From an uncultured Alphaproteobacteria bacterium (lineage in GTDB: Bacteria > Pseudomonadota > Alphaproteobacteria > MPNO01 > UBA2964), in contig OX638326.1 of the NCBI GenBank assembly GCA_951812775.1, forward strand, positions 818,335-882,334: a stretch of 64,000 nt of DNA, written 5' to 3'. Made by a program: the position numbers and the translations under genes. The notes under the pieces were generated by a model. It saw only the letters and a list, made by a program, of their open reading frames with translations, had not been told where the DNA came from and made no database searches. Of the stretch, positions 1 through 64,000 are shown piece after piece; the first letter of the stretch is position 1, and the number at the start of each line of letters is the position of its first letter.

Positions 1-633
1 CTCGGCCATATTGAGCAAATACCGGCCATCACCGTCTGCCATCGCCCTTACGGCGATACGTGCATCGTCCTGCAACGGCAAAGATCTACCGGATTCGGTT
101 TCTGCACGGGCTAACAGCCCTTCTAGTGCTGCGTCGTCCAGACGATTCAGCACCAAGACCTGGCACCGGGACAGAAGGGGTGGGTTTAATTCAAAAGAGG
201 GATTTTCAGTCGTCGCACCAATAAGCACAATGGTGCCGTCCTCTACATATGGCAGAAAGCCATCCTGCTGCGCGCGGTTAAAACGATGAATTTCATCAAC
301 AAACAGGAGCGTCCCCCTGCCCGCATCGCGTTCGAGTCTCGCTTCTTCGAAAACCTTCCGGAGATCGGCGACACCCGAAAAAATAGCCGATAATAAAACG
401 AATTTATGATCGGTATATTCCGCCAACAGCCGGGCAATGGTCGTCTTTCCACTTCCCGGCGGCCCCCACAAAATTATCGAGGTCAGATTCTTTGCCGCAA
501 TCATACGGCCTATCGGACCCTGTTCATTCAGCAAATGATCCTGACCGACAACCTCTTCGAGCGTCTCTGGCCGTAGACGATCTGCCAAAGGCCGAGGCGC
601 ACTTGCTTCAAAAAGAGTGTCGGTGGTTGTCAC
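1..633 (-). CDS. rarA: Replication-associated recombination protein A (RarA/MgsA), C-terminus outside window
   Basis: AAA+ clamp-loader-like ATPase that acts at stalled replication forks. The 211 visible residues hold the Walker A motif GPPGSGKT (residues 57-64), Walker B with FVDEIHRFN (about 111-119) and sensor-1 GATTENPSF (about 139-147), all typical of RarA. The rest of the protein runs off the left edge. The start is taken as GTG at 631-633, the only in-frame start after an upstream in-frame stop; it lies one base after the htrA stop and the overlapping GAGG serves as ribosome binding site. Translational coupling with htrA is likely. The htrA-rarA pair after rplQ is common in alphaproteobacteria. 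Confidence 0.93.
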   Translation of the reverse strand, partial: MTTTDTLFEASAPRPLADRLRPETLEEVVGQDHLLNEQGPIGRMIAAKNLTSIILWGPPGSGKTTIARLLAEYTDHKFVLLSAIFSGVADLRKVFEEARLERDAGRGTLLFVDEIHRFNRAQQDGFLPYVEDGTIVLIGATTENPSFELNPPLLSRCQVLVLNRLDDAALEGLLARAETESGRSLPLQDDARIAVRAMADGDGRYLLNMAE

Positions 634-634
634 C

Positions 635-2047
635 TCACCCCTCTATTACAGCCGTAAACACACGATCCTTGCGCTGAACCGTGATCCGCCATTGCGAAGC
701 ACCGGCATCGACGATCCCTTTCAAGGTCCTGACCAGGTCAACCTTCGCGCCATTGATCTCCAATATCCAATCACCGGGCTGTAACCCTATCCTGCGGGCC
801 GGACTACGACGCGCAGTTCCAACAATGATGACCCCGCGGCGCATAGGATCGAGTGACAATTCTTCAGCTAGCGCTGGCGACATATTTGCAACCGTAGCAC
901 CGGACAAGGGTTGCTGTCCCTGCAAAGTTGAGACATTTCGCGGCGGTTCTTCCGGCGCAGCTTCCAAGGGCATTGAAACCGTTTTGGTCTTGCCTCGGCG
1001 GACCAGTTTCAATTTTGCTTTTCCGCCAACTTTGAGCGTTGCGATCCTGAATCTCAGTTCTCGTGGACCAGCGACGTCACGTTTATTGATATTGGTAATG
1101 ACATCGCCAGATTTAATCCCAGCCCTTGCCGCCGGACCGCCTTCATAAATTTCGTTAATTAAAACGCCGGAAGGTCGTTTTAAGCCAAGAGAGGACATTA
1201 AATCGGGGGTTAACGCCTGCCCAGCTGCCCCAAACCATGGTCGTACGACCTTTGCGCCGTGAACAGCATTATCAATAATGCGAGCAACCATGTTGGCCGG
1301 AATGGCAAACCCAATGCCCTGCGATCCACCACTTCGGCTGTAAATCGCTGTATTTACGCCAACGAGACGACCATCCATCGTGATCAGCGCCCCCCCCGAG
1401 TTACCCGGGTTAATCGCGGCATCCGTCTGAATAAAAAAGCTGAAATCGGAAACACCACCGGCGGCTCTGGCCAAAGCAGATACAATACCGCCCGTCACTG
1501 TTTGCCCTACGCCAAATGGATTACCAATTGCCAGGACAAGATCGCCCACTTCAAGGTCATCAGAATCTCGCAACTTGAGAAAAGGAAGTGACCCTTCAAC
1601 ATCTTGTAATCTTAGAACCGCAAGGTCGGTCTTTTCATCTGCAAGAATAACCTTTGCTTCCAGTTCACGGCGATCTGACAGAACCACCCTGATCTGGTCC
1701 GCCTTCTTTATGACATGATGGTTGGTGATAACGATGCCCTCAGGACGAACGATAACGCCCGAACCGAGGGAGTTTTCAACGCGTTTACGGGGCGCTCCAA
1801 ACCTGAACACGTTGTCACCGAAGAATTGCTTAAAAAATGGATCGTTAAAAAACGGCGACCGCCTGCTTTGGACCACACGCTTGGTATAAATATTGACGAC
1901 CGCTGGCGCCGCTCGCTTTACAAGCGGTGCATAGGAGAGTTGTATTTCTCTTTGCGACTTGGGAAGACGTTTCTCCGCAGCAATCACCGGGGTCACGACA
2001 ATTAGAGCCATAAAAATGGCTATTCCTGATTTAACGGCATTTCTCAA
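635..2047 (-). CDS. DegP/HtrA-family periplasmic serine protease
   Basis: Periplasmic quality-control protease and chaperone of the Do family. A hydrophobic signal segment covers about residues 8-24. The trypsin-like domain has the catalytic triad His111 (TNHHV), Asp141 (EKTDLAV) and Ser217 (NPGNSGG). Two PDZ domains follow at about 270-360 and 385-465. The 470-residue length is normal for DegP/DegQ. The start appears to be TTG at 2045-2047 with a GAGAGAGA stretch upstream, so the exact start is uncertain. It follows the rplQ terminator, so it probably has its own promoter in the short gap, though none is clear. It is coupled to rarA downstream. Confidence 0.93.
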   Translation of the reverse strand: MRNAVKSGIAIFMALIVVTPVIAAEKRLPKSQREIQLSYAPLVKRAAPAVVNIYTKRVVQSRRSPFFNDPFFKQFFGDNVFRFGAPRKRVENSLGSGVIVRPEGIVITNHHVIKKADQIRVVLSDRRELEAKVILADEKTDLAVLRLQDVEGSLPFLKLRDSDDLEVGDLVLAIGNPFGVGQTVTGGIVSALARAAGGVSDFSFFIQTDAAINPGNSGGALITMDGRLVGVNTAIYSRSGGSQGIGFAIPANMVARIIDNAVHGAKVVRPWFGAAGQALTPDLMSSLGLKRPSGVLINEIYEGGPAARAGIKSGDVITNINKRDVAGPRELRFRIATLKVGGKAKLKLVRRGKTKTVSMPLEAAPEEPPRNVSTLQGQQPLSGATVANMSPALAEELSLDPMRRGVIIVGTARRSPARRIGLQPGDWILEINGAKVDLVRTLKGIVDAGASQWRITVQRKDRVFTAVIEG

Positions 2048-2110
2048 AACAATTGTCTCTCTCGTACTTTAGTTACGCCCATCTTATTCGATCCTTGGGG
2101 AGCCGAAAAC

Positions 2111-2139
2111 AAAAGAGGCAGCCACTGGCTGCCCCTTTT
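2111..2139 (-). terminator. Rho-independent terminator after rplQ
   Basis: A 13-bp stem with a 3-base loop (AAAAGGGGCAGCC / GGCTGCCTCTTTT on the minus strand, one G-T wobble) is followed by GTTTTC. It lies 29 bases beyond the rplQ stop and closes the alpha operon before htrA. Confidence 0.85.
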
Positions 2140-2167
2140 AAATTCATTTTGCTCGATGCCTCTTGCC

Positions 2168-2599
2168 TTATGCAGCTTCAGGCTCCAGCTCTTCCGGAAT
2201 GTTCTGCAGAGGACCTGAGTCCTGCCCCTTTGCTTCTTCATCACGATCAATAAGCTCGATAATCGCCATAGGCGCATTATCGCCATGGCGATAGCTGGCT
2301 TTCAAAACTCGCGTATATCCGCCATTGCGGTCTGCGTAGCGTTCAGCCAACGTAGAAAATAGCTTTTCTGCAATGACACGATCGTTATTTAGACGACTCA
2401 AGGCCTGACGCCGGGCATGAAGAGAGCCGCGTTTACCGAGCGTGATCAAACGATCAACGATACTCCGTAGCTCCTTGGCTTTCGGCAAGGTCGTCTTGAT
2501 TTGCTCGTGCTTCAATAGCGCAACGGACATGTTGCGGAACAAAGCTTTGCGGTGTGAACTCGTCCGGTTAAGTTTCCGGCCGCTCATTCTATGACGCAT
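2168..2599 (-). CDS. rplQ: 50S ribosomal protein L17
   Basis: Large-subunit protein near the exit tunnel; last gene of the alpha operon. The N-terminus [20 protein letters not shown] is the family signature. The core ends near residue 118 and a variable 25-residue tail rich in Glu, Gln and Pro follows, as in many alphaproteobacterial L17 proteins. It lies 15 bases after rpoA and is followed by a strong terminator. Confidence 0.98.
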
Positions 2600-2614
2600 T
2601 TTCCTGACTCCAGA

Positions 2615-3631
2615 TCAGTAAGGTTCTTCGAGCCGTTTAGCGAGCTCTTCAATATTTTCGGGCGGCCATTCAAGAATTTCCATTCCAAGATGGAGACCCA
2701 TCTGGGAAAGGACTTCCTTGATCTCATTGAGAGATTTTCGGCCAAAGTTTGGGGTCCGCAACATTTCCTGCTCAGATTTTTGAACCAGATCCCCGATATA
2801 GATAATATTGTCGTTCTTCAGGCAGTTTGCAGACCGCACCGACAATTCAAGCTCATCAACCTTACGCAGAAGGTTTTTATTGAATTCAGGTTCCGCCGGC
2901 GCTTCGGTATCAGGTGTAACTGTAGGCTCTTCGAAGTTGATAAAGGGCCGTAGTTGGTCCTGAAGAATACGGGCCGCCAGCGCAACAGCGTCATCCGGCG
3001 TAACCGTTCCGTCGGTCTCAACGTCGATTGTCAGCTTGTCATAGTCCGTAACCTGACCAACGCGTGTATTATCAACCTTGAATGACACACGTCTTACCGG
3101 GCTATAGATCGCGTCGATCGGCACCAGACCAATCAGCGTGTCCTCAGCCCGCATTTGTGCTGCGGCGACATACCCCATGCCCGTGGTCACGGTCATTTCC
3201 ATATTAACTTTGGTGCCGTCATCCAATGTGCAGATCACGAGGTCAGGATTCACGATTTCAACATCGTGAGTCGCCTCAATCATCCCGGCAGTAACCTCGC
3301 ACGGTCCTTCTGCTGAAAGAGAAATCCGGGTAGTTTCGTCACCATGATAACGCAGTGACAAAGACTTCAGGTTTAGCACGATGTCGGTAACATCTTCGCG
3401 AACACCAGGGATCGACGAAAATTCATGCAGTACGCCATCAATCTGAACGGCTGTTACTGCCGCACCCTGCAGTGAGGACAACAGAACACGCCGCAGCGCG
3501 TTGCCCAGAGTCAGACCAAAACCACGCTCCAATGGTTCGACAACAATAGTCCCGATACGGTTTTCGTCGAAGCCCGGCGTAATTTCCAGCTTGTTGGGTT
3601 TAATGAGTTCTTGCCAATTTTTCTGAATCAC
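2615..3631 (-). CDS. rpoA: RNA polymerase alpha subunit
   Basis: Assembles core RNA polymerase and contacts promoter UP elements and activators. The start is set at GTG 3629-3631, giving the conserved N-terminus (fM)[11 protein letters not shown] and a GAGG ribosome binding site about 8 bases upstream; an ATG 15 codons earlier adds residues not found in the family. The 338-residue product has the dimerisation domain (about 1-230), an acidic Pro/Glu linker and the C-terminal domain with [12 protein letters not shown] and [15 protein letters not shown]. Transcribed between rpsK and rplQ. Confidence 0.98.
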
Positions 3632-3725
3632 GAGTGTAACCTCATTCTCACTTGGGGACCGCAGTCCACAATGCATTTAATCTTAAAAGACGGTCCTTAA
3701 CGCCTATCCAATTGGTAACCCGGCG

Positions 3726-4118
3726 TTATACCCGCCGACGTTTACGCGGCCGACACCCGTTATGGGGGATCGGCGTGACATCCTTGATAGCAGTGATACT
3801 GAATCCTACGGTTTGTAGTGCCCTTAAGGCTGATTCCCGTCCTGAACCAGGTCCTTTGACCTCTACTTCCAAAGTTTTCATTCCATGTTCCATTGCCTTG
3901 CGGCCGGCATCTTCCGCCGCCATCTGAGCAGCGTAAGGTGTGGACTTGCGCGAACCTTTAAAACCAGACTGACCGGCAGAAGACCAGGCAATCGTATTTC
4001 CTTGCGCATCAGCAATAGTAATCATCGTGTTGTTAAACGTAGCATTCACATGGGCAATTCCCGATGTGATATTCTTACGTTCGCGTTTCCTGACGCGTGT
4101 CGCTGCAGCCTTGGCCAT
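3726..4118 (-). CDS. rpsK: 30S ribosomal protein S11
   Basis: Platform protein of the small subunit that helps shape the mRNA exit site. The 130-residue product has the family core [20 protein letters not shown] and the basic C-terminus [13 protein letters not shown] 94-base gap separates it from the GTG start of rpoA. Part of the alpha operon driven by the promoter at 4575-4602. Confidence 0.98.
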
Positions 4119-4139
4119 AATATTTTCCTACCGTATACG

Positions 4140-4502
4140 TCAGTTCTTGCCAGTAATCGGACGCGCACGTCCTTTTCGGGTTCTGGCATTCGTATGCGTA
4201 CGCTGCCCCCGAACCGGCATACTCCGGCGGTGACGCAATCCGCGATAACAACCCAAATCCATCAAACGCTTAATATTCATTGCAATGTCGCGGCGTAATT
4301 CACCTTCGACACGGAAATCGCGATCAATCACTTCACGAATGCGACCAACTTCGTCGTCGCTCAATTCGTTCATGCGCACCGTCACATCGACACCTACGTC
4401 CTCACATATCTTGGAAGCCGTCGTCCGGCCGATCCCGTGGATATAAGTCAGGGCAATCCCTGTCGGCTTATTTGGTAGGTTTACACCCGATATCCGCGCC
4501 AT
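4140..4502 (-). CDS. rpsM: 30S ribosomal protein S13
   Basis: Head protein of the 30S subunit that contacts P-site tRNA and bridges to the 50S subunit. It begins [20 protein letters not shown] and ends with the basic tail [17 protein letters not shown], 120 residues in all. It is the first gene of the alpha operon, with a leader of about 65 bases from the promoter at 4575-4602. Confidence 0.98.
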
Positions 4503-4574
4503 ACCGCGTTCTCCTCGTTAAGACGATAAACGCCTTGATTTTCAGTTACTTTCGCCCGAGCCCGAAGGTGCCGG

Positions 4575-4602
4575 ATTATAGGAACTCTCGTATGCAAGTC
4601 AA
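4575..4602 (-). promoter_or_regulatory. Sigma70 promoter of the alpha operon
   Basis: On the minus strand TTGACT and a perfect TATAAT are separated by 16 bases. It sits between the adk stop and rpsM, so rpsM-rpsK-rpoA-rplQ can be transcribed apart from the spc operon. It is among the best promoter matches seen in the window. Confidence 0.8.
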
Positions 4603-4605
4603 CAA

Positions 4606-5256
4606 TCACGCACCGCCCAAAACGGTCTCAATTTCAGCCGTCACCTCAGCGATTTCCGCCAGGGCATCGACCGTTCTCAAACTATCTTTTCCCCGATAAT
4701 AGGGAAGTAACGGCGCGGTTTGCGCCTCGTAGGCATCCAGCCGTTTCCGAACGGTTTCTGCATTATCATCTGAACGCCGCGTAAATTCGGTATTGCCGCA
4801 ATGATCGCAAACGCCATCCTTTGCGGGCTTCTGGAATTCGTCGTGATAACCAGCGCCACACCCGGCACAGCTGAATCGACCGGCAATCCGCTTGGTTAAA
4901 ACCTGGGCATCAACCGACATTTCGATCACATGGTCGATCTTCATACCTTTTTCGTCGAGCATATCGTCAAGCGCTTCGGCCTGAGCCGTGGTCCGCGGAA
5001 AACCATCCAGAATAAACCCATTCGTGCAGTCCAGCTGGTCAGTTCGCTCAGAAATCATACGGATCATGATTTCGTCGGGTACCAAAGCCCCAGAATCCAT
5101 GATGCTCTTCACTTCCTGGCCAAGATCGCTGCCCGAACTAATCGCCGCCCGCAGCATGTCGCCCGTGGAAAGCTGAACAAGTCCATGACAGCGCTCAAGT
5201 TCCTGGGCCTGTGTGCCTTTTCCGGCACCAGGCGGGCCTAGCAGAATCAAATTCAT
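4606..5256 (-). CDS. adk: Adenylate kinase
   Basis: Catalyses ATP + AMP to 2 ADP. P-loop GPPGAGKGT is at residues 7-15. The LID carries four cysteines (Cys130, Cys133, Cys150, Cys153) in two CxxC pairs, the zinc-binding form of the long-type enzyme. At 216 residues it is full length. Its ATG overlaps the secY stop by four bases, indicating translational coupling in the spc operon, as in many bacteria. Confidence 0.98.
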   Translation of the reverse strand: MNLILLGPPGAGKGTQAQELERCHGLVQLSTGDMLRAAISSGSDLGQEVKSIMDSGALVPDEIMIRMISERTDQLDCTNGFILDGFPRTTAQAEALDDMLDEKGMKIDHVIEMSVDAQVLTKRIAGRFSCAGCGAGYHDEFQKPAKDGVCDHCGNTEFTRRSDDNAETVRKRLDAYEAQTAPLLPYYRGKDSLRTVDALAEIAEVTAEIETVLGGA

Positions 5257-6596
5257 CCGCGACGCCCTCGAATGCGTGATTTTTTGATCAGCCCTTCATA
5301 TTGATGCGCCAACAGATGAGATTGTATTTGCGCAACCGTATCCATCGTCACTGTCACGACGATCAGCAGACTGGTACCGCCAAAATAGAAAGGAACCGAA
5401 TATTTTGAAATCAGCAATTCTGGAAGAATACTGATCGCAATGAGATAAATCGCACCAAATACTGTCAAACGGGTAAGAATAAAGTCTAAATATTCCGCGG
5501 TGTTCTTGCCGGGCCGGATGCCAGGCAGAAACCCGCCATTTTTCTTTAAATTATCCGCTGTCTCGCTCGGGTTGAAAACAACCGACGTATAGAAAAAGGC
5601 GAAAAACCCGATGAAAAGCGAATACAAAATCAGGTACATCGGCTGCCCGCGGCCCAAATAAGCAGTCATGGTGCCGAGCCACTCTGGGCCTGCATTGGCC
5701 GTAAAGTTTGCCAATGTAATCGGCAATAGCAGCAGTGAACTCGCAAAAATTGGCGGAATAACACCAGCCGTATTGACCTTGAGCGGCAAATGCGAGCTGT
5801 CACCACCAAACATCTTGTTGCCGACCTGACGCTTCGGATATTGAACAACAACCCGGCGCTGAGCCCGCTCGACATAGACGATAATGGCAATAACGACCAT
5901 CGCCATAAGAAGAAAAGCTACAATCAAACCGGCGGGCAAGGCACCAGTCCGACCCAACTCAAGAGTACCGGCAAGTGCTGAGGGCAATTCAGCGACAATA
6001 CCGGCAAAAATGATCAATGAAATACCATTACCGACGCCGCGTGCCGTAATCTGTTCACCCAACCACATCAGGAACATGGTGCCGCCGACCAGGGTAATTA
6101 CCGTCGTCGCCCGGAAAAACGTACCAGGATCGATAACCGCGGACCCCTGGGATCCGGTCATACCTTCCAGCCCAACACCAATGCCATAACCCTGCAAGGT
6201 CGCCAAAATGACCGTGCCATACCGGGTGTATTGATTGATTTTTTTACGACCGGGTTCACCTTCTTTCTTCATCGCGATGAAGAAAGGCGAAACAGCGGTC
6301 AACAGTTGCATAATAATAGCAGCCGAAATATAGGGCATAATCCCGAGCGCAAAGATCGTCATACGACCAAAGGCACCACCGGCAAACATATTGAACATGC
6401 CGAGAATACCGCTGGCCTGCTGCTCAAATATTTCCTTCAGGATCGACGGATCAATTCCCGGTAACGGGATATAGGTCCCAAGACGATAGACAATCAACGC
6501 GCCAAGCGTGAACCACAGCCGTTTCTTCAATTCAGTCGCTTTGGAAAGCTGACCGAAATTGATATGAGCAGCTAGTTGTTCGGCGGCAGATGCCAT
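5253..6596 (-). CDS. secY: Preprotein translocase subunit SecY
   Basis: Channel-forming subunit of the Sec translocon in the inner membrane. The 447-residue protein has about ten hydrophobic segments, the plug-region signature TYIPLPGIDP near the N-terminus and a cytosolic C-terminal tail ending KKSRIRGRRG. Its partner SecE is encoded at 32353-32550. It lies between rplO and adk. Confidence 0.98.
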   Translation of the reverse strand: MASAAEQLAAHINFGQLSKATELKKRLWFTLGALIVYRLGTYIPLPGIDPSILKEIFEQQASGILGMFNMFAGGAFGRMTIFALGIMPYISAAIIMQLLTAVSPFFIAMKKEGEPGRKKINQYTRYGTVILATLQGYGIGVGLEGMTGSQGSAVIDPGTFFRATTVITLVGGTMFLMWLGEQITARGVGNGISLIIFAGIVAELPSALAGTLELGRTGALPAGLIVAFLLMAMVVIAIIVYVERAQRRVVVQYPKRQVGNKMFGGDSSHLPLKVNTAGVIPPIFASSLLLLPITLANFTANAGPEWLGTMTAYLGRGQPMYLILYSLFIGFFAFFYTSVVFNPSETADNLKKNGGFLPGIRPGKNTAEYLDFILTRLTVFGAIYLIAISILPELLISKYSVPFYFGGTSLLIVVTVTMDTVAQIQSHLLAHQYEGLIKKSRIRGRRG

Positions 6597-6633
6597 TTCA
6601 TTCTCCGGCGGACGTTAGAACGCCCGGTTTAAA

Positions 6634-7212
6634 TCAAGACGATGCATCTTCTGCAGATGCGTCATCGTCAGCAGAACTCGTCGCCGCTTTTGCAGCTTTT
6701 GCGGCCTTCTTGTCCTTCTTTGCCTGACCTTTCGGCGCCTTGTCAGCTTTTAAAGGTTCAGACAATTTAACCGTACCACCAGCTTTCTCCACCGCTGCGA
6801 TCGCGGCCTTTGAAGCACCAGCGACTTCAATATCAATCTTGGAGGTCAACTCTCCTTTTGCAAGGAGTCGGACGCCATCTCGCGCAGTTTTGATCAATCC
6901 AGCACCCCGCAGCGCTTCTTCATTGACTGTCTTGGATGCATCAAGCTTTTTAGCGTCGATTGCAGCCTGTAGGCGGCCCAGATTAACTTCGCGGACAGTC
7001 TTACGGAAGATGTTGTTAAACCCACGCTTCGGCAAACGCCGAAAAAGTGGCATTTGGCCACCTTCGAAACCCGCCAGAGCGACACCGCTCCTAGATTTCT
7101 GACCTTTTTGGCCCTTACCGGACGTTTTACCCAGTCCAGATGAGGCACCACGACCAACGCGTTTACGTGGCTTCGTGGCTCCCGGGTTATCGGAAAGCTG
7201 GTTCAATTGCAT
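6634..7212 (-). CDS. rplO: 50S ribosomal protein L15
   Basis: Late-assembling large-subunit protein. The N-terminus has the glycine-rich RNA-binding region [20 protein letters not shown]. At 192 residues it is longer than a typical L15 of about 150-160 because of a C-terminal tail, first Lys/Ala-rich and then Ser/Asp/Glu-rich. The core domain ends near residue 155. Spc operon, between rpmD and secY. Confidence 0.97.
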
Positions 7213-7244
7213 AATACTACCTCTATGCGCCGGAGCGCCGTTTC

Positions 7245-7430
7245 CTAAACTTCTTCAACGCTGATGAGATGACTCACCTTGTTGATCATGCCCCGTACGG
7301 CCGGTGTGTCTTCCACCTCACGTGTTCGGTGCATCTTGTTCAAACCCAGACCAATTAAAGTCTGGCGTTGATCAGCAGGTCGTCCGATTGGACTTCCCGT
7401 CTGCGTTATCTTTATTTTGCCATCAGCCAT
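7245..7430 (-). CDS. rpmD: 50S ribosomal protein L30
   Basis: Small 61-residue large-subunit protein with the family pattern [20 protein letters not shown] followed by LGLNKMHR. Its start overlaps the last eight bases of rpsE, suggesting translational coupling. Spc operon. Confidence 0.97.
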
Positions 7431-8016
7431 CGGTTGCCTCCGCAGCTACAGGAGCGGTCTCAGATCCGGCGCGAGGGCCAAGGATATCGGAAACTTTGCG
7501 TCCGCGACGCGCTGCAACAGACCGAGGTGATTGCAGATGCTTCAACGCCTCGAATGTTGCTTTCACCATATTATAGGGGTTCTGCGATCCAGTAGACTTC
7601 GCGACAACGTCCTGAACACCCAATGTCTCAAACACAGCGCGCATCGGGCCACCTGCAATGATACCTGTACCGGCTGGTGCCGCTCGGCAGACAACATGTC
7701 CTGCACCAAAGTCACCTCGTACATCGTGATGCAATGTACGGCCTTCACGAAGGGGGACGCGGATCATTTGTGTCTTGGCCTGTTCAGTTGCCTTGCGAAT
7801 TGCCTCTGGCACCTCGCGGGCTTTACCTGATCCGAAACCCACACGACCTTTTTCATCGCCAACAACGACAAGAGCGGCGAACCCAAATCGACGGCCACCC
7901 TTTACAACCTTAGCGACCCGGTTAATACCAACCAGCTTGTCTACGAGATCGGTCTGTTCGGGACCGCCATCGCGACCGCGTCCACGTCGTTGGTCATTTC
8001 TCGGCGTACGTGCCAT
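7423..8016 (-). CDS. rpsE: 30S ribosomal protein S5
   Basis: Small-subunit protein important for decoding fidelity and mRNA unwinding at the entry site. It has the dsRNA-binding-like domain with [16 protein letters not shown] and the C-terminal domain with [16 protein letters not shown] basic N-terminal stretch and a short variable tail bring it to 197 residues. Spc operon, overlapping rpmD. Confidence 0.98.
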
Positions 8017-8029
8017 CTTTGTTACTCCG

Positions 8030-8392
8030 TCAGAATTTCAGGCCGGCTTCACGCGCGGCATCAGCCAGCGCCTTAACGCGGCCATGAAACAGATAAGACC
8101 CTCGGTCAAACACAACCTCGTTCAACCCCTGTGCAACTGCCCGCTCAGCAACAAGTTTGCCGACAACAGCTGCCGCATCTTTGGTTGACCCGGACTTCAG
8201 ACCATCACGAAGCTCTTTCTCCATAGTGGAAGCCGATGCAACCGTGTTGCCCTGCAAATCATCAATGACCTGGGCATAAATATTCTTATTCGAACGGAAT
8301 ACCGATAGGCGCGGACGCCCAGCGCCGGACTTGCGAATACGGGATCGTATACGCTGTTTCCGTCTCTCTTTTAGTGCATTTGTTTTTAACAT
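8030..8392 (-). CDS. rplR: 50S ribosomal protein L18
   Basis: Binds 5S rRNA with L5 in the central protuberance. The 120-residue product shows [20 protein letters not shown] and ends in the conserved [20 protein letters not shown]. The gap to rplF is 9 bases and to rpsE 13 bases. Confidence 0.98.
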
Positions 8393-8401
8393 GCCGCGGT
8401 C

Positions 8402-8935
8402 CTACTTCTTTTTACCTTCCTTGCGGAGGATAAATTCATTTTCATACCTAACGCCCTTGCCCTTATAGGGTTCAGGTTTTCTGTATTCACGTATATTTGC
8501 TGCGACCTGCCCGACCAATTGGCGGTCAGCACCGCTGACAGCGATCTGCGTAGGTTGTTCGCATTTGATGGTGATCCCCTCAGGGATCGGGTGCTTAACC
8601 TCATGGCTAAACCCGAGCTGAAGCACAAGAAACTTGCCCTGGACCGCCGCACGATAACCAACGCCGACGATTTCAAGATTGATCGTGAAACCTTCAGCAA
8701 CACCAGTGACAATATTCTGGACCAGACTACGGGTCGTACCCCACATAGCCCGGGCGCGCGGAGTCTGATTGCGAGGTTTTACCCGTACCAGATTTTCTTC
8801 CTGGGTGACTTCTACATCGTCAACCACATTCACGCTCAACTCTCCGAGCTTGCCTTTCGCGGTAACCATTTGCCCGGCGATACTTAACGTAACGCCGTCA
8901 GGCACAGTTACAGGACTTAAACCAACGCGCGACAT
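8402..8935 (-). CDS. rplF: 50S ribosomal protein L6
   Basis: Two-domain protein near the GTPase centre and the sarcin-ricin loop. It begins [19 protein letters not shown] and keeps the C-terminal signature [20 protein letters not shown], 177 residues in all. Spc operon between rpsH and rplR. Confidence 0.98.
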
Positions 8936-8944
8936 CTTCGTCTC

Positions 8945-9343
8945 CTAGAAAACCGTACAAATGACTTCGCCGCCAACGTTTTGCGCCCGCGCTTCTCCGT
9001 CGGAGAGCACACCGCGTGGCGTTGACAGGATCGAAATCCCCAGCCCGTTATAAACGCGCTGTAAATCTTTGATCTTCGAATAGACGCGCCGTCCGGGCCG
9101 CGAGACACGTTGCAGATCCTTAATCACCGGCTCACCTTCGTGGTATTTGAGTTCTATCCGAACTTCCGGCAATGACCGTTCATCCTGCTGAAGTTCATAT
9201 CCACGGATATAACCTTCCCGCTGCAGAACATCGAGGACACCGACCCGAAGTTTGGAGGATGGACTGTTGATAACGCCCTTATTCGCACTTTGACCGTTGC
9301 GAATTCGGGTCAGCATATCACTGATGGGATCACTCATTGTCAT
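8945..9343 (-). CDS. rpsH: 30S ribosomal protein S8
   Basis: Central-domain 16S rRNA-binding protein; in E. coli it also represses the spc operon. The start is set at the ATG of 9341-9343, giving [18 protein letters not shown] and 132 residues, the usual alphaproteobacterial size. A longer reading would add 43 residues that overlap rpsN and are not family-like. The C-terminus [20 protein letters not shown] matches the family. Confidence 0.97.
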
Positions 9344-9356
9344 CGTTACTTCTCTC

Positions 9357-9662
9357 TCACCAGCTCGACTTGACCATGCCGGGAATATGTCCATTCGACG
9401 CAAGATCGCGCAAAGCAATTCGCGAAACCTTGAACTTGCGATAATAGGCACGCGGGCGACCCGATACCTCACAGCGATTCCGGATACGCGTCGGCGCCGA
9501 ATTGCGTGGCAATTCAGCCAACTTCAATCTCGCCGCAAAACGTTCTTCAGCCGGAACGGACTGATCACTTGTGATCGCCTTAAGCCGGTTTCTCCGTGAC
9601 GCATACTTCTTCGCCATGCGGATACGCTTCCGGTTCTTTTCAACAGCGCTGGTCTTTGCCAT
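9357..9662 (-). CDS. rpsN: 30S ribosomal protein S14
   Basis: Head protein of the 30S subunit. The 101-residue product is the long form without the CxxC zinc motif: it starts [20 protein letters not shown] and ends with [20 protein letters not shown]. Zinc-independent S14 is usual in proteobacteria. Confidence 0.98.
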
Positions 9663-9686
9663 GCAAACTCTCCCGCAGTTCTTCGT

Positions 9687-10223
9687 TCAGTTAATCGGCA
9701 AATTCAGGCCCTTAAGCAGAGCCTTTGCCTCGTCATCCGTCTTTGCAGACGTGACAATTACAATATCCATCCCACGCATCTCATCGACGGTGTCGTAATC
9801 GATTTCGGGGAAAACAATCTGTTCCTTCAGACCAAGGGCATAATTGCCACGCCCATCGAAGCTATTGGGCGACAGGCCGCGAAAGTCGCGAACCTGAGGC
9901 AATGTAATATTGATCAGACGATCCAGAAATTCATACATACGATCGCGCCGCAGGGTGACCTTGCAGCCCACCGACATGCCTTCACGCAATTTGAAGGTCG
10001 CAACCGACTTACGAGACTTAATCACTACCGGTTTCTGCCCGGAGATCAGCGACATCTCGTTGGCCGCTGCATCGATTTTTTTCGAGTCGGCAACCGCTTC
10101 ACCGACCCCCATATTGATCACAACCTTCTCAACGCGCGGCACTTCCATGGAGTTGCCATAGCTAAAGGCTGAAACCAACTCGGGTTTCACGGTGTCATTA
10201 TAATGTTCCTGCAAACGTGTCAT
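9687..10223 (-). CDS. rplE: 50S ribosomal protein L5
   Basis: Binds 5S rRNA and contacts P-site tRNA and S13. The start is placed at ATG 10221-10223 ([20 protein letters not shown]), preceded by AAAGGCAG; an ATG six codons earlier overlaps the rplX stop. Family stretches include [20 protein letters not shown] and [19 protein letters not shown]. The product is 178 residues. Confidence 0.97.
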
Positions 10224-10233
10224 CGAGCTGCCT

Positions 10234-10566
10234 TTAATCAATCATCTCACCGGAGGCGCGTGCGACGCGAACCTTCCGGCCGTCCTCCAGGACTTTAAAA
10301 CCAACTTTGGTGGGCTTACCGCTATCGGGGTCAACCAACGACACGTTGGAAATGTGGATCGGCGCTTCTTTATCGTCGATACCGCCCGGATTGTTCTGCG
10401 ATGGCGCGGTATGACGTTTAACGATATTTACGCCCTGTACGATAACGCGCGCTTCATCGCGCAATACGCGCAGCACATCGCCTGTCTTACCCTTATCGCG
10501 CCCAGTCAGAACGACGACGTTGTCGCCCTTACGAATCTTTTTGGTCATATTATTGCTATTTGTCAT
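10234..10566 (-). CDS. rplX: 50S ribosomal protein L24
   Basis: Assembly-initiator protein with a KOW domain near its N-terminus ([20 protein letters not shown]). The start at ATG 10564-10566 is chosen because AAGGGG lies eight bases upstream; a GTG directly before it and an ATG six codons later are alternatives. About 110 residues. Spc operon between rplN and rplE. Confidence 0.96.
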
Positions 10567-10578
10567 CACGGTTGCCCC

Positions 10579-10947
10579 TTACAACACTTCAGGTGCAAGA
10601 GAGATAATCCGCATGAAACTACGGCCCCGCAATTCACGAGTTACCGGGCCAAAGATACGGGTGCCAATCGGTTCACCCGGCGGGTTAATCAACACAGCGG
10701 CATTCCGGTCAAACCGGATCGAGGTTCCATCAGGACGATGAATTTCCTTAGCTGTACGAACGATGACAGCCTTGTGGATATCACCTTTTTTCACACGGCC
10801 ACGCGGAATTGCTTCCTTAACCGTTACCACAATGATGTCACCAATACTGGCGCTCCGGCGACGGCTGCCGCCAAGAATACGGATACATTGGACCCGGCGT
10901 GCACCGGAATTATCCGCAACTTCTAAATTTGTTTCGACGTGAATCAT
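10579..10947 (-). CDS. rplN: 50S ribosomal protein L14
   Basis: Conserved 122-residue protein at the 50S-30S interface (bridge B8). It begins [20 protein letters not shown] and contains the [20 protein letters not shown] signature. First gene of the spc operon, after rpsQ. Confidence 0.98.
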
Positions 10948-10973
10948 TGTATTACTTTCCAGCAGGCACGGCG

Positions 10974-11210
10974 TTATTCACCGTCGGCCAGTACCTCCCA
11001 ACGCTTGGATTTGGAAATTGGCCGACATTCGCGAATGCGAACATTGTCACCAACCTTGAAAGAGTTCCCAGGGTCGTGCGCGGCATACTTCTTCGATTGC
11101 CGGATAAACTTCCCATAAAGCGGATGACGTACGCGACGTTCAACCCGAACGGTAATCGTTTTGTCCGTTTTGTCGGACACCACAACACCCTGTAACATTC
11201 TCTTCGGCAT
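10974..11210 (-). CDS. rpsQ: 30S ribosomal protein S17
   Basis: Primary 16S rRNA-binding OB-fold protein. The 78-residue product has [18 protein letters not shown] and the family stretch [19 protein letters not shown]. Last gene of the S10 operon, three bases after rpmC. Confidence 0.98.
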
Positions 11211-11213
11211 AAC

Positions 11214-11417
11214 TTACCCCTGCACCGCGGCTTGACGACGTTCGCCCATCACGGTGCGAACCCGCGCAATATCGCGCCGAACCTGGCGAATACGCGCTGT
11301 AGCTTCCAACTGGCCGCTGGCCCGCTGGAAACGCAAATTAAGTGTTTCTTTCTTAAGCTCCTGGATCTGATCCTTGAGCTCATCATCGGTTTTCGTTCTG
11401 ATATCTGCCGCGTCCAT
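11214..11417 (-). CDS. rpmC: 50S ribosomal protein L29
   Basis: Small helical protein at the polypeptide exit tunnel, a docking site for SRP and trigger factor. The start is set at ATG 11415-11417 ([20 protein letters not shown]), giving 67 residues; upstream in-frame codons belong to the rplP region. Contains the helix pair [20 protein letters not shown]. Confidence 0.97.
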
Positions 11418-11427
11418 CACTCTATCC

Positions 11428-11841
11428 TTACTCGGCCAACCGTTTGACGACGCGCGTCTGCAACGGCAACTTCGCAGCCGCCAAAGCCAACGCAACCCGG
11501 GCAACAGGCTCCGGAACGCCATCAACTTCAAACATGATCCGGCCAGGTTTCACACGGCACGCCCAATATTCCGGAGCGCCCTTACCTTTACCCTGACGAA
11601 CTTCCGCTGGTTTTTGCGATACCGGCACATCCGGGAAAACACGGATCCAAACACGACCAGCACGCTTCATGTGCCGGGTAATTGCGCGTCGCGACGCTTC
11701 GATCTGTCGTGCCGTAATTCTGCCAGGCGTTGTCGCCTTCAATCCAAAAGACCCGAAGTTCAAAAGAGTGGCACCCTTGGCATTGCCATGGATACGGCCC
11801 TTATGAGCCTTACGAAACTTAGTACGTTTGGGAGATAACAT
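11428..11841 (-). CDS. rplP: 50S ribosomal protein L16
   Basis: Helps organise the A-site and peptidyl-transferase region. It starts [20 protein letters not shown] and contains [20 protein letters not shown], 137 residues. Lies between rpsC and rpmC in the S10 operon. Confidence 0.98.
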
Positions 11842-11869
11842 CTTCTTGAATCCTTCCTGCTAAATCCCG

Positions 11870-12547
11870 TTAGCGTGCCGGCTGTTGTTCTTGGGCGCGC
11901 TTATCCTGCGCCATCGGATCATGCGCCAGGACTTCACCCTTAAAGATCCAGACCTTCACTCCGCAAGCACCGTAAGTTGTCCGCCCGGTTGCCGTGCCGT
12001 AATCGACATCAGCGCGAAGCGTATGCAACGGTACGCGGCCTTCCCGATACCACTCGGTACGGGCGATTTCCGCTCCACCAAGGCGACCACCGCAATTGAT
12101 ACGAATACCTTCTGCGCCAAGCCGGATGGCAGATTGAACAGCGCGCTTCATAGCGCGACGGAATGCAACACGTCTTTCAAGCTGCTGGGCAATATTTTCA
12201 GCAACGAGCTTTGCATCAATTTCGGGCTTCCGAATTTCAACGATATTCAAATTCACATCGCTGCCGGTCATGCGGGAAAGCTCAAGGCGCAGCTTTTCAA
12301 TATCAGCGCCTTTTTTACCGATGACGACACCGGGGCGAGCTGAATGGATAGTCACGCGTGCTTTCTTTGCCGGCCGTTCGATGACGACTTTGGAGACGCC
12401 AGCCTGGCTCAACCGGTCGAACAAATATTCGCGAAGCTTAATGTCCTCATGGAGCATGTCGCCATATTGTTCATCCGCATACCAGCGAGAATCCCAAGTC
12501 CGGTTAATGCCGAGCCGAAGCCCGATTGGGTTGACCTTCTGTCCCAT
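11870..12547 (-). CDS. rpsC: 30S ribosomal protein S3
   Basis: Forms the mRNA entry site with S4 and S5. It starts [20 protein letters not shown]; the KH domain has the GxxG-type loop [14 protein letters not shown]. The C-terminal domain includes [20 protein letters not shown]. 225 residues. Its ATG shares one base with the rplV stop. Confidence 0.98.
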
Positions 12548-12927
12548 TAATTGGCCTCCTCGCGCTCGCGCACGACAACAGTCAAATTGCTAAAAGGTTT
12601 CGTAATACTGCCGGTGCGGCCACGAGCCCGTGGACGAAACCGCTTAAGCGCAAATGCACGACCGACCGTTGCCTCCGAAACATAAAGACGATCAACATCG
12701 AGCTGGTGATTATTTTCTGCATTGGCGATAGCTGATTCCAGAACCTTTTTGACATCACCAGCCACACGTTTCGGTGAAAAGGTCAAATCAGATAGCGCCT
12801 TCGCCGCATCCTTGCCGCGAATGAGCCCGGCAACCAGATTGAGCTTCTGTGGGCTGATCCGGATCGCTTTAGAAAATGCCATTGCCTCGTTATCACTGAA
12901 ACGATGCGGTGCAGACTTCTTACCCAT
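12547..12927 (-). CDS. rplV: 50S ribosomal protein L22
   Basis: Its extended loop lines the exit tunnel near the macrolide site. The product has 126 residues, with [20 protein letters not shown] near the N-terminus and the tunnel-loop region [16 protein letters not shown]. It overlaps rpsS and rpsC by one base at each end, so S19-L22-S3 are translationally linked. Confidence 0.98.
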
Positions 12928-13205
12928 TAGGCCCTCCGCACTTTCTTATCCGCGCCATGTCCGCGATAGGTACGCGTTGGCGAAAACTCGCCGAACTTAT
13001 GTCCAACCATGTTTTCGGTCACCAACACGGGTATGAACTTCTGCCCGTTATAAACACCGAAGGTGAGACCAACGAATTGCGGCAAAATGGTCGACCGACG
13101 TGACCAAATGCGGATAATTTCCTTACGTCCGGAACCACGGGCTTCTTCTGCCTTTTTAAGCAGATAACCATCCACAAACGGTCCCTTCCAAACTGAACGA
13201 GCCAC
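12927..13205 (-). CDS. rpsS: 30S ribosomal protein S19
   Basis: Head protein next to S13. The 92-residue product begins [20 protein letters not shown] and contains [20 protein letters not shown] and [21 protein letters not shown]10 operon between rplB and rplV. Confidence 0.98.
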
Positions 13206-13217
13206 GAGATATCTCCT

Positions 13218-14045
13218 CTAACGCTTATGTCGGCGGCGTATGATGTACTTATCGCTGGGTTTCTTGCCCCGCGTGCGCTTGCCTTTTGTTGGAACACCCC
13301 AAGGGGTAACTGGATGCCGACCACCGGAACTGCGGCCTTCGCCGCCGCCATGCGGATGATCAACCGGGTTCATGGCAACACCACGGACAGAGGGGCGTTT
13401 ACCACGCCAGCGATTGCGGCCGGCCTTACCCATATTCGTGTTTTTGTTATCAGCATTCGATACCGATCCGACTGTTGCCATACAACGTGCCGGAACCATA
13501 CGAAGCTCGCCCGACCCAAGCCGAAGCTGGGCAAAACCGGCATCTTTACCGACCAGCTGAACGTACGTGCCTGCCGCGCGGGCAATCTGACCACCGCCGC
13601 CTGGTTTCATTTCGATATTGTGAATAATGGTACCAACGGGAATATTCTCCATCGGCATCGCATTTCCGGGCTTGATGTCTACCCGTTCACCCGAAACGAC
13701 CTGGTCGCCAACAGCAAGACGCTGCGGGGCAAGAATATAGCAAATTTCGCCATCGCTATATTTGAGCAACGCAATGAACGCTGACCGGTTGGGGTCATAT
13801 TCCAGGCGTTCGACCGTTGCCGTGACATCAGCTTTCCGCCGCTTGAAATCGATTTTACGATAACGGCGTTTATGACCACCACCCCGGCGACGCATTGTGA
13901 TACGCCCGAGATTGTTTCGGCCACCTTTGCTGTTCAGGCCCTCTGTCAGGCCTTTGACCGGCTTGCCTTTCCACAGTTCCGACTTATCAACCAGAACCAA
14001 AGTGCGCTGCGACGGGGTCGTCGGTTTGAAATTTTTCAACGCCAT
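13218..14045 (-). CDS. rplB: 50S ribosomal protein L2
   Basis: Required for subunit association and peptidyl transfer. The 275-residue product has the RNA-binding region [16 protein letters not shown] and the C-terminal signature [20 protein letters not shown], which includes the conserved functional histidine. S10 operon between rplW and rpsS. Confidence 0.98.
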
Positions 14046-14048
14046 GAT

Positions 14049-14372
14049 TTAAATTCCCGTCGTCACATCGATCATTTCGCCTTCGGCGAGTGATACGATG
14101 GCTTTCTTGTAATCCGGACGCTTACCGAGCTTGCCCCGGAAACGTTTGACCTTGCCTTTTTGCCGCATGGTATTGACGGCATTTACCTTGACCTTGAACA
14201 GCTGCTCAACAGCCGCCTTGATCTCAAGCTTGTTCGCCGTCAGCGGTACGCGGAAAGTGACCTGGTTATGTTCTGAACCCATGGTCGATTTTTCCGTCAC
14301 CATCGGCGACAAGATAATGTCATAGGCCTGGTTCATAGAAACCGAGACCGGCTTTTCACGACGCGCGCTCAT
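14049..14372 (-). CDS. rplW: 50S ribosomal protein L23
   Basis: Exit-tunnel docking protein for trigger factor and SRP. Family core: [19 protein letters not shown] and [19 protein letters not shown]. The first ATG overlaps the rplD stop by four bases (ATGA); a second Met at residue 13 is an alternative start closer to the usual L23 size. Up to 107 residues. Confidence 0.96.
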
Positions 14373-14989
14373 TTCAACCGCTCCACCAGATGGGTAACCG
14401 CATCTTTGGTCAGCACCAGCGTATCGCGGCGCAAGATGTCATAGACGTTCGCACCCTGCTGCGGCAAAACGTCAATCAATGGAATGTTTGCTGCGGCCTT
14501 CGCAAAGTTGGCATCAACTTCGGGACCCGAAACAATCAGCGCTGATTTAAGCCCGAGAGCTGAAAGCTGCGCCGACAAAGATTTGGTCTTCGCATCGCCC
14601 GCTTTTGCCTCATTGAGAACGATCAGCTTTCCTTCGGCCTGCTTACTCGACAGAGCCGTCTTGAGGGCAAGGCGACGTACCTTTTTATTCAGGCTAAAGG
14701 CATGCGAGCGGACAACCGGGCCAAAGACCGTTTGGCCACCGCGGAATTGCGTCGCCCGACGACTACCGGCACGGGCGCGGCCCGTCCCTTTCTGGTTCCA
14801 GGGTTTAGCTGTCGTTCCACGGATTTCTCCGATCGTCTTGGTCTTGTGATTACCGCTACGCCGTTTGGCAAGTTGGTAATTGACCATGCGCGACAGAATA
14901 TCCTGCCGGACAGCTACTCCGAAAACCGACTCGTCGAGATCGACTGACCCGGATTTCTTATTTTCAAGTGTGACGACGTCGCACTTCAT
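14369..14989 (-). CDS. rplD: 50S ribosomal protein L4
   Basis: Exit-tunnel protein. In gammaproteobacteria it also autoregulates the S10 operon; no such leader was identified here. The start is ATG 14987-14989 ([20 protein letters not shown]), with GAAGGA ten bases upstream. The start overlaps the rplC stop. Conserved loop region: [20 protein letters not shown]. About 206 residues. Confidence 0.97.
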
Positions 14990-14994
14990 CCTGC

Positions 14995-15810
14995 TCAATC
15001 CTTCTTCTCTTCTTCAGCGTCAGCAGACGCTTCTTCGGGGGCCTCAACTGCCGGTTCTTCCGCAGCAGGCGTTTCCTCTGGTGCTGCCGCCTCTTCAGCT
15101 ACAGGTGCTTCTTCCTCAGCTGGTGCTTCATCGGCACCACCAACAATACCGGCGGGGAATGGAAGATCCTCCGGCTGTGCTTTTTTCTTGGCATCGGAGA
15201 TATAGACATAGCCTCCCTTTGAACCGGGGACAGCGCCTTTGATCAGTACCAAGCCACGATCAGCATCGGTTGAAACAACTTCAAGATTCTGGGTGGTCGT
15301 CCGGACGGCGCCCATATGGCCAGCCATCTTCTTACCCTTCCAAACCTTGCCGGGATCCTGACTGTTACCAGTCGACCCATGGCTTCTGTGACTGATCGAG
15401 ATACCATGTGATGCTTCGAGACCGCCGAAGTTATAACGCTTCATCGCACCGGCAAATCCCTTACCAATACTCGTGCCCACAACATCTACACGTTGTCCGG
15501 CTACAAAATGATCGGCGGAAAGCTCCGCACCGACGGACAACATCGCATCTTCGCTCACGCGAAACTCTGCGACTTTCCGTTTTGGCTCGACCTTTGATTT
15601 AGCAAAATGGCCGCGCATCGATTTGGAAACATTTTTAGGCTTGGCTGCACCCCAACCGAGCTGAACAGCGTTATAGCCATTGGCCTCTTTTGTGCGGACA
15701 TCAACAACCTGCAGATTGTCCACTTTAAGCACTGTCACGGGTACATGTTGACCATCCGCCGTAAAGACGCGGGTCATCCCCATTTTCTGTGCAATTAAAC
15801 CCGTACGCAT
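14995..15810 (-). CDS. rplC: 50S ribosomal protein L3 with acidic C-terminal tail
   Basis: Assembly-initiator protein whose loop reaches the peptidyl-transferase centre. It starts [20 protein letters not shown] with AGGA eight bases upstream of the ATG. The conserved [20 protein letters not shown] includes the glutamine that PrmB methylates in E. coli. After the core (about residue 220) comes an unusual tail of about 50 residues made largely of Glu, Ala and Pro. The family is usually about 205-240 residues; this one has 271. Confidence 0.97.
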
Positions 15811-15820
15811 CAAACCAATC

Positions 15821-16129
15821 CTAAAGCTTAATCTCGACGTCTACGCCAGCGGCGAGATCCAGTTTCATCAGGGCATCAACCGTCTGCGGTGTCGGGTCAA
15901 CGATATCCAGAAGGCGCTTGTGAGTCCTGATTTCGAACTGCTCGCGCGACTTCTTGTTGACATGTGGTGACCGCAGAACGGTGAATTTTTCGATCTTGGT
16001 AGGCAGCGGGATAGGACCACGCACCTGAGCACCCGTCCGTTTAGCAGTATTGACGATCTCATGCGTCGACATATCAAGCACGCGATGGTCAAACGCCTTA
16101 AGGCGAATGCGAATACTCTGGTTGTCCAT
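15821..16129 (-). CDS. rpsJ: 30S ribosomal protein S10
   Basis: Small-subunit head protein that also acts as NusE with NusB in antitermination. 102 residues, starting [20 protein letters not shown] and containing [20 protein letters not shown]. First gene of the S10 operon, 45 bases after tuf1 with no clear promoter in that gap, so it is probably read through from the str operon. Confidence 0.98.
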
Positions 16130-16174
16130 CTCCGTTACCTTTCTCGACCAAACAGTCTTAAATTACGATCAGCC

Positions 16175-17365
16175 TTAAGCCTTAATAGAAGCGACGACGC
16201 CGGCACCGACGGTGCGTCCGCCTTCACGGATCGCAAACCGAAGACCATCATCCATCGCAATTGGCTGGATCAACGTCACTTCCATCGTGATGTTATCTCC
16301 AGGCATCACCATCTCTGTCCCTTCAGGAAGAACAACCGAGCCCGTCACATCCGTCGTACGAAAGTAAAACTGCGGACGGTAGTTCGAGAAAAACGGTGTA
16401 TGACGACCGCCCTCTTCCTTCGTCAGAATATAAGCCTCTGCCATGAACTGCGTATGCGGCGTAATCGAGCCAGGCTGTGCAAGCACCTGACCACGCTCAA
16501 CATCTTCACGGTCAATACCACGAAGCAGACAACCAACATTGTCACCAGCCTCGCCACTGTCCAGAAGCTTACGGAACATCTCAACGCCCGTAACAACCGT
16601 CTTCTCAGTGTCCTTCAGACCAACAATCTCAACTTCGTCGCCAACGTTCACAATACCGCGCTCAACACGCCCCGTCACAACCGTCCCACGTCCCGAGATT
16701 GAGAACACATCCTCAATCGGCATCAGGAACGGAAGATCCTTCGGACGGTCAGGCTGCGGAATATACTCATCAACCGCCGCCATCAGCGCCATAATCGCGT
16801 CTTTACCCGTCGCCGCATCGCCATCTTCCAAAGCACCAAGAGCCGTACCCGAAACAATCGGAATATCATCCCCAGGAAACTCGTAAGAGCTCAGAAGCTC
16901 ACGGATCTCAAGCTCAACAAGCTCAAGAAGCTCAGGATCATCAACCTGATCAACCTTGTTCATGAACACAACAATCGCCGGAACACCAACCTGACGCGCA
17001 AGAAGAATATGCTCGCGGGTCTGAGGCATCGGGCCATCCGCTGCACTCACAACCAGGATAGCGCCATCCATCTGCGCTGCGCCGGTGATCATGTTCTTCA
17101 CATAGTCAGCATGGCCAGGGCAGTCCACATGTGCGTAGTGACGGCCTTCCGTCTCATACTCAACATGCGCCGTCGCAATCGTGATACCACGCTCCTTCTC
17201 TTCTGGAGCCTTATCAATCTGGTCGTACGCCGTGAAATCGGCGCCGCCACCTTCGGCCAAAACCTTCGTGATCGCTGCCGTCAATGTCGTCTTGCCATGG
17301 TCAACGTGACCAATCGTGCCGATGTTGCAATGCGGCTTCGTACGCTCAAACTTCTCCTTAGCCAT
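16175..17365 (-). CDS. tuf: Elongation factor Tu, copy 1
   Basis: GTPase that delivers aminoacyl-tRNA to the ribosome. P-loop GHVDHGKT is at residues 19-26, followed by DCPGHADY and the guanine-specificity motif NKVD. Domains 2 and 3 follow to residue 396, full length. It lies 17 bases after fusA in the str operon. A second copy at 32834-34024 appears identical over the whole coding sequence but has different flanks. Confidence 0.99.
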
Positions 17366-17382
17366 ATCCTTCTCTCCACTTC

Positions 17383-19461
<2,079 letters not shown>

Positions 19462-19492
19462 CGTTCTATTCTTGGACTCTTAACTCTCTGGC

Positions 19493-19963
19493 CTACCAGC
19501 GATAATGCGAGAACGCTTTGTTGGCTTCCGCCATACGGTGCGTATCTTCGCGTTTCTTGACTGCATTGCCGCGATTGTTCACCGCATCAAGCAACTCATT
19601 CGACAGACGGTCTGTCATTGTGTTTTCAGAGCGCGCCCGGGCAGTTTCGATAACCCAGCGAATAGCCAATGCTTGGCGACGGTCATTACGAACCTCGACC
19701 GGCACCTGATATGTCGCACCACCAACGCGGCGCGACCGAACTTCGACAGACGGCTTCACATTATCAAGCGCATCATGAAATGATTTTACGGCATCGCCAC
19801 CGGAACGGTCAGCCAAGGTATCAAGCGCAGAATATACGATCTTTTCAGCGGTCGACCGCTTACCCTGCTGCATAAGGCAGTTAATGAATTTTGCGAGAAC
19901 CAGATCACCATATTTGGCATCCGGCAAAATTTGTCTTTTCTCAGCAGCTCGACGGCGTGACAT
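19493..19963 (-). CDS. rpsG: 30S ribosomal protein S7
   Basis: Nucleates assembly of the 30S head and contacts E-site tRNA. The 156-residue product starts [20 protein letters not shown] and includes [20 protein letters not shown]. It lies between rpsL and fusA. Confidence 0.98.
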
Positions 19964-19984
19964 GGCTTAATTCCCGATCTTAAT

Positions 19985-20356
19985 TTATTTCGGACGCTTG
20001 GCGCCGTATTTGGAACGTCGTTGGCGACGGTCTGTAACACCCTGAGTATCCAAAATACCCCGGATGATATGATATCGAACGCCTGGCAAATCCTTGACGC
20101 GTCCACCGCGGATCATGACCACGGAATGTTCCTGAAGATTGTGTCCCTCACCCGGAATATAGCTGATGACTTCAGCACCATTCGTCAGGCGGACACGGGC
20201 AACTTTCCGCAGAGCCGAGTTCGGCTTCTTTGGGGTCGTCGTGTAAACACGCGTGCAAACGCCGCGTTTCTGCGGACATCCCTGCATGGCCGGAACCTTG
20301 TTCCGGACAATAGGCCGCTTGCGCGGCTTTCTGATCAACTGGTTTACCGTCGGCAC
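19985..20356 (-). CDS. rpsL: 30S ribosomal protein S12
   Basis: Decoding-centre protein. The 123-residue product keeps the wild-type residues at the classic streptomycin-resistance sites ([11 protein letters not shown] and [13 protein letters not shown]). First gene of the str operon, preceded by a leader of more than 200 bases from the promoter at 20580-20608. Confidence 0.98.
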
Positions 20357-20579
20357 AGTGTCACCCTCAATAGTTCATCGGCCCCAAACTCGTCTGACCC
20401 ATTCAGCAGATCCCGAGACCAAAAATTCCGTTCGCACAACACAACGACCCTGCGAAAGCAAAAACAGGCCTCCGCGGACCTTGGCACCGTTACGAACGGT
20501 TCGTTACGCTATGTATTCGCCAATTCAGCGGGAACGCGTCTAGGATGTTTTCCTACCACCAGCTCCCAATGAGGCGCGC

Positions 20580-20608
20580 AATATAGTTGCGCCCTATACT
20601 CCCGTCAA
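20580..20608 (-). promoter_or_regulatory. Sigma70 promoter of the str operon
   Basis: On the minus strand TTGACG, a 17-base spacer and TATATT. Transcription would start near 20573 and leave a leader of about 215 bases before rpsL. The leader holds several short complementary segments (ACGAACCGTTCGT and overlapping CCGTTCGTAACGG) that could form alternative hairpins; I do not recognise a known r-protein site. The 354-base gap 20357-20710 contains this promoter, the leader and the hairpin at 20648-20695, and no gene that I can see. Confidence 0.8.
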
Positions 20609-20647
20609 CAGAGAAAAAACACGAAATTCGTAAGTTTTCTCAAATAG

Positions 20648-20695
20648 TTTCAGGGCCCAACGATAATTCCGAAGAACGATCACTGAGCCCTGAAA
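20648..20695 (-). terminator. Long UUCG-loop hairpin after rpoC
   Basis: On the minus strand two 19-base arms flank a TTCG loop: 14 pairs (three G-T) below one mismatch and four more pairs above it, plus an outer TTT/AAA. It starts 15 bases after the rpoC stop. No T-run follows directly, so it may be a transcript-end stabiliser or a weak terminator; a T6 run occurs only further downstream, near the str promoter. Confidence 0.6.
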
Positions 20696-20710
20696 AATCA
20701 ATCACAAATT

Positions 20711-24949
<4,239 letters not shown>

Positions 24950-24983
24950 TTAATAACAAACGCTAACGAATCTCGATTATTGG

Positions 24984-27900
24984 TTACGCAGTTTCGTTAC
25001 GATTGAGTTCGACGTTCAGACCAAGGGATTTGAGTTCCTTGACCAGCACGTTGAAAGACTCTGGAATACCAGCTTCAAACGTATCATCGCCCCGAACAAT
25101 AGCTTCATAAACCTTTGTTCGACCCGATACGTCGTCCGACTTAACGGTCAACATTTCCTGCAGTGTGTAGGCTGCGCCATAGGCTTCAAGAGCCCAGACC
25201 TCCATTTCACCGAACCGTTGACCGCCGAACTGCGCCTTACCACCCAGCGGTTGCTGTGTCACAAGACTATATGGCCCGATTGACCGCGCATGGATTTTAT
25301 CATCCACAAGGTGGTGCAGCTTGAGCATATAGATGTAACCAACCGTCACCTTGTGATCGAACATTTCACCAGTACGACCATCGAACAGGGTTACCTGACC
25401 AGAGGTCTCGAGGCTTGCTTTCGACAGCATGTCATTGATGTCATCTTCGCGGGCACCATCGAACACAGGGGTTGCCATCGGCACTCCTTTTCGAAGGTTG
25501 CTACCAAGCTCTAAGACCTCGTCATCGCTGAGCTTGGCAATATCCTCATCATAGACTTCTTTGCCATAAACCTCTTTGAGCTGGCCATGGAGCTTATCAA
25601 GCTTCCCGTCCTGAACGATCATATCGAGCATATTGCCGATTTGACGGCCAAGACCGGATGACGCCCAACCCAAATGGGTTTCGAGGATCTGCCCAACATT
25701 CATTCGTGACGGTACACCCAGCGGATTAAGAACGACATCAACCGGTGTTCCATCTTCCCGATAGGGCATATCTTCCATCGGAACAATTTTCGAGATGACA
25801 CCCTTATTGCCGTGACGGCCGGCCATTTTATCACCCGGCTGCAACTTCCGTTTCACGGCAACAAAGACTTTGACCATCTTCATGACACCGGGCGGCAATT
25901 CATCGCCACCCTGGACCTTATCAACCTTGTCATCAAAACGGGCTTGAAGACGATTTTCGCTATCCTCAAACTGTTTGCGAACAGCTTCCAATGTGCCCAT
26001 AACCTTGTCGTTCTTCACAACAAACTGAGCCAACTGGCGTGGGTTGTAATCGTCGAGTACCTGTTGGGTAATCCGACCTCCTTCTTTGGCACCCTTGGGG
26101 CCACTGACGACAGTCTGATTAAGGAGCAAGTCCTTCAAATTCTGTGAGAAACTGCGCTCAAGGATAGCGAGTTCGTCATCACGGTCTTTCGCAAGCCGTT
26201 CGATTTCCTCGCGTTCGATGGCCAAAGCACGTTCGTCTTTATCGACACCCCGTCTGGAGAACACCCGAACCTCAACAACGGTTCCGGCAACGCCAGGCGG
26301 CAGCCGCATGGACGTATCACGTACATCAGAGGCCTTTTCACCAAAGATCGCCCGCAGAAGCTTTTCTTCCGGGGTCATCGGGCTTTCGCCCTTTGGCGTG
26401 ACCTTGCCAACGAGAACATCCCCCGGCTCAACTTCCGCACCGATATAAACAATACCGGCCTCATCGAGGTTTTTGAGAGCTTCTTCACCGACGTTGGGAA
26501 TATCTCGCGTGACTTCTTCCTGACCCAGCTTGGTATCACGGGCCATGACCTCAAACTCTTCAATGTGAATTGACGTAAAGACGTCATCACGGGCAATGCG
26601 TTCGGAGATCAGAATTGAGTCCTCGAAGTTGTAACCGTGCCACGCCATAAACGCGACAAGGACATTTTTTCCGAGAGCCAATTCGCCTAGCTCTGTAGAC
26701 GGACCATCCGCGATAATGTCACCGGCAACGAGTTGATCGCCGACTTTCACCAATGGCCGCTGATTAATGCAGGTGTTCTGATTAGAACGCTGAAATTTAC
26801 GAAGATTGTAAATATCGACGCCACCGCTTGCTGCTTCGCCATCACCAGTAGCCCTGACAACGATACGGGTAGCATCGACCTGATCAACAACGCCGGTCCG
26901 CTTCGCAACAATTGTTGCGCCCGATCCACGTGCGACGGCCTCTTCCATACCGGTTCCAACCAAAGGCGCCTCTGCGCGAACAAGCGGCACCGCCTGGCGC
27001 ATCATGTTCGATCCCATAAGGGCCCGGTTCGCGTCATCGTTTTCCAGGAAGGGAATAAGAGCCGAAGCAACGGAAACGAGCTGTTTCGGTGAGACATCGA
27101 TAAAATCGATATCCTCACGCAGGGACATCGCAAAGTCGCCATTCACCCGACAGCTGACGAGGTCTTCGACGAATTTACCGCTGCGATCAAGTTCGGCGTT
27201 AGCCTGAGCGACCGTGTAACGGCCCTCTTCAATCGCTGAAAGATACTGGACTTCATCCGTTACCTTGCCTTTGTCGACAACACGGTAAGGCGTCTCAATA
27301 AAGCCGTACTGATTGACCCGTGCATAGGTCGCCAGCGAGTTAATCAGACCGATATTTGGTCCTTCCGGCGTTTCGATCGGACAAATGCGTCCGTAATGGG
27401 TCGGATGCACGTCTCGAACTTCAAACCCGGCACGCTCGCGCGTCAAACCACCTGGACCAAGCGCCGAAAGACGACGCTTATGAGTGATTTCACTCAACGG
27501 ATTGGTCTGATCCATAAATTGTGAAAGCTGTGACGATCCAAAGAACTCACGGACAGCCGCCGCAGCAGGTTTCGCATTGATCAGATCCTGCGGCATAACG
27601 GAATCCAGCTCAACAGAACTCATCCGTTCGCGAATAGCACGCTCCATCCGCAGCAACCCGATACGATACTGGTTCTCCATCAATTCACCGACAGACCGAA
27701 CACGTCGATTGCCGAGATGATCGATATCGTCAATATCACCATGGCCGTCTTTCAAACGAACCAACAGCTTGATAACGGCGAGGATATCGTCTTTGCGAAG
27801 AACCCGAAGCGTATCTTCAGTTTCCAGTTCAAGGCGAGCGTTCATTTTAACGCGCCCGACCGCCGACAGATCATACCGTTCGCTATCAAAGAACAGGCTG

Positions 27901-29159
27901 TTGAACATCGCTTCCGCAGTCTCAGGCGTTGGCGGTTCACCAGGGCGCATGACCCGATAAATATCCATCAGGGCTTCATTGCGCGAACTGTTTTTATCAA
28001 CCGCGAGTGTATTCCGGATATAGGGACCAACGGTCAAATGGTCGATCACGAGAACCGGTAATTCCTTAATACCGTTTTCAGCAAGCAGTTCGAGATTTTC
28101 TTCTGTAATCTCGTCGCCGCCTTCAACAAAAACCTCACCGGTTTTCTCGTTGATGATGTCTTCCGCAATATATTGGCCGATCAACTCTTCATTCGAGATA
28201 AGTTGATCTTTAAGCCCATCTGCCTTGAGTTTATTTGCGGTCCGAGGCGTAACCCGGGTGCCCGCTTCAACCATGACCTTACTGCCCTTGGCATTGATCA
28301 AGTCGTTAATAATCTTGACGCCACCCTGATAGGCCTCGGGATCAAACGGTGTTTTCCAGGCATCCTTGGTCTTGGTGTAAATTTTGGTCTGGTAGAACTC
28401 GCCGAAGATTTCTTCGGACGACATCCCGCTCGCATCATCTGGCGACAGAATTTGACCTTCTGCAGCGAGTTCTGCGCGCTTTTCTTCCGTCGCCATGGAA
28501 TCCAGAGCCATCATCAATGTCGTCACCGGCAATTTACGACGGCGATCAATACGGACATAAACGAGGTCCTTGGCATCGAATTCAAAATCAAGCCATGACC
28601 CGCGATAAGGAATAATTCGGGCGGCAAAAAGAAATTTCCCCGATGAATGGGTCTTACCCTTATCGTGATCGTAAAACACACCTGGTGAACGATGCATCTG
28701 GGATACAATGACCCGCTCGGTACCATTAATTACAAAAGTACCATTGTCGGTCATGAGTGGCAGGTCGCCCATATAGACGTCCTGCTCTTTAATATCGCGA
28801 ACCGACCGGGCACCGGTCTCTTCATCAATATCAAAAACAACAAGCCGCAGAGTCAGCTTCAAAGGCGCCGCAAAGGTGACACCGCGTTGCTGACATTCCT
28901 CAACGTCATATTTAGGCGTTTCGAGTTCGAACTTTACGAACTCAAGCGTACCGTTTTCCGAAAAATCCTTTATCGGAAAGACAGATTCAAAAACTGCCTG
29001 TAGACCAGAACTCGTGCGTTCCGCAGTCGGCACGTTGATCTGAAGAAAATTGTCATAAGACGCCTTTTGAACCTCGATTAGGTTTGGCATCGCAGTGGCT
29101 TCATGAAGCCTGCCAAAACTTTTGCGAATACGTTTGCGCTGAGTGAACGACTTGGCCAT
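24984..29159 (-). CDS. rpoB: RNA polymerase beta subunit
   Basis: Forms the active-site cleft with beta'. The rifampicin region reads [20 protein letters not shown] followed by LSALGPGG, with the classic Asp, His and Ser positions wild type. The C-terminal region [20 protein letters not shown] is canonical. 1391 residues, normal for alphaproteobacteria. Located after rplL with a hairpin-containing gap of 159 bases. Confidence 0.99.
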
Positions 29160-29249
29160 TTAAACCTCTTAACCGCTAGGGGCGATCACATACGCCGGAC
29201 ACCACACCAACTTCATGCTGGTGAGGCTCCGCCGAAATAAACATAAACC

Positions 29250-29286
29250 CCGGCACTGCGGTATGACGCGCATACCGCAGTGCCGG
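29250..29286 (-). promoter_or_regulatory. Perfect 16-bp hairpin between rplL and rpoB
   Basis: On the minus strand CCGGCACTGCGGTATG and its exact complement flank the loop CGCGT. The U-rich tract GGTTTATGTTTATTT follows. In E. coli the same intergenic position has an attenuator and an RNase III site that lower rpoBC output relative to L7/L12. A similar role is inferred here. Confidence 0.75.
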
Positions 29287-29318
29287 AAATCAACTTGTAA
29301 CGCAACTGTAGCAACAGC

Positions 29319-29696
29319 CTATTTGAGCTCGACTGTTGCGCCAGCTTCTTCGAGCTTCGCTTTGATCTCGTCTGCTTCGTCCTTGGTAGCGCCTTCTTTA
29401 ACAGCGCTGGGAACGCCTTCAACCAGATCTTTCGCTTCTTTGAGGCCGAGACCTGTAATGCCGCGAACTTCCTTAATGACGTTGATTTTCTTGTCACCAA
29501 AACCGGTAAGCATAACGTCAAATGCGTCTTTGTCTTCTGCGGCACCGGCGGCTTCACCAGCAGCAGCAGCCGCGACTGCAACAGGTGCAGCAGCTGACAC
29601 GCCCCATTTTTCTTCGAGCATCTTGCTCAGTTCTGCCGCTTCAAGAACGGTCAACGCTGACAGATCATCGACAATTTTTTCAAGATCGGTAGCCAT
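29319..29696 (-). CDS. rplL: 50S ribosomal protein L7/L12
   Basis: Stalk protein that recruits translational GTPases. The 125-residue product has the N-terminal dimerisation helix pair, an Ala/Gly-rich hinge (about residues 40-55) and the C-terminal domain with [20 protein letters not shown]. It lies 54 bases after rplJ. Confidence 0.98.
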
Positions 29697-29750
29697 TATA
29701 TTCTCCTAAGTATCTTTGTGTTTCTGTAACTAAATTTCGGGTTAACCGGC

Positions 29751-30269
29751 TTAAGCTGCCTCGTCTTGCGACGCTTTCGCCTGAACAACACGAGCAAGTT
29801 GACCAGCGGGTGCCTGAACAACGCCTGCAATTCTTGTCGCAGGTGTATTCAGCATGCCAAGGATCTTGCCGCGCAATGTGTCAAGTGACGGAAGTTTCGC
29901 GAGGGTTTTAATCTCCGCCGTATCCATGGCGTTTTCGAACAACCCGCCGCCAATGATCTCGAGTTTTTCATTATCATCAGCAAACTCAACGGCAACCTTC
30001 GCTGCAGCAACCGGATCCTCCGAAAAGGCAATCGCGGTCGGTCCAGCAAACATCTCCGTAAGATGTTCGAACTTAGTGCCCTTAAGGGCGAGACGCGTCA
30101 GTCGGTTTTTTGTGACTTTAAAACTGGCCCCCGACTCGCGCATACGACGACGTAGATCGGTCGATTCCGCAACTGTCAGCCCGCTTGGGCGGGTGACAAC
30201 AACGAGATTAGCCGATCCGAAGATGCCGTTGAGCGAAGCAACCAGCTCTTCTTTCTGCATTCGGTCCAC
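29751..30269 (-). CDS. rplJ: 50S ribosomal protein L10
   Basis: Base of the L7/L12 stalk and, bound to L12, repressor of its own operon. The start is GTG 30267-30269 ((fM)DRMQKEELVASLNGIFGSA), with AGGAG seven to eight bases upstream. In-frame codons further upstream form the untranslated leader. 172 residues, with an Ala-rich C-terminal helix that would hold L12 dimers. Confidence 0.97.
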   Translation of the reverse strand: MDRMQKEELVASLNGIFGSANLVVVTRPSGLTVAESTDLRRRMRESGASFKVTKNRLTRLALKGTKFEHLTEMFAGPTAIAFSEDPVAAAKVAVEFADDNEKLEIIGGGLFENAMDTAEIKTLAKLPSLDTLRGKILGMLNTPATRIAGVVQAPAGQLARVVQAKASQDEAA

Positions 30270-30560
30270 GCAAATTCTCCTTGCGTTTGTCTCGACGCCT
30301 GACTGTAGACGCCGAACCCGTTTACACTTGGTCCCACCAGCGAATCCGATGGGTCCGAATCGCCTGTCCCAGAAGCTCAAGTCACATCCCGCAACACCCC
30401 TTGGGTGATACAGAAACGCTTGCACCCCCGTCTGTACAGGCGGGTCAATTCCCGCTTTACCCTGGTCAGCCATTAAACAGCGGCTTTCCAGATTCCTGTA
30501 GTCTCGGACAGGTCGGAACCGGCGATACGCTCCGGCTCCTTACGCAACTAACGCCTTAGC
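30270..30560 (-). ncRNA. Probable ribosomal protein L10 leader (autoregulatory 5' UTR)
   Basis: The rplA-rplJ gap is 326 bases and holds no gene. On the minus strand the segment at 30495-30512 reads CCTGTCCGAGACTACAGG, a short stem with a GA-containing bulge like the L10 leader of alphaproteobacteria as I remember it. In this role an L10-L12 complex binds the leader and represses rplJ-rplL translation. The outer boundaries and the promoter are not resolved. Confidence 0.65.
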
Positions 30561-30595
30561 TAAGCCAAAACGGTAGAATTCTTCTCCGCTCTTGC

Positions 30596-31294
30596 TTATT
30601 CAGCGAGAGCGCTTGGTATATCCAGCGTGATACCGGGGCCCATAGTCGAGCTCAACGAAATCCGCTTTATATAAGTTCCTTTGGCACCACTCGGTCGCGC
30701 CTTATTCACGGCACCGACAAGTGTACGAACATTTTCGAGCAGGGCTTCTTCACTAAAGCTGGCCTTGCCAACGCCGGCATGAACGATTCCGGCTTTCTCA
30801 ACCCGGTATTCAACCTGTCCGCCTTTGGCGCTCTTGATGGCCGTAGCAACATCTTGCGTAATCGAACCCAGTTTAGGGTTAGGCATCATGCCGCGGGGGC
30901 CGAGAATTTTACCCAGCTTACCAACAACCGGCATCATATCCGGCGTCGCGATGCAGCGATCAAAATCAATATCGCCTTTTTGCACCTGTTCGGCTAAATC
31001 GTCGGCGCCGACAACATCTGCGCCGGCAGCCTTAGCTTCATCCGCCTTATCACCTTTGGCGAAGACACCGACCCGAATAGATTTGCCGGTACCATTTGGC
31101 AGATCAATCACGCCACGAACATTCTGATCCGCATGCCGCGGGTCAACGCTCAAATTCATCGATAGCTCAATTGTTTCATCGAACTTCGCCTTAGCGTTCT
31201 CTTTAACCAGCTTTACCGCTTCGGCAATTTCATATTGCTTATCTTTGTCGATGGCATCCATCGCCGCCGTCATACGTTTTCCTGATCTAGCCAT
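30596..31294 (-). CDS. rplA: 50S ribosomal protein L1
   Basis: L1-stalk protein that moves E-site tRNA and represses the rplK-rplA mRNA. 232 residues, with the family stretch [17 protein letters not shown]. Starts two bases after the rplK stop codon, so the two are translated together. Confidence 0.98.
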
Positions 31295-31296
31295 CT

Positions 31297-31728
31297 CTAG
31301 ACCCCCGTTACCTGAATGCCCATCGAGCGCGCGGTCCCCGCAAGGATTTTCGTCGCTGCATCGACATCATTCGAATTAAGATCATTCTTTTTCTGCTCTG
31401 CGATTTCACGCAACTGATCCATCGAGACCGAACCAACCACCTCGCGTCCCGGTTCCTGCGAACCTTTGGGTAGCTTCGCCGCTTTCTTAATAAAGTAAGA
31501 AGCGGGCGGGCTCTTTGTCTCAAATGAGAAAGAGCGATCTGCATAAACGGTTATAATCGTCGGGATCGGCACTCCCTGCTCGCCACCTTGAGTGTGAGCA
31601 TTAAATGCCTTGCAGAATTCCATAATATTCAGCCCTGCCTGACCGAGCGCCGGGCCAATTGGCGGCGACGGATTTGCCTGACCTGCAGGAACCTGCAGTT
31701 TTATGTAACTATCAATCTTCTTTGCCAT
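31297..31728 (-). CDS. rplK: 50S ribosomal protein L11
   Basis: Binds the GTPase-associated centre of 23S rRNA and is needed for RelA activation. The 143-residue product starts [20 protein letters not shown], includes [20 protein letters not shown] and ends with [13 protein letters not shown] probable L1-binding site lies in its leader. Confidence 0.98.
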
Positions 31729-31754
31729 TTTATCCTCAGTCCTTTGCCTAAGGG

Positions 31755-31784
31755 CGCGGTACGACTATGGCCAGCCTCCCGCAC
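31755..31784 (-). promoter_or_regulatory. Probable L1-binding site in the rplK leader
   Basis: In the 90-base nusG-rplK gap the minus strand reads GTGCGGGAGGCTGG, followed about ten bases later by ACCGC. GCGG can pair with CCGC, leaving GGAGG-type internal bases. This resembles the L1 target in L11-operon leaders, which mimics the L1 site of 23S rRNA. Identified by eye only. Confidence 0.45.
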
Positions 31785-31818
31785 GGTTATGCCGAAAATT
31801 CGGCCTTCAATCACAAAT

Positions 31819-32349
31819 CTAGAGTTTCTCGACCTGTGAATACTCCAACTCTACCGGGGTGGCGCGACCAAAAATAGAAACCGCGACCTTCAACCGGGCC
31901 TTTTCCTCATCAACTTCTTCAACGATTCCGTTGAAGGAGCTAAACGGTCCATCGGCAACCCGCACCTGTTCACCAACATCAAAGGTGATCAACGGTTTCG
32001 GACGCTCGATACCTTCAGCGACCTGATGCATAATCCGGTCAGCTTCCCCCTGGCTTATCGGGCTTGGTTTGCCCCCTCCACCAAGGAAACCAGTCACCTT
32101 TGGTGTGTTCTTCACCAGATGCCAGCTTTCATCCGTCATTTCCATTTTGGCCAAAACATAGCCCGGGAAAAACTTCCGTTCGGAACTAACCTTGGTCCCA
32201 CGACGTAAATGCACGACCTCTTCTGAAGGGACTTCCACAGCCTCGATCAGATCATCCATACCTTTTTGGACGGCCTGCTCGCGTATGGACTGGGCAACCT
32301 TGTTCTCGAAGCCCGAATAGACGTGTACGACGTACCAGCGCGCAGTCAC
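31819..32349 (-). CDS. nusG: Transcription termination/antitermination factor NusG
   Basis: Binds RNA polymerase and couples it to Rho or to S10. The N-terminal NGN domain shows [19 protein letters not shown] and the C-terminal KOW domain [20 protein letters not shown]. 176 residues. Located three bases after secE, in the standard order secE-nusG-rplK. Confidence 0.98.
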
Positions 32350-32352
32350 TAA

Positions 32353-32550
32353 TTAACCTCCAAAACCAAGAACAAGCTTGACGAGAACCGCCAATGCTTG
32401 GTCGACAAAAAAGAAAAACGTCGCGGTCAGGATGACAAAGATAAACACCATCACCGTCGATACAGTTGTCTCCTTGCGGGTGGGCCAGGTGACTTTCGCC
32501 ACTTCGCGCCGAACCTGCTGAACGAACTCCATTGGATTGGTTTTCGCCAT
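32353..32550 (-). CDS. secE: Preprotein translocase subunit SecE
   Basis: Small clamp subunit of the SecYEG channel. The 65-residue short form has the amphipathic segment EVAKVTWPTRKETTVSTVMV and one transmembrane helix after it. Located between tRNA-Trp and nusG. Confidence 0.97.
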   Translation of the reverse strand: MAKTNPMEFVQQVRREVAKVTWPTRKETTVSTVMVFIFVILTATFFFFVDQALAVLVKLVLGFGG

Positions 32551-32612
32551 TTTACTTACCGTTTAGACAGTTCATCGATTTGCATCGCATACGAAAGAGC
32601 CGAATAGATCAC

Positions 32613-32688
32613 TGGCAGGAGTGGAGGGACTCGAACCCACAACCCCCGGTTTTGGAGACCGGTGCTCTGCCAATTGAGCTACACTCCT
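32613..32688 (-). tRNA. tRNA-Trp (anticodon CCA)
   Basis: A 76-base cloverleaf on the minus strand with acceptor AGGAGTG/CACTCCT, D-arm TAGCTCAATTGGCAGAGCA, anticodon stem-loop CCGGTCTCCAAAACCGG (CCA anticodon) and T-arm GGGTTCGAGTCCC. The 3' CCA is encoded. It lies directly before secE, a conserved placement. Confidence 0.97.
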
Positions 32689-32751
32689 CCCCACAACCCC
32701 GTCTTGCCCGAAAGCAACCGACGATGCTGTAATCTATGCGACACTGTCGCT

Positions 32752-32830
32752 CCACGTTGATCATTTCTCTTAAACAACGTGGATTTCACCGTCTTGTTTT
32801 TCCATATACAGGCGGAAATCTATGCCTGTA
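32752..32830. repeat. Two inverted repeats after tuf2
   Basis: Between tuf2 and tRNA-Trp there are two small dyads: CCACGTTG/CAACGTGG at 32752-32782 and TACAGGC/GCCTGTA at 32807-32830. The second begins only four bases after the tuf2 stop codon. Neither is followed by a T-run on the minus strand. They may protect or process the tuf2 3' end before tRNA-Trp. Confidence 0.45.
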
Positions 32831-32833
32831 CCC

Positions 32834-34024
32834 TTAAGCCTTAATAGAAGCGACGACGCCGGCACCGACGGTGCGTCCGCCTTCACGGATCGCAAACCGA
32901 AGACCATCATCCATCGCAATTGGCTGGATCAACGTCACTTCCATCGTGATGTTATCTCCAGGCATCACCATCTCTGTCCCTTCAGGAAGAACAACCGAGC
33001 CCGTCACATCCGTCGTACGAAAGTAAAACTGCGGACGGTAGTTCGAGAAAAACGGTGTATGACGACCGCCCTCTTCCTTCGTCAGAATATAAGCCTCTGC
33101 CATGAACTGCGTATGCGGCGTAATCGAGCCAGGCTGTGCAAGCACCTGACCACGCTCAACATCTTCACGGTCAATACCACGAAGCAGACAACCAACATTG
33201 TCACCAGCCTCGCCACTGTCCAGAAGCTTACGGAACATCTCAACGCCCGTAACAACCGTCTTCTCAGTGTCCTTCAGACCAACAATCTCAACTTCGTCGC
33301 CAACGTTCACAATACCGCGCTCAACACGCCCCGTCACAACCGTCCCACGTCCCGAGATTGAGAACACATCCTCAATCGGCATCAGGAACGGAAGATCCTT
33401 CGGACGGTCAGGCTGCGGAATATACTCATCAACCGCCGCCATCAGCGCCATAATCGCGTCTTTACCCGTCGCCGCATCGCCATCTTCCAAAGCACCAAGA
33501 GCCGTACCCGAAACAATCGGAATATCATCCCCAGGAAACTCGTAAGAGCTCAGAAGCTCACGGATCTCAAGCTCAACAAGCTCAAGAAGCTCAGGATCAT
33601 CAACCTGATCAACCTTGTTCATGAACACAACAATCGCCGGAACACCAACCTGACGCGCAAGAAGAATATGCTCGCGGGTCTGAGGCATCGGGCCATCCGC
33701 TGCACTCACAACCAGGATAGCGCCATCCATCTGCGCTGCGCCGGTGATCATGTTCTTCACATAGTCAGCATGGCCAGGGCAGTCCACATGTGCGTAGTGA
33801 CGGCCTTCCGTCTCATACTCAACATGCGCCGTCGCAATCGTGATACCACGCTCCTTCTCTTCTGGAGCCTTATCAATCTGGTCGTACGCCGTGAAATCGG
33901 CGCCGCCACCTTCGGCCAAAACCTTCGTGATCGCTGCCGTCAATGTCGTCTTGCCATGGTCAACGTGACCAATCGTGCCGATGTTGCAATGCGGCTTCGT
34001 ACGCTCAAACTTCTCCTTAGCCAT
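32834..34024 (-). CDS. tuf: Elongation factor Tu, copy 2
   Basis: Same 396-residue EF-Tu as at 16175-17365, with the same P-loop, DCPGHADY and NKVD motifs. By reading the two copies side by side, the DNA matches from the ATG to two bases beyond the stop, and sequence diverges immediately outside. It lies between tRNA-Gly and tRNA-Trp, the tufB position of other proteobacteria, and is probably cotranscribed with these tRNAs from the promoter at 34427-34456. Confidence 0.99.
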
Positions 34025-34113
34025 CGTATTATCCCTTATCTATCTTGGCCGTCGTGCCTACGTTAAATCATTACGGTGAACAGTTTTTTCAAGAACACGG
34101 CTTAATCCAGAGC

Positions 34114-34187
34114 TGGAGCGGGCGGAGGGAATCGAACCCTCGTAACCAGCTTGGAAGGCTGGGGCTCTACCATTGAGCTACGCCCGC
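34114..34187 (-). tRNA. tRNA-Gly (anticodon TCC)
   Basis: A 74-base cloverleaf on the minus strand: acceptor GCGGGCG/CGCCCGC, anticodon stem-loop CCAGCCTTCCAAGCTGG (TCC anticodon), T-arm GGGTTCGATTCCC and encoded CCA. It lies between tRNA-Tyr and tuf2. Confidence 0.97.
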
Positions 34188-34305
34188 ATAAAAAACCGAT
34201 ATGTTCAATCAATCTCTATTCAACCAAACTCTCTTTTCCAAAAAACTTAACCAAACCCTTACAAACCGCCATCTTCCGGTACGCACATCCCCAAAACCAT
34301 CTGGA

Positions 34306-34391
34306 TGGTGGAGGGGGTTGGATTCGAACCAACGTAGGCGTAAGCCAACGGGTTTACAGCCCGTCCCCTTTAGCCACTCGGGCACCCCTCC
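34306..34391 (-). tRNA. tRNA-Tyr (anticodon GTA)
   Basis: An 86-base type II tRNA on the minus strand with acceptor GGAGGGG/CCCCTCC, anticodon stem-loop ACGGGCTGTAAACCCGT (GTA anticodon), a long variable arm and encoded CCA. First RNA of the tRNA-Tyr-Gly-tuf2-Trp transcript. Confidence 0.97.
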
Positions 34392-34426
34392 TGGTTCCAA
34401 TCCAGTCAGATGGAAGAATTAGCGAG

Positions 34427-34456
34427 CAAATACGGGAATTTAGGTTCGCTTGTCAA
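34427..34456 (-). promoter_or_regulatory. Probable promoter of the tRNA-Tyr/tRNA-Gly/tuf2 transcript
   Basis: On the minus strand a perfect TTGACA is followed after 18 bases by TATTTG (or after 17 by GTATTT). It sits about 36 bases upstream of tRNA-Tyr, the right distance for a stable-RNA promoter. The -10 match is weak. Confidence 0.55.
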
Positions 34457-34586
34457 TGTCCTAAATGAGCCAAACACAAAAGACCCCTGCCCATTGTTTC
34501 ACATTGGCGAGCGGGAGGTTTGCTTTTTCTTTCAATTGCGGCGCAATATAGAAGGGTAAATCTATAAGTGCAAGGAGAACAAAGAC

Positions 34587-35372
34587 ATGGCCGGAGGCCG
34601 CTCGCGACGCCGAAAAAGTCCCCGGAATTCAGGAAATTCGCAAGAAATGTGGATATACGGCCACCATGCTGTTTTCGCCGCTTTAAAAAACTCCGACCGA
34701 ATGGCCAAGCGCATTCTCCATTTGCGGGACTCATTACCGGAAAATGAGCCGCTTCCTACGGAAATAGATATAGATCCTGAGATCGTCTCTCGAGACCAGC
34801 TAGAAGCCGTTTTGCCGCCCGGTGCGGTTCATCAGGGTATGGCTGCTTTGATGAGCCCTCTACCAACGATTGCGGTAGAAGATATATGTGCAGCAGCGGA
34901 AAACCAGGAAAAGGCCCTGGTTGTTATTCTCGACCGGGTATCCGATCCGCAAAATATTGGTGCAATTATCAGGTCAGCAGCTGTTTTTGGGGCGATGGCC
35001 GTAATCATTCAGGACAGAAACGCCCCTCAGATAACAGGCGTTATTGCAAAAGCCGCATCAGGGTGGATTGAACAGGTCCCCCTCGTTCGGGTCACGAACC
35101 TGTCACGGGCGATCGAAACCCTCAAAAACAGCAATTTTTGGTGCATCGGCCTTGATTCAGAAGCGCCGGGCGACATGCAAGAAATCAATCAACCTTCACA
35201 TACGGCGCTGGTGCTAGGCGCTGAGGGCGCCGGATTACGGCGTTTGGTAAGGGAAAATTGCGATGAATTGGTCCGGATCGAAGGATCTGGCGGCATTGCC
35301 AGTCTGAATGTATCCAATGCTGCTGCCGTCGCGCTCTATGTCCTCAGCCGAGAAAACACCAACCAGATATAA
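34587..35372 (+). CDS. rlmB: TrmH-family 23S rRNA 2'-O-methyltransferase (RlmB type)
   Basis: SPOUT-fold enzyme that would methylate the ribose of G2251 in 23S rRNA. The N-terminal substrate-binding domain carries MWIYGHHAVFAAL. The SPOUT motifs are DPQNIGAIIRSA (motif 1), LVLGAEGAGLRRLVRENCD (motif 2) and SLNVSNAAAVALY (motif 3). 261 residues. AAGGAG lies nine bases upstream of the ATG. Divergent from tRNA-Tyr; three bases separate it from the next gene. RlmB rather than a tRNA methylase is inferred from the N-terminal domain and the location. Confidence 0.92.
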   Translation: MAGGRSRRRKSPRNSGNSQEMWIYGHHAVFAALKNSDRMAKRILHLRDSLPENEPLPTEIDIDPEIVSRDQLEAVLPPGAVHQGMAALMSPLPTIAVEDICAAAENQEKALVVILDRVSDPQNIGAIIRSAAVFGAMAVIIQDRNAPQITGVIAKAASGWIEQVPLVRVTNLSRAIETLKNSNFWCIGLDSEAPGDMQEINQPSHTALVLGAEGAGLRRLVRENCDELVRIEGSGGIASLNVSNAAAVALYVLSRENTNQI

Positions 35373-35375
35373 GAA

Positions 35376-36866
35376 ATGCCGTTTTCCACCTACCTCGCCC
35401 AGTTGCTGAGTGATTTTGAACTCGCGGTGAGTCAATCCGGCGTTGGCCGAACCCAAGCTGGAAACATACTGCAGCTGGCACTGGCCGATATTCAAAAGAA
35501 CGACCTGGATGCAGCGGAAAGCAGCCTGAAAAATTTTAACGGCCAATTGCCTGCCGCCGGTCTTGTAATGCTGGGCATAATTGCTGGACTACGACGAGAC
35601 CAGGAAGTCTGCACAACCTGCTTTACGGAAGCTGTTGAAGACACAGAGGCCGAGTTTGATGTTCTTTGCCTTGCCGGGGACTTCGCACGTCATTTTGATT
35701 TTCCCGAAATCGCCTTCAAAGCGTATGACCGCGCAATTGAGATCGCGCCACATGCTAGCCACGCTCATCTACGCCGGGGACAGGCCTATTCAGAAACAGG
35801 AGATGTTACAGCAGCAATTGACGATTTAAGGCGCGCGACGCTGCTCCAACCCAACCTATGTAAAGCGCACACGGCCCTCGGTGACGAATATCGCTCCGCT
35901 AATATGACCGATGCTGCCTATAAAAGTTATCAAACAGCCCTTGAAATTGATCCCAAAAATGCTGACGCCCAGAGCGGTCTTGATCAGACCTTGGCGATGG
36001 TGGTGCCGCAATGGCATAGCACGATGCTCAATGACACGAACCGGAATCAGGCTTTTGAAAATGCGATTTCAAGTGCGGTGACATCTGGTTGCACAGTCCT
36101 CGATCTCGGTACCGGCACCGGACTCCTTTCGATGATGGCTGCCCACGCGGGCGCTGCACATGTAACAGGCTGCGAGTCGGTTGGTATTCTTGCGGACACT
36201 GCTGAAAGGATCGTGCGGCAAAATGGCTTTGGTGATCGAATATCGGTCCTTCACAAGCGTTCGCAGGATTTGGTGCCGGGTGAGGACATTCAAGAACCAG
36301 CCAATATTCTCGTAGCTGAAATTGTTGATACAGGGCTTCTCGGCGAAAATATAATCGCATCGATAGCTGATGCAAAAAAGCGACTGTGCAAAGCAGAGGC
36401 AACGATCATTCCGCAAGGCGCCACGGTATATGCCGTCCCGATTGAAAGCGAAGCGCTCTCAAATGAACGAAAGGTAGAGTCAGCAAGCGGATTCGATATT
36501 TCTTTTTTTAATTCTTTGCGGCCCAATATGTATCTGCAAACCGATCTGTCGAAATATCAGTGGCAAATGCTGAGCAACCCTGTTCAGGTTTTCGATTTTG
36601 ATTTCACGCAGGATATTCCTGAAGCGCATGAAGAAAGTTATCGCGTGACCCCTCATACCGATGGCGTCGCGCACGGGATCGCATTCTGGTTTGATCTGCA
36701 TCTAAATTCGGAGATTACCCTGTCCACGTCACCCGTCGCACCACCGACCCACTGGCACCAGGCGGTCTATATTTTTTCCAACCCGCCAGAAATCAAGCAG
36801 AACGAACCGATACGACTCAACGCATCACACACTGGGAACAAGATCACCCTCATCCTGGAAAGTTGA
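35376..36866 (+). CDS. TPR protein with PRMT7/9-like protein arginine methyltransferase domain
   Basis: The first 205 residues are helical, with TPR-like units such as AYDRAIEIAPHASHAHLRRG and SYQTALEIDPKNADAQSGLD. From about 210 a PRMT-type catalytic region follows: WHSTMLNDTNRNQAFENAI, SAM motif I VLDLGTGTGLL (241-251), ribose-binding Glu267, a double-E-type loop AEIVDTGLLGE (Glu315 and Glu324), then a beta-barrel with HGIAFWFD and a THW motif at 458-460. These are hallmarks of eukaryotic type II/III arginine methyltransferases and are rare in bacteria. It is probably cotranscribed with rlmB (three-base gap), so a ribosomal or RNA-binding substrate is possible. Automatic pipelines may call it an L11 methyltransferase-like TPR protein. 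Confidence 0.82.
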   Translation: MPFSTYLAQLLSDFELAVSQSGVGRTQAGNILQLALADIQKNDLDAAESSLKNFNGQLPAAGLVMLGIIAGLRRDQEVCTTCFTEAVEDTEAEFDVLCLAGDFARHFDFPEIAFKAYDRAIEIAPHASHAHLRRGQAYSETGDVTAAIDDLRRATLLQPNLCKAHTALGDEYRSANMTDAAYKSYQTALEIDPKNADAQSGLDQTLAMVVPQWHSTMLNDTNRNQAFENAISSAVTSGCTVLDLGTGTGLLSMMAAHAGAAHVTGCESVGILADTAERIVRQNGFGDRISVLHKRSQDLVPGEDIQEPANILVAEIVDTGLLGENIIASIADAKKRLCKAEATIIPQGATVYAVPIESEALSNERKVESASGFDISFFNSLRPNMYLQTDLSKYQWQMLSNPVQVFDFDFTQDIPEAHEESYRVTPHTDGVAHGIAFWFDLHLNSEITLSTSPVAPPTHWHQAVYIFSNPPEIKQNEPIRLNASHTGNKITLILES

Positions 36867-36873
36867 CGGAAAC

Positions 36874-37926
36874 TTAGTCGGCAAAGGCGGGAGCGATTTC
36901 TTCGGTAAAACGGTGCATTTGTTCTTTGACCATTTCATGTGGTTTGCGGCCAACATTAAAATAAAGGATCACTTCATCAATCCCTGCCGCCTCGATGTTT
37001 TTAAGGCTATCGATGATTTTGGCGGGCGACCCTATAAGAATAGAACGATCTGATAGATCTTCCTTCTTGGTGTTCCGCAAAACCTCATTGATCTTCATAA
37101 AGTAATGCATGGTCGGCGGCATTTTACTTGGGTCATCCGGAAAAGCGCGCAGTACACAGTTCTGGAAATAATCTATCTGGTACTGACGTCCGCGATCTTC
37201 TTCCTCAGGCGTGTCCGCAATGTAAATAAAATAGCTGCACATCGCGCGACCAGGCGTGTTGCCCTGGGCAATGGTCGCGTCGCGATAGCCATCGACAGCT
37301 TCCTTCAAACCTCCAAACACCATCGCTGCAGCAAAGGGCGCATAGATGATATTGAATCCTTTGCGGGCTGCCAGATCGACCGACGTCTTGGAGAACGAGC
37401 CGACATAGATGGGTATCGGATCCTGAACTGGTTTCGGCGTAATCTCCATATTATCGATATGATAATGATCACCGTGATGCGACCAGACACCAGGATCAGT
37501 CCAAGCTTTGTTCAGGACATCCAACCCTTCCTCAAAAACCTCTGCCGAAGTCATAAAGTCGGCTCCGAACGGGACATACTCCTCCCGGTCATAGCCACGT
37601 CCGCAAGCGTAATCGGCCCTCCCGCCCGACAGAAGATCGAGGGTCGCCCACATCTCCGCCACATGGATTGGATGATGGATCGGCAGCACATTTACTGCCG
37701 GCGCCAATCGGATTTTTTTAGTCTCCGGGATAATGCTGGCGAGTAAGATATCGGGGCGTGAGTTTACGCCAAGCCGGTCGAAATGATGCTCGCCGATCCA
37801 GGCGGAATGATAGCCTAGCTGATCAGCAAGGATCGCCTGTTCCCGAATTTCCAGGACGAACTGCGATGCCGTCCTTGGATTGTCCGGATAATGATTATCC
37901 GAAAGTGTAAAATAACCGAACTCCAA
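36874..37926 (-). CDS. LLM-class flavin-dependent oxidoreductase
   Basis: Luciferase-like monooxygenase that uses reduced flavin. The start is set at TTG 37924-37926, five bases after a strong AGGAGG, giving (fM)EFGYFTLSDNHYPDNP and 350 residues. An upstream ATG would add 69 unlike residues. Family features: HSAWIGEHHF near residue 50, RIRLAPAVNVLPIHHPIHVAE-like active-site region and YACGRGYDREEY. The substrate is unknown. It converges on the PRMT-like gene and is near a Rieske dioxygenase, so a role in oxidation of an aromatic or terpenoid compound is possible. Confidence 0.88.
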   Translation of the reverse strand: MEFGYFTLSDNHYPDNPRTASQFVLEIREQAILADQLGYHSAWIGEHHFDRLGVNSRPDILLASIIPETKKIRLAPAVNVLPIHHPIHVAEMWATLDLLSGGRADYACGRGYDREEYVPFGADFMTSAEVFEEGLDVLNKAWTDPGVWSHHGDHYHIDNMEITPKPVQDPIPIYVGSFSKTSVDLAARKGFNIIYAPFAAAMVFGGLKEAVDGYRDATIAQGNTPGRAMCSYFIYIADTPEEEDRGRQYQIDYFQNCVLRAFPDDPSKMPPTMHYFMKINEVLRNTKKEDLSDRSILIGSPAKIIDSLKNIEAAGIDEVILYFNVGRKPHEMVKEQMHRFTEEIAPAFAD

Positions 37927-37980
37927 CGAAACCTCCTGCGCCAGTATTACTGTTTGTTCTAGATAAGCTGAGCCCAATTG

Positions 37981-38010
37981 AAAAGGGCGGCCCTTGAGCC
38001 GCCCGTTTTT
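37981..38010. terminator. Bidirectional rho-independent terminator
   Basis: GGGCGGC, loop CCTTGA, GCCGCCC, flanked by AAAA on one side and GTTTTT on the other, so it has a T-run on both strands. On the minus strand it follows the stop of the gene fragment ending at 38027, which suggests that fragment is the true end of a former gene. Confidence 0.75.
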
Positions 38011-38026
38011 CTCAATGTCACGTCTC

Positions 38027-38275
38027 TCACGCCAACGCGTAAGGAACCTGTTCGGGTCCTTTAATAACAACGCGCTCGCCGTCTTCAAGATAGCGATATT
38101 GTTTAAAGGTGCCGGACCGCTTGGACCGAACAATGACAGCGATGGATTTTTCGTTGCCGGAATACTCTGAATGTATTAGCCAGGGTTTCACGACATCAAC
38201 TTCTCCAGGACCGCAATATTCCGAATGGCTTTCCTGCGTCTCGAACCGACCAGCGATCACGACGCGGGCGATACA
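38027..38275 (-). pseudogene. C-terminal fragment of an unrecognised gene
   Basis: A minus-strand open frame whose last 80 or so codons read like real protein (VDVVKPWLIHSEYSGNEKSI, then VIVRSKRSGTFKQYRYLEDG, ending GPEQVPYALA). It is followed by a good terminator. The 5' part is missing: further upstream on its strand the DNA becomes the antisense of a truncated SDR gene. I do not recognise the family. The upper boundary is approximate. Confidence 0.5.
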
Positions 38276-38882
38276 TGCTCTTGGTGGTCTGCACGGGATC
38301 GTCAACAATGCCGGGATCGGACTGTCTACCATCCGCGAGAATTATTATGTCGATAACATCAAATTCTGGGATGTCCCGGAGGAACGCTGGCAGGCGATCT
38401 TTGACGTCAATGTCCGGGCGCCCTTTTTGATTTCGAAAGGCGCGATGGCGCATCTTTTAGAACAAGGCTGGGGACGCATCGTCAACGTCACCACAAGTAT
38501 GGACACGATGATTAGACGTGGCTGGACACCCTACGGACCATCCAAGGGTGCGCTGGAAGCCCAGTCAGCTTGCTGGGCGGAAGACTGCGAAGGCAGTGGT
38601 GTGACCGTAAATGTGCTCGTACCCGGCGGGCATGCCAATACAGCGATGGTACCGTCGGCCTCCTCTCCCGATCGCGAGGCGATGGTTCAGCCGGAAGTGA
38701 TGCAGGCACCAATTGCTTGGCTGATGTCAGATGATTCAGATGGGTTTAATGGCAACCGCCTTACCGGCACGGGTTGGGACAAAGCCTTGCCGGGACACGC
38801 CGCGGCTGAGAAGGCGGCGGCGCCAGCTGCCTGGCCGGGCGCGGGCCAACAAAGCGTGTGGCCTGACCTGCAACCGACCTGA
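38276..38882 (+). pseudogene. Short-chain dehydrogenase/reductase, N-terminus lost
   Basis: Starts abruptly at LGGLHGIVNNAGIGL, which corresponds to about residue 80 of a normal SDR, so the nucleotide-binding TGxxxGIG segment is gone. The remainder has VNVRAPFLISKGAMAHLLEQ, the active-site Ser and the YGPSKGALEAQ Tyr/Lys motif, and a normal C-terminus. Without the Rossmann N-terminus it should be inactive. Codons upstream of the junction belong to another gene on the opposite strand. Ends two bases before the dioxygenase small subunit, convergently. Confidence 0.8.
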
Positions 38883-38883
38883 C

Positions 38884-39384
38884 TTATAACGGATAGACGA
38901 TTGAATCCGGAATCCGGTGCGTGTCGTAAATAACGCGTTTTTCCTTGAACTTGAGAACGCCTTCTTGCTCGACGATCAGGTCATCATAGGTGGCGGCCAT
39001 CAGGAGAACCGTATCCCCATCCGGTGAGGTCTGGTAAATCACAACATTGCAACGTGAACGGTACCCTTCACCCGTATCATCGACGAGGGCTGGTCCCAAA
39101 ACATGCCGAATGACACGCGGTGCGAAGACCGCCGCATGCTGCGTCGCCGTCGCGCGGTCAACTAGCATCCCCACAGATTCAAACCGCATAACGCCAAGCT
39201 CCATGCCGCGATCATAATTATCGCGAGATAGGACGGTGTAGAGACATTTGTCGGTAAAAAACTGCGGCCAGCTATCTAAGGGACCATCATCGATCGAAGA
39301 TATATAGCTGAGCTGTAACCGCTCTATACGCCGCAATAGGACGTCATCGGTAACGGGCTGGTTCATTTCTGCCTGATGATCCAT
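38884..39384 (-). CDS. Aromatic-ring-hydroxylating dioxygenase, beta (small) subunit
   Basis: SnoaL/cystatin-like fold structural subunit of a Rieske oxygenase. 166 residues from ATG 39382-39384, which shares its A with the stop of the alpha gene (TGATG); a GTG one codon earlier is an alternative start. Family features: LQLSYISSIDDGPLDSWPQF near the N-terminus, RHVLGPALVDDTGEGYRSRC and the C-terminal FKEKRVIYDTHRIPDSIVYP. It pairs with the alpha subunit encoded immediately upstream. Confidence 0.92.
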   Translation of the reverse strand: MDHQAEMNQPVTDDVLLRRIERLQLSYISSIDDGPLDSWPQFFTDKCLYTVLSRDNYDRGMELGVMRFESVGMLVDRATATQHAAVFAPRVIRHVLGPALVDDTGEGYRSRCNVVIYQTSPDGDTVLLMAATYDDLIVEQEGVLKFKEKRVIYDTHRIPDSIVYPL

Positions 39385-40652
39385 CACGTACCTGCCTCGC
39401 CATACCCCATGATGTCGCGATAGCGCATATAGAAACCCCGAATAAGGGACTCGGTAACCAGATGGTCATTGGATTCACAATCGGTGCCCCCAATTTCAAG
39501 CACCGCGGCCTCTCCTTCAGGCGAACCTGTAAAACCGACCTGGCTAAACTCGAGCGCTTCCGCATCGTCCAGCGTGACATAACCGGCGGAGCCCATCAGG
39601 TTTGCCTGTCGCAGACGCAGATATTTCATTTCGTCATCGTCATCTTCATAACCGAAGAATGTCCAGACGAGTTCATGGCTTCCCGACCCTTTGGGAATGA
39701 CCTGGCGCGTCGCAAGCGTATTGCACTGCGCCTGAATAATAATCGATGGGAATAGCGTCTGAATAGACAACGTAATATTGTCGCCAAATTCCAGACGAGG
39801 CTGTATCAAATCATGATCTGTCAGCGCGAAATCCGGCGCGGCGATACGGACACCGCCTGTATCTTCCTTGCCTTCCTCAGTTCCTTTCGCCGTCATCAGG
39901 ACGGAATGGCCCTTGCTGTCATCAACCAGACATTTGGATTCCTGATCGAGCCGGAACAACCCGAATGAAATCAGGAAGAGATGCAAAATCCCAGCATGAT
40001 ACGGATCCTTCAGATTCTCCATCTGAAGTTTCCAGTTACAATCGATGACCTGACGTTCATAGCCGACGACCCGTAAACCGCGACCATCGAAAATGCGGGT
40101 GAAATACTTCACCATATCCGGGCCAAGATAATCTTTTAGCGGCGCAACATTTTGATCGAAGCTGGCAAAGACCACACCGTTCAGGCTTTCGACCCGCAAA
40201 TTCACCAGGCCATGGGCCTTCATGTCGAAATCCGAATTGAGGCCACCCTTACCATTGATACCTCTCTTAAAAGGCATCCCCGTCAGCTCACCATCCAGCG
40301 TATATGTCCACTGATGATACGGGCACATGATTGCACTACCGGTATTGCCGGATAGCGCCTGACAAAGTTGCGCGCCACGATGGGCGCAACGATTTTCGAC
40401 AACCGAAAGCGCCCCGTCATCCTTGCGGATCATCAGGACTTCCCGTTCTCCTATGAAATTGCGCCGAAAATCCCCCGCTTCGGGCACCTCGCACTCCAGA
40501 CCGACATAATTCCAGGAGGAGCCGTAGAAGATGCGCTCCAACTCCTGCGCATAAATGTCCGGATTCTGATAGATCTGAAACGGAACACGCGTCGTTCCGG
40601 CTTCCGACCAGATATCAGTTTCTGACTCGTTCGTGGTTTGAGTGCCGTCCAT
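39384..40652 (-). CDS. Aromatic-ring-hydroxylating dioxygenase, alpha (large) subunit
   Basis: Terminal oxygenase of a Rieske non-heme iron system. The Rieske cluster ligands are CAH and CPYH (Cys89, His91, Cys110, His113 from the chosen ATG at 40650-40652; a TTG four codons earlier is possible). The catalytic iron site is DPYHAGILH with the preceding ENLKD bridging Asp. 422 residues. No ferredoxin or reductase gene lies nearby, so electrons must come from elsewhere. The type (anthranilate, salicylate or other substrate) cannot be decided from sequence alone. Confidence 0.93.
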   Translation of the reverse strand: MDGTQTTNESETDIWSEAGTTRVPFQIYQNPDIYAQELERIFYGSSWNYVGLECEVPEAGDFRRNFIGEREVLMIRKDDGALSVVENRCAHRGAQLCQALSGNTGSAIMCPYHQWTYTLDGELTGMPFKRGINGKGGLNSDFDMKAHGLVNLRVESLNGVVFASFDQNVAPLKDYLGPDMVKYFTRIFDGRGLRVVGYERQVIDCNWKLQMENLKDPYHAGILHLFLISFGLFRLDQESKCLVDDSKGHSVLMTAKGTEEGKEDTGGVRIAAPDFALTDHDLIQPRLEFGDNITLSIQTLFPSIIIQAQCNTLATRQVIPKGSGSHELVWTFFGYEDDDDEMKYLRLRQANLMGSAGYVTLDDAEALEFSQVGFTGSPEGEAAVLEIGGTDCESNDHLVTESLIRGFYMRYRDIMGYGEAGT

Positions 40653-40782
40653 GTCTTCGTCCAATCTAAAAAGAATGGCGGCAAGTTACCCGAGCGAATT
40701 AGTGCCTTCAAGCGATTAACAAAGCTGGACCGCTCATATCGAGAATGAAACAATTCGTTGATTACAAATCAGGGAGAGCTTC

Positions 40783-41127
40783 ATGAGCATTGACCGTATC
40801 CAACCCGGTGCCTGGAATAGCAAGGCCGTCATTCATGGCGACACAATCTACATGTCCGGTATAGTTGCAGATGACAAATCCGTCGGCATGAAGGCACAGA
40901 CCGAGCAGGTTCTGGCCAAAATCGACTCCGTCCTCGCGGAAGCCGGTTCTGACAAAACCAAAATTGTCAGCGCCGTCGTCTATATGTCGGACATGGATCT
41001 CAAGGAAGAGATGAACGAGGCCTGGATGGAATGGATGGACCCGGCCTGCCCACCGGCACGTGCGGGTGTTGGCGTAACTCTGACGCCCGGTACGCTGGTT
41101 GAAATAATGTGTGTCGCCGTGAAGTAA
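40783..41127 (+). CDS. RidA/YjgF-family protein
   Basis: Small trimeric protein of the family that hydrolyses reactive enamines and imines. 114 residues, with IYMSGIVADDKS, the paired helix KAQTEQVLAKIDSVLAEAGS and PPARAGVGVTL, whose Arg is the substrate-binding residue. GGGAG precedes the ATG. Divergent from the dioxygenase genes, so it may be regulated with them. A role in clearing reactive imines from the same pathway is an inference. Confidence 0.9.
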   Translation: MSIDRIQPGAWNSKAVIHGDTIYMSGIVADDKSVGMKAQTEQVLAKIDSVLAEAGSDKTKIVSAVVYMSDMDLKEEMNEAWMEWMDPACPPARAGVGVTLTPGTLVEIMCVAVK

Positions 41128-41132
41128 TCTCC

Positions 41133-41639
41133 CTAAACGACGTTGATCGGTCGTTTGAGAAACTTCAATATCGGGAGTGCAGGCATGATTTCTGACCACG
41201 CGCCCTCAAACTCAATACAGGCGATTGTCGCTGTGGCCATATGGCCACCAGCGTTGGCGAAACTGTCATAGCCGACGACGGAAGACACCAAGTCTTCCAC
41301 ACCAGGATTATGGCCTACCAGCATTACGCTGCGCGCTTCATCAGGCAACGTCGCGATGAATTCCAGCAGGATAGTTTTCGGTGCGAGATAAAGCGTCTGA
41401 TCGCCATCAACCTGCGTTTCTTCCAATTCAAAAATGCCGGCAGCATGAAACGCTGTCGCAGAGGTTCTTTCGGCAGATGAACCAAAAATCAGCTCGGGCA
41501 CACAACCCTGCGCCAAAAGCCATTTTGTGATCAGCTCGGTTTCCGTGTAACCGCGCGATGCCAGGGCACGATCATAATCTTCGATCCCTGAACCACTTTC
41601 TGCCTGTCCATGCCGCAGGACTAAAAGCTGCCGTGTCAT
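41133..41639 (-). CDS. SixA-like histidine phosphatase family protein
   Basis: Phosphoglycerate-mutase-fold phosphatase. The catalytic RHG motif is at residues 9-11 (LLVLRHGQAE) and the second histidine is in MLVGHNPGVEDL. 168 residues, the size of SixA, which dephosphorylates phosphohistidine on ArcB or NPr. The real substrate is unknown. It converges on ridA with a five-base gap. Confidence 0.88.
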   Translation of the reverse strand: MTRQLLVLRHGQAESGSGIEDYDRALASRGYTETELITKWLLAQGCVPELIFGSSAERTSATAFHAAGIFELEETQVDGDQTLYLAPKTILLEFIATLPDEARSVMLVGHNPGVEDLVSSVVGYDSFANAGGHMATATIACIEFEGAWSEIMPALPILKFLKRPINVV

Positions 41640-41780
41640 CTCATTCCCTTTTACGTCACTGACATCACTATTACCGCAGGAAGTCTTTGTCCGCCAATGG
41701 GTCGATTGCTGTTGACGAGGGCTTGGCTCTCAACGAACATTTGCTTTCACAAGCAACGCTAAATTGGCCGGGAGAATCTC

Positions 41781-42191
41781 ATGGGAAAATTACGTCACAT
41801 TGCTCTTTCAGTAGAAGACCCCGAAGCCAGTTGCGAATTCTTCAAGAAAGCGTTCGACATGGAGGAAGTGGGCCATTCGGGCACCGGAACAAAATATCTC
41901 ACCGATGGTACCGTCAATATTGCGCTGCTCAATCGCGATGGAAAACCGCTCGGCTATGAAGGCGACGAACCCTTTTTTGGCATTGACCATTTTGGCATCT
42001 GGGTCGATGACGTCGAACAGGCCTGCGAGCAGGTGGAAGCCGCAGGCGCCAAACACATCATGGGCAATAAAAGTGGTGATCCCAACAGCTTCTATGAAAT
42101 CAAATACCGCATGCCGACCGGGGAAATCTTTGACATCACAGCGGGTGGTTGGCGTGGTGCGGTGAAAGACGTTAAACCATCAAACGACTGA
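41781..42191 (+). CDS. VOC-family (glyoxalase/dioxygenase fold) protein
   Basis: 136-residue single VOC domain beginning MGKLRHIALSVEDPEASCEF. The fold's metal ligands may be His6, His65 in FFGIDHFGIWVDD and the Glu near the end in MPTGEIFDITAGG. Such proteins include glyoxalases, extradiol dioxygenases and resistance proteins, so the reaction cannot be named. GGGAG precedes the ATG. Followed by a PhyH-family gene on the same strand 37 bases later. Confidence 0.88.
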   Translation: MGKLRHIALSVEDPEASCEFFKKAFDMEEVGHSGTGTKYLTDGTVNIALLNRDGKPLGYEGDEPFFGIDHFGIWVDDVEQACEQVEAAGAKHIMGNKSGDPNSFYEIKYRMPTGEIFDITAGGWRGAVKDVKPSND

Positions 42192-42228
42192 CATAAGCGA
42201 TAGCCGAACAAGAAGGACACTCGACAAG

Positions 42229-43032
42229 ATGATCAGCGAAGAATTTTCACAGGCCTGGCTTGATGACGGTTTCGTCCTCGTTCGCGATGTCTTTTCCGAG
42301 GACATGATGGATCTCCTGCGCGCCGGAACCGATAGCGCTATGGCCGATCCCGGCCCCACCTCCAAGGAATATGCGGAAGAAGGCAAAGGACGGTTTTTTA
42401 CCGATCACAACATGCGGCAACGCATACCGGAGTTTCAGAAGTTTCTTGATGAGTCTCCGGTCCGGGAAGTCGGCGCACGCCTTATGCGCACAAACAAGCT
42501 CAACCTGTTTGACGAACATCTTCTGGTCAAGGAACCGGGAACAGACAATCCGAGCTATTGGCACCAGGATCTCCCTTATTACGAACTTTCGGGTACACAA
42601 ATTGTTTCACTTTGGATTCCGATGGACCCTACGAGCCCCGAGTCTGGCTCAGTGAGTTTTGTCCGCGGTTCTCACCGTTGGGGCAACATCTATCAGCCCA
42701 TTCGTATCGGGCTGGGTGAACTGGTCGAAGAAGCTGATACGTTCGACGGTCCGGCACCTGACATCGCGGGTGAACCGGAGAAGTTCGACATTGTCACATT
42801 CGATGATTTGCAACCCGGCGATTGCCTCGCTTTCCAGGCGGCCGTTTTACATTACGCCTCGCCCAACACGACCAAGAGCACGCGTCGCCGGGCCGTCTCA
42901 ATCCGCTTTGCTGGCGATGATGTGACATGGCAACCACGTCCCTACATACCTTCAGTACCAGACACTCCTGATCTTGTCCCCGGGGGGCCATTGGATAGCG
43001 ATCAATATCCGGTCGTTTGGACCGCCGGTTAA
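42229..43032 (+). CDS. Phytanoyl-CoA dioxygenase (PhyH) family protein
   Basis: Fe(II)/2-oxoglutarate-dependent oxygenase of 267 residues. The iron-binding HxD is in YWHQDLPYYELSG; the distal His is in FQAAVLHYASPNT, and the 2-oxoglutarate-binding Arg is likely in RRRAVSIRFAGDD. The segment SLWIPMDPTSPESGSVSFVR matches the family. Substrates in this family range from fatty acyl-CoA to small secondary metabolites; none can be assigned. Same direction as the VOC gene, probably one operon. Confidence 0.9.
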   Translation: MISEEFSQAWLDDGFVLVRDVFSEDMMDLLRAGTDSAMADPGPTSKEYAEEGKGRFFTDHNMRQRIPEFQKFLDESPVREVGARLMRTNKLNLFDEHLLVKEPGTDNPSYWHQDLPYYELSGTQIVSLWIPMDPTSPESGSVSFVRGSHRWGNIYQPIRIGLGELVEEADTFDGPAPDIAGEPEKFDIVTFDDLQPGDCLAFQAAVLHYASPNTTKSTRRRAVSIRFAGDDVTWQPRPYIPSVPDTPDLVPGGPLDSDQYPVVWTAG

Positions 43033-43136
43033 GACCTCACAGCTTTTCACAAAATCGTCATCAGGTTCAAAATTCAATAGCGGCACGTTTCGTGCCTACC
43101 CATGTCTGTCGGAGGCAACAGATAAGGGGCACTGAA

Positions 43137-43881
43137 ATGACCGACACAATCGAACCGGTAAAGTTAACCCTGTTTCGCTGGGCAGGTGCCTGGGGACCCT
43201 TCAAAGTCAACTTCTTGCGGTGAGTACTCTCTCACGCTCGACGTCATTCAAGACACGCTGAATTCGGAACTTGATGGTATTCCGGTTGAGCTGGAGGTTC
43301 GAGACTGGCTTACCGAATGGTGGAAGCCTTTATTGAAAGGCGGCTGGCATGCCCCGATCGTTCTTGTGGAAGGGAAAATTGTTAGCCAGGGAGCTGCCCT
43401 CAACCGCGGTGTTCTGACCGAAGCCATCATAGATGCCTACGCCAAGCGCTCGGAAGTTTCCGGCAATGTGTTGTTTGGCAAAGAAACCTGCCCGCATTGC
43501 GTTCGTGCCAAAGGTTACCTCGATGAAGCGGGCATCAATTACACCTATCACGATGTCGTTCGAGACCCCCGGGCGCTATACGAAATGCTCGCTAGAGTGA
43601 AACCTATCGTCGGTCCCAAAACGCCAATCACGGTGCCACAAATTTGGCTCGATGGCAGCTATATTGGTAGCGCCGATCAGCTCAGCACTTTGCTTGAGCG
43701 GGAGGTTGAGCCAAACCCCGACCGTGGGAATGTGCCCTGTCTGCGAAAGCTGCTTAGCCAGACCTCAGAAGAACGCAAAGACTCGCGATTCGATACTCTG
43801 GCGTGGTTTGGCATCCTCAGCTGTATTCGGATCAGCAATCGCAGTATGCGGTGCAAACCGTGCACGACCGTCATCTTCTGA
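43137..43881 (+). pseudogene. Glutaredoxin-domain protein with an N-terminal frameshift
   Basis: Reading begins at ATG 43137 (MTDTIEPVKLTLFRWAGAWG) and hits TGA at 43221-43223, but homologous-looking sequence continues one frame over from CGEYSLTLDVIQDTL. The later part holds a complete glutaredoxin domain with the CPHC active site (KETCPHCVRAKGY) and the TVPQIWLDGSYIGSADQL motif. A one-base insertion or two-base loss near 43209-43214 explains it. The 3' end runs about 117 bases into the convergent CmcJ-like gene, so the natural stop may also have been lost. Confidence 0.75.
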
Positions 43882-44598
43882 TTCATAGGACTTGATCAGC
43901 ATTGCCTCGTTGCGCTGCATCAGCGGAAAGTAGAACCATTGCTGATTGGGGTTGTACATTAGCCGGTAGGTTTCACCAATTCGCTCAGCGGCGCGCCGTT
44001 CGGTCGCGACCATATCGCTGAGCGCAACAGACCTTGCATCACAAATAGCGAGTGGGTTCGCCTCCACGGAACCGACGATCGACCGCCAGATATTGATGAT
44101 GGCAAAGCGACGCTTCAAATAAGGTTCTGCCACGTCTTTGCCAAACCAGTCCTGCACCCGCACCGGGCCTGATTTAACAGTGTAGTCATTATGGGCCCTC
44201 TGAACTGGTTCGCGGACCTGCTTGGCCTTGCGAATATTTTCATCACCGGCGCGCACGGTGTGGTCAAACACAACAACATCTTTAGCTCCGGTTTCACGCT
44301 TGATCAGATACTGAAGCTCGGCGTTGTAAACATTCTCGATCTGCTCATCGTTGTAGAAGTCTGTAACATTGGTTTCCAAAGGCACCAGAGCGAAACCTTC
44401 CCGATCCAGAGACAACTCCGATACGAGGGGCCGCGCGTCACGCACTATCACGGCTTGCGTTTCATACTCGCCAATGTGTTCGGATTTCCCGCCACCGGGT
44501 GTCGACGGAATATTGACCGGCTTAATACCTGTATCGACCAAAAAGTTGACCGTCGTTTCAATCGATGCAAGCGGTTGTTCGTGCTGTAGCTGTGCCAT
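43765..44598 (-). CDS. CmcJ/NvfI-family oxidoreductase-like protein
   Basis: 277-residue protein with the whole family pattern: VVVFDHTVRAGDENI, RAHNDYTVKSGPVRV, KRRFAIINIWRSI followed by NPLAICDARSV, ETYRLMYNPNQQWFYFPLM and SYESEDDGRARFAPHTAIAD. The family includes CmcJ from cephamycin biosynthesis and the fungal endoperoxidase NvfI, thought to be iron/2-oxoglutarate enzymes. The HND and later His are candidate metal ligands. It is common in fungi and less so in bacteria. The substrate is unknown. Overlaps the broken glutaredoxin gene at its 3' end. Confidence 0.85.
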   Translation of the reverse strand: MAQLQHEQPLASIETTVNFLVDTGIKPVNIPSTPGGGKSEHIGEYETQAVIVRDARPLVSELSLDREGFALVPLETNVTDFYNDEQIENVYNAELQYLIKRETGAKDVVVFDHTVRAGDENIRKAKQVREPVQRAHNDYTVKSGPVRVQDWFGKDVAEPYLKRRFAIINIWRSIVGSVEANPLAICDARSVALSDMVATERRAAERIGETYRLMYNPNQQWFYFPLMQRNEAMLIKSYESEDDGRARFAPHTAIADPNTAEDAKPRQSIESRVFAFF

Positions 44599-44685
44599 GG
44601 TGTTCGACCCATTGTGACTGGATATAACCTATCCTACTCATTGAACTAGCATGACGCCAATCGCGATCAAGCCTTTGCCTAAAGA

Positions 44686-45462
44686 TTAAAAATTCAATCG
44701 CATCTCACCAAGCGGGCCAAAATCGACGACCGATGTCGAGCCAACTTCTATTGGCGCCAATCCGGTGCAGGTCCCTAACGTAACAATCTGCCCTGCCATC
44801 AGGGGCTGTCCCAGATCGACACATAAATTGGCCAGCCACGCCAAAGCATTCATTGGATGTCCAAGCACCATAGAGCCATCGCCTTCGCCCTTAAGTTCGC
44901 CATCGATGTGAAGCGCCACGCGATGACTCGGTAAATCAAATTGACGCCAATTTGTACACGGCGTGCCCAATACCAGCCCGGCGACAGTCCCAGCAGCAAT
45001 CAATGTGTTTTCACCCGCTGCTTTGCGACCCCCAATGCGGGAATCGACAATCTCCACGGCAGGCACCACAGCGGCCACAGCATCCGAGACGCTCTCAGCA
45101 ACATATGGCTCAGCGGTCTCTGGCAATTCGGCGCCAAGGATAACGGCGAATTCCCCTTCAAGTGCCGGGTTCGCAAACTTGCCCGCAGGTACATCCAACG
45201 GATTTAAGGCGAGGGCGGTATTTGGCAAGCGCCCGGCAAAGGGTTGATTAATGCCAAGCATCGATTGCGTAGCGTGATTGGTCGCCGCCACTTTCCAGCC
45301 CATGGCAAAGGCACCATCAAGCCGCAGAACGGCTTCCTGAATTTCGTACCCGTCGTTTATTGTTGCCGGACGACAGGCTTCTGGCAGCGTGTCTATCTTG
45401 CTGCCATGGTCACGACATTGAAGAAAAATTTCGGCAGCCTGTTCGGCAGCTTCGGGGGTCAT
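44686..45462 (-). CDS. 2-keto-4-pentenoate hydratase-like protein (FAH superfamily)
   Basis: 258-residue member of the MhpD/HpaH group, which hydrates dienoates in meta-cleavage of aromatic rings. Features: GWKVAATNHATQSMLGINQP, the acidic metal-site region ALEGEFAVILGAELP, and VPAVEIVDSRI. The C-terminal GQIVTLGTCTGLAPIEVG matches the family. It suggests the neighbouring oxygenases work on an aromatic compound, though no ring-cleavage dioxygenase is evident unless the VOC protein fills that role. Confidence 0.88.
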   Translation of the reverse strand: MTPEAAEQAAEIFLQCRDHGSKIDTLPEACRPATINDGYEIQEAVLRLDGAFAMGWKVAATNHATQSMLGINQPFAGRLPNTALALNPLDVPAGKFANPALEGEFAVILGAELPETAEPYVAESVSDAVAAVVPAVEIVDSRIGGRKAAGENTLIAAGTVAGLVLGTPCTNWRQFDLPSHRVALHIDGELKGEGDGSMVLGHPMNALAWLANLCVDLGQPLMAGQIVTLGTCTGLAPIEVGSTSVVDFGPLGEMRLNF

Positions 45463-45590
45463 AGCGATACTCTTTCCATTACCAGCGGGATTGATAGCAA
45501 ATTAGGGCGAAACGACATTCGAGAGCAAGTAAACGAAATATTCTTGCATTTTGTCTTATGTGGTATAGAACCGCTGCCCGCAACATATGG

Positions 45591-45666
<76 letters not shown>

Positions 45667-45685
45667 TTTTTAGATCGGAATAACA

Positions 45686-46261
45686 TTACGATCCGCCAAT
45701 TGTCCTTATCCGCAGCCGATACGGAGTATCGAAATGCTGGATTATCGTTTCACGACGGTTCCGCTTGTCGCGGCCGATTTTCTTTTCCACTAGAACTTCA
45801 CCGGACATACTGATCACTCTTCTAATGGAGCGGTCAGTATTTTCAATTAGTCGCAGGGACCGTTGCGTGAATGAGGCGCGCAAAATGGCTGTTGGCCAAT
45901 AAGTTAGGTACAGATCAAACAGCAAATATTTTGGGTCAAATGGGAGTCCGCCTTTCGGGGCTGTAACAACGGGCGCGGCATCTCGATTTTGTGTCAAAGT
46001 GAATAAGGTGACACCCAAAGGAGAAAGGCCGACGACGGTTAGTCGCTCCTGAGTTATCTCTACCTCAAACCTCATCTTATAAGATTTATCACCATACTCT
46101 CCGACGACGATTTGGCTGACGGCCAAGTTTCGCCCGAGGCTGGCAGGGTTCAGCGTGATCGGCGCTATCGTATCCCTTTGAGTTTCCACCGAGGTAACAC
46201 TGCACGCGCCCAGCACAAACAGACAAAGAAAAATGCTGTTTCTAAGGTATGCAGCCATCAT
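45686..46261 (-). CDS. DUF3261-type outer-membrane lipoprotein (ApeN-like)
   Basis: 191-residue lipoprotein: signal peptide with lipobox FVLGAC (Cys20), then a beta-rich domain with VVGEYGDKSYKMRFEVEITQ and PFDPKYLLFDLYLTYWPTAI. DUF3261 lipoproteins are regular members of aryl polyene clusters next to LolA and MMPL genes, where they probably help place the lipid-linked polyene in the outer membrane. The ATG overlaps the MMPL stop (ATGA). Last gene of the export block. Confidence 0.87.
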   Translation of the reverse strand: MMAAYLRNSIFLCLFVLGACSVTSVETQRDTIAPITLNPASLGRNLAVSQIVVGEYGDKSYKMRFEVEITQERLTVVGLSPLGVTLFTLTQNRDAAPVVTAPKGGLPFDPKYLLFDLYLTYWPTAILRASFTQRSLRLIENTDRSIRRVISMSGEVLVEKKIGRDKRNRRETIIQHFDTPYRLRIRTIGGS

Positions 46262-48630
46262 CCTTTTCCTTCAGGAATGGCTCTTTCCGTGCCAAACTTT
46301 ACTCCCGCCAAAGGTGACAAGAGGAACGCAACACTAATTCCAACCAGGATCGTAAGACCAAAACTATGAATGGCGGCTGTTGCCGAAAGCGACAACAGCC
46401 CAAAGGCAAGCAAAGTCGTAAGCAAGGACATGGCAATCGCCAAAAGCGTTTCAGGGTTTTCAACGCCGGTTTCGCGATAAAAGAGCGCATAATCAACGCC
46501 AATGCCCAGAACAAGCAGCAAGGCCATGACATTGAACATACTGATTGGTTCTCCGAAGAGACCCAACACCGCCAGGCTGGTAATCGCAGCAATAGCGGGC
46601 GGCAACATTACCATAGCACCACCTTTGACCCCGTATCTCAGTATGAGGAGCAGCAAGACCGCAACATAGGAGAACAGCGTGAGCCAAATCGTCTGAAGAC
46701 GGTATCGACCAAACAGAGTTGAAATTTCTCCGGCTGGGTCCACAAAATGAATGCGCGGATCTATCGAACTGACTTCACGCAAAACTTCTAAATCGTAAAC
46801 GCCTCGCAATCCAACAACGCCAATCACCCCGCGTTCCGTCTTTCCAAGCCATAGATGACGGTATGGTTCAGAAACTGGATGAGAAAACCAATGTTTAAAA
46901 TCTATCGGACGTTCCTCTGTCGCTCGCTCGAAGGCTGCACGATAAGCGTTTTGGATATCCGTCGACAAACCGACACGATCAGATATCCGGGCCAACGTGC
47001 CCTTATCTGTCGCGATTAATCTTTTGTGCAACTCAAGGTTTTCTCTCTGCCGAGCGGGCGACGGCATGAAATCGGAAATCGCAAGATAGCCTGTGAGCTT
47101 CCCGGTGCGTTGGTGTGCCCTGAGCCTGGATGTCAGAAGCTCCTCCCGTCTCAAGAAATCAGACTCATCGTTTCCTTCAACTAGAAAGAATTGGCTTGCT
47201 AGATCTCGACCGATCAAATTGCGGACACGCGTTTCATCTGCAACAACTTCAACGTTCGGGGATTGCAGCAATCGAACATCATCGCTCACAACGAGATTTG
47301 AACTTCCCACCACGGCAAAAATTCCAAACCCGGAAACGATGATCCACATATTTCGCGTATTGGTTTGCGACCACGCTCTGCCATATTGCCGCATCCACAT
47401 GAGGGGCTGATAGAGTTTGGGCGGAGGCAGGCGCAGCGTAAGCAAAGGATAAGCGAAAACCACACAACCATAGGCGACAAGCAGACCAACACTCGAGAAC
47501 AGCGCCATGCCCTGCATTCCGGCAAACGGCGCAAAGAAAAGGCCGGTAAGCCCGATAACGCTGGTAATCAGGCCGAGGCTGATCCCAGGAAGAATATGAC
47601 GTAAGGCTTCAGCCGGTGACCAATCGCTCCTAAACCGAAATCTTTCACAAAGGAAATGCAAAGAATAATCAACCGAAATACCAACCAGACTGGACCCAAA
47701 AATCAGTGTTAAAAGATGCACTTCGCCAAAGACCAGCAGGCAGGCCGCGAATCCCCCCACGCAACCGAGAACAATTGTAGAAAGGGTCAATACAAACGGG
47801 ACTGCCGAGCGAAAAAGGGCCAACAGCATCACAATGATCCCAATCATACTCCCCAATCCGACTGTCGACATTTCATTGATGCCGCTTTTCGTACCAGCGG
47901 CTGCATGAGGAAGCGCTCCGGCGAAAACAAAATCTGATCCGGCAAAATGATCCGGTAGCTCAACCTGAAAACCCTTTAAGAGCGGCATAAGTTTTTGCTG
48001 AACCGCATAGGAAAAAGGCGTACCCGATAGTTTACCGATTAAAACAACGTAGATTTTTCCGCCATCTTCGACCGTAAGGAGACCGCGTTTGATTTTAGGT
48101 CGTCCCCGCACCTCGTCTTCACGCTCTTCAAGAAACTGCGGCAGTAGAAGAAGCGGATCAAAATTGATCAACGAAGAATTTACCATCGTTCCGGCACTGA
48201 AATATCGTTTGAGGGTATCGCGTTCAAACCGCTGCAAATTCGCCGCTACCAGCTGGTCCCGAACGGTGTTGCCCAAAATTCTAAAACGGAGATCGCGGTA
48301 AAACGAAAACGATTGCTGAGCGAAATCCTCCTCATACTCAAGGGTTAGATCAGAAAACTCTCCCGTCTGTTTTAATCGATCAGATACATGTCGCGCAGCG
48401 CGAACGGCTGTGTCGAAATCCGCAGCACCTATGAGAAGAGCTAGGCGACGTTCGAAACGTTTTGTTACACCCGCCACCGCTGTGTTGATTAACTGGTCAC
48501 GTTCGCCAAACGGCAAGAGGGCCATAATATCGGAGTTAATAAACTGTTGATCCGCGTCTCGATTGACGAGCCAAACAAAAGCGAGGCAAATAGAAGCGGC
48601 CAAACCAATCGCGATCAGTTTACTTCGCAA
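46258..48630 (-). CDS. MMPL-family exporter (ApeM-like)
   Basis: 790-residue RND-superfamily membrane protein with two repeats, each one transmembrane helix, a periplasmic loop and five further helices. The sterol-sensing-like segments are GSSLVGISVDYSLHFLCERF in the first half and LVLGIGVDYALFYRETGVE in the second, each with the GxxxDY proton-relay pattern. In aryl polyene clusters this protein is the inferred inner-membrane exporter. Its start overlaps lolA by 11 bases and its end overlaps the DUF3261 gene. Confidence 0.92.
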   Translation of the reverse strand: MRSKLIAIGLAASICLAFVWLVNRDADQQFINSDIMALLPFGERDQLINTAVAGVTKRFERRLALLIGAADFDTAVRAARHVSDRLKQTGEFSDLTLEYEEDFAQQSFSFYRDLRFRILGNTVRDQLVAANLQRFERDTLKRYFSAGTMVNSSLINFDPLLLLPQFLEEREDEVRGRPKIKRGLLTVEDGGKIYVVLIGKLSGTPFSYAVQQKLMPLLKGFQVELPDHFAGSDFVFAGALPHAAAGTKSGINEMSTVGLGSMIGIIVMLLALFRSAVPFVLTLSTIVLGCVGGFAACLLVFGEVHLLTLIFGSSLVGISVDYSLHFLCERFRFRSDWSPAEALRHILPGISLGLITSVIGLTGLFFAPFAGMQGMALFSSVGLLVAYGCVVFAYPLLTLRLPPPKLYQPLMWMRQYGRAWSQTNTRNMWIIVSGFGIFAVVGSSNLVVSDDVRLLQSPNVEVVADETRVRNLIGRDLASQFFLVEGNDESDFLRREELLTSRLRAHQRTGKLTGYLAISDFMPSPARQRENLELHKRLIATDKGTLARISDRVGLSTDIQNAYRAAFERATEERPIDFKHWFSHPVSEPYRHLWLGKTERGVIGVVGLRGVYDLEVLREVSSIDPRIHFVDPAGEISTLFGRYRLQTIWLTLFSYVAVLLLLILRYGVKGGAMVMLPPAIAAITSLAVLGLFGEPISMFNVMALLLVLGIGVDYALFYRETGVENPETLLAIAMSLLTTLLAFGLLSLSATAAIHSFGLTILVGISVAFLLSPLAGVKFGTERAIPEGKG

Positions 48631-49231
48631 GAAACCGTTTCTCTTCTGTAGATAGTTTGCACTTTTCTATCGCAATGTTTCGAAACCGGACTTGGATCTG
48701 GTCCCCCCGACTTTCCTGGATTGAAAGGCTTTCGACATTTCCGCTACCAGAAACGCTTAGAGAAGCAAGTACCGAGAGTAACTTTGGATCGCGGGGAACC
48801 AACTCCAGGTTCCAATGGTCCTGTACTACTGTGGTTTTAACAGTGAAGGACTCTGATAATGCTAATAACTCGCCCGAAACCACCGCTAAAAACACCTTGG
48901 TCAACGCATGGAAAACCGGCAACTGTCCAAGATCTCGGGTCTTCGGAACATTGTTGTCTCCCCACTGAATCAGTGTATTGCGATTAATGATCAACCGCGT
49001 TTCGATGGGGTCGAGAACCTGCCAGAAAATGCCGCCGCCGGTGGCTACCATTAGCTGACCCGTTGAGATCAACGGACGTTTTAGAGCCCGCAAAGTTTTT
49101 CTTTGCGTAAATGCCGCACATGTTTCCGGTTTTTTGGTCATGAGACGCTGGACATCCTGTAACGTCGCTGCCGCATTGCCAGGAGAACCGAATATCAGGA
49201 GTCCTGCCAATACTAAAATAGGTCGGTACAT
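48620..49231 (-). CDS. LolA-like periplasmic carrier (ApeL-like)
   Basis: 203-residue protein with a Sec signal peptide ending near GSPGNAAA and a LolA-type half-barrel pattern: AAFTQRKTLRALKRPLISTG, then GGGIFWQVLDPIETRLIINR. LolA-like proteins in aryl polyene clusters are thought to carry the lipid product across the periplasm. It overlaps the MMPL gene by 11 bases. Confidence 0.9.
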   Translation of the reverse strand: MYRPILVLAGLLIFGSPGNAAATLQDVQRLMTKKPETCAAFTQRKTLRALKRPLISTGQLMVATGGGIFWQVLDPIETRLIINRNTLIQWGDNNVPKTRDLGQLPVFHALTKVFLAVVSGELLALSESFTVKTTVVQDHWNLELVPRDPKLLSVLASLSVSGSGNVESLSIQESRGDQIQVRFRNIAIEKCKLSTEEKRFLAK

Positions 49232-49300
49232 ACGATCCAGGCCCCGGGCACCCCATGCCCACCGGTTGTTAAACTAGTTATGAAATTTACCCTTTCGAGA

Positions 49301-50047
49301 TTAATAGCGCCGTTTGCGGGAGCCAATGGGTTTTAACCTGATAAGACGCCACAGCATCCCTATCACCAGTCGCGTATGCATCCAACTGATCAGCCAATTA
49401 TCCACCCAGAGACGAAAATGGGATTGTCCGCCTACTGGATAGCTGACGCGGGTTCTTAGAGATCGAATGACAACTCCCTCCCAATGCAACCGCACCAGAA
49501 TTTCCGGATCAAAGTCCATTCGTTGACCAATCGAAACCTTATCCGCAACCGGTATTACGGCCGCCAACGGATAGACACGGAACCCACACATCGAATCCTT
49601 AATCGTAAAAGAGAGCGTTTCAAACCAAACCCAAACATGGGTGAAATAGCGCGCTATCAACCGTCCCTTTGGAACCGACTCGTCATATTCTGGATGACCA
49701 ATAATCACATCATCGGGATGTTTCGCCGCAATGGCGAGAAAACGCGGAATTTCATCAGAATCGTGCTGACCGTCCGCATCGATTTGTAACGCATGCGTAA
49801 ATCCGGTTGCCGCGGCAGCCCTTAAGCCTGTCAAAACAGCGGCGCCCTTCCCCTGATTTTCTGAATGATCAACAACCGTTATCCAGTCGTGCTGTTCCAT
49901 AAGTTTGTGCAGCGCCGTTTGTGTATCCAGATCGCTCCCGTCGTTAATCATAAAAGTCGGAATATTAAGAGGAACGAGGCGCTCCGCCAGGGCAGCAGCA
50001 CCTGCCCCATGATTATATACCGGTACGACGATGCATTCCTTAAACAC
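49301..50047 (-). CDS. Family 2 glycosyltransferase (N-terminal half of ApeJ)
   Basis: GT-A fold enzyme with VVPVYNHGAGAAALAERLV at the start, a nucleotide-sugar region FMINDGSD and the DxD motif in QIDADGQHDSDE. The start is placed at GTG 50045-50047, with AAGG about eight bases upstream and ten bases after the COG4648 stop; earlier in-frame codons overlap that gene. 248 residues, ending KPIGSRKRRY. In E. coli this domain is fused to an acyltransferase as ApeJ; here the acyltransferase is a separate gene at 57200-58120. Confidence 0.9.
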   Translation of the reverse strand: MFKECIVVPVYNHGAGAAALAERLVPLNIPTFMINDGSDLDTQTALHKLMEQHDWITVVDHSENQGKGAAVLTGLRAAAATGFTHALQIDADGQHDSDEIPRFLAIAAKHPDDVIIGHPEYDESVPKGRLIARYFTHVWVWFETLSFTIKDSMCGFRVYPLAAVIPVADKVSIGQRMDFDPEILVRLHWEGVVIRSLRTRVSYPVGGQSHFRLWVDNWLISWMHTRLVIGMLWRLIRLKPIGSRKRRY

Positions 50048-50057
50048 TATGTCGGCC

Positions 50058-50651
50058 TTATTCCCAACCCGCCCTGTCGGGATTATCAGAAACGGCACGT
50101 TGTACCCTACGCCGAACAAAATACTCCCCGGCGAATAAGACGCCCATAAGCGCATATGAGATGCCACCGTTATATATGGCCCAAAATTTCAGATCGGCAT
50201 TCAGCACCGTAATCAGGGCCATCGAACCATTGAGGACGAAAAACGCACACCACACCATCGTAACTTTGCGGGTATATGAGATCGCCGCAGCCGACAAATC
50301 AGGGTCCGTTACGCGCGCTATCTGTTCAATGACTGACGGGGGTCGAAAGATCGAAATGAAAAAGAAGCAAAAAAACACAGCATTTATGCAAAAAGGATAA
50401 TACTGAAGAAGGATGGCAGAATTCTGCACCAGCGAAGCCAGGCCAACGAACAAGAGTGCCCCAACAATCAGGTTTCCCTGCGGCAAATTAAACCCGTTGC
50501 CGCCGAGCCGCTTGGCAAGCAAAAAGCGTAAAATTGCAACAAGAATAACAGCCAACGCCACCCATCGCGCGTCAAAATTCTGCACGCCGAAATAGACGAT
50601 TGCAGGATATGCAATGATCACTGCGGCAAAAACGAATTTCGCGTGCGTCAT
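50058..50651 (-). CDS. COG4648-type integral membrane protein (ApeG-like)
   Basis: About 197 residues from ATG 50649-50651 (MTHAKFVFAAVIIAYPAIVY), with six or so hydrophobic segments and no catalytic motif that I recognise. The size, position before the GT2 gene and segments such as FDARWVALAVILVAILRFLL match the membrane protein of aryl polyene clusters. Its role is unknown, possibly membrane presentation of the growing lipid. A TTG start 12 codons earlier is possible. Confidence 0.8.
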   Translation of the reverse strand: MTHAKFVFAAVIIAYPAIVYFGVQNFDARWVALAVILVAILRFLLAKRLGGNGFNLPQGNLIVGALLFVGLASLVQNSAILLQYYPFCINAVFFCFFFISIFRPPSVIEQIARVTDPDLSAAAISYTRKVTMVWCAFFVLNGSMALITVLNADLKFWAIYNGGISYALMGVLFAGEYFVRRRVQRAVSDNPDRAGWE

Positions 50652-50744
50652 AATGAAAACTTTGCAGTTGTTTCCATGTACGCGCAATTTCGATCCACAG
50701 TGCGGCGATGTATTAGGTTTCCGAAAATATCCACGAAACGTCCT

Positions 50745-52421
50745 TTATTTGCCGAGCCACCTGAAACCTGGAATAGGTGTTTTGACATATTGGTTTTTGT
50801 CAGTGCGAAGAAACACCGAAGGGCGGTCAGTTTTCCGAATGTTTGTACTATCGCGTTTGACTGCGTAGGCCAAAAGTCTTGGCAAGGATAACTGTCTGAG
50901 ATCAACTTCAGGGACGACGCCAGGCGATTTAATCGCAAACAAGGTTGAAAAATCATCTCTGATATCTGCGCCGGTCATCCTGGAATGACGGGGAAAGCCT
51001 GAACCCGTCAAATTTATGCGTGATCCATGATCTCCATGAACGATAATTGTCGCATCCTTAAAAATCCCGGCACGCTTCATTGCAGTGAACAGCCGGGAGA
51101 GTTTCTTCATTGTGCAAGCAATCTGTTCAAAATAATCGCGGTATCGGTCGCTGCGCGAATCTGCTGTATTTCTTCCATTCTCCGGCTGCCGTAACTTCCA
51201 TGAGGATAGAGGCAATCGAATTTTACAATCCGCTGTATACACGTAAGGATAATGCGGCATTAGCAGATGAGCCAAGAAAAGGGTGCCTCCGCTGCTGTGG
51301 GCCAAATCGGTTTCCAGCTGTGAAAGCGTTTGAGCCACAGCGAGCGGTCCGATCCGCCCATGCCAAACCCCGAGCCTTGGCAATTCAATACCCCATTTTC
51401 GGAACCAATTCGTGGTCAGTCTCTGAACAATCTTGAGAGCTTTTATGACGGCGAATGAGCTAACATACATATTCGTTAGCAAACGAATTCGATTTGCCAA
51501 CGGTAATTCCCCAATTTCCCGAGCACTCAGGACATCAGGTTTATAAGTCGCACATTTTTGAACCCTTGGGGATACGCCATCACACAGGTCGAAATAGTTC
51601 GACTGATAGATATTGATCCGATAGCCATTAGCCATCGCCTCTTGTAAATATTTATTCTGGTCCAGCGAATAGCCATACAGCCTGTCCGTCAGGAACTTGT
51701 GAGGCACACCTGTATCATCAAAATTCATTGCGCTCGCGATGGACATGGATGTTTCAAAGAACGGACTGTAGGCATTTCCGAAAATTCGGAAGTCCTCCCC
51801 CAGATAAAATTCTCTCATTGCCTGCTTTGTCGTTTGTCCAACGGCCAATTCCGGTGGAATCCCGGCCAGCCCGATATGCTCATCAAGAATTAAATGAAGG
51901 ATAACGGGCTTAGTTGAACCGGTTTGCGCCTTCACACGTGCAGTCGGGCCGCCGCTACTTCCTGCAAAATGGGCAATACCCAGGGTGGAAAACAGCATGG
52001 CGAGAAAAGCCGCAATGAGAACCTTGTTGAGATGCTCGCGCAGATAAAACACTGCCGCAAAGACGATGAAGATGGTTATCGTCATCGCCAGAAGTCTGAG
52101 GCTTACATTCGCGACGCCAAATTCGTAAATTGCTTCACCGATAACAATATTAATGAGAAGCGTAAAAACGATAATACGAAGCATCATTGAGGGGATCTGC
52201 AATATCCCGGTCAGGAGCGCAGCCACACCCAACAGCACAGCAACAACCAACCCAATATCAGGAAAAATCCTGCTATACTCCGCATAGGTGACGTAGTTTG
52301 CGAAATGGAATAGGATGATTAGTGAACAGGCGATAAAATCGAAAAAAAACTCTGTCTCTAAGCTTCTTATTCTTTGGAGGCCCCATAAACATCGCCGTGA
52401 GTGACTAAATCGCGTGTTCAT
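50745..52421 (-). CDS. Sulfatase-fold membrane protein (phosphotransferase-like)
   Basis: 558 residues: about five N-terminal transmembrane helices (residues 27-160) and then a periplasmic alkaline-phosphatase/sulfatase-like domain. Metal-site candidates are ILDEHIG, FFETSMSIAS (with a Thr/Ser nucleophile position) and IIVHGDHGSRI near residue 470. The layout resembles EptA/LtaS-type phosphoethanolamine or phosphoglycerol transferases, so it may decorate the lipid headgroup. It is not one of the standard aryl polyene genes as I know them. First gene of the export block; divergent from the MlaC-like gene. Confidence 0.82.
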   Translation of the reverse strand: MNTRFSHSRRCLWGLQRIRSLETEFFFDFIACSLIILFHFANYVTYAEYSRIFPDIGLVVAVLLGVAALLTGILQIPSMMLRIIVFTLLINIVIGEAIYEFGVANVSLRLLAMTITIFIVFAAVFYLREHLNKVLIAAFLAMLFSTLGIAHFAGSSGGPTARVKAQTGSTKPVILHLILDEHIGLAGIPPELAVGQTTKQAMREFYLGEDFRIFGNAYSPFFETSMSIASAMNFDDTGVPHKFLTDRLYGYSLDQNKYLQEAMANGYRINIYQSNYFDLCDGVSPRVQKCATYKPDVLSAREIGELPLANRIRLLTNMYVSSFAVIKALKIVQRLTTNWFRKWGIELPRLGVWHGRIGPLAVAQTLSQLETDLAHSSGGTLFLAHLLMPHYPYVYTADCKIRLPLSSWKLRQPENGRNTADSRSDRYRDYFEQIACTMKKLSRLFTAMKRAGIFKDATIIVHGDHGSRINLTGSGFPRHSRMTGADIRDDFSTLFAIKSPGVVPEVDLRQLSLPRLLAYAVKRDSTNIRKTDRPSVFLRTDKNQYVKTPIPGFRWLGK

Positions 52422-52468
52422 TCTGCACGATGCCCAATGTTAAACAAATCAGCAACGAGGTTCGAGGA

Positions 52469-53110
52469 TTGAATTTCCTGCGTTTAAAAATATCCGTTTT
52501 CCTTATCGTCGTTTGTGGCTTTTTCGGTTCGCCGGTTATTGCAGCACCCGACCCCGAAAAAGCCCGTCAGTTCATCGTTAGTGGAATTGCGCGAACTATC
52601 GAATTGCTAAAAGGCAAAGACCTGTCTCGGTCCGAGATTGCCAGAAGACTTCGCAACGAATTGCGCAGGGGTTTCGATATTCCAACAATTGCAGGATACG
52701 TGTTGGGCCCCTTGCGAAATCAGATAACGCCGGACCAAAAACGCAGATATCTGCACGAATTTGAAGAGTTAATCGTCCTTACTTACACCAATCGAGTTTT
52801 CAATGTTCGCCCCCGAATAAAATCGATTTCGCCTGATATTATACAAGTGACAGGCAGCAGGCCCCTCGGCAGTGATCAACTTTTGGTACGAAGTCGTGTC
52901 AATCGTGCTGGCGCAAAATGGATTAAAATCGACTGGCGATTACGTCAACGAAACGGACAATTTCTTATTCTCGACATCATGATAATCGGGTTCAGCCAGG
53001 CACAGGTTTACCGCGATGAATTTGCATCGGTGTTGCGGCGGCAGGGTGGTGGTGTCGAAGGTTTGATCAAAGCCTTGAAGAAGAAAAACGAGGCTTTGCG
53101 AAATAAGTGA
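52469..53110 (+). CDS. MlaC/Ttg2D-family periplasmic lipid-binding protein
   Basis: The family carries phospholipids between membranes. The start is taken as TTG 52469, eight bases after a GAGG, giving a clean Sec signal (LRLKISVFLIVVCGFFGSPV, cut after IAA). The ATG at 52430 leaves only eight bases to the divergent sulfatase gene. The mature domain has GFDIPTIAGYVLGPL, LHEFEELIVLTYTNRVF and WRLRQRNGQFLILDIMI, all typical. It converges on the KS gene. Its presence inside the cluster suggests a part in product transport. Confidence 0.87.
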   Translation: MNFLRLKISVFLIVVCGFFGSPVIAAPDPEKARQFIVSGIARTIELLKGKDLSRSEIARRLRNELRRGFDIPTIAGYVLGPLRNQITPDQKRRYLHEFEELIVLTYTNRVFNVRPRIKSISPDIIQVTGSRPLGSDQLLVRSRVNRAGAKWIKIDWRLRQRNGQFLILDIMIIGFSQAQVYRDEFASVLRRQGGGVEGLIKALKKKNEALRNK

Positions 53111-53123
53111 CTAGCAGCAACCC

Positions 53124-54347
53124 CTAAGGGCGACGAAATATGAGCGACGTATTGATGCCGCCAAACGCAAAATTATTTGACATCAGATACTCCGTCTCAA
53201 TGTTCACGCACTCATCCATCACATAATCAAGATCACCGCACCGTTCATCAACATTATTCAAGTTGATTGTCGGAAAGAACTCATTGGCACACATCATCTC
53301 AACACCTAACCATGCTTCCATGGCGCCACACGCACCCAGAGAATGTCCGAAATAACTTTTTAATGAGTGGATCGGCATCTGTGATCCGAAGACAGCATTC
53401 GTCGCCTGTGTCTCTGCGATATCACCCCACTCGGTTGCAGTGCCATGACCGCTGACGAAGCCAATAGCGTTGGGATCAAGCTCCGCATCTTCAAGGGCAA
53501 GCCGCAAGGCTACCTCCATCGTACTTGCTTGAGGCTGGGTGACATGATTGCCATCTGTGTTTGTTCCAAAGCCCACGATTTCAGCGAATATATGCGCGCC
53601 GCGCGCCAGGGCATGCTCACGCTCTTCCAAAACCATCGTCACCGCGCCCTCGCCAATAACAAGCCCGTCCCGGTCTTTGTCATAGGGGCGAGGTGTCTCA
53701 TTCGGCGCATCATTCTTGACGCTCGTTGCGTATAATGTGTCAAAGACCGCTGTCTCGGTTACATCCAACTCGTCACCGCCACCAGCAATCATGATATCTG
53801 CCTTGTTCCAACGTATTGCCTCAGTGGCATAGCCAATTGCCTGGCTACTCGCAGTGCAGGCGCTGGAGGTCGGAATGAGCCGTCCCGTAACACCGAAAAA
53901 AAGGCCGATATTTACGGCCGCCGTATGGCTCATCATACGGATATAGCTTGTAGCATTCAGCGATTTAGAATGGCCGTCTTCTATAAGCTCAGCAAAAGTC
54001 AAAACGGAATTAGGGCTGCCAAATGAGGAACCATAAGCGACCCCTGTTCGCCCATTCTTTAACTCCTCTGTTTCCGTCAAACCCGCGTCTTCGATCGCTT
54101 GCTCAGTCGCGTACACCGCCATGCGCGCAACCGGCCCCATAGTCCTCAGTTTCTTTCGTGAATACCGGTCGTCCACGGAGAACCCCATAACAGGCGCCCC
54201 TAAACGTGTATTGATTCCATCGAAACGTTCCCAACCGTCCATACGGCGAATTGCCGAACGTCCCGACTTCATGTTGTCGCTAATCGTCGGCCAATCTTCG
54301 CCCAGCGCGGTAATACCGCCAATTCCGGTGATAACCACGCGACGCAT
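53124..54347 (-). CDS. Beta-ketoacyl-ACP synthase (ApeR-like)
   Basis: FabF-type condensing enzyme of 407 residues with an intact triad: Cys164 in SSACTASS, His301 in GHGTATEWGD and His335 in YFGHSLGACG. C-terminal SNNFAFGGINTSLIF is conserved. It is the last gene of the synthesis block, and its ATG shares one base with the ketoreductase stop. By order it corresponds to ApeR, the third ketosynthase of aryl polyene systems. Confidence 0.92.
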   Translation of the reverse strand: MRRVVITGIGGITALGEDWPTISDNMKSGRSAIRRMDGWERFDGINTRLGAPVMGFSVDDRYSRKKLRTMGPVARMAVYATEQAIEDAGLTETEELKNGRTGVAYGSSFGSPNSVLTFAELIEDGHSKSLNATSYIRMMSHTAAVNIGLFFGVTGRLIPTSSACTASSQAIGYATEAIRWNKADIMIAGGGDELDVTETAVFDTLYATSVKNDAPNETPRPYDKDRDGLVIGEGAVTMVLEEREHALARGAHIFAEIVGFGTNTDGNHVTQPQASTMEVALRLALEDAELDPNAIGFVSGHGTATEWGDIAETQATNAVFGSQMPIHSLKSYFGHSLGACGAMEAWLGVEMMCANEFFPTINLNNVDERCGDLDYVMDECVNIETEYLMSNNFAFGGINTSLIFRRP

Positions 54348-55072
54348 CAGATAACGCCCCCATTAATGGAAATCACTTGCCGCGTAATATAGGCCGCGTC
54401 ATCAGAACACAAAAAGGCTACGAGGGAGGCGACTTCTTCGGGTTTGCCGATGCGCCTCATCGGGATGCTCTTCATCACCTCATCGATTGGCAAATCCGAG
54501 GTCATTTGCGTTTCAATAATTCCTGGCGCAACACAATTCACTGTTATCTTTCGTTTCGCCAATTCAACTGCCAAAGCCTTTGTGGCACCGATGATACCTG
54601 CTTTCGCCGCTGAATAATTCACCTGTCCACGATTGCCGGCAATACCTGACACCGATGATAAGGAAACAATGCGGCCACCATGTCGCGCCGACACCATCGG
54701 CATCACAATCGGATGCAAGACATTGTAAAAACCGTCCAAATTTGTCGTCAGAACGGCATCCCAGTCCTCGCTCGCCATTGCCGGAAAGGCATTGTCACGA
54801 ACAATGCCGGCATTCAAAACCGCCCCGTAAAAGGCTCCATGCGCCTCAATATCTGCTTCAAGAACAGAACAACATTGAGCACGGTCTGTTTGATCAAATG
54901 AAAGTAAACGCCCCGTACCACCGCTCTCCTCAATGGCTGCTAGCGTTTCATTTCCGCCATCCTCATCACTTCCGTAATGGACAACGACACAAAACCCTTC
55001 AGAGGCAAGTTTTAAGGCAACAGCACGCCCAATGCCTTTACTTGCACCCGTGACTAAAATTGTCCTATCCAT
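54347..55072 (-). CDS. 3-oxoacyl-ACP reductase (FabG/ApeQ-like)
   Basis: SDR ketoreductase of 241 residues. Cofactor motif TGASKGIGRA is near the N-terminus, NAGIVRDNAF in the middle, and the catalytic Ser-Tyr-Lys in SLSSVSGIAG and NYSAAKAG. It would reduce the beta-keto group in each elongation cycle, with NADPH the likely donor. ATG 55070-55072 is chosen over a TTG one codon earlier; it overlaps the dehydratase end. Confidence 0.93.
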   Translation of the reverse strand: MDRTILVTGASKGIGRAVALKLASEGFCVVVHYGSDEDGGNETLAAIEESGGTGRLLSFDQTDRAQCCSVLEADIEAHGAFYGAVLNAGIVRDNAFPAMASEDWDAVLTTNLDGFYNVLHPIVMPMVSARHGGRIVSLSSVSGIAGNRGQVNYSAAKAGIIGATKALAVELAKRKITVNCVAPGIIETQMTSDLPIDEVMKSIPMRRIGKPEEVASLVAFLCSDDAAYITRQVISINGGVI

Positions 55073-55523
55073 CAAGATTCTCGAAATCTAGTTCTTGCGA
55101 TGGTTGATATACTGTCAGCCTTGCTGACGCCAACATATCGTCATTGGTGACGTTTGCAACCCGACAATCAAAGACACCCATGTCATTCTCGCGATACACA
55201 TTATCGGCGATAACATCCAGTTCGGTGCCGTCGCAAAACCACTTTTGATGCGCGACAAAATTTCTCGTGCCCAAAAGCAAACCAACTTTGGGTAATCGTC
55301 CCGCGTTCTTTGCTTCCACGCCTACGTAGGCAGCGCAAGCCTGAACCATATATTCGATGGCGATGTGTGCCGGAACGCCGTTGTCCGGTCGGAAAAACGG
55401 CACCGACGGATCAATCTTCAGAAATGCATGTAGTCGTTCAGGGAAACAGTCAATCAATCGATCAAGCAGGATCATGGGTCGTGCGTGGGGCACGACTTCC
55501 TCGATAGTATAGTTCGTCGCCAA
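55065..55523 (-). CDS. 3-hydroxyacyl-ACP dehydratase, hotdog fold (ApeP-like)
   Basis: 152-residue single-hotdog dehydratase of the type in aryl polyene clusters: VVPHARPMILLDRLIDCFPE with an active-site His, then PAHIAIEYMVQACAAYVGVE with the acidic catalytic residue. It forms the double bond of each polyene unit with its ApeI-like partner (58120-58479). The start is a TTG at 55521-55523 five bases after the preceding KS stop. Confidence 0.9.
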   Translation of the reverse strand: MATNYTIEEVVPHARPMILLDRLIDCFPERLHAFLKIDPSVPFFRPDNGVPAHIAIEYMVQACAAYVGVEAKNAGRLPKVGLLLGTRNFVAHQKWFCDGTELDVIADNVYRENDMGVFDCRVANVTNDDMLASARLTVYQPSQELDFENLDG

Positions 55524-55527
55524 GATA

Positions 55528-56715
55528 CTAGTTTCCCAAGATCAAGGATGCATTGTTCCCGCCGAAGGCAAAGGAATTGCTTAGCATCGCCAATTTTGAG
55601 TCTGACCGTAATTCTGCGCCTGGCTCTACAAGGTTCAATGCAGGAATTTCAGGATCTTGGGCACCATCCCACAAATGTGGCGGTAGCCTGCCGGGACTAA
55701 AGGCTGGATTGAGCGACAACCAGAGAAAGGCAGCTTCGGTTGCGCCAGCCGCTCCCAACATGTGCCCTGTCATTGCCTTTGTAGAACTGCAGGGCACATC
55801 CGATGGAAACACTAAAGACACCGCTTTTCCTTCCATACCGTCATTCAGAACCGTGCCGGTGCCGTGGAGGTTAATATAGGCTATCTCCTCAGGGCGTAGT
55901 GAGGCATCGGCCAGCGCCTGTTTCATAGCGGCGATAGCGCCTTCGCCACACGGATCCGGTGCGCTGATATGAAAACCGTCAGACGTTTCACCAACCCCAA
56001 GCAAATTGATTGCCGACGGATCACGAGTCATGAGAAATACGGCAGCTCCCTCACCAATATTAATGCCATCGCGATGTGCACTAAACGGCATGCACTGCGC
56101 TGCCGACAGGGCTTCAAGTGAATCAAAGCCATTTAAAGTTATTTGACATAAAGAATCCGCACCGCCCACGATAGCGGCATCACAAACATTATTGGCGATT
56201 AACCTCCGGGCGGAGGCGAATACCTTTGCACTGGACGAACAGGCCGTCGCAATCGTGTAGGCCGGCCCACTTAGCCCCAGTATGCGGGCCGTAAACTCTG
56301 CCAGTCCGCCTGCCTCATGTTGTTTATAGTTGAAGCCTTTTGGCCATTCACCCGATTGCAAATAGTGCTCAAATGCTACTTCAGTATTGGCTATCCCCGA
56401 AGTACTGGTGCCCATAACAACTGCAATTCGGTCCGGGCCCAAGAGGGTTACCTGCTCTTCGATTTCTTTCTTTATCTGCTGCAGGGCAGCCAGCATCAAT
56501 TGATTATTGCGGCAATCAAACTCGGTAAATTCCGCCGCTATATCAGGAAGTTGCGTCTTGACAGCGCCAACATGAACGTCCCGATCAGGAAGCAAGTCAT
56601 TTCGAGGAATAATGTTTTTATTATCGCTATTTAAAAAGGAATTGGCAGTACTCGTCTTGTCATCGCCGAGTGGCGTTACAATGCCGAGTGCGGGAAGTCC
56701 AAAAGCTCGCGCCAT
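55528..56715 (-). CDS. Beta-ketoacyl-ACP synthase (ApeO-like)
   Basis: 395 residues from ATG 56713-56715, with GAGG seven bases upstream. The active site is intact: Cys159 in TACSSSAK, His284 in HGTGT and His318 in TGHMLGAAG. In E. coli ApeO pairs with the chain-length-factor-like ApeC as the elongating heterodimer; the ApeC equivalent here is at 61152-61898. The run KS-DH-KR-KS (O-P-Q-R) is the same as in E. coli. Confidence 0.92.
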   Translation of the reverse strand: MARAFGLPALGIVTPLGDDKTSTANSFLNSDNKNIIPRNDLLPDRDVHVGAVKTQLPDIAAEFTEFDCRNNQLMLAALQQIKKEIEEQVTLLGPDRIAVVMGTSTSGIANTEVAFEHYLQSGEWPKGFNYKQHEAGGLAEFTARILGLSGPAYTIATACSSSAKVFASARRLIANNVCDAAIVGGADSLCQITLNGFDSLEALSAAQCMPFSAHRDGINIGEGAAVFLMTRDPSAINLLGVGETSDGFHISAPDPCGEGAIAAMKQALADASLRPEEIAYINLHGTGTVLNDGMEGKAVSLVFPSDVPCSSTKAMTGHMLGAAGATEAAFLWLSLNPAFSPGRLPPHLWDGAQDPEIPALNLVEPGAELRSDSKLAMLSNSFAFGGNNASLILGN

Positions 56716-56767
56716 CACAGCACCTCAATCAACCAGGATAGACCCGCAGTAGGTAAAAGGCGTTGGA

Positions 56768-57184
56768 TCATAGACGCTTTTGGACCTTCTCAATCAACAC
56801 CGGGGGAGATTCCAAATGCGTTTCCTCGGTATCGATATTTACGGCAACCTGCGTTGTCTGAGCCTTTGTCAGAACGCCACCATTGCTGACGTCACTAATG
56901 ACATAGTTGATCCTGATGCGATTCTCATATTCTGCCAATGTTGCGAGCACTTTAACCGCTTGTTTGAATTTGATGGGACGAACATATTTGATGCGCATAT
57001 CAACAACCGGCCACATAAAACCCGACACGCGCATCTCGTCATAGTTATAACCGATGTCATCAAGCAGAGTACAACGCGCCTCCTCAAGATATCTTGCATA
57101 ATTGCCATGCCAAACGACCTCCATCGGATCAAGGTCAAAGAAATTAGCCTTTATGACAACTTCGGCTTCTATCACCACACACAC
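56768..57184 (-). CDS. 4-hydroxybenzoyl-CoA-thioesterase-type hotdog protein (ApeK-like)
   Basis: YbgC/FadM-like acyl thioesterase of up to 138 residues. The active-site region is FDLDPMEVVWHGNYARYLEE, with the catalytic Asp and the conserved HGNY. It may release or edit the polyene acyl chain. The start is one of several GTG codons at 57175-57184, so the first few residues are uncertain. It lies 15 bases after the acyltransferase. Confidence 0.9.
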   Translation of the reverse strand: MCVVIEAEVVIKANFFDLDPMEVVWHGNYARYLEEARCTLLDDIGYNYDEMRVSGFMWPVVDMRIKYVRPIKFKQAVKVLATLAEYENRIRINYVISDVSNGGVLTKAQTTQVAVNIDTEETHLESPPVLIEKVQKRL

Positions 57185-57199
57185 CTGCTTTTGATCAAA

Positions 57200-58120
57200 C
57201 TACGCCCAGAAATCGAAAAAGTTATACCATTGAAACGGGTGCTTGATCACGTGGTGCTCCAATCTATTTGCGTAGCGCGCTGCATAGGTTTGGGAAGCTT
57301 GATCTCTGGATTGGCGGGGAAGCGTAATTCGATCCGAGAATTTTTCCACATGCAGCTCATACCCGTGCTTTGCGCGAAAGCAAAACAGTAGATAGACGGG
57401 ACACTTGAGGACCGATGCCAATATGTACGGCCCTTGGGCGAAAGAAGCAGTTTCGCCTAAAAACGGAGCGCTGATCACCCTTTCCGTATTTTCGAGCGGT
57501 GTTCGGTCACCCGCGATTACGACCCATTCGCCGCAGTCAATTCTTTCCTGAAGATTGATCGTCGTTTCTGGTCCAATGTCTGTAACCTGGACGGTGTTGA
57601 CCGCTACTTCGGGGTTATATTGCTCCAGCATTTCATTGAACCGGACCGCATGTTTGGTATGCACGAGGATTGTCAGGCGCTTCCGAGTAGCATCATCAAG
57701 AAGAGCGCGGGACACGTCAGCATTGCCAAGGTGAGAGACGATAAACAAGGCACCACGGGCTTGGCCACGTGCATCCTTCAGACCGGTGTCATCTGCAATG
57801 GTCAATATTTCCGGAGACAGCCGACCACTCCAAGCCGCAAACGAATCCAGCGCGCTGCCAGCAAAAGCAATAAAATGTCGATACGAGTCGAGGAAGCTGG
57901 CCCGTCGATGAACGACTGACATTGGCAGGACTCGTGCAAGATAGGATTGCGACGCGCGCCGTTGCTCAGATCCACTCAGAAAAAAATACAGGATGATCGG
58001 TGATAAAACGATCAAACAACCTGTACGGCCCAAAAGCCTGTAGGCGTAAGCGGAGAAATTCAGGCCCCACCCAAGGCCACGCTCTCTCAACCCCGCCCAA
58101 TGAGTAGCATCCGAAGTCAT
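57200..58120 (-). CDS. LpxL/HtrB-family lysophospholipid acyltransferase (C-terminal half of ApeJ)
   Basis: 306-residue inner-membrane acyltransferase with one N-terminal hydrophobic segment (about residues 30-50) and the HxxxxD motif HLGNAD at His130-Asp135. VVIAGDRTPLEN and FPFLGETASF-like segments (here ISAPFLGETASFAQG) match the family. It would move an acyl or polyene group onto a lipid acceptor. In E. coli it is fused to a GT2 domain as ApeJ. The ATG shares one base with the upstream dehydratase stop. Confidence 0.9.
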   Translation of the reverse strand: MTSDATHWAGLRERGLGWGLNFSAYAYRLLGRTGCLIVLSPIILYFFLSGSEQRRASQSYLARVLPMSVVHRRASFLDSYRHFIAFAGSALDSFAAWSGRLSPEILTIADDTGLKDARGQARGALFIVSHLGNADVSRALLDDATRKRLTILVHTKHAVRFNEMLEQYNPEVAVNTVQVTDIGPETTINLQERIDCGEWVVIAGDRTPLENTERVISAPFLGETASFAQGPYILASVLKCPVYLLFCFRAKHGYELHVEKFSDRITLPRQSRDQASQTYAARYANRLEHHVIKHPFQWYNFFDFWA

Positions 58121-58479
58121 TAAAATTCTCGCATTGAGATAGAACCCGATGACAGAACTGAATCCCCATCGCGATATTCGAATGTTACGCGGTCACTTTC
58201 AGGTGGCTGGGTAAGGACGACTTTTAAGAAGGCGGGAGGCTCAACAATTGATTTGAACTTTACGTTAAATTTCTGGGCACTCTTGATATTGGTCCCTAGA
58301 TGCTGATCCGCGAGCTGAACCGCCCAGTCGATCTGCACAACGCCGGGTAATATGGGGCGTATCGGAAAATGGCCACGGAAATAAAAAAGCTCCGGCGGTA
58401 TAGAAATATCAATTTCAACACCCCCGTTAAGATGGCGAATATCCCGAATAGTCGGTTCAATAATGATTTTGTCGTTCAC
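58120..58479 (-). CDS. FabZ-like hotdog dehydratase (ApeI-like)
   Basis: 119-residue hotdog protein with the dehydratase signature FYFRGHFPIRPILPGVVQID, including the catalytic His. Aryl polyene clusters carry two dehydratases, ApeI and ApeP, which act together; both are here. GTG start at 58477-58479 inside the end of the ligase gene, with a G-rich Shine-Dalgarno upstream. It is coupled to both neighbours by overlap. Confidence 0.9.
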   Translation of the reverse strand: MNDKIIIEPTIRDIRHLNGGVEIDISIPPELFYFRGHFPIRPILPGVVQIDWAVQLADQHLGTNIKSAQKFNVKFKSIVEPPAFLKVVLTQPPESDRVTFEYRDGDSVLSSGSISMREF

Positions 58480-59830
58480 CGTGCAGGACCCCCTCAGTAA
58501 AAAGAGCCGCTAAATCTTCCTTACTCCGTTTCCCCATATTGTTTGAAGGAAGGCTCTCGACAAAACGCCAAACTCGGGGAAGTCCTGCCGCTTCCTGCAT
58601 CTGAGATAATTCGCGCCGTAACAGTCGGCTAAATCGAAACGCTCCCATTTCCAGCAATTTCTTTCGACCAGCAACGCTACAGATTACCACCGCCCCAAGC
58701 TGTTGTCGGGGCGTTTCCACAATCAAGGTCGCAGCGGCCTCTACCCAGGACAATTGGGAAAGGTGTGACTCTATTTCAGGCAGGCTCACTCGTTTTCCTT
58801 CAATTTTTACAATGTGATCAGCGCGCCCTTTAAAGCTAAATTGCTCGTCAGACAGCAACGTAACGATATCCGCCGTTTCTACCCAATGGCGATCAGCAAC
58901 CGCGGGAGATTGTATCTTGAGTAGTTCATCCTCCGTCACATCAAATTTCACACCCGGCAACCCTTGCCAGGGCGCTTCAGCAATTTCGGCTTGCCGAATT
59001 GCACAGGCGCCGGTTTCCGTGCTGCCAAATATTTCTGTTGGCCATCGCCCCAATACCCGGGAAGCATCATAGGCAGCTTCCCGTGGCAGAATCGCTCCCG
59101 CCGACAGGATAAATCCGGGAGTCAAAGCGGGTGGTATTGCATCAATACCTGCCAAACGCGACAGATGCGCGGGGCTGGTAATGATCGCCCCTCCAGCCTC
59201 GATCTCATTTAACAGGGTTTCCCAGACTTCATGCGTTGTCGCGGAAAAGGGATGACCGCTAGAAAAAGGCCATAAGATACGGAAAATCAGACCATAAACA
59301 TGATGGTGCGGGACGGTCGCCGATACGAGTGTTCCCGCCGCAATTTCTGGAAGCACCTCCGACACCATTCGCACCTCTTGTTCCAATTGTTGAACAGTTC
59401 TCCGTATTTTTTTCGGTGCCGCCGTCGACCCAGAGGTAAAAAAGAAAATTTCGGTTTGTGGCGAGTCAAACAGCTCTGCGTCGGCCTGCCCGGTCTCTGC
59501 GGATTCCAGCAAAAAATTGAGGGCGTCGCCGGAAATTTGGTCGGTGACAAACTTTTCGCAATTTTCTGAAAGCGCCTTAAGACTTTGCGGCTGCGTGTTT
59601 GACGGGATAATTATAGTTGCGCCAGCATGGCATAGCGCCTGAAAACCCACTAAAAACCAATAGCTATCCTCACAGAAGAGCGCGCCTGTTCGGCAATTTT
59701 TCGCGCGAAGTCGGGCAGCATTGTGAGCGACATCGTCATAAAATTGTGAAAACGGGATTTTGGATTCCGAGCGGATTGCCACAGGATGGTCAGGGGAAAT
59801 ATCGGCTCTTTCCATCTGCGAAATCGGCAT
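58457..59830 (-). CDS. AMP-dependent acyl/aryl-CoA or ACP ligase (ApeH-like)
   Basis: Adenylate-forming enzyme of about 457 residues. The AMP-binding loop is FFFTSGSTAAPKKIRR, followed by EIFGSTETGACAIRQ, and the C-terminal Lys lies in SNNMGKRSKEDL. In aryl polyene synthesis ApeH activates the aromatic starter acid (4-hydroxybenzoate in E. coli) and loads it on a carrier protein. The start is probably ATG 59828-59830, with AGGA upstream; a TTG at 59845 is an alternative. Confidence 0.9.
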   Translation of the reverse strand: MPISQMERADISPDHPVAIRSESKIPFSQFYDDVAHNAARLRAKNCRTGALFCEDSYWFLVGFQALCHAGATIIIPSNTQPQSLKALSENCEKFVTDQISGDALNFLLESAETGQADAELFDSPQTEIFFFTSGSTAAPKKIRRTVQQLEQEVRMVSEVLPEIAAGTLVSATVPHHHVYGLIFRILWPFSSGHPFSATTHEVWETLLNEIEAGGAIITSPAHLSRLAGIDAIPPALTPGFILSAGAILPREAAYDASRVLGRWPTEIFGSTETGACAIRQAEIAEAPWQGLPGVKFDVTEDELLKIQSPAVADRHWVETADIVTLLSDEQFSFKGRADHIVKIEGKRVSLPEIESHLSQLSWVEAAATLIVETPRQQLGAVVICSVAGRKKLLEMGAFRFSRLLRRELSQMQEAAGLPRVWRFVESLPSNNMGKRSKEDLAALFTEGVLHGERQNHY

Positions 59831-59878
59831 GTGCATCCTATGCAATTACCGTGAGTAACAGGTGGGAGAATTCACTTA

Positions 59879-60130
59879 CTATTCCGCCAGTATATTTTCC
59901 ATACAGTCGATAACATCCTCAACTGTGCGAACCAATTTAAAGACTTCCGGCTTGATACGTTTACCAGAAATTTCTTGCAGCTTAACGATAAGGTCGACGG
60001 CATCAATGCTATCAAGGTCGAGATCTTCATAAAGGCGCGCTGAAAGCGAAATTTTATCGGATGGCACCTCAAACATTTCAACCAAGTGACTACTCAACGT
60101 GTCAAACAATTCCTCACGAGACAGCGTCAT
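59879..60130 (-). CDS. Acyl carrier protein (ApeF-like)
   Basis: 83-residue carrier protein with the phosphopantetheine site DLDSIDAVDL at Ser41. It lies next to a second carrier protein, with a four-base ATGA overlap. In aryl polyene systems one carrier takes the aryl starter and the other the malonyl units; which is which cannot be told here. Confidence 0.93.
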   Translation of the reverse strand: MTLSREELFDTLSSHLVEMFEVPSDKISLSARLYEDLDLDSIDAVDLIVKLQEISGKRIKPEVFKLVRTVEDVIDCMENILAE

Positions 60131-60393
60131 GCTTCCGCTTTCTTTTTACTTTCGATGAACTTTGCAAGACTTTGAACGCTACGAAAATGAGTTTTTATAT
60201 CGTCATTCACCGATTCAATCTTAATGCCAAATTTCTTACGGATAGCAACACCCAGCTCCAACGCGTCAATCGAGTCCAGACCAAGCCCTTCGACAAAAAG
60301 TGGCTCTTCGCTCGCAATCTCTTCCGGCTTGATATCTTCGAGCATTAAAGAGTCGACGATCAATATTTTTATTTCAGTTTCAAGGTCGGTCAT
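60127..60393 (-). CDS. Acyl carrier protein (ApeE-like)
   Basis: 88-residue carrier protein with the phosphopantetheine site GLDSIDALELG at Ser41 and a Lys-rich C-terminus. Starts 14 bases inside the end of the acyltransferase gene and overlaps the next carrier protein, so the three are tightly coupled. The phosphopantetheinyl transferase at 62412-63131 is its likely activator. Confidence 0.93.
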   Translation of the reverse strand: MTDLETEIKILIVDSLMLEDIKPEEIASEEPLFVEGLGLDSIDALELGVAIRKKFGIKIESVNDDIKTHFRSVQSLAKFIESKKKAEA

Positions 60394-61159
60394 TCGATAG
60401 AGCTTTGCGATAATAGGCTTCGATGTTTCTTACTAAATGCCTCGCATTCAGGGCCCGGGTCGGCTTCTTGTTATAGCTCTCAACACGCCAAAGGTCACCC
60501 ACTGTCAGGTGAAACCTGGACCGGGTTTTGGGCACATTGTACCAAGGTCCTTTTCCAATCAGGGAAATGGGTTTGCACTGAATAACAACTGCCTGAATGT
60601 CGGCCTCCGCGAGAATCGCAATATTGGCAAACCCTCGAAATAATTTGGGAAATTCGCCGGGGATCGTCCGAGTTCCCTCTGGAAAAACGAGAAGATTATC
60701 GCCTGCAGCAAAGGCTTTTTCACATTCTGCGATAAACTCTTCGCCATTGAGATCGTTCCGGATAAATCCAGCGGCCTTGACGACGCCACGTAGAAAAAAA
60801 TTATGCCAAAGCTGGTATTTAACAACGCATTGAAAGTTGGCGCTAGCGGACATAACCAAAACAACGTCCAGGAGTGTCGGATGATTTGCGATAACGACGC
60901 AGCCAGTGCGAGAGCTCAGGATATCGCGGCCATCAACTGTCACGTCATACAAGCCAATCGCGCGCACAAACCAAAGATACAATCTGAAGACCATGTGGAT
61001 AACATAGCGCACACGTTTTTGAGCTAATTCGCGCTCCGGTACCACGCACATTATAAGCGGGAATACCGTTATGGCGAGCAACCCGCCACCCAGACCAAAA
61101 ACCCCAAATGCAACGCCTGTAGCCCCCATCCGCCAATATCTACCCGCCACGCTAAGCAT
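60380..61159 (-). CDS. 1-acylglycerol-3-phosphate acyltransferase-like protein (ApeD-like)
   Basis: PlsC-family membrane acyltransferase of about 259 residues. Motif I is NHPTLLD (HxxxxD), motif III is FPEGTRT, and two hydrophobic N-terminal segments anchor it. ATG 61157-61159 is chosen because GGGAG lies about seven bases upstream and it overlaps the preceding stop by eight bases; a more distal start would overlap by 59 bases. It probably builds the glycerolipid anchor of the polyene. Confidence 0.9.
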   Translation of the reverse strand: MLSVAGRYWRMGATGVAFGVFGLGGGLLAITVFPLIMCVVPERELAQKRVRYVIHMVFRLYLWFVRAIGLYDVTVDGRDILSSRTGCVVIANHPTLLDVVLVMSASANFQCVVKYQLWHNFFLRGVVKAAGFIRNDLNGEEFIAECEKAFAAGDNLLVFPEGTRTIPGEFPKLFRGFANIAILAEADIQAVVIQCKPISLIGKGPWYNVPKTRSRFHLTVGDLWRVESYNKKPTRALNARHLVRNIEAYYRKALSNDRP

Positions 61160-61898
61160 AGCCCCACTCCCAAATATGGCGAGGACTTGAAGCTTGTTTT
61201 TTCTCTTCACCGCTCAGCACAAATTCAAGGAACTCATGAGCAAGATGGCTAGCCCCACCGTCATCAATCCCGTCCTTGTTCGCTGACATTTGCATCCAAA
61301 TAGCTTTCCTGTCCTTTGACGGTCTGCCCCCGATGCACAATGCCGCGACAAATGCGTCATCGGACTTTCCCGTTGCAAAGAGGTCTTCGAAACCGCCATC
61401 GGGTTTTTCATCGTAGTAAATTAAAATGACAGGTTCGTTACGATTTTCCGCGGCACAACTGGCGGCCTCAAGCATCCCATACCCAAAGCTCTCTGCACCC
61501 GCTGACACCGCGCTATGACCTTTTTTGTTTTTGGTAGCGATAGACAGCAATCCCGACAAACCGTGATGAACGGACATACCAAAGTCCGCCGGCGAAACAG
61601 GTTCACTTTGGGCAAGGTCATTTAATATTGATGTCGTTCGGGCAAGTTCCCCGTATCGAGTTGCTAAAACGAAACGTGCATTCTCAACATCGGGCAACCC
61701 AATTGCCGCGCCTATTGCTGCACGGCCTACCGATGTCGCGCGACGACGCAACATCATCGGGATTTCACCTGGCGCTGCCATGCTACTATCGACATTGTTC
61801 CCCAGCCAACAATCCGGCGTTGGACGCGCTTCGTTCCAGGCCGACCAGGCATGCAATTGAAAAGAGAGAGGTGCTATGCCCTCGCCGCCACATATCAT
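61152..61898 (-). CDS. Ketosynthase-like chain length factor (ApeC-like)
   Basis: 248-residue N-terminal-ketosynthase-like protein. From ATG 61896-61898 (MICGGEGIAPLSFQLHAWSA) it has GRAAIGAAIGLPDVENARFV and, where a ketosynthase has its active-site Cys, HSAVSAGAESFGYGM without a Cys. It is half the length of a full ketosynthase. This matches ApeC, the non-catalytic partner of ApeO that sets chain length. Four bases separate it from the end of the preceding frameshifted lipoprotein gene. Confidence 0.85.
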   Translation of the reverse strand: MICGGEGIAPLSFQLHAWSAWNEARPTPDCWLGNNVDSSMAAPGEIPMMLRRRATSVGRAAIGAAIGLPDVENARFVLATRYGELARTTSILNDLAQSEPVSPADFGMSVHHGLSGLLSIATKNKKGHSAVSAGAESFGYGMLEAASCAAENRNEPVILIYYDEKPDGGFEDLFATGKSDDAFVAALCIGGRPSKDRKAIWMQMSANKDGIDDGGASHLAHEFLEFVLSGEEKKQASSPRHIWEWGYA

Positions 61899-61902
61899 AT
61901 TT

Positions 61903-62342
61903 CTAGTTCGGTACGGCCAGAACATGGCCAATCGCCGTATCCAATTGGCGGACCACTTGATTGTAGCGCTTATGAACAACGAATTTGCCGACGTGAAGGT
62001 CTTCGGGATATGTCGGAACACCTGCCAGAAGCTTCTTCGACGATTTATATTTGATGCTGTAGCTATTCTGATCAAACACAATATTCACCGTCGCCGCGTG
62101 GCGTTTCCAGTTCCACGTTGCCAAAAGTTCTCCCGGCTTTGTCTCAGAAACCAGCCATTTCTGGGATTTAGCTGCACGAGTTATTTTTCGCCGATCTGTT
62201 CAAGCGTCAGTTTCGAGGAAATACTTGGGATCGTTTGATTTTCAACCTTATAAATAGGGCTGACACGTGAACAACCGGCAACAATCAACACACCCAATAT
62301 GATAAACATAGCCCGAGGTGCCGTGTTTCTAATTCTATGCAT
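61903..62342 (-). pseudogene. Small lipoprotein gene with a one-base frameshift
   Basis: Starts at ATG 62340-62342 behind a G-rich Shine-Dalgarno: MHRIRNTAPRAMFIILGVLI, then lipobox VAGC. It reads to LTLEQIGEK and a TAA. Adding one A to the five-A run at 62184-62188 continues in frame as ITRAAKSQKWLVSETKPGEL and on to HKRYNQVVRQLDTAIGHVLA with a stop at 61903. The joined protein (about 146 residues) looks like a family of small gammaproteobacterial lipoproteins with a Trp-rich motif and an HKxYN motif. It may be a true mutation, an assembly error or slippage. Confidence 0.7.
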
Positions 62343-62354
62343 ATTCCCCCTGTT

Positions 62355-62369
62355 AAATAGTCACTATTT
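62355..62369. promoter_or_regulatory. 15-base palindrome in a divergent promoter region
   Basis: AAATAGTCACTATTT is a perfect dyad of seven bases each side of a central C. It lies in the 69-base gap between the minus-strand lipoprotein and the plus-strand phosphopantetheinyl transferase. A repeat of ATTTGAT follows on its right side at 12-base spacing. It could be a regulator-binding site for the cluster; no regulator gene is seen in the window. Confidence 0.4.
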
Positions 62370-62411
62370 GATCACACATTTGATGCGTATATCTTACCTG
62401 GAAACACTTAA

Positions 62412-63131
62412 ATGTACAATGGTTGCATAAGTATTTCTACATTAACGCAACCCAAGGATACGACTCTCGTCGATCACATTATTGCGCGTTGGGCCAATCA
62501 CTCTGATCATTCAGCAGCGGGAGCATATTCCCGAAAAGAACTGGCGCGACGGTTTCTTTTGGGCCGGTCGCTAATACGCAACGTACTGGCGCGTAGTAGC
62601 TTGATGCCGAATTGCGACTACGAATTTGTGGCCAATGACAAAGGCAAGCCATTTATCAAACTGTCATCGGGCGAAATTGGGCCAGCTATTTCCATAACTC
62701 ATAGCAACGGAATGATAGCGGCAGCTGTTACATCAATCGGCGCTCTTGGCATCGACATGGAATTTCATCGCGCCAACCGCTCATTTAACGCGATAGCGTC
62801 TTATGCGTTTGGTCCGCAGGAGACAAAGATCGCAAGCCAATCAATCGATAACTTCTACAAGATTTGGTGCCTGCGTGAAGCAATGAGCAAAGCAACTGGA
62901 AAAGGCCTGGAAGAAGCAACAGACGGTGTCGACACAGTAGACAAAATGCCGATGGTTGGCGCATGGAAATCGTCGATTGAGACTGAGGAATGGGGTTTCG
63001 CCCTTCTCACGCCATCGAGAAGATATAGCCTCGCAATCGCCATAAAATGCGCAGCGGAAACCGCCAGCACGAAATGGAATGAGCGTTCATTGAAATTCGA
63101 ACAGTTAGAATTTTCTGATCTTATTTCCTGA
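62412..63131 (+). CDS. 4'-phosphopantetheinyl transferase, Sfp type
   Basis: 239-residue enzyme that would convert apo carrier proteins to the holo form. Motifs: GRSLIRNVLA near residue 50, PAISITHSNGMIAAAV, the metal-binding GIDMEFHR, and the core WCLREAMSKATGKGLEEA. It is divergent from the synthesis block and is the only such enzyme in the window, so it is the probable activator of the two carrier proteins at 59879-60393. Confidence 0.92.
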   Translation: MYNGCISISTLTQPKDTTLVDHIIARWANHSDHSAAGAYSRKELARRFLLGRSLIRNVLARSSLMPNCDYEFVANDKGKPFIKLSSGEIGPAISITHSNGMIAAAVTSIGALGIDMEFHRANRSFNAIASYAFGPQETKIASQSIDNFYKIWCLREAMSKATGKGLEEATDGVDTVDKMPMVGAWKSSIETEEWGFALLTPSRRYSLAIAIKCAAETASTKWNERSLKFEQLEFSDLIS

Positions 63132-63137
63132 CCTGGT

Positions 63138-63932
63138 CTACAAGCTAGGCTTCCGTGCCACGACGCAAACTAGCGGTCGCGCATGAGAGGCCTTTACAGG
63201 ACGACCAAGCATTTCCAATACGCCAAAGTCGGGACGAGACCATGGAGAAAAAGGCGTCAACACATCTGAGCTATCAAATTCAAACCCAATGTCCCGGAGC
63301 AGGGTCAAATATTCCTCCGCAGACTTTTGTGTTTTCATAGGGTGTCGAAAAAACAATCGGACCCACCACGAATAAATAAACAACCTGCAGGATTCCGTAA
63401 AAAGCAATCTACCGCCAGGCGCCAAGACTCGGAGGAACTCTTTTGCCGCTAGTTGCTGCTCCGTAAAATGGTGAAAACTCTGATGACAAAACACCGTATC
63501 AATAGATTCATCGGGTAGATCAATCTTTGACGCATCCCCGACTCTTATTTCGGCGGGACAAGAACATCGTTCTACGAGGGCTTCGCCACGCTTAACTAGG
63601 TTGGCGTCTATATCAATTCCGAGAAGAGATTCCGGACGAAGATGTTGGTCTATAAAGGGAAAAGCGTAGCCTTGACCGCAACCGATATCCAAGACCCGGC
63701 CAAAGTCGCGACTTCCGCGCAACAAGGTTTCCAGATCAGCCATCGTGCCAGGCAAAACATGCCTTCGCCACATGGCAGTACCAAGAAACCAAGTCCCAAT
63801 CCGCGTTTTTCGGACCCATTCTTCGGGACCCTTCGCGATAGAATGGTTTAATGCGCTAGTCTGATTGCTTCGATCACTCAAAATACTGAACCAACAGGCG
63901 GGTACGAACCAAATTCCCAGTTCGGTGAACAC
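63138..63932 (-). CDS. Class I SAM-dependent methyltransferase (ApeB-like)
   Basis: 264 residues with SAM motif I VLDIGCGQGYAFPFID, acidic motif II GIDIDANLV and the DTVFCHQSFHHF/ APGGRLLFTES segments (motif III). In E. coli the ApeB methyltransferase C-methylates the aryl ring; here assignment rests on fold and location. It converges with the phosphopantetheinyl transferase (six-base gap). The 68 bases to the right end of the window hold no visible gene. Confidence 0.87.
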   Translation of the reverse strand: MFTELGIWFVPACWFSILSDRSNQTSALNHSIAKGPEEWVRKTRIGTWFLGTAMWRRHVLPGTMADLETLLRGSRDFGRVLDIGCGQGYAFPFIDQHLRPESLLGIDIDANLVKRGEALVERCSCPAEIRVGDASKIDLPDESIDTVFCHQSFHHFTEQQLAAKEFLRVLAPGGRLLFTESCRLFIYSWWVRLFFRHPMKTQKSAEEYLTLLRDIGFEFDSSDVLTPFSPWSRPDFGVLEMLGRPVKASHARPLVCVVARKPSL

Positions 63933-64000
63933 TTAACGAAGTAAACTAGAGGAGTACGCATCAGAATCTACTGCGAGATGGTTTAAAGCCTAATAGAGCT

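Follow-up and report, generated by a model that had tools for sequence, protein, structure and literature searches.

A TPR-bearing alphaproteobacterial protein with a single PRMT module, a probable arginine methyltransferase of the PRMT7/PRMT9 clade

Introduction

The methylation of protein arginines by PRMTs is regarded as a trait of eukaryotes. The closest described relatives of the protein reported here are animal PRMT9 (PDB 8rbk, 6pdm), in which TPRs are joined to a PRMT module that is followed by a second one, and PRMT7, which is without TPRs and consists of tandem modules in animals (mouse; 4c4a) and of a single module in T. brucei (4m36/5eku). Type I PRMTs (PRMT1/3/4/6/8) are recognised by an SExMGxxLxxE double-E loop together with a YFxxY N-terminal motif (PMC12925635). 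Inactive PRMT modules are also known, namely T. brucei PRMT3 (PMC12925635) and the C-terminal module of PRMT7 (PMC8399567). Among bacteria, the arginine-guanidino methyltransferase SznE/StzE of Streptomyces uses free arginine and acts with SznF on N-omega-methyl-L-arginine (PMC11705231); the saskemycin cluster encodes a distant homologue of SznE (PMC12637814). The open-licence literature yielded no bacterial PRMT characterised as methylating proteins, which does not amount to proof of absence.

The window analysed here is a 64,000-nucleotide stretch of the genome of an uncultured alphaproteobacterium. An earlier note had described one of its gene products as a PRMT7/9-like arginine methyltransferase with a TPR domain, located three bases after rlmB.

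Results

The gene (35376-36866, + strand) is an intact reading frame from ATG to stop that encodes a 496 aa protein, comprising a TPR array and a single PRMT module according to the Pfam, PDB alignment, model and fold match results. The 4.15 Mb genome has one copy of it, and the other matches there are to the TPR part only. The TPR array, of about five repeats, occupies residues about 27-209 (35454-36002, +) and is supported by conservation and by helical repeats in the structure model, as well as by several Pfam TPR models that score above cut-off within residues about 113-202, bearing out the TPR domain of the earlier note. It is followed on the same strand by an N-terminal motif of PRMT7/9 type, W213-H-S-T-M-L-N-D-T-N-R-N224 (36012-36047; WHFIMLNDTKRN), identified by motif alignment including that with PRMT9, and then by SAM-binding motif I, VLDLGTGTGLL (residues 241-251; 36096-36128), and the double-E loop E315-IVDTGLLG-E324 (36318-36347). 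The PRMT_C beta-barrel/oligomerisation subdomain (PF22528; residues 348-488; 36417-36839) matched with 64.8 bits (E = 1.2e-17, cut-off 27), well above what chance would give, and has a conserved GFD (372-374) in its presumed dimerisation arm. The THW loop T458-H459-W460 lies at 36747-36755, and the protein ends after this one module, the tandem second module of PRMT9 sensu stricto being absent. The features of the PRMT family found in the protein are a Rossmann fold with motif I, the PF22528 barrel, both double-E glutamates and THW. Among the best 25 NCBIfam matches, none reached its own cut-off. Comparison of the gene with its closest relative gave a dN of about 0.23 and a saturated dS of about 2.9, which indicates purifying selection.

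A PDB search with the catalytic part retrieved mouse PRMT7 (1.9e-47), bovine PRMT9 (5.8e-45) and T. brucei PRMT7 (about 2e-32). The PRMT9 and PRMT7 sequence matches of the window protein spanned 1e-42 to 2e-47, against 1e-23 or weaker for the type I enzymes PRMT1, PRMT6 and CARM1. An AlphaFold2 model built on a 14-sequence alignment had a mean pLDDT of 90.1, and a Foldseek search of the PDB placed bovine PRMT9 first (E = 8.2e-26), ahead of the PRMT7 enzymes of T. brucei and mouse; the match to PRMT9 spans 427 columns and so exceeds the length of the catalytic module alone. Closest PDB relatives, best fold match and the tree position given below thus agree with the PRMT7/9 resemblance proposed in the earlier note.

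Motifs were compared with reference sequences of PRMT1, Hmt1, CARM1, PRMT6, PRMT7 and PRMT9 that came from PDB chains or had been checked against them. E315/E324, motif I, the 213-224 motif and the THW loop lie exactly where the earlier note had put them, and each of their columns aligns with the corresponding motif of PRMT1/4/6/7/9. In the double-E loop, AEIVDTGLLGE of the window protein stands opposite TETVDAGLFGE of PRMT9, TELFDTELIGE of mouse PRMT7 and SEWMGYCLFYE of PRMT1; in the THW loop, THWHQ stands opposite THWKQ (PRMT1), DHWMQ (PRMT7) and TCWEQ (PRMT9). Membership of the type I group was rejected, as both of its signatures are missing from the protein and AEIVDTGLLGE and VPQWHSTM are found in their place. 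With PRMT9 it shares WHxxMLNDTxRN and an ExVDxGLxGE double-E loop, at about 33% identity across the aligned catalytic region, whereas PRMT9 has a second module and TCW where the bacterial protein has one module and THW. With PRMT7 it shares an ExxDTxLxGE loop and HW, and with the T. brucei enzyme also the single module, but PRMT7 lacks the TPRs.

The junction between the two parts of the protein was also compared. From the last TPR through the linker to the WH motif, the protein aligns with PRMT9 without gaps. P193, a proline of the TPR, and W213 are 20 residues apart, a spacing shared by PRMT9 and almost every bacterial relative. Linker lengths would be expected to vary had the fusions been independent, so the TPR-PRMT architecture of the bacterial protein and of PRMT9 is likely to have a common origin. 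TPR residues 121-180 are about 86% identical among close relatives, a conservation equal to that of the catalytic core and compatible with a binding partner that does not change.

This eukaryote-like protein does not stand alone: the family recurs in Alphaproteobacteria, with PF22528 detected in 36 of 386 sampled genomes. It was also detected in 10 of 397 Pseudomonadota genomes and in none of 14 control genomes, and some family members carry beta-, gamma- or Bacteroidota labels. The gene was carried by all nine sampled genomes of the organism's genus and by two of four others of its family, and a scan for a few exact peptide patterns, restricted to one genome per species, yielded 14 relatives. 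Phages and viral contigs gave no match, and a phage or viral origin was rejected. Across 48 distinct bacterial relatives, H214 and R223 are invariant (48/48 each) and E315 (47/48), W460 (46/48) and H459 (45/48) nearly so, as are G245, G247 and E267. Position 324, a Glu in the window protein, is Glu in 32 relatives and Pro in 15, so that the double-E loop is not universal in the family. The substitution is seen in a well-supported subclade including Azospirillum and Niveispirillum (loci L016, L018, L019, L051, L063, L064 and relatives), which reads SELIN(V/I)GML(A/S)P and keeps the HW loop; its catalysis or substrate may be different.

In the trees, the bacterial proteins and PRMT7/9 are split from PRMT1/4/6 with support of 100/100 in a reduced set and 99/99 in a larger one. 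Eukaryotic PRMT7 and PRMT9 are placed inside the bacterial set, and the window protein falls in a bacterial subclade of its own and is not sister to animal PRMT9 alone. Bacterial monophyly with respect to PRMT7/9 costs 7.7 log units and was not rejected (AU p = 0.18), and neither was moving PRMT9 to PRMT1/4/6 (AU p = 0.20). As both arrangements stand, eukaryotes are thinly sampled and PRMT9 is a long branch, no direction of transfer is claimed.

Two further proteins stand apart from this pattern. A 354 aa open frame from a non-alphaproteobacterial member of the Pseudomonadota (L112) is without TPRs, carries a type I-like SEWMGHCLFYE loop and THWDQ, and is positioned between PRMT1/4/6 and the PRMT7/9 clade. 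On a plasmid of Eleftheria terrae (L125, 4423-7074), an 883 aa PRMT-module protein adjoins acyltransferase and phosphopantetheinyl transferase genes and groups weakly with animal PRMT9 (92/80).

Upstream of the gene lies a separate rlmB-type SpoU rRNA 2'-O-methyltransferase (34587-35372, +; SpoU_methylase, 135.8 bits), and the gene starts 3 nt past its TAA stop codon, just as had been reported. Within the organism's own family, eight genomes with contigs extending far enough upstream have this pair. Six of them show gaps of 3-9 nt or overlaps of 4 nt, and the other two have longer predicted overlaps, for which the start codons are uncertain. The spacing is consistent with an operon, and the two genes are probably co-transcribed within the family. 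The pair was not seen in the one readable contig from another genus of that family, nor in other families, and neighbours differ elsewhere. The earlier note had taken the adjacency as a hint of a translation-linked substrate; being local to one family, it says little about the substrate, and the hint was dropped. No constant neighbour or partner gene was found outside the organism's family by a simple longest-ORF caller that missed some genes in high-GC genomes, and the genes around the window gene included no substrate partner that could be recognised.

Beyond rlmB, on the opposite strand, are tuf, nusG, tRNA-Gly, tRNA-Tyr and tRNA-Trp. Downstream (36874-40664, -) are genes for a luciferase-like monooxygenase, a SnoaL-like protein and a Rieske ring-hydroxylating oxygenase alpha subunit, a set that resembles those for the catabolism of aromatic compounds. 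In Ferrimonas aestuarii, a culturable relative whose protein has all the motifs, the PRMT gene is followed (L022, 6838-7443 and the next gene) by a small protein and two paralogues that read like phage-tail-collar type proteins, which are possible substrates or partners of the PRMT in that genome.

Discussion

The sequence and the structure model together suggest that the window protein belongs to the PRMT7/PRMT9 clade and is a protein arginine N-methyltransferase that depends on SAM, an assignment that we consider probable. By analogy with known PRMT chemistry, SAM would be seated on motif I, E315 and E324 would clamp the guanidinium group of the substrate arginine and H459/W460 would shut the pocket, while two copies would pair via the barrel arm, as in single-module PRMTs. 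The conserved TPR groove may bind a specific protein partner and present it to the active site. Given its clade, the enzyme is more likely to produce monomethyl- or symmetric dimethylarginine, as do PRMT7 and PRMT9, than asymmetric dimethylarginine. Counted against this overall assignment are the Pro at position 324 in 15 of the 48 relatives, the TCW rather than THW of PRMT9, the lack of a neighbouring substrate partner, and the fact that SznE, the bacterial enzyme characterised for this chemistry, uses free arginine (PMC11705231).

This last point raises the alternative that the window protein methylates free L-arginine, or a small-molecule guanidine, and thereby supplies a natural-product pathway in the way that SznE/StzE contributes to the synthesis of streptozotocin (PMC11705231). 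Besides SznE/StzE and the saskemycin-cluster homologue (PMC12637814), likened here by description as bacterial enzymes sharing the guanidino methylation of arginine that is predicted for the window protein, it is favoured by two TPR-less PRMT homologues encoded on plasmids of Pantoea dispersa (L122, 5941-6906) and Methylobacterium indicum (L126, 5911-6834). These adjoin genes for an iron-containing redox enzyme, a Rieske protein and an ATP-grasp enzyme, and nest among TPR-bearing proteins in the tree. They resemble enzymes that act on small molecules, SznE being an example, and they fit its role better than the window protein does; each locus is possibly part of an unrecognised biosynthetic cluster using methylarginine. 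However, the window protein branches apart from both and has a conserved TPR array. SznE/StzE and the saskemycin homologue differ from it in their free-arginine substrate and their setting in antibiotic clusters; the window gene sits in a housekeeping neighbourhood beside rlmB, among tuf and oxygenase genes, and no biosynthetic cluster of SznE type lies near it. A free-arginine enzyme is therefore improbable here.

Another possibility is that the protein derives from a PRMT but is no longer catalytic and acts as a scaffold through its TPRs. There is precedent in the inactive PRMT modules (PMC12925635, PMC8399567), and a sister clade is without the second Glu. Every catalytic motif is intact in the window protein itself, though, and the gene is under purifying selection, leaving this explanation very improbable.

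The double-E loop, THW and the PRMT barrel are foreign to PrmA. This counts against the least probable explanation, that of a PrmA-like or other ribosomal-protein methyltransferase acting on lysine or an N-terminal amine: despite a shared class I Rossmann fold, the nearby rlmB and homologues annotated as such, the Pfam PrmA match is weak (36.5 bits against 64.8 for PRMT_C) and partial, covering the generic Rossmann part only (profile 154-259), the rlmB linkage is lineage-local, and a true, full PrmA (201.8 bits) is encoded elsewhere in the genome. PrmA identity was thus rejected, and the best profile match to an L11 methyltransferase that the earlier note had named as refuting its reading did not occur. 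Relatives are publicly annotated as either '50S ribosomal protein L11 methyltransferase' or 'tetratricopeptide repeat protein', and the former name is a mislabel.

The protein arginine methyltransferase that we favour would combine TPRs with one PRMT module of the PRMT7/9 clade, a TPR-carrying type for which the open-licence literature gave no characterised bacterial member. Tentatively, and we regard this as somewhat unlikely, the TPR-PRMT fusion may have arisen in Proteobacteria as a genuine protein-arginine methylation system, from which eukaryotic PRMT9, with its TPRs, and PRMT7 would descend by gene transfer.
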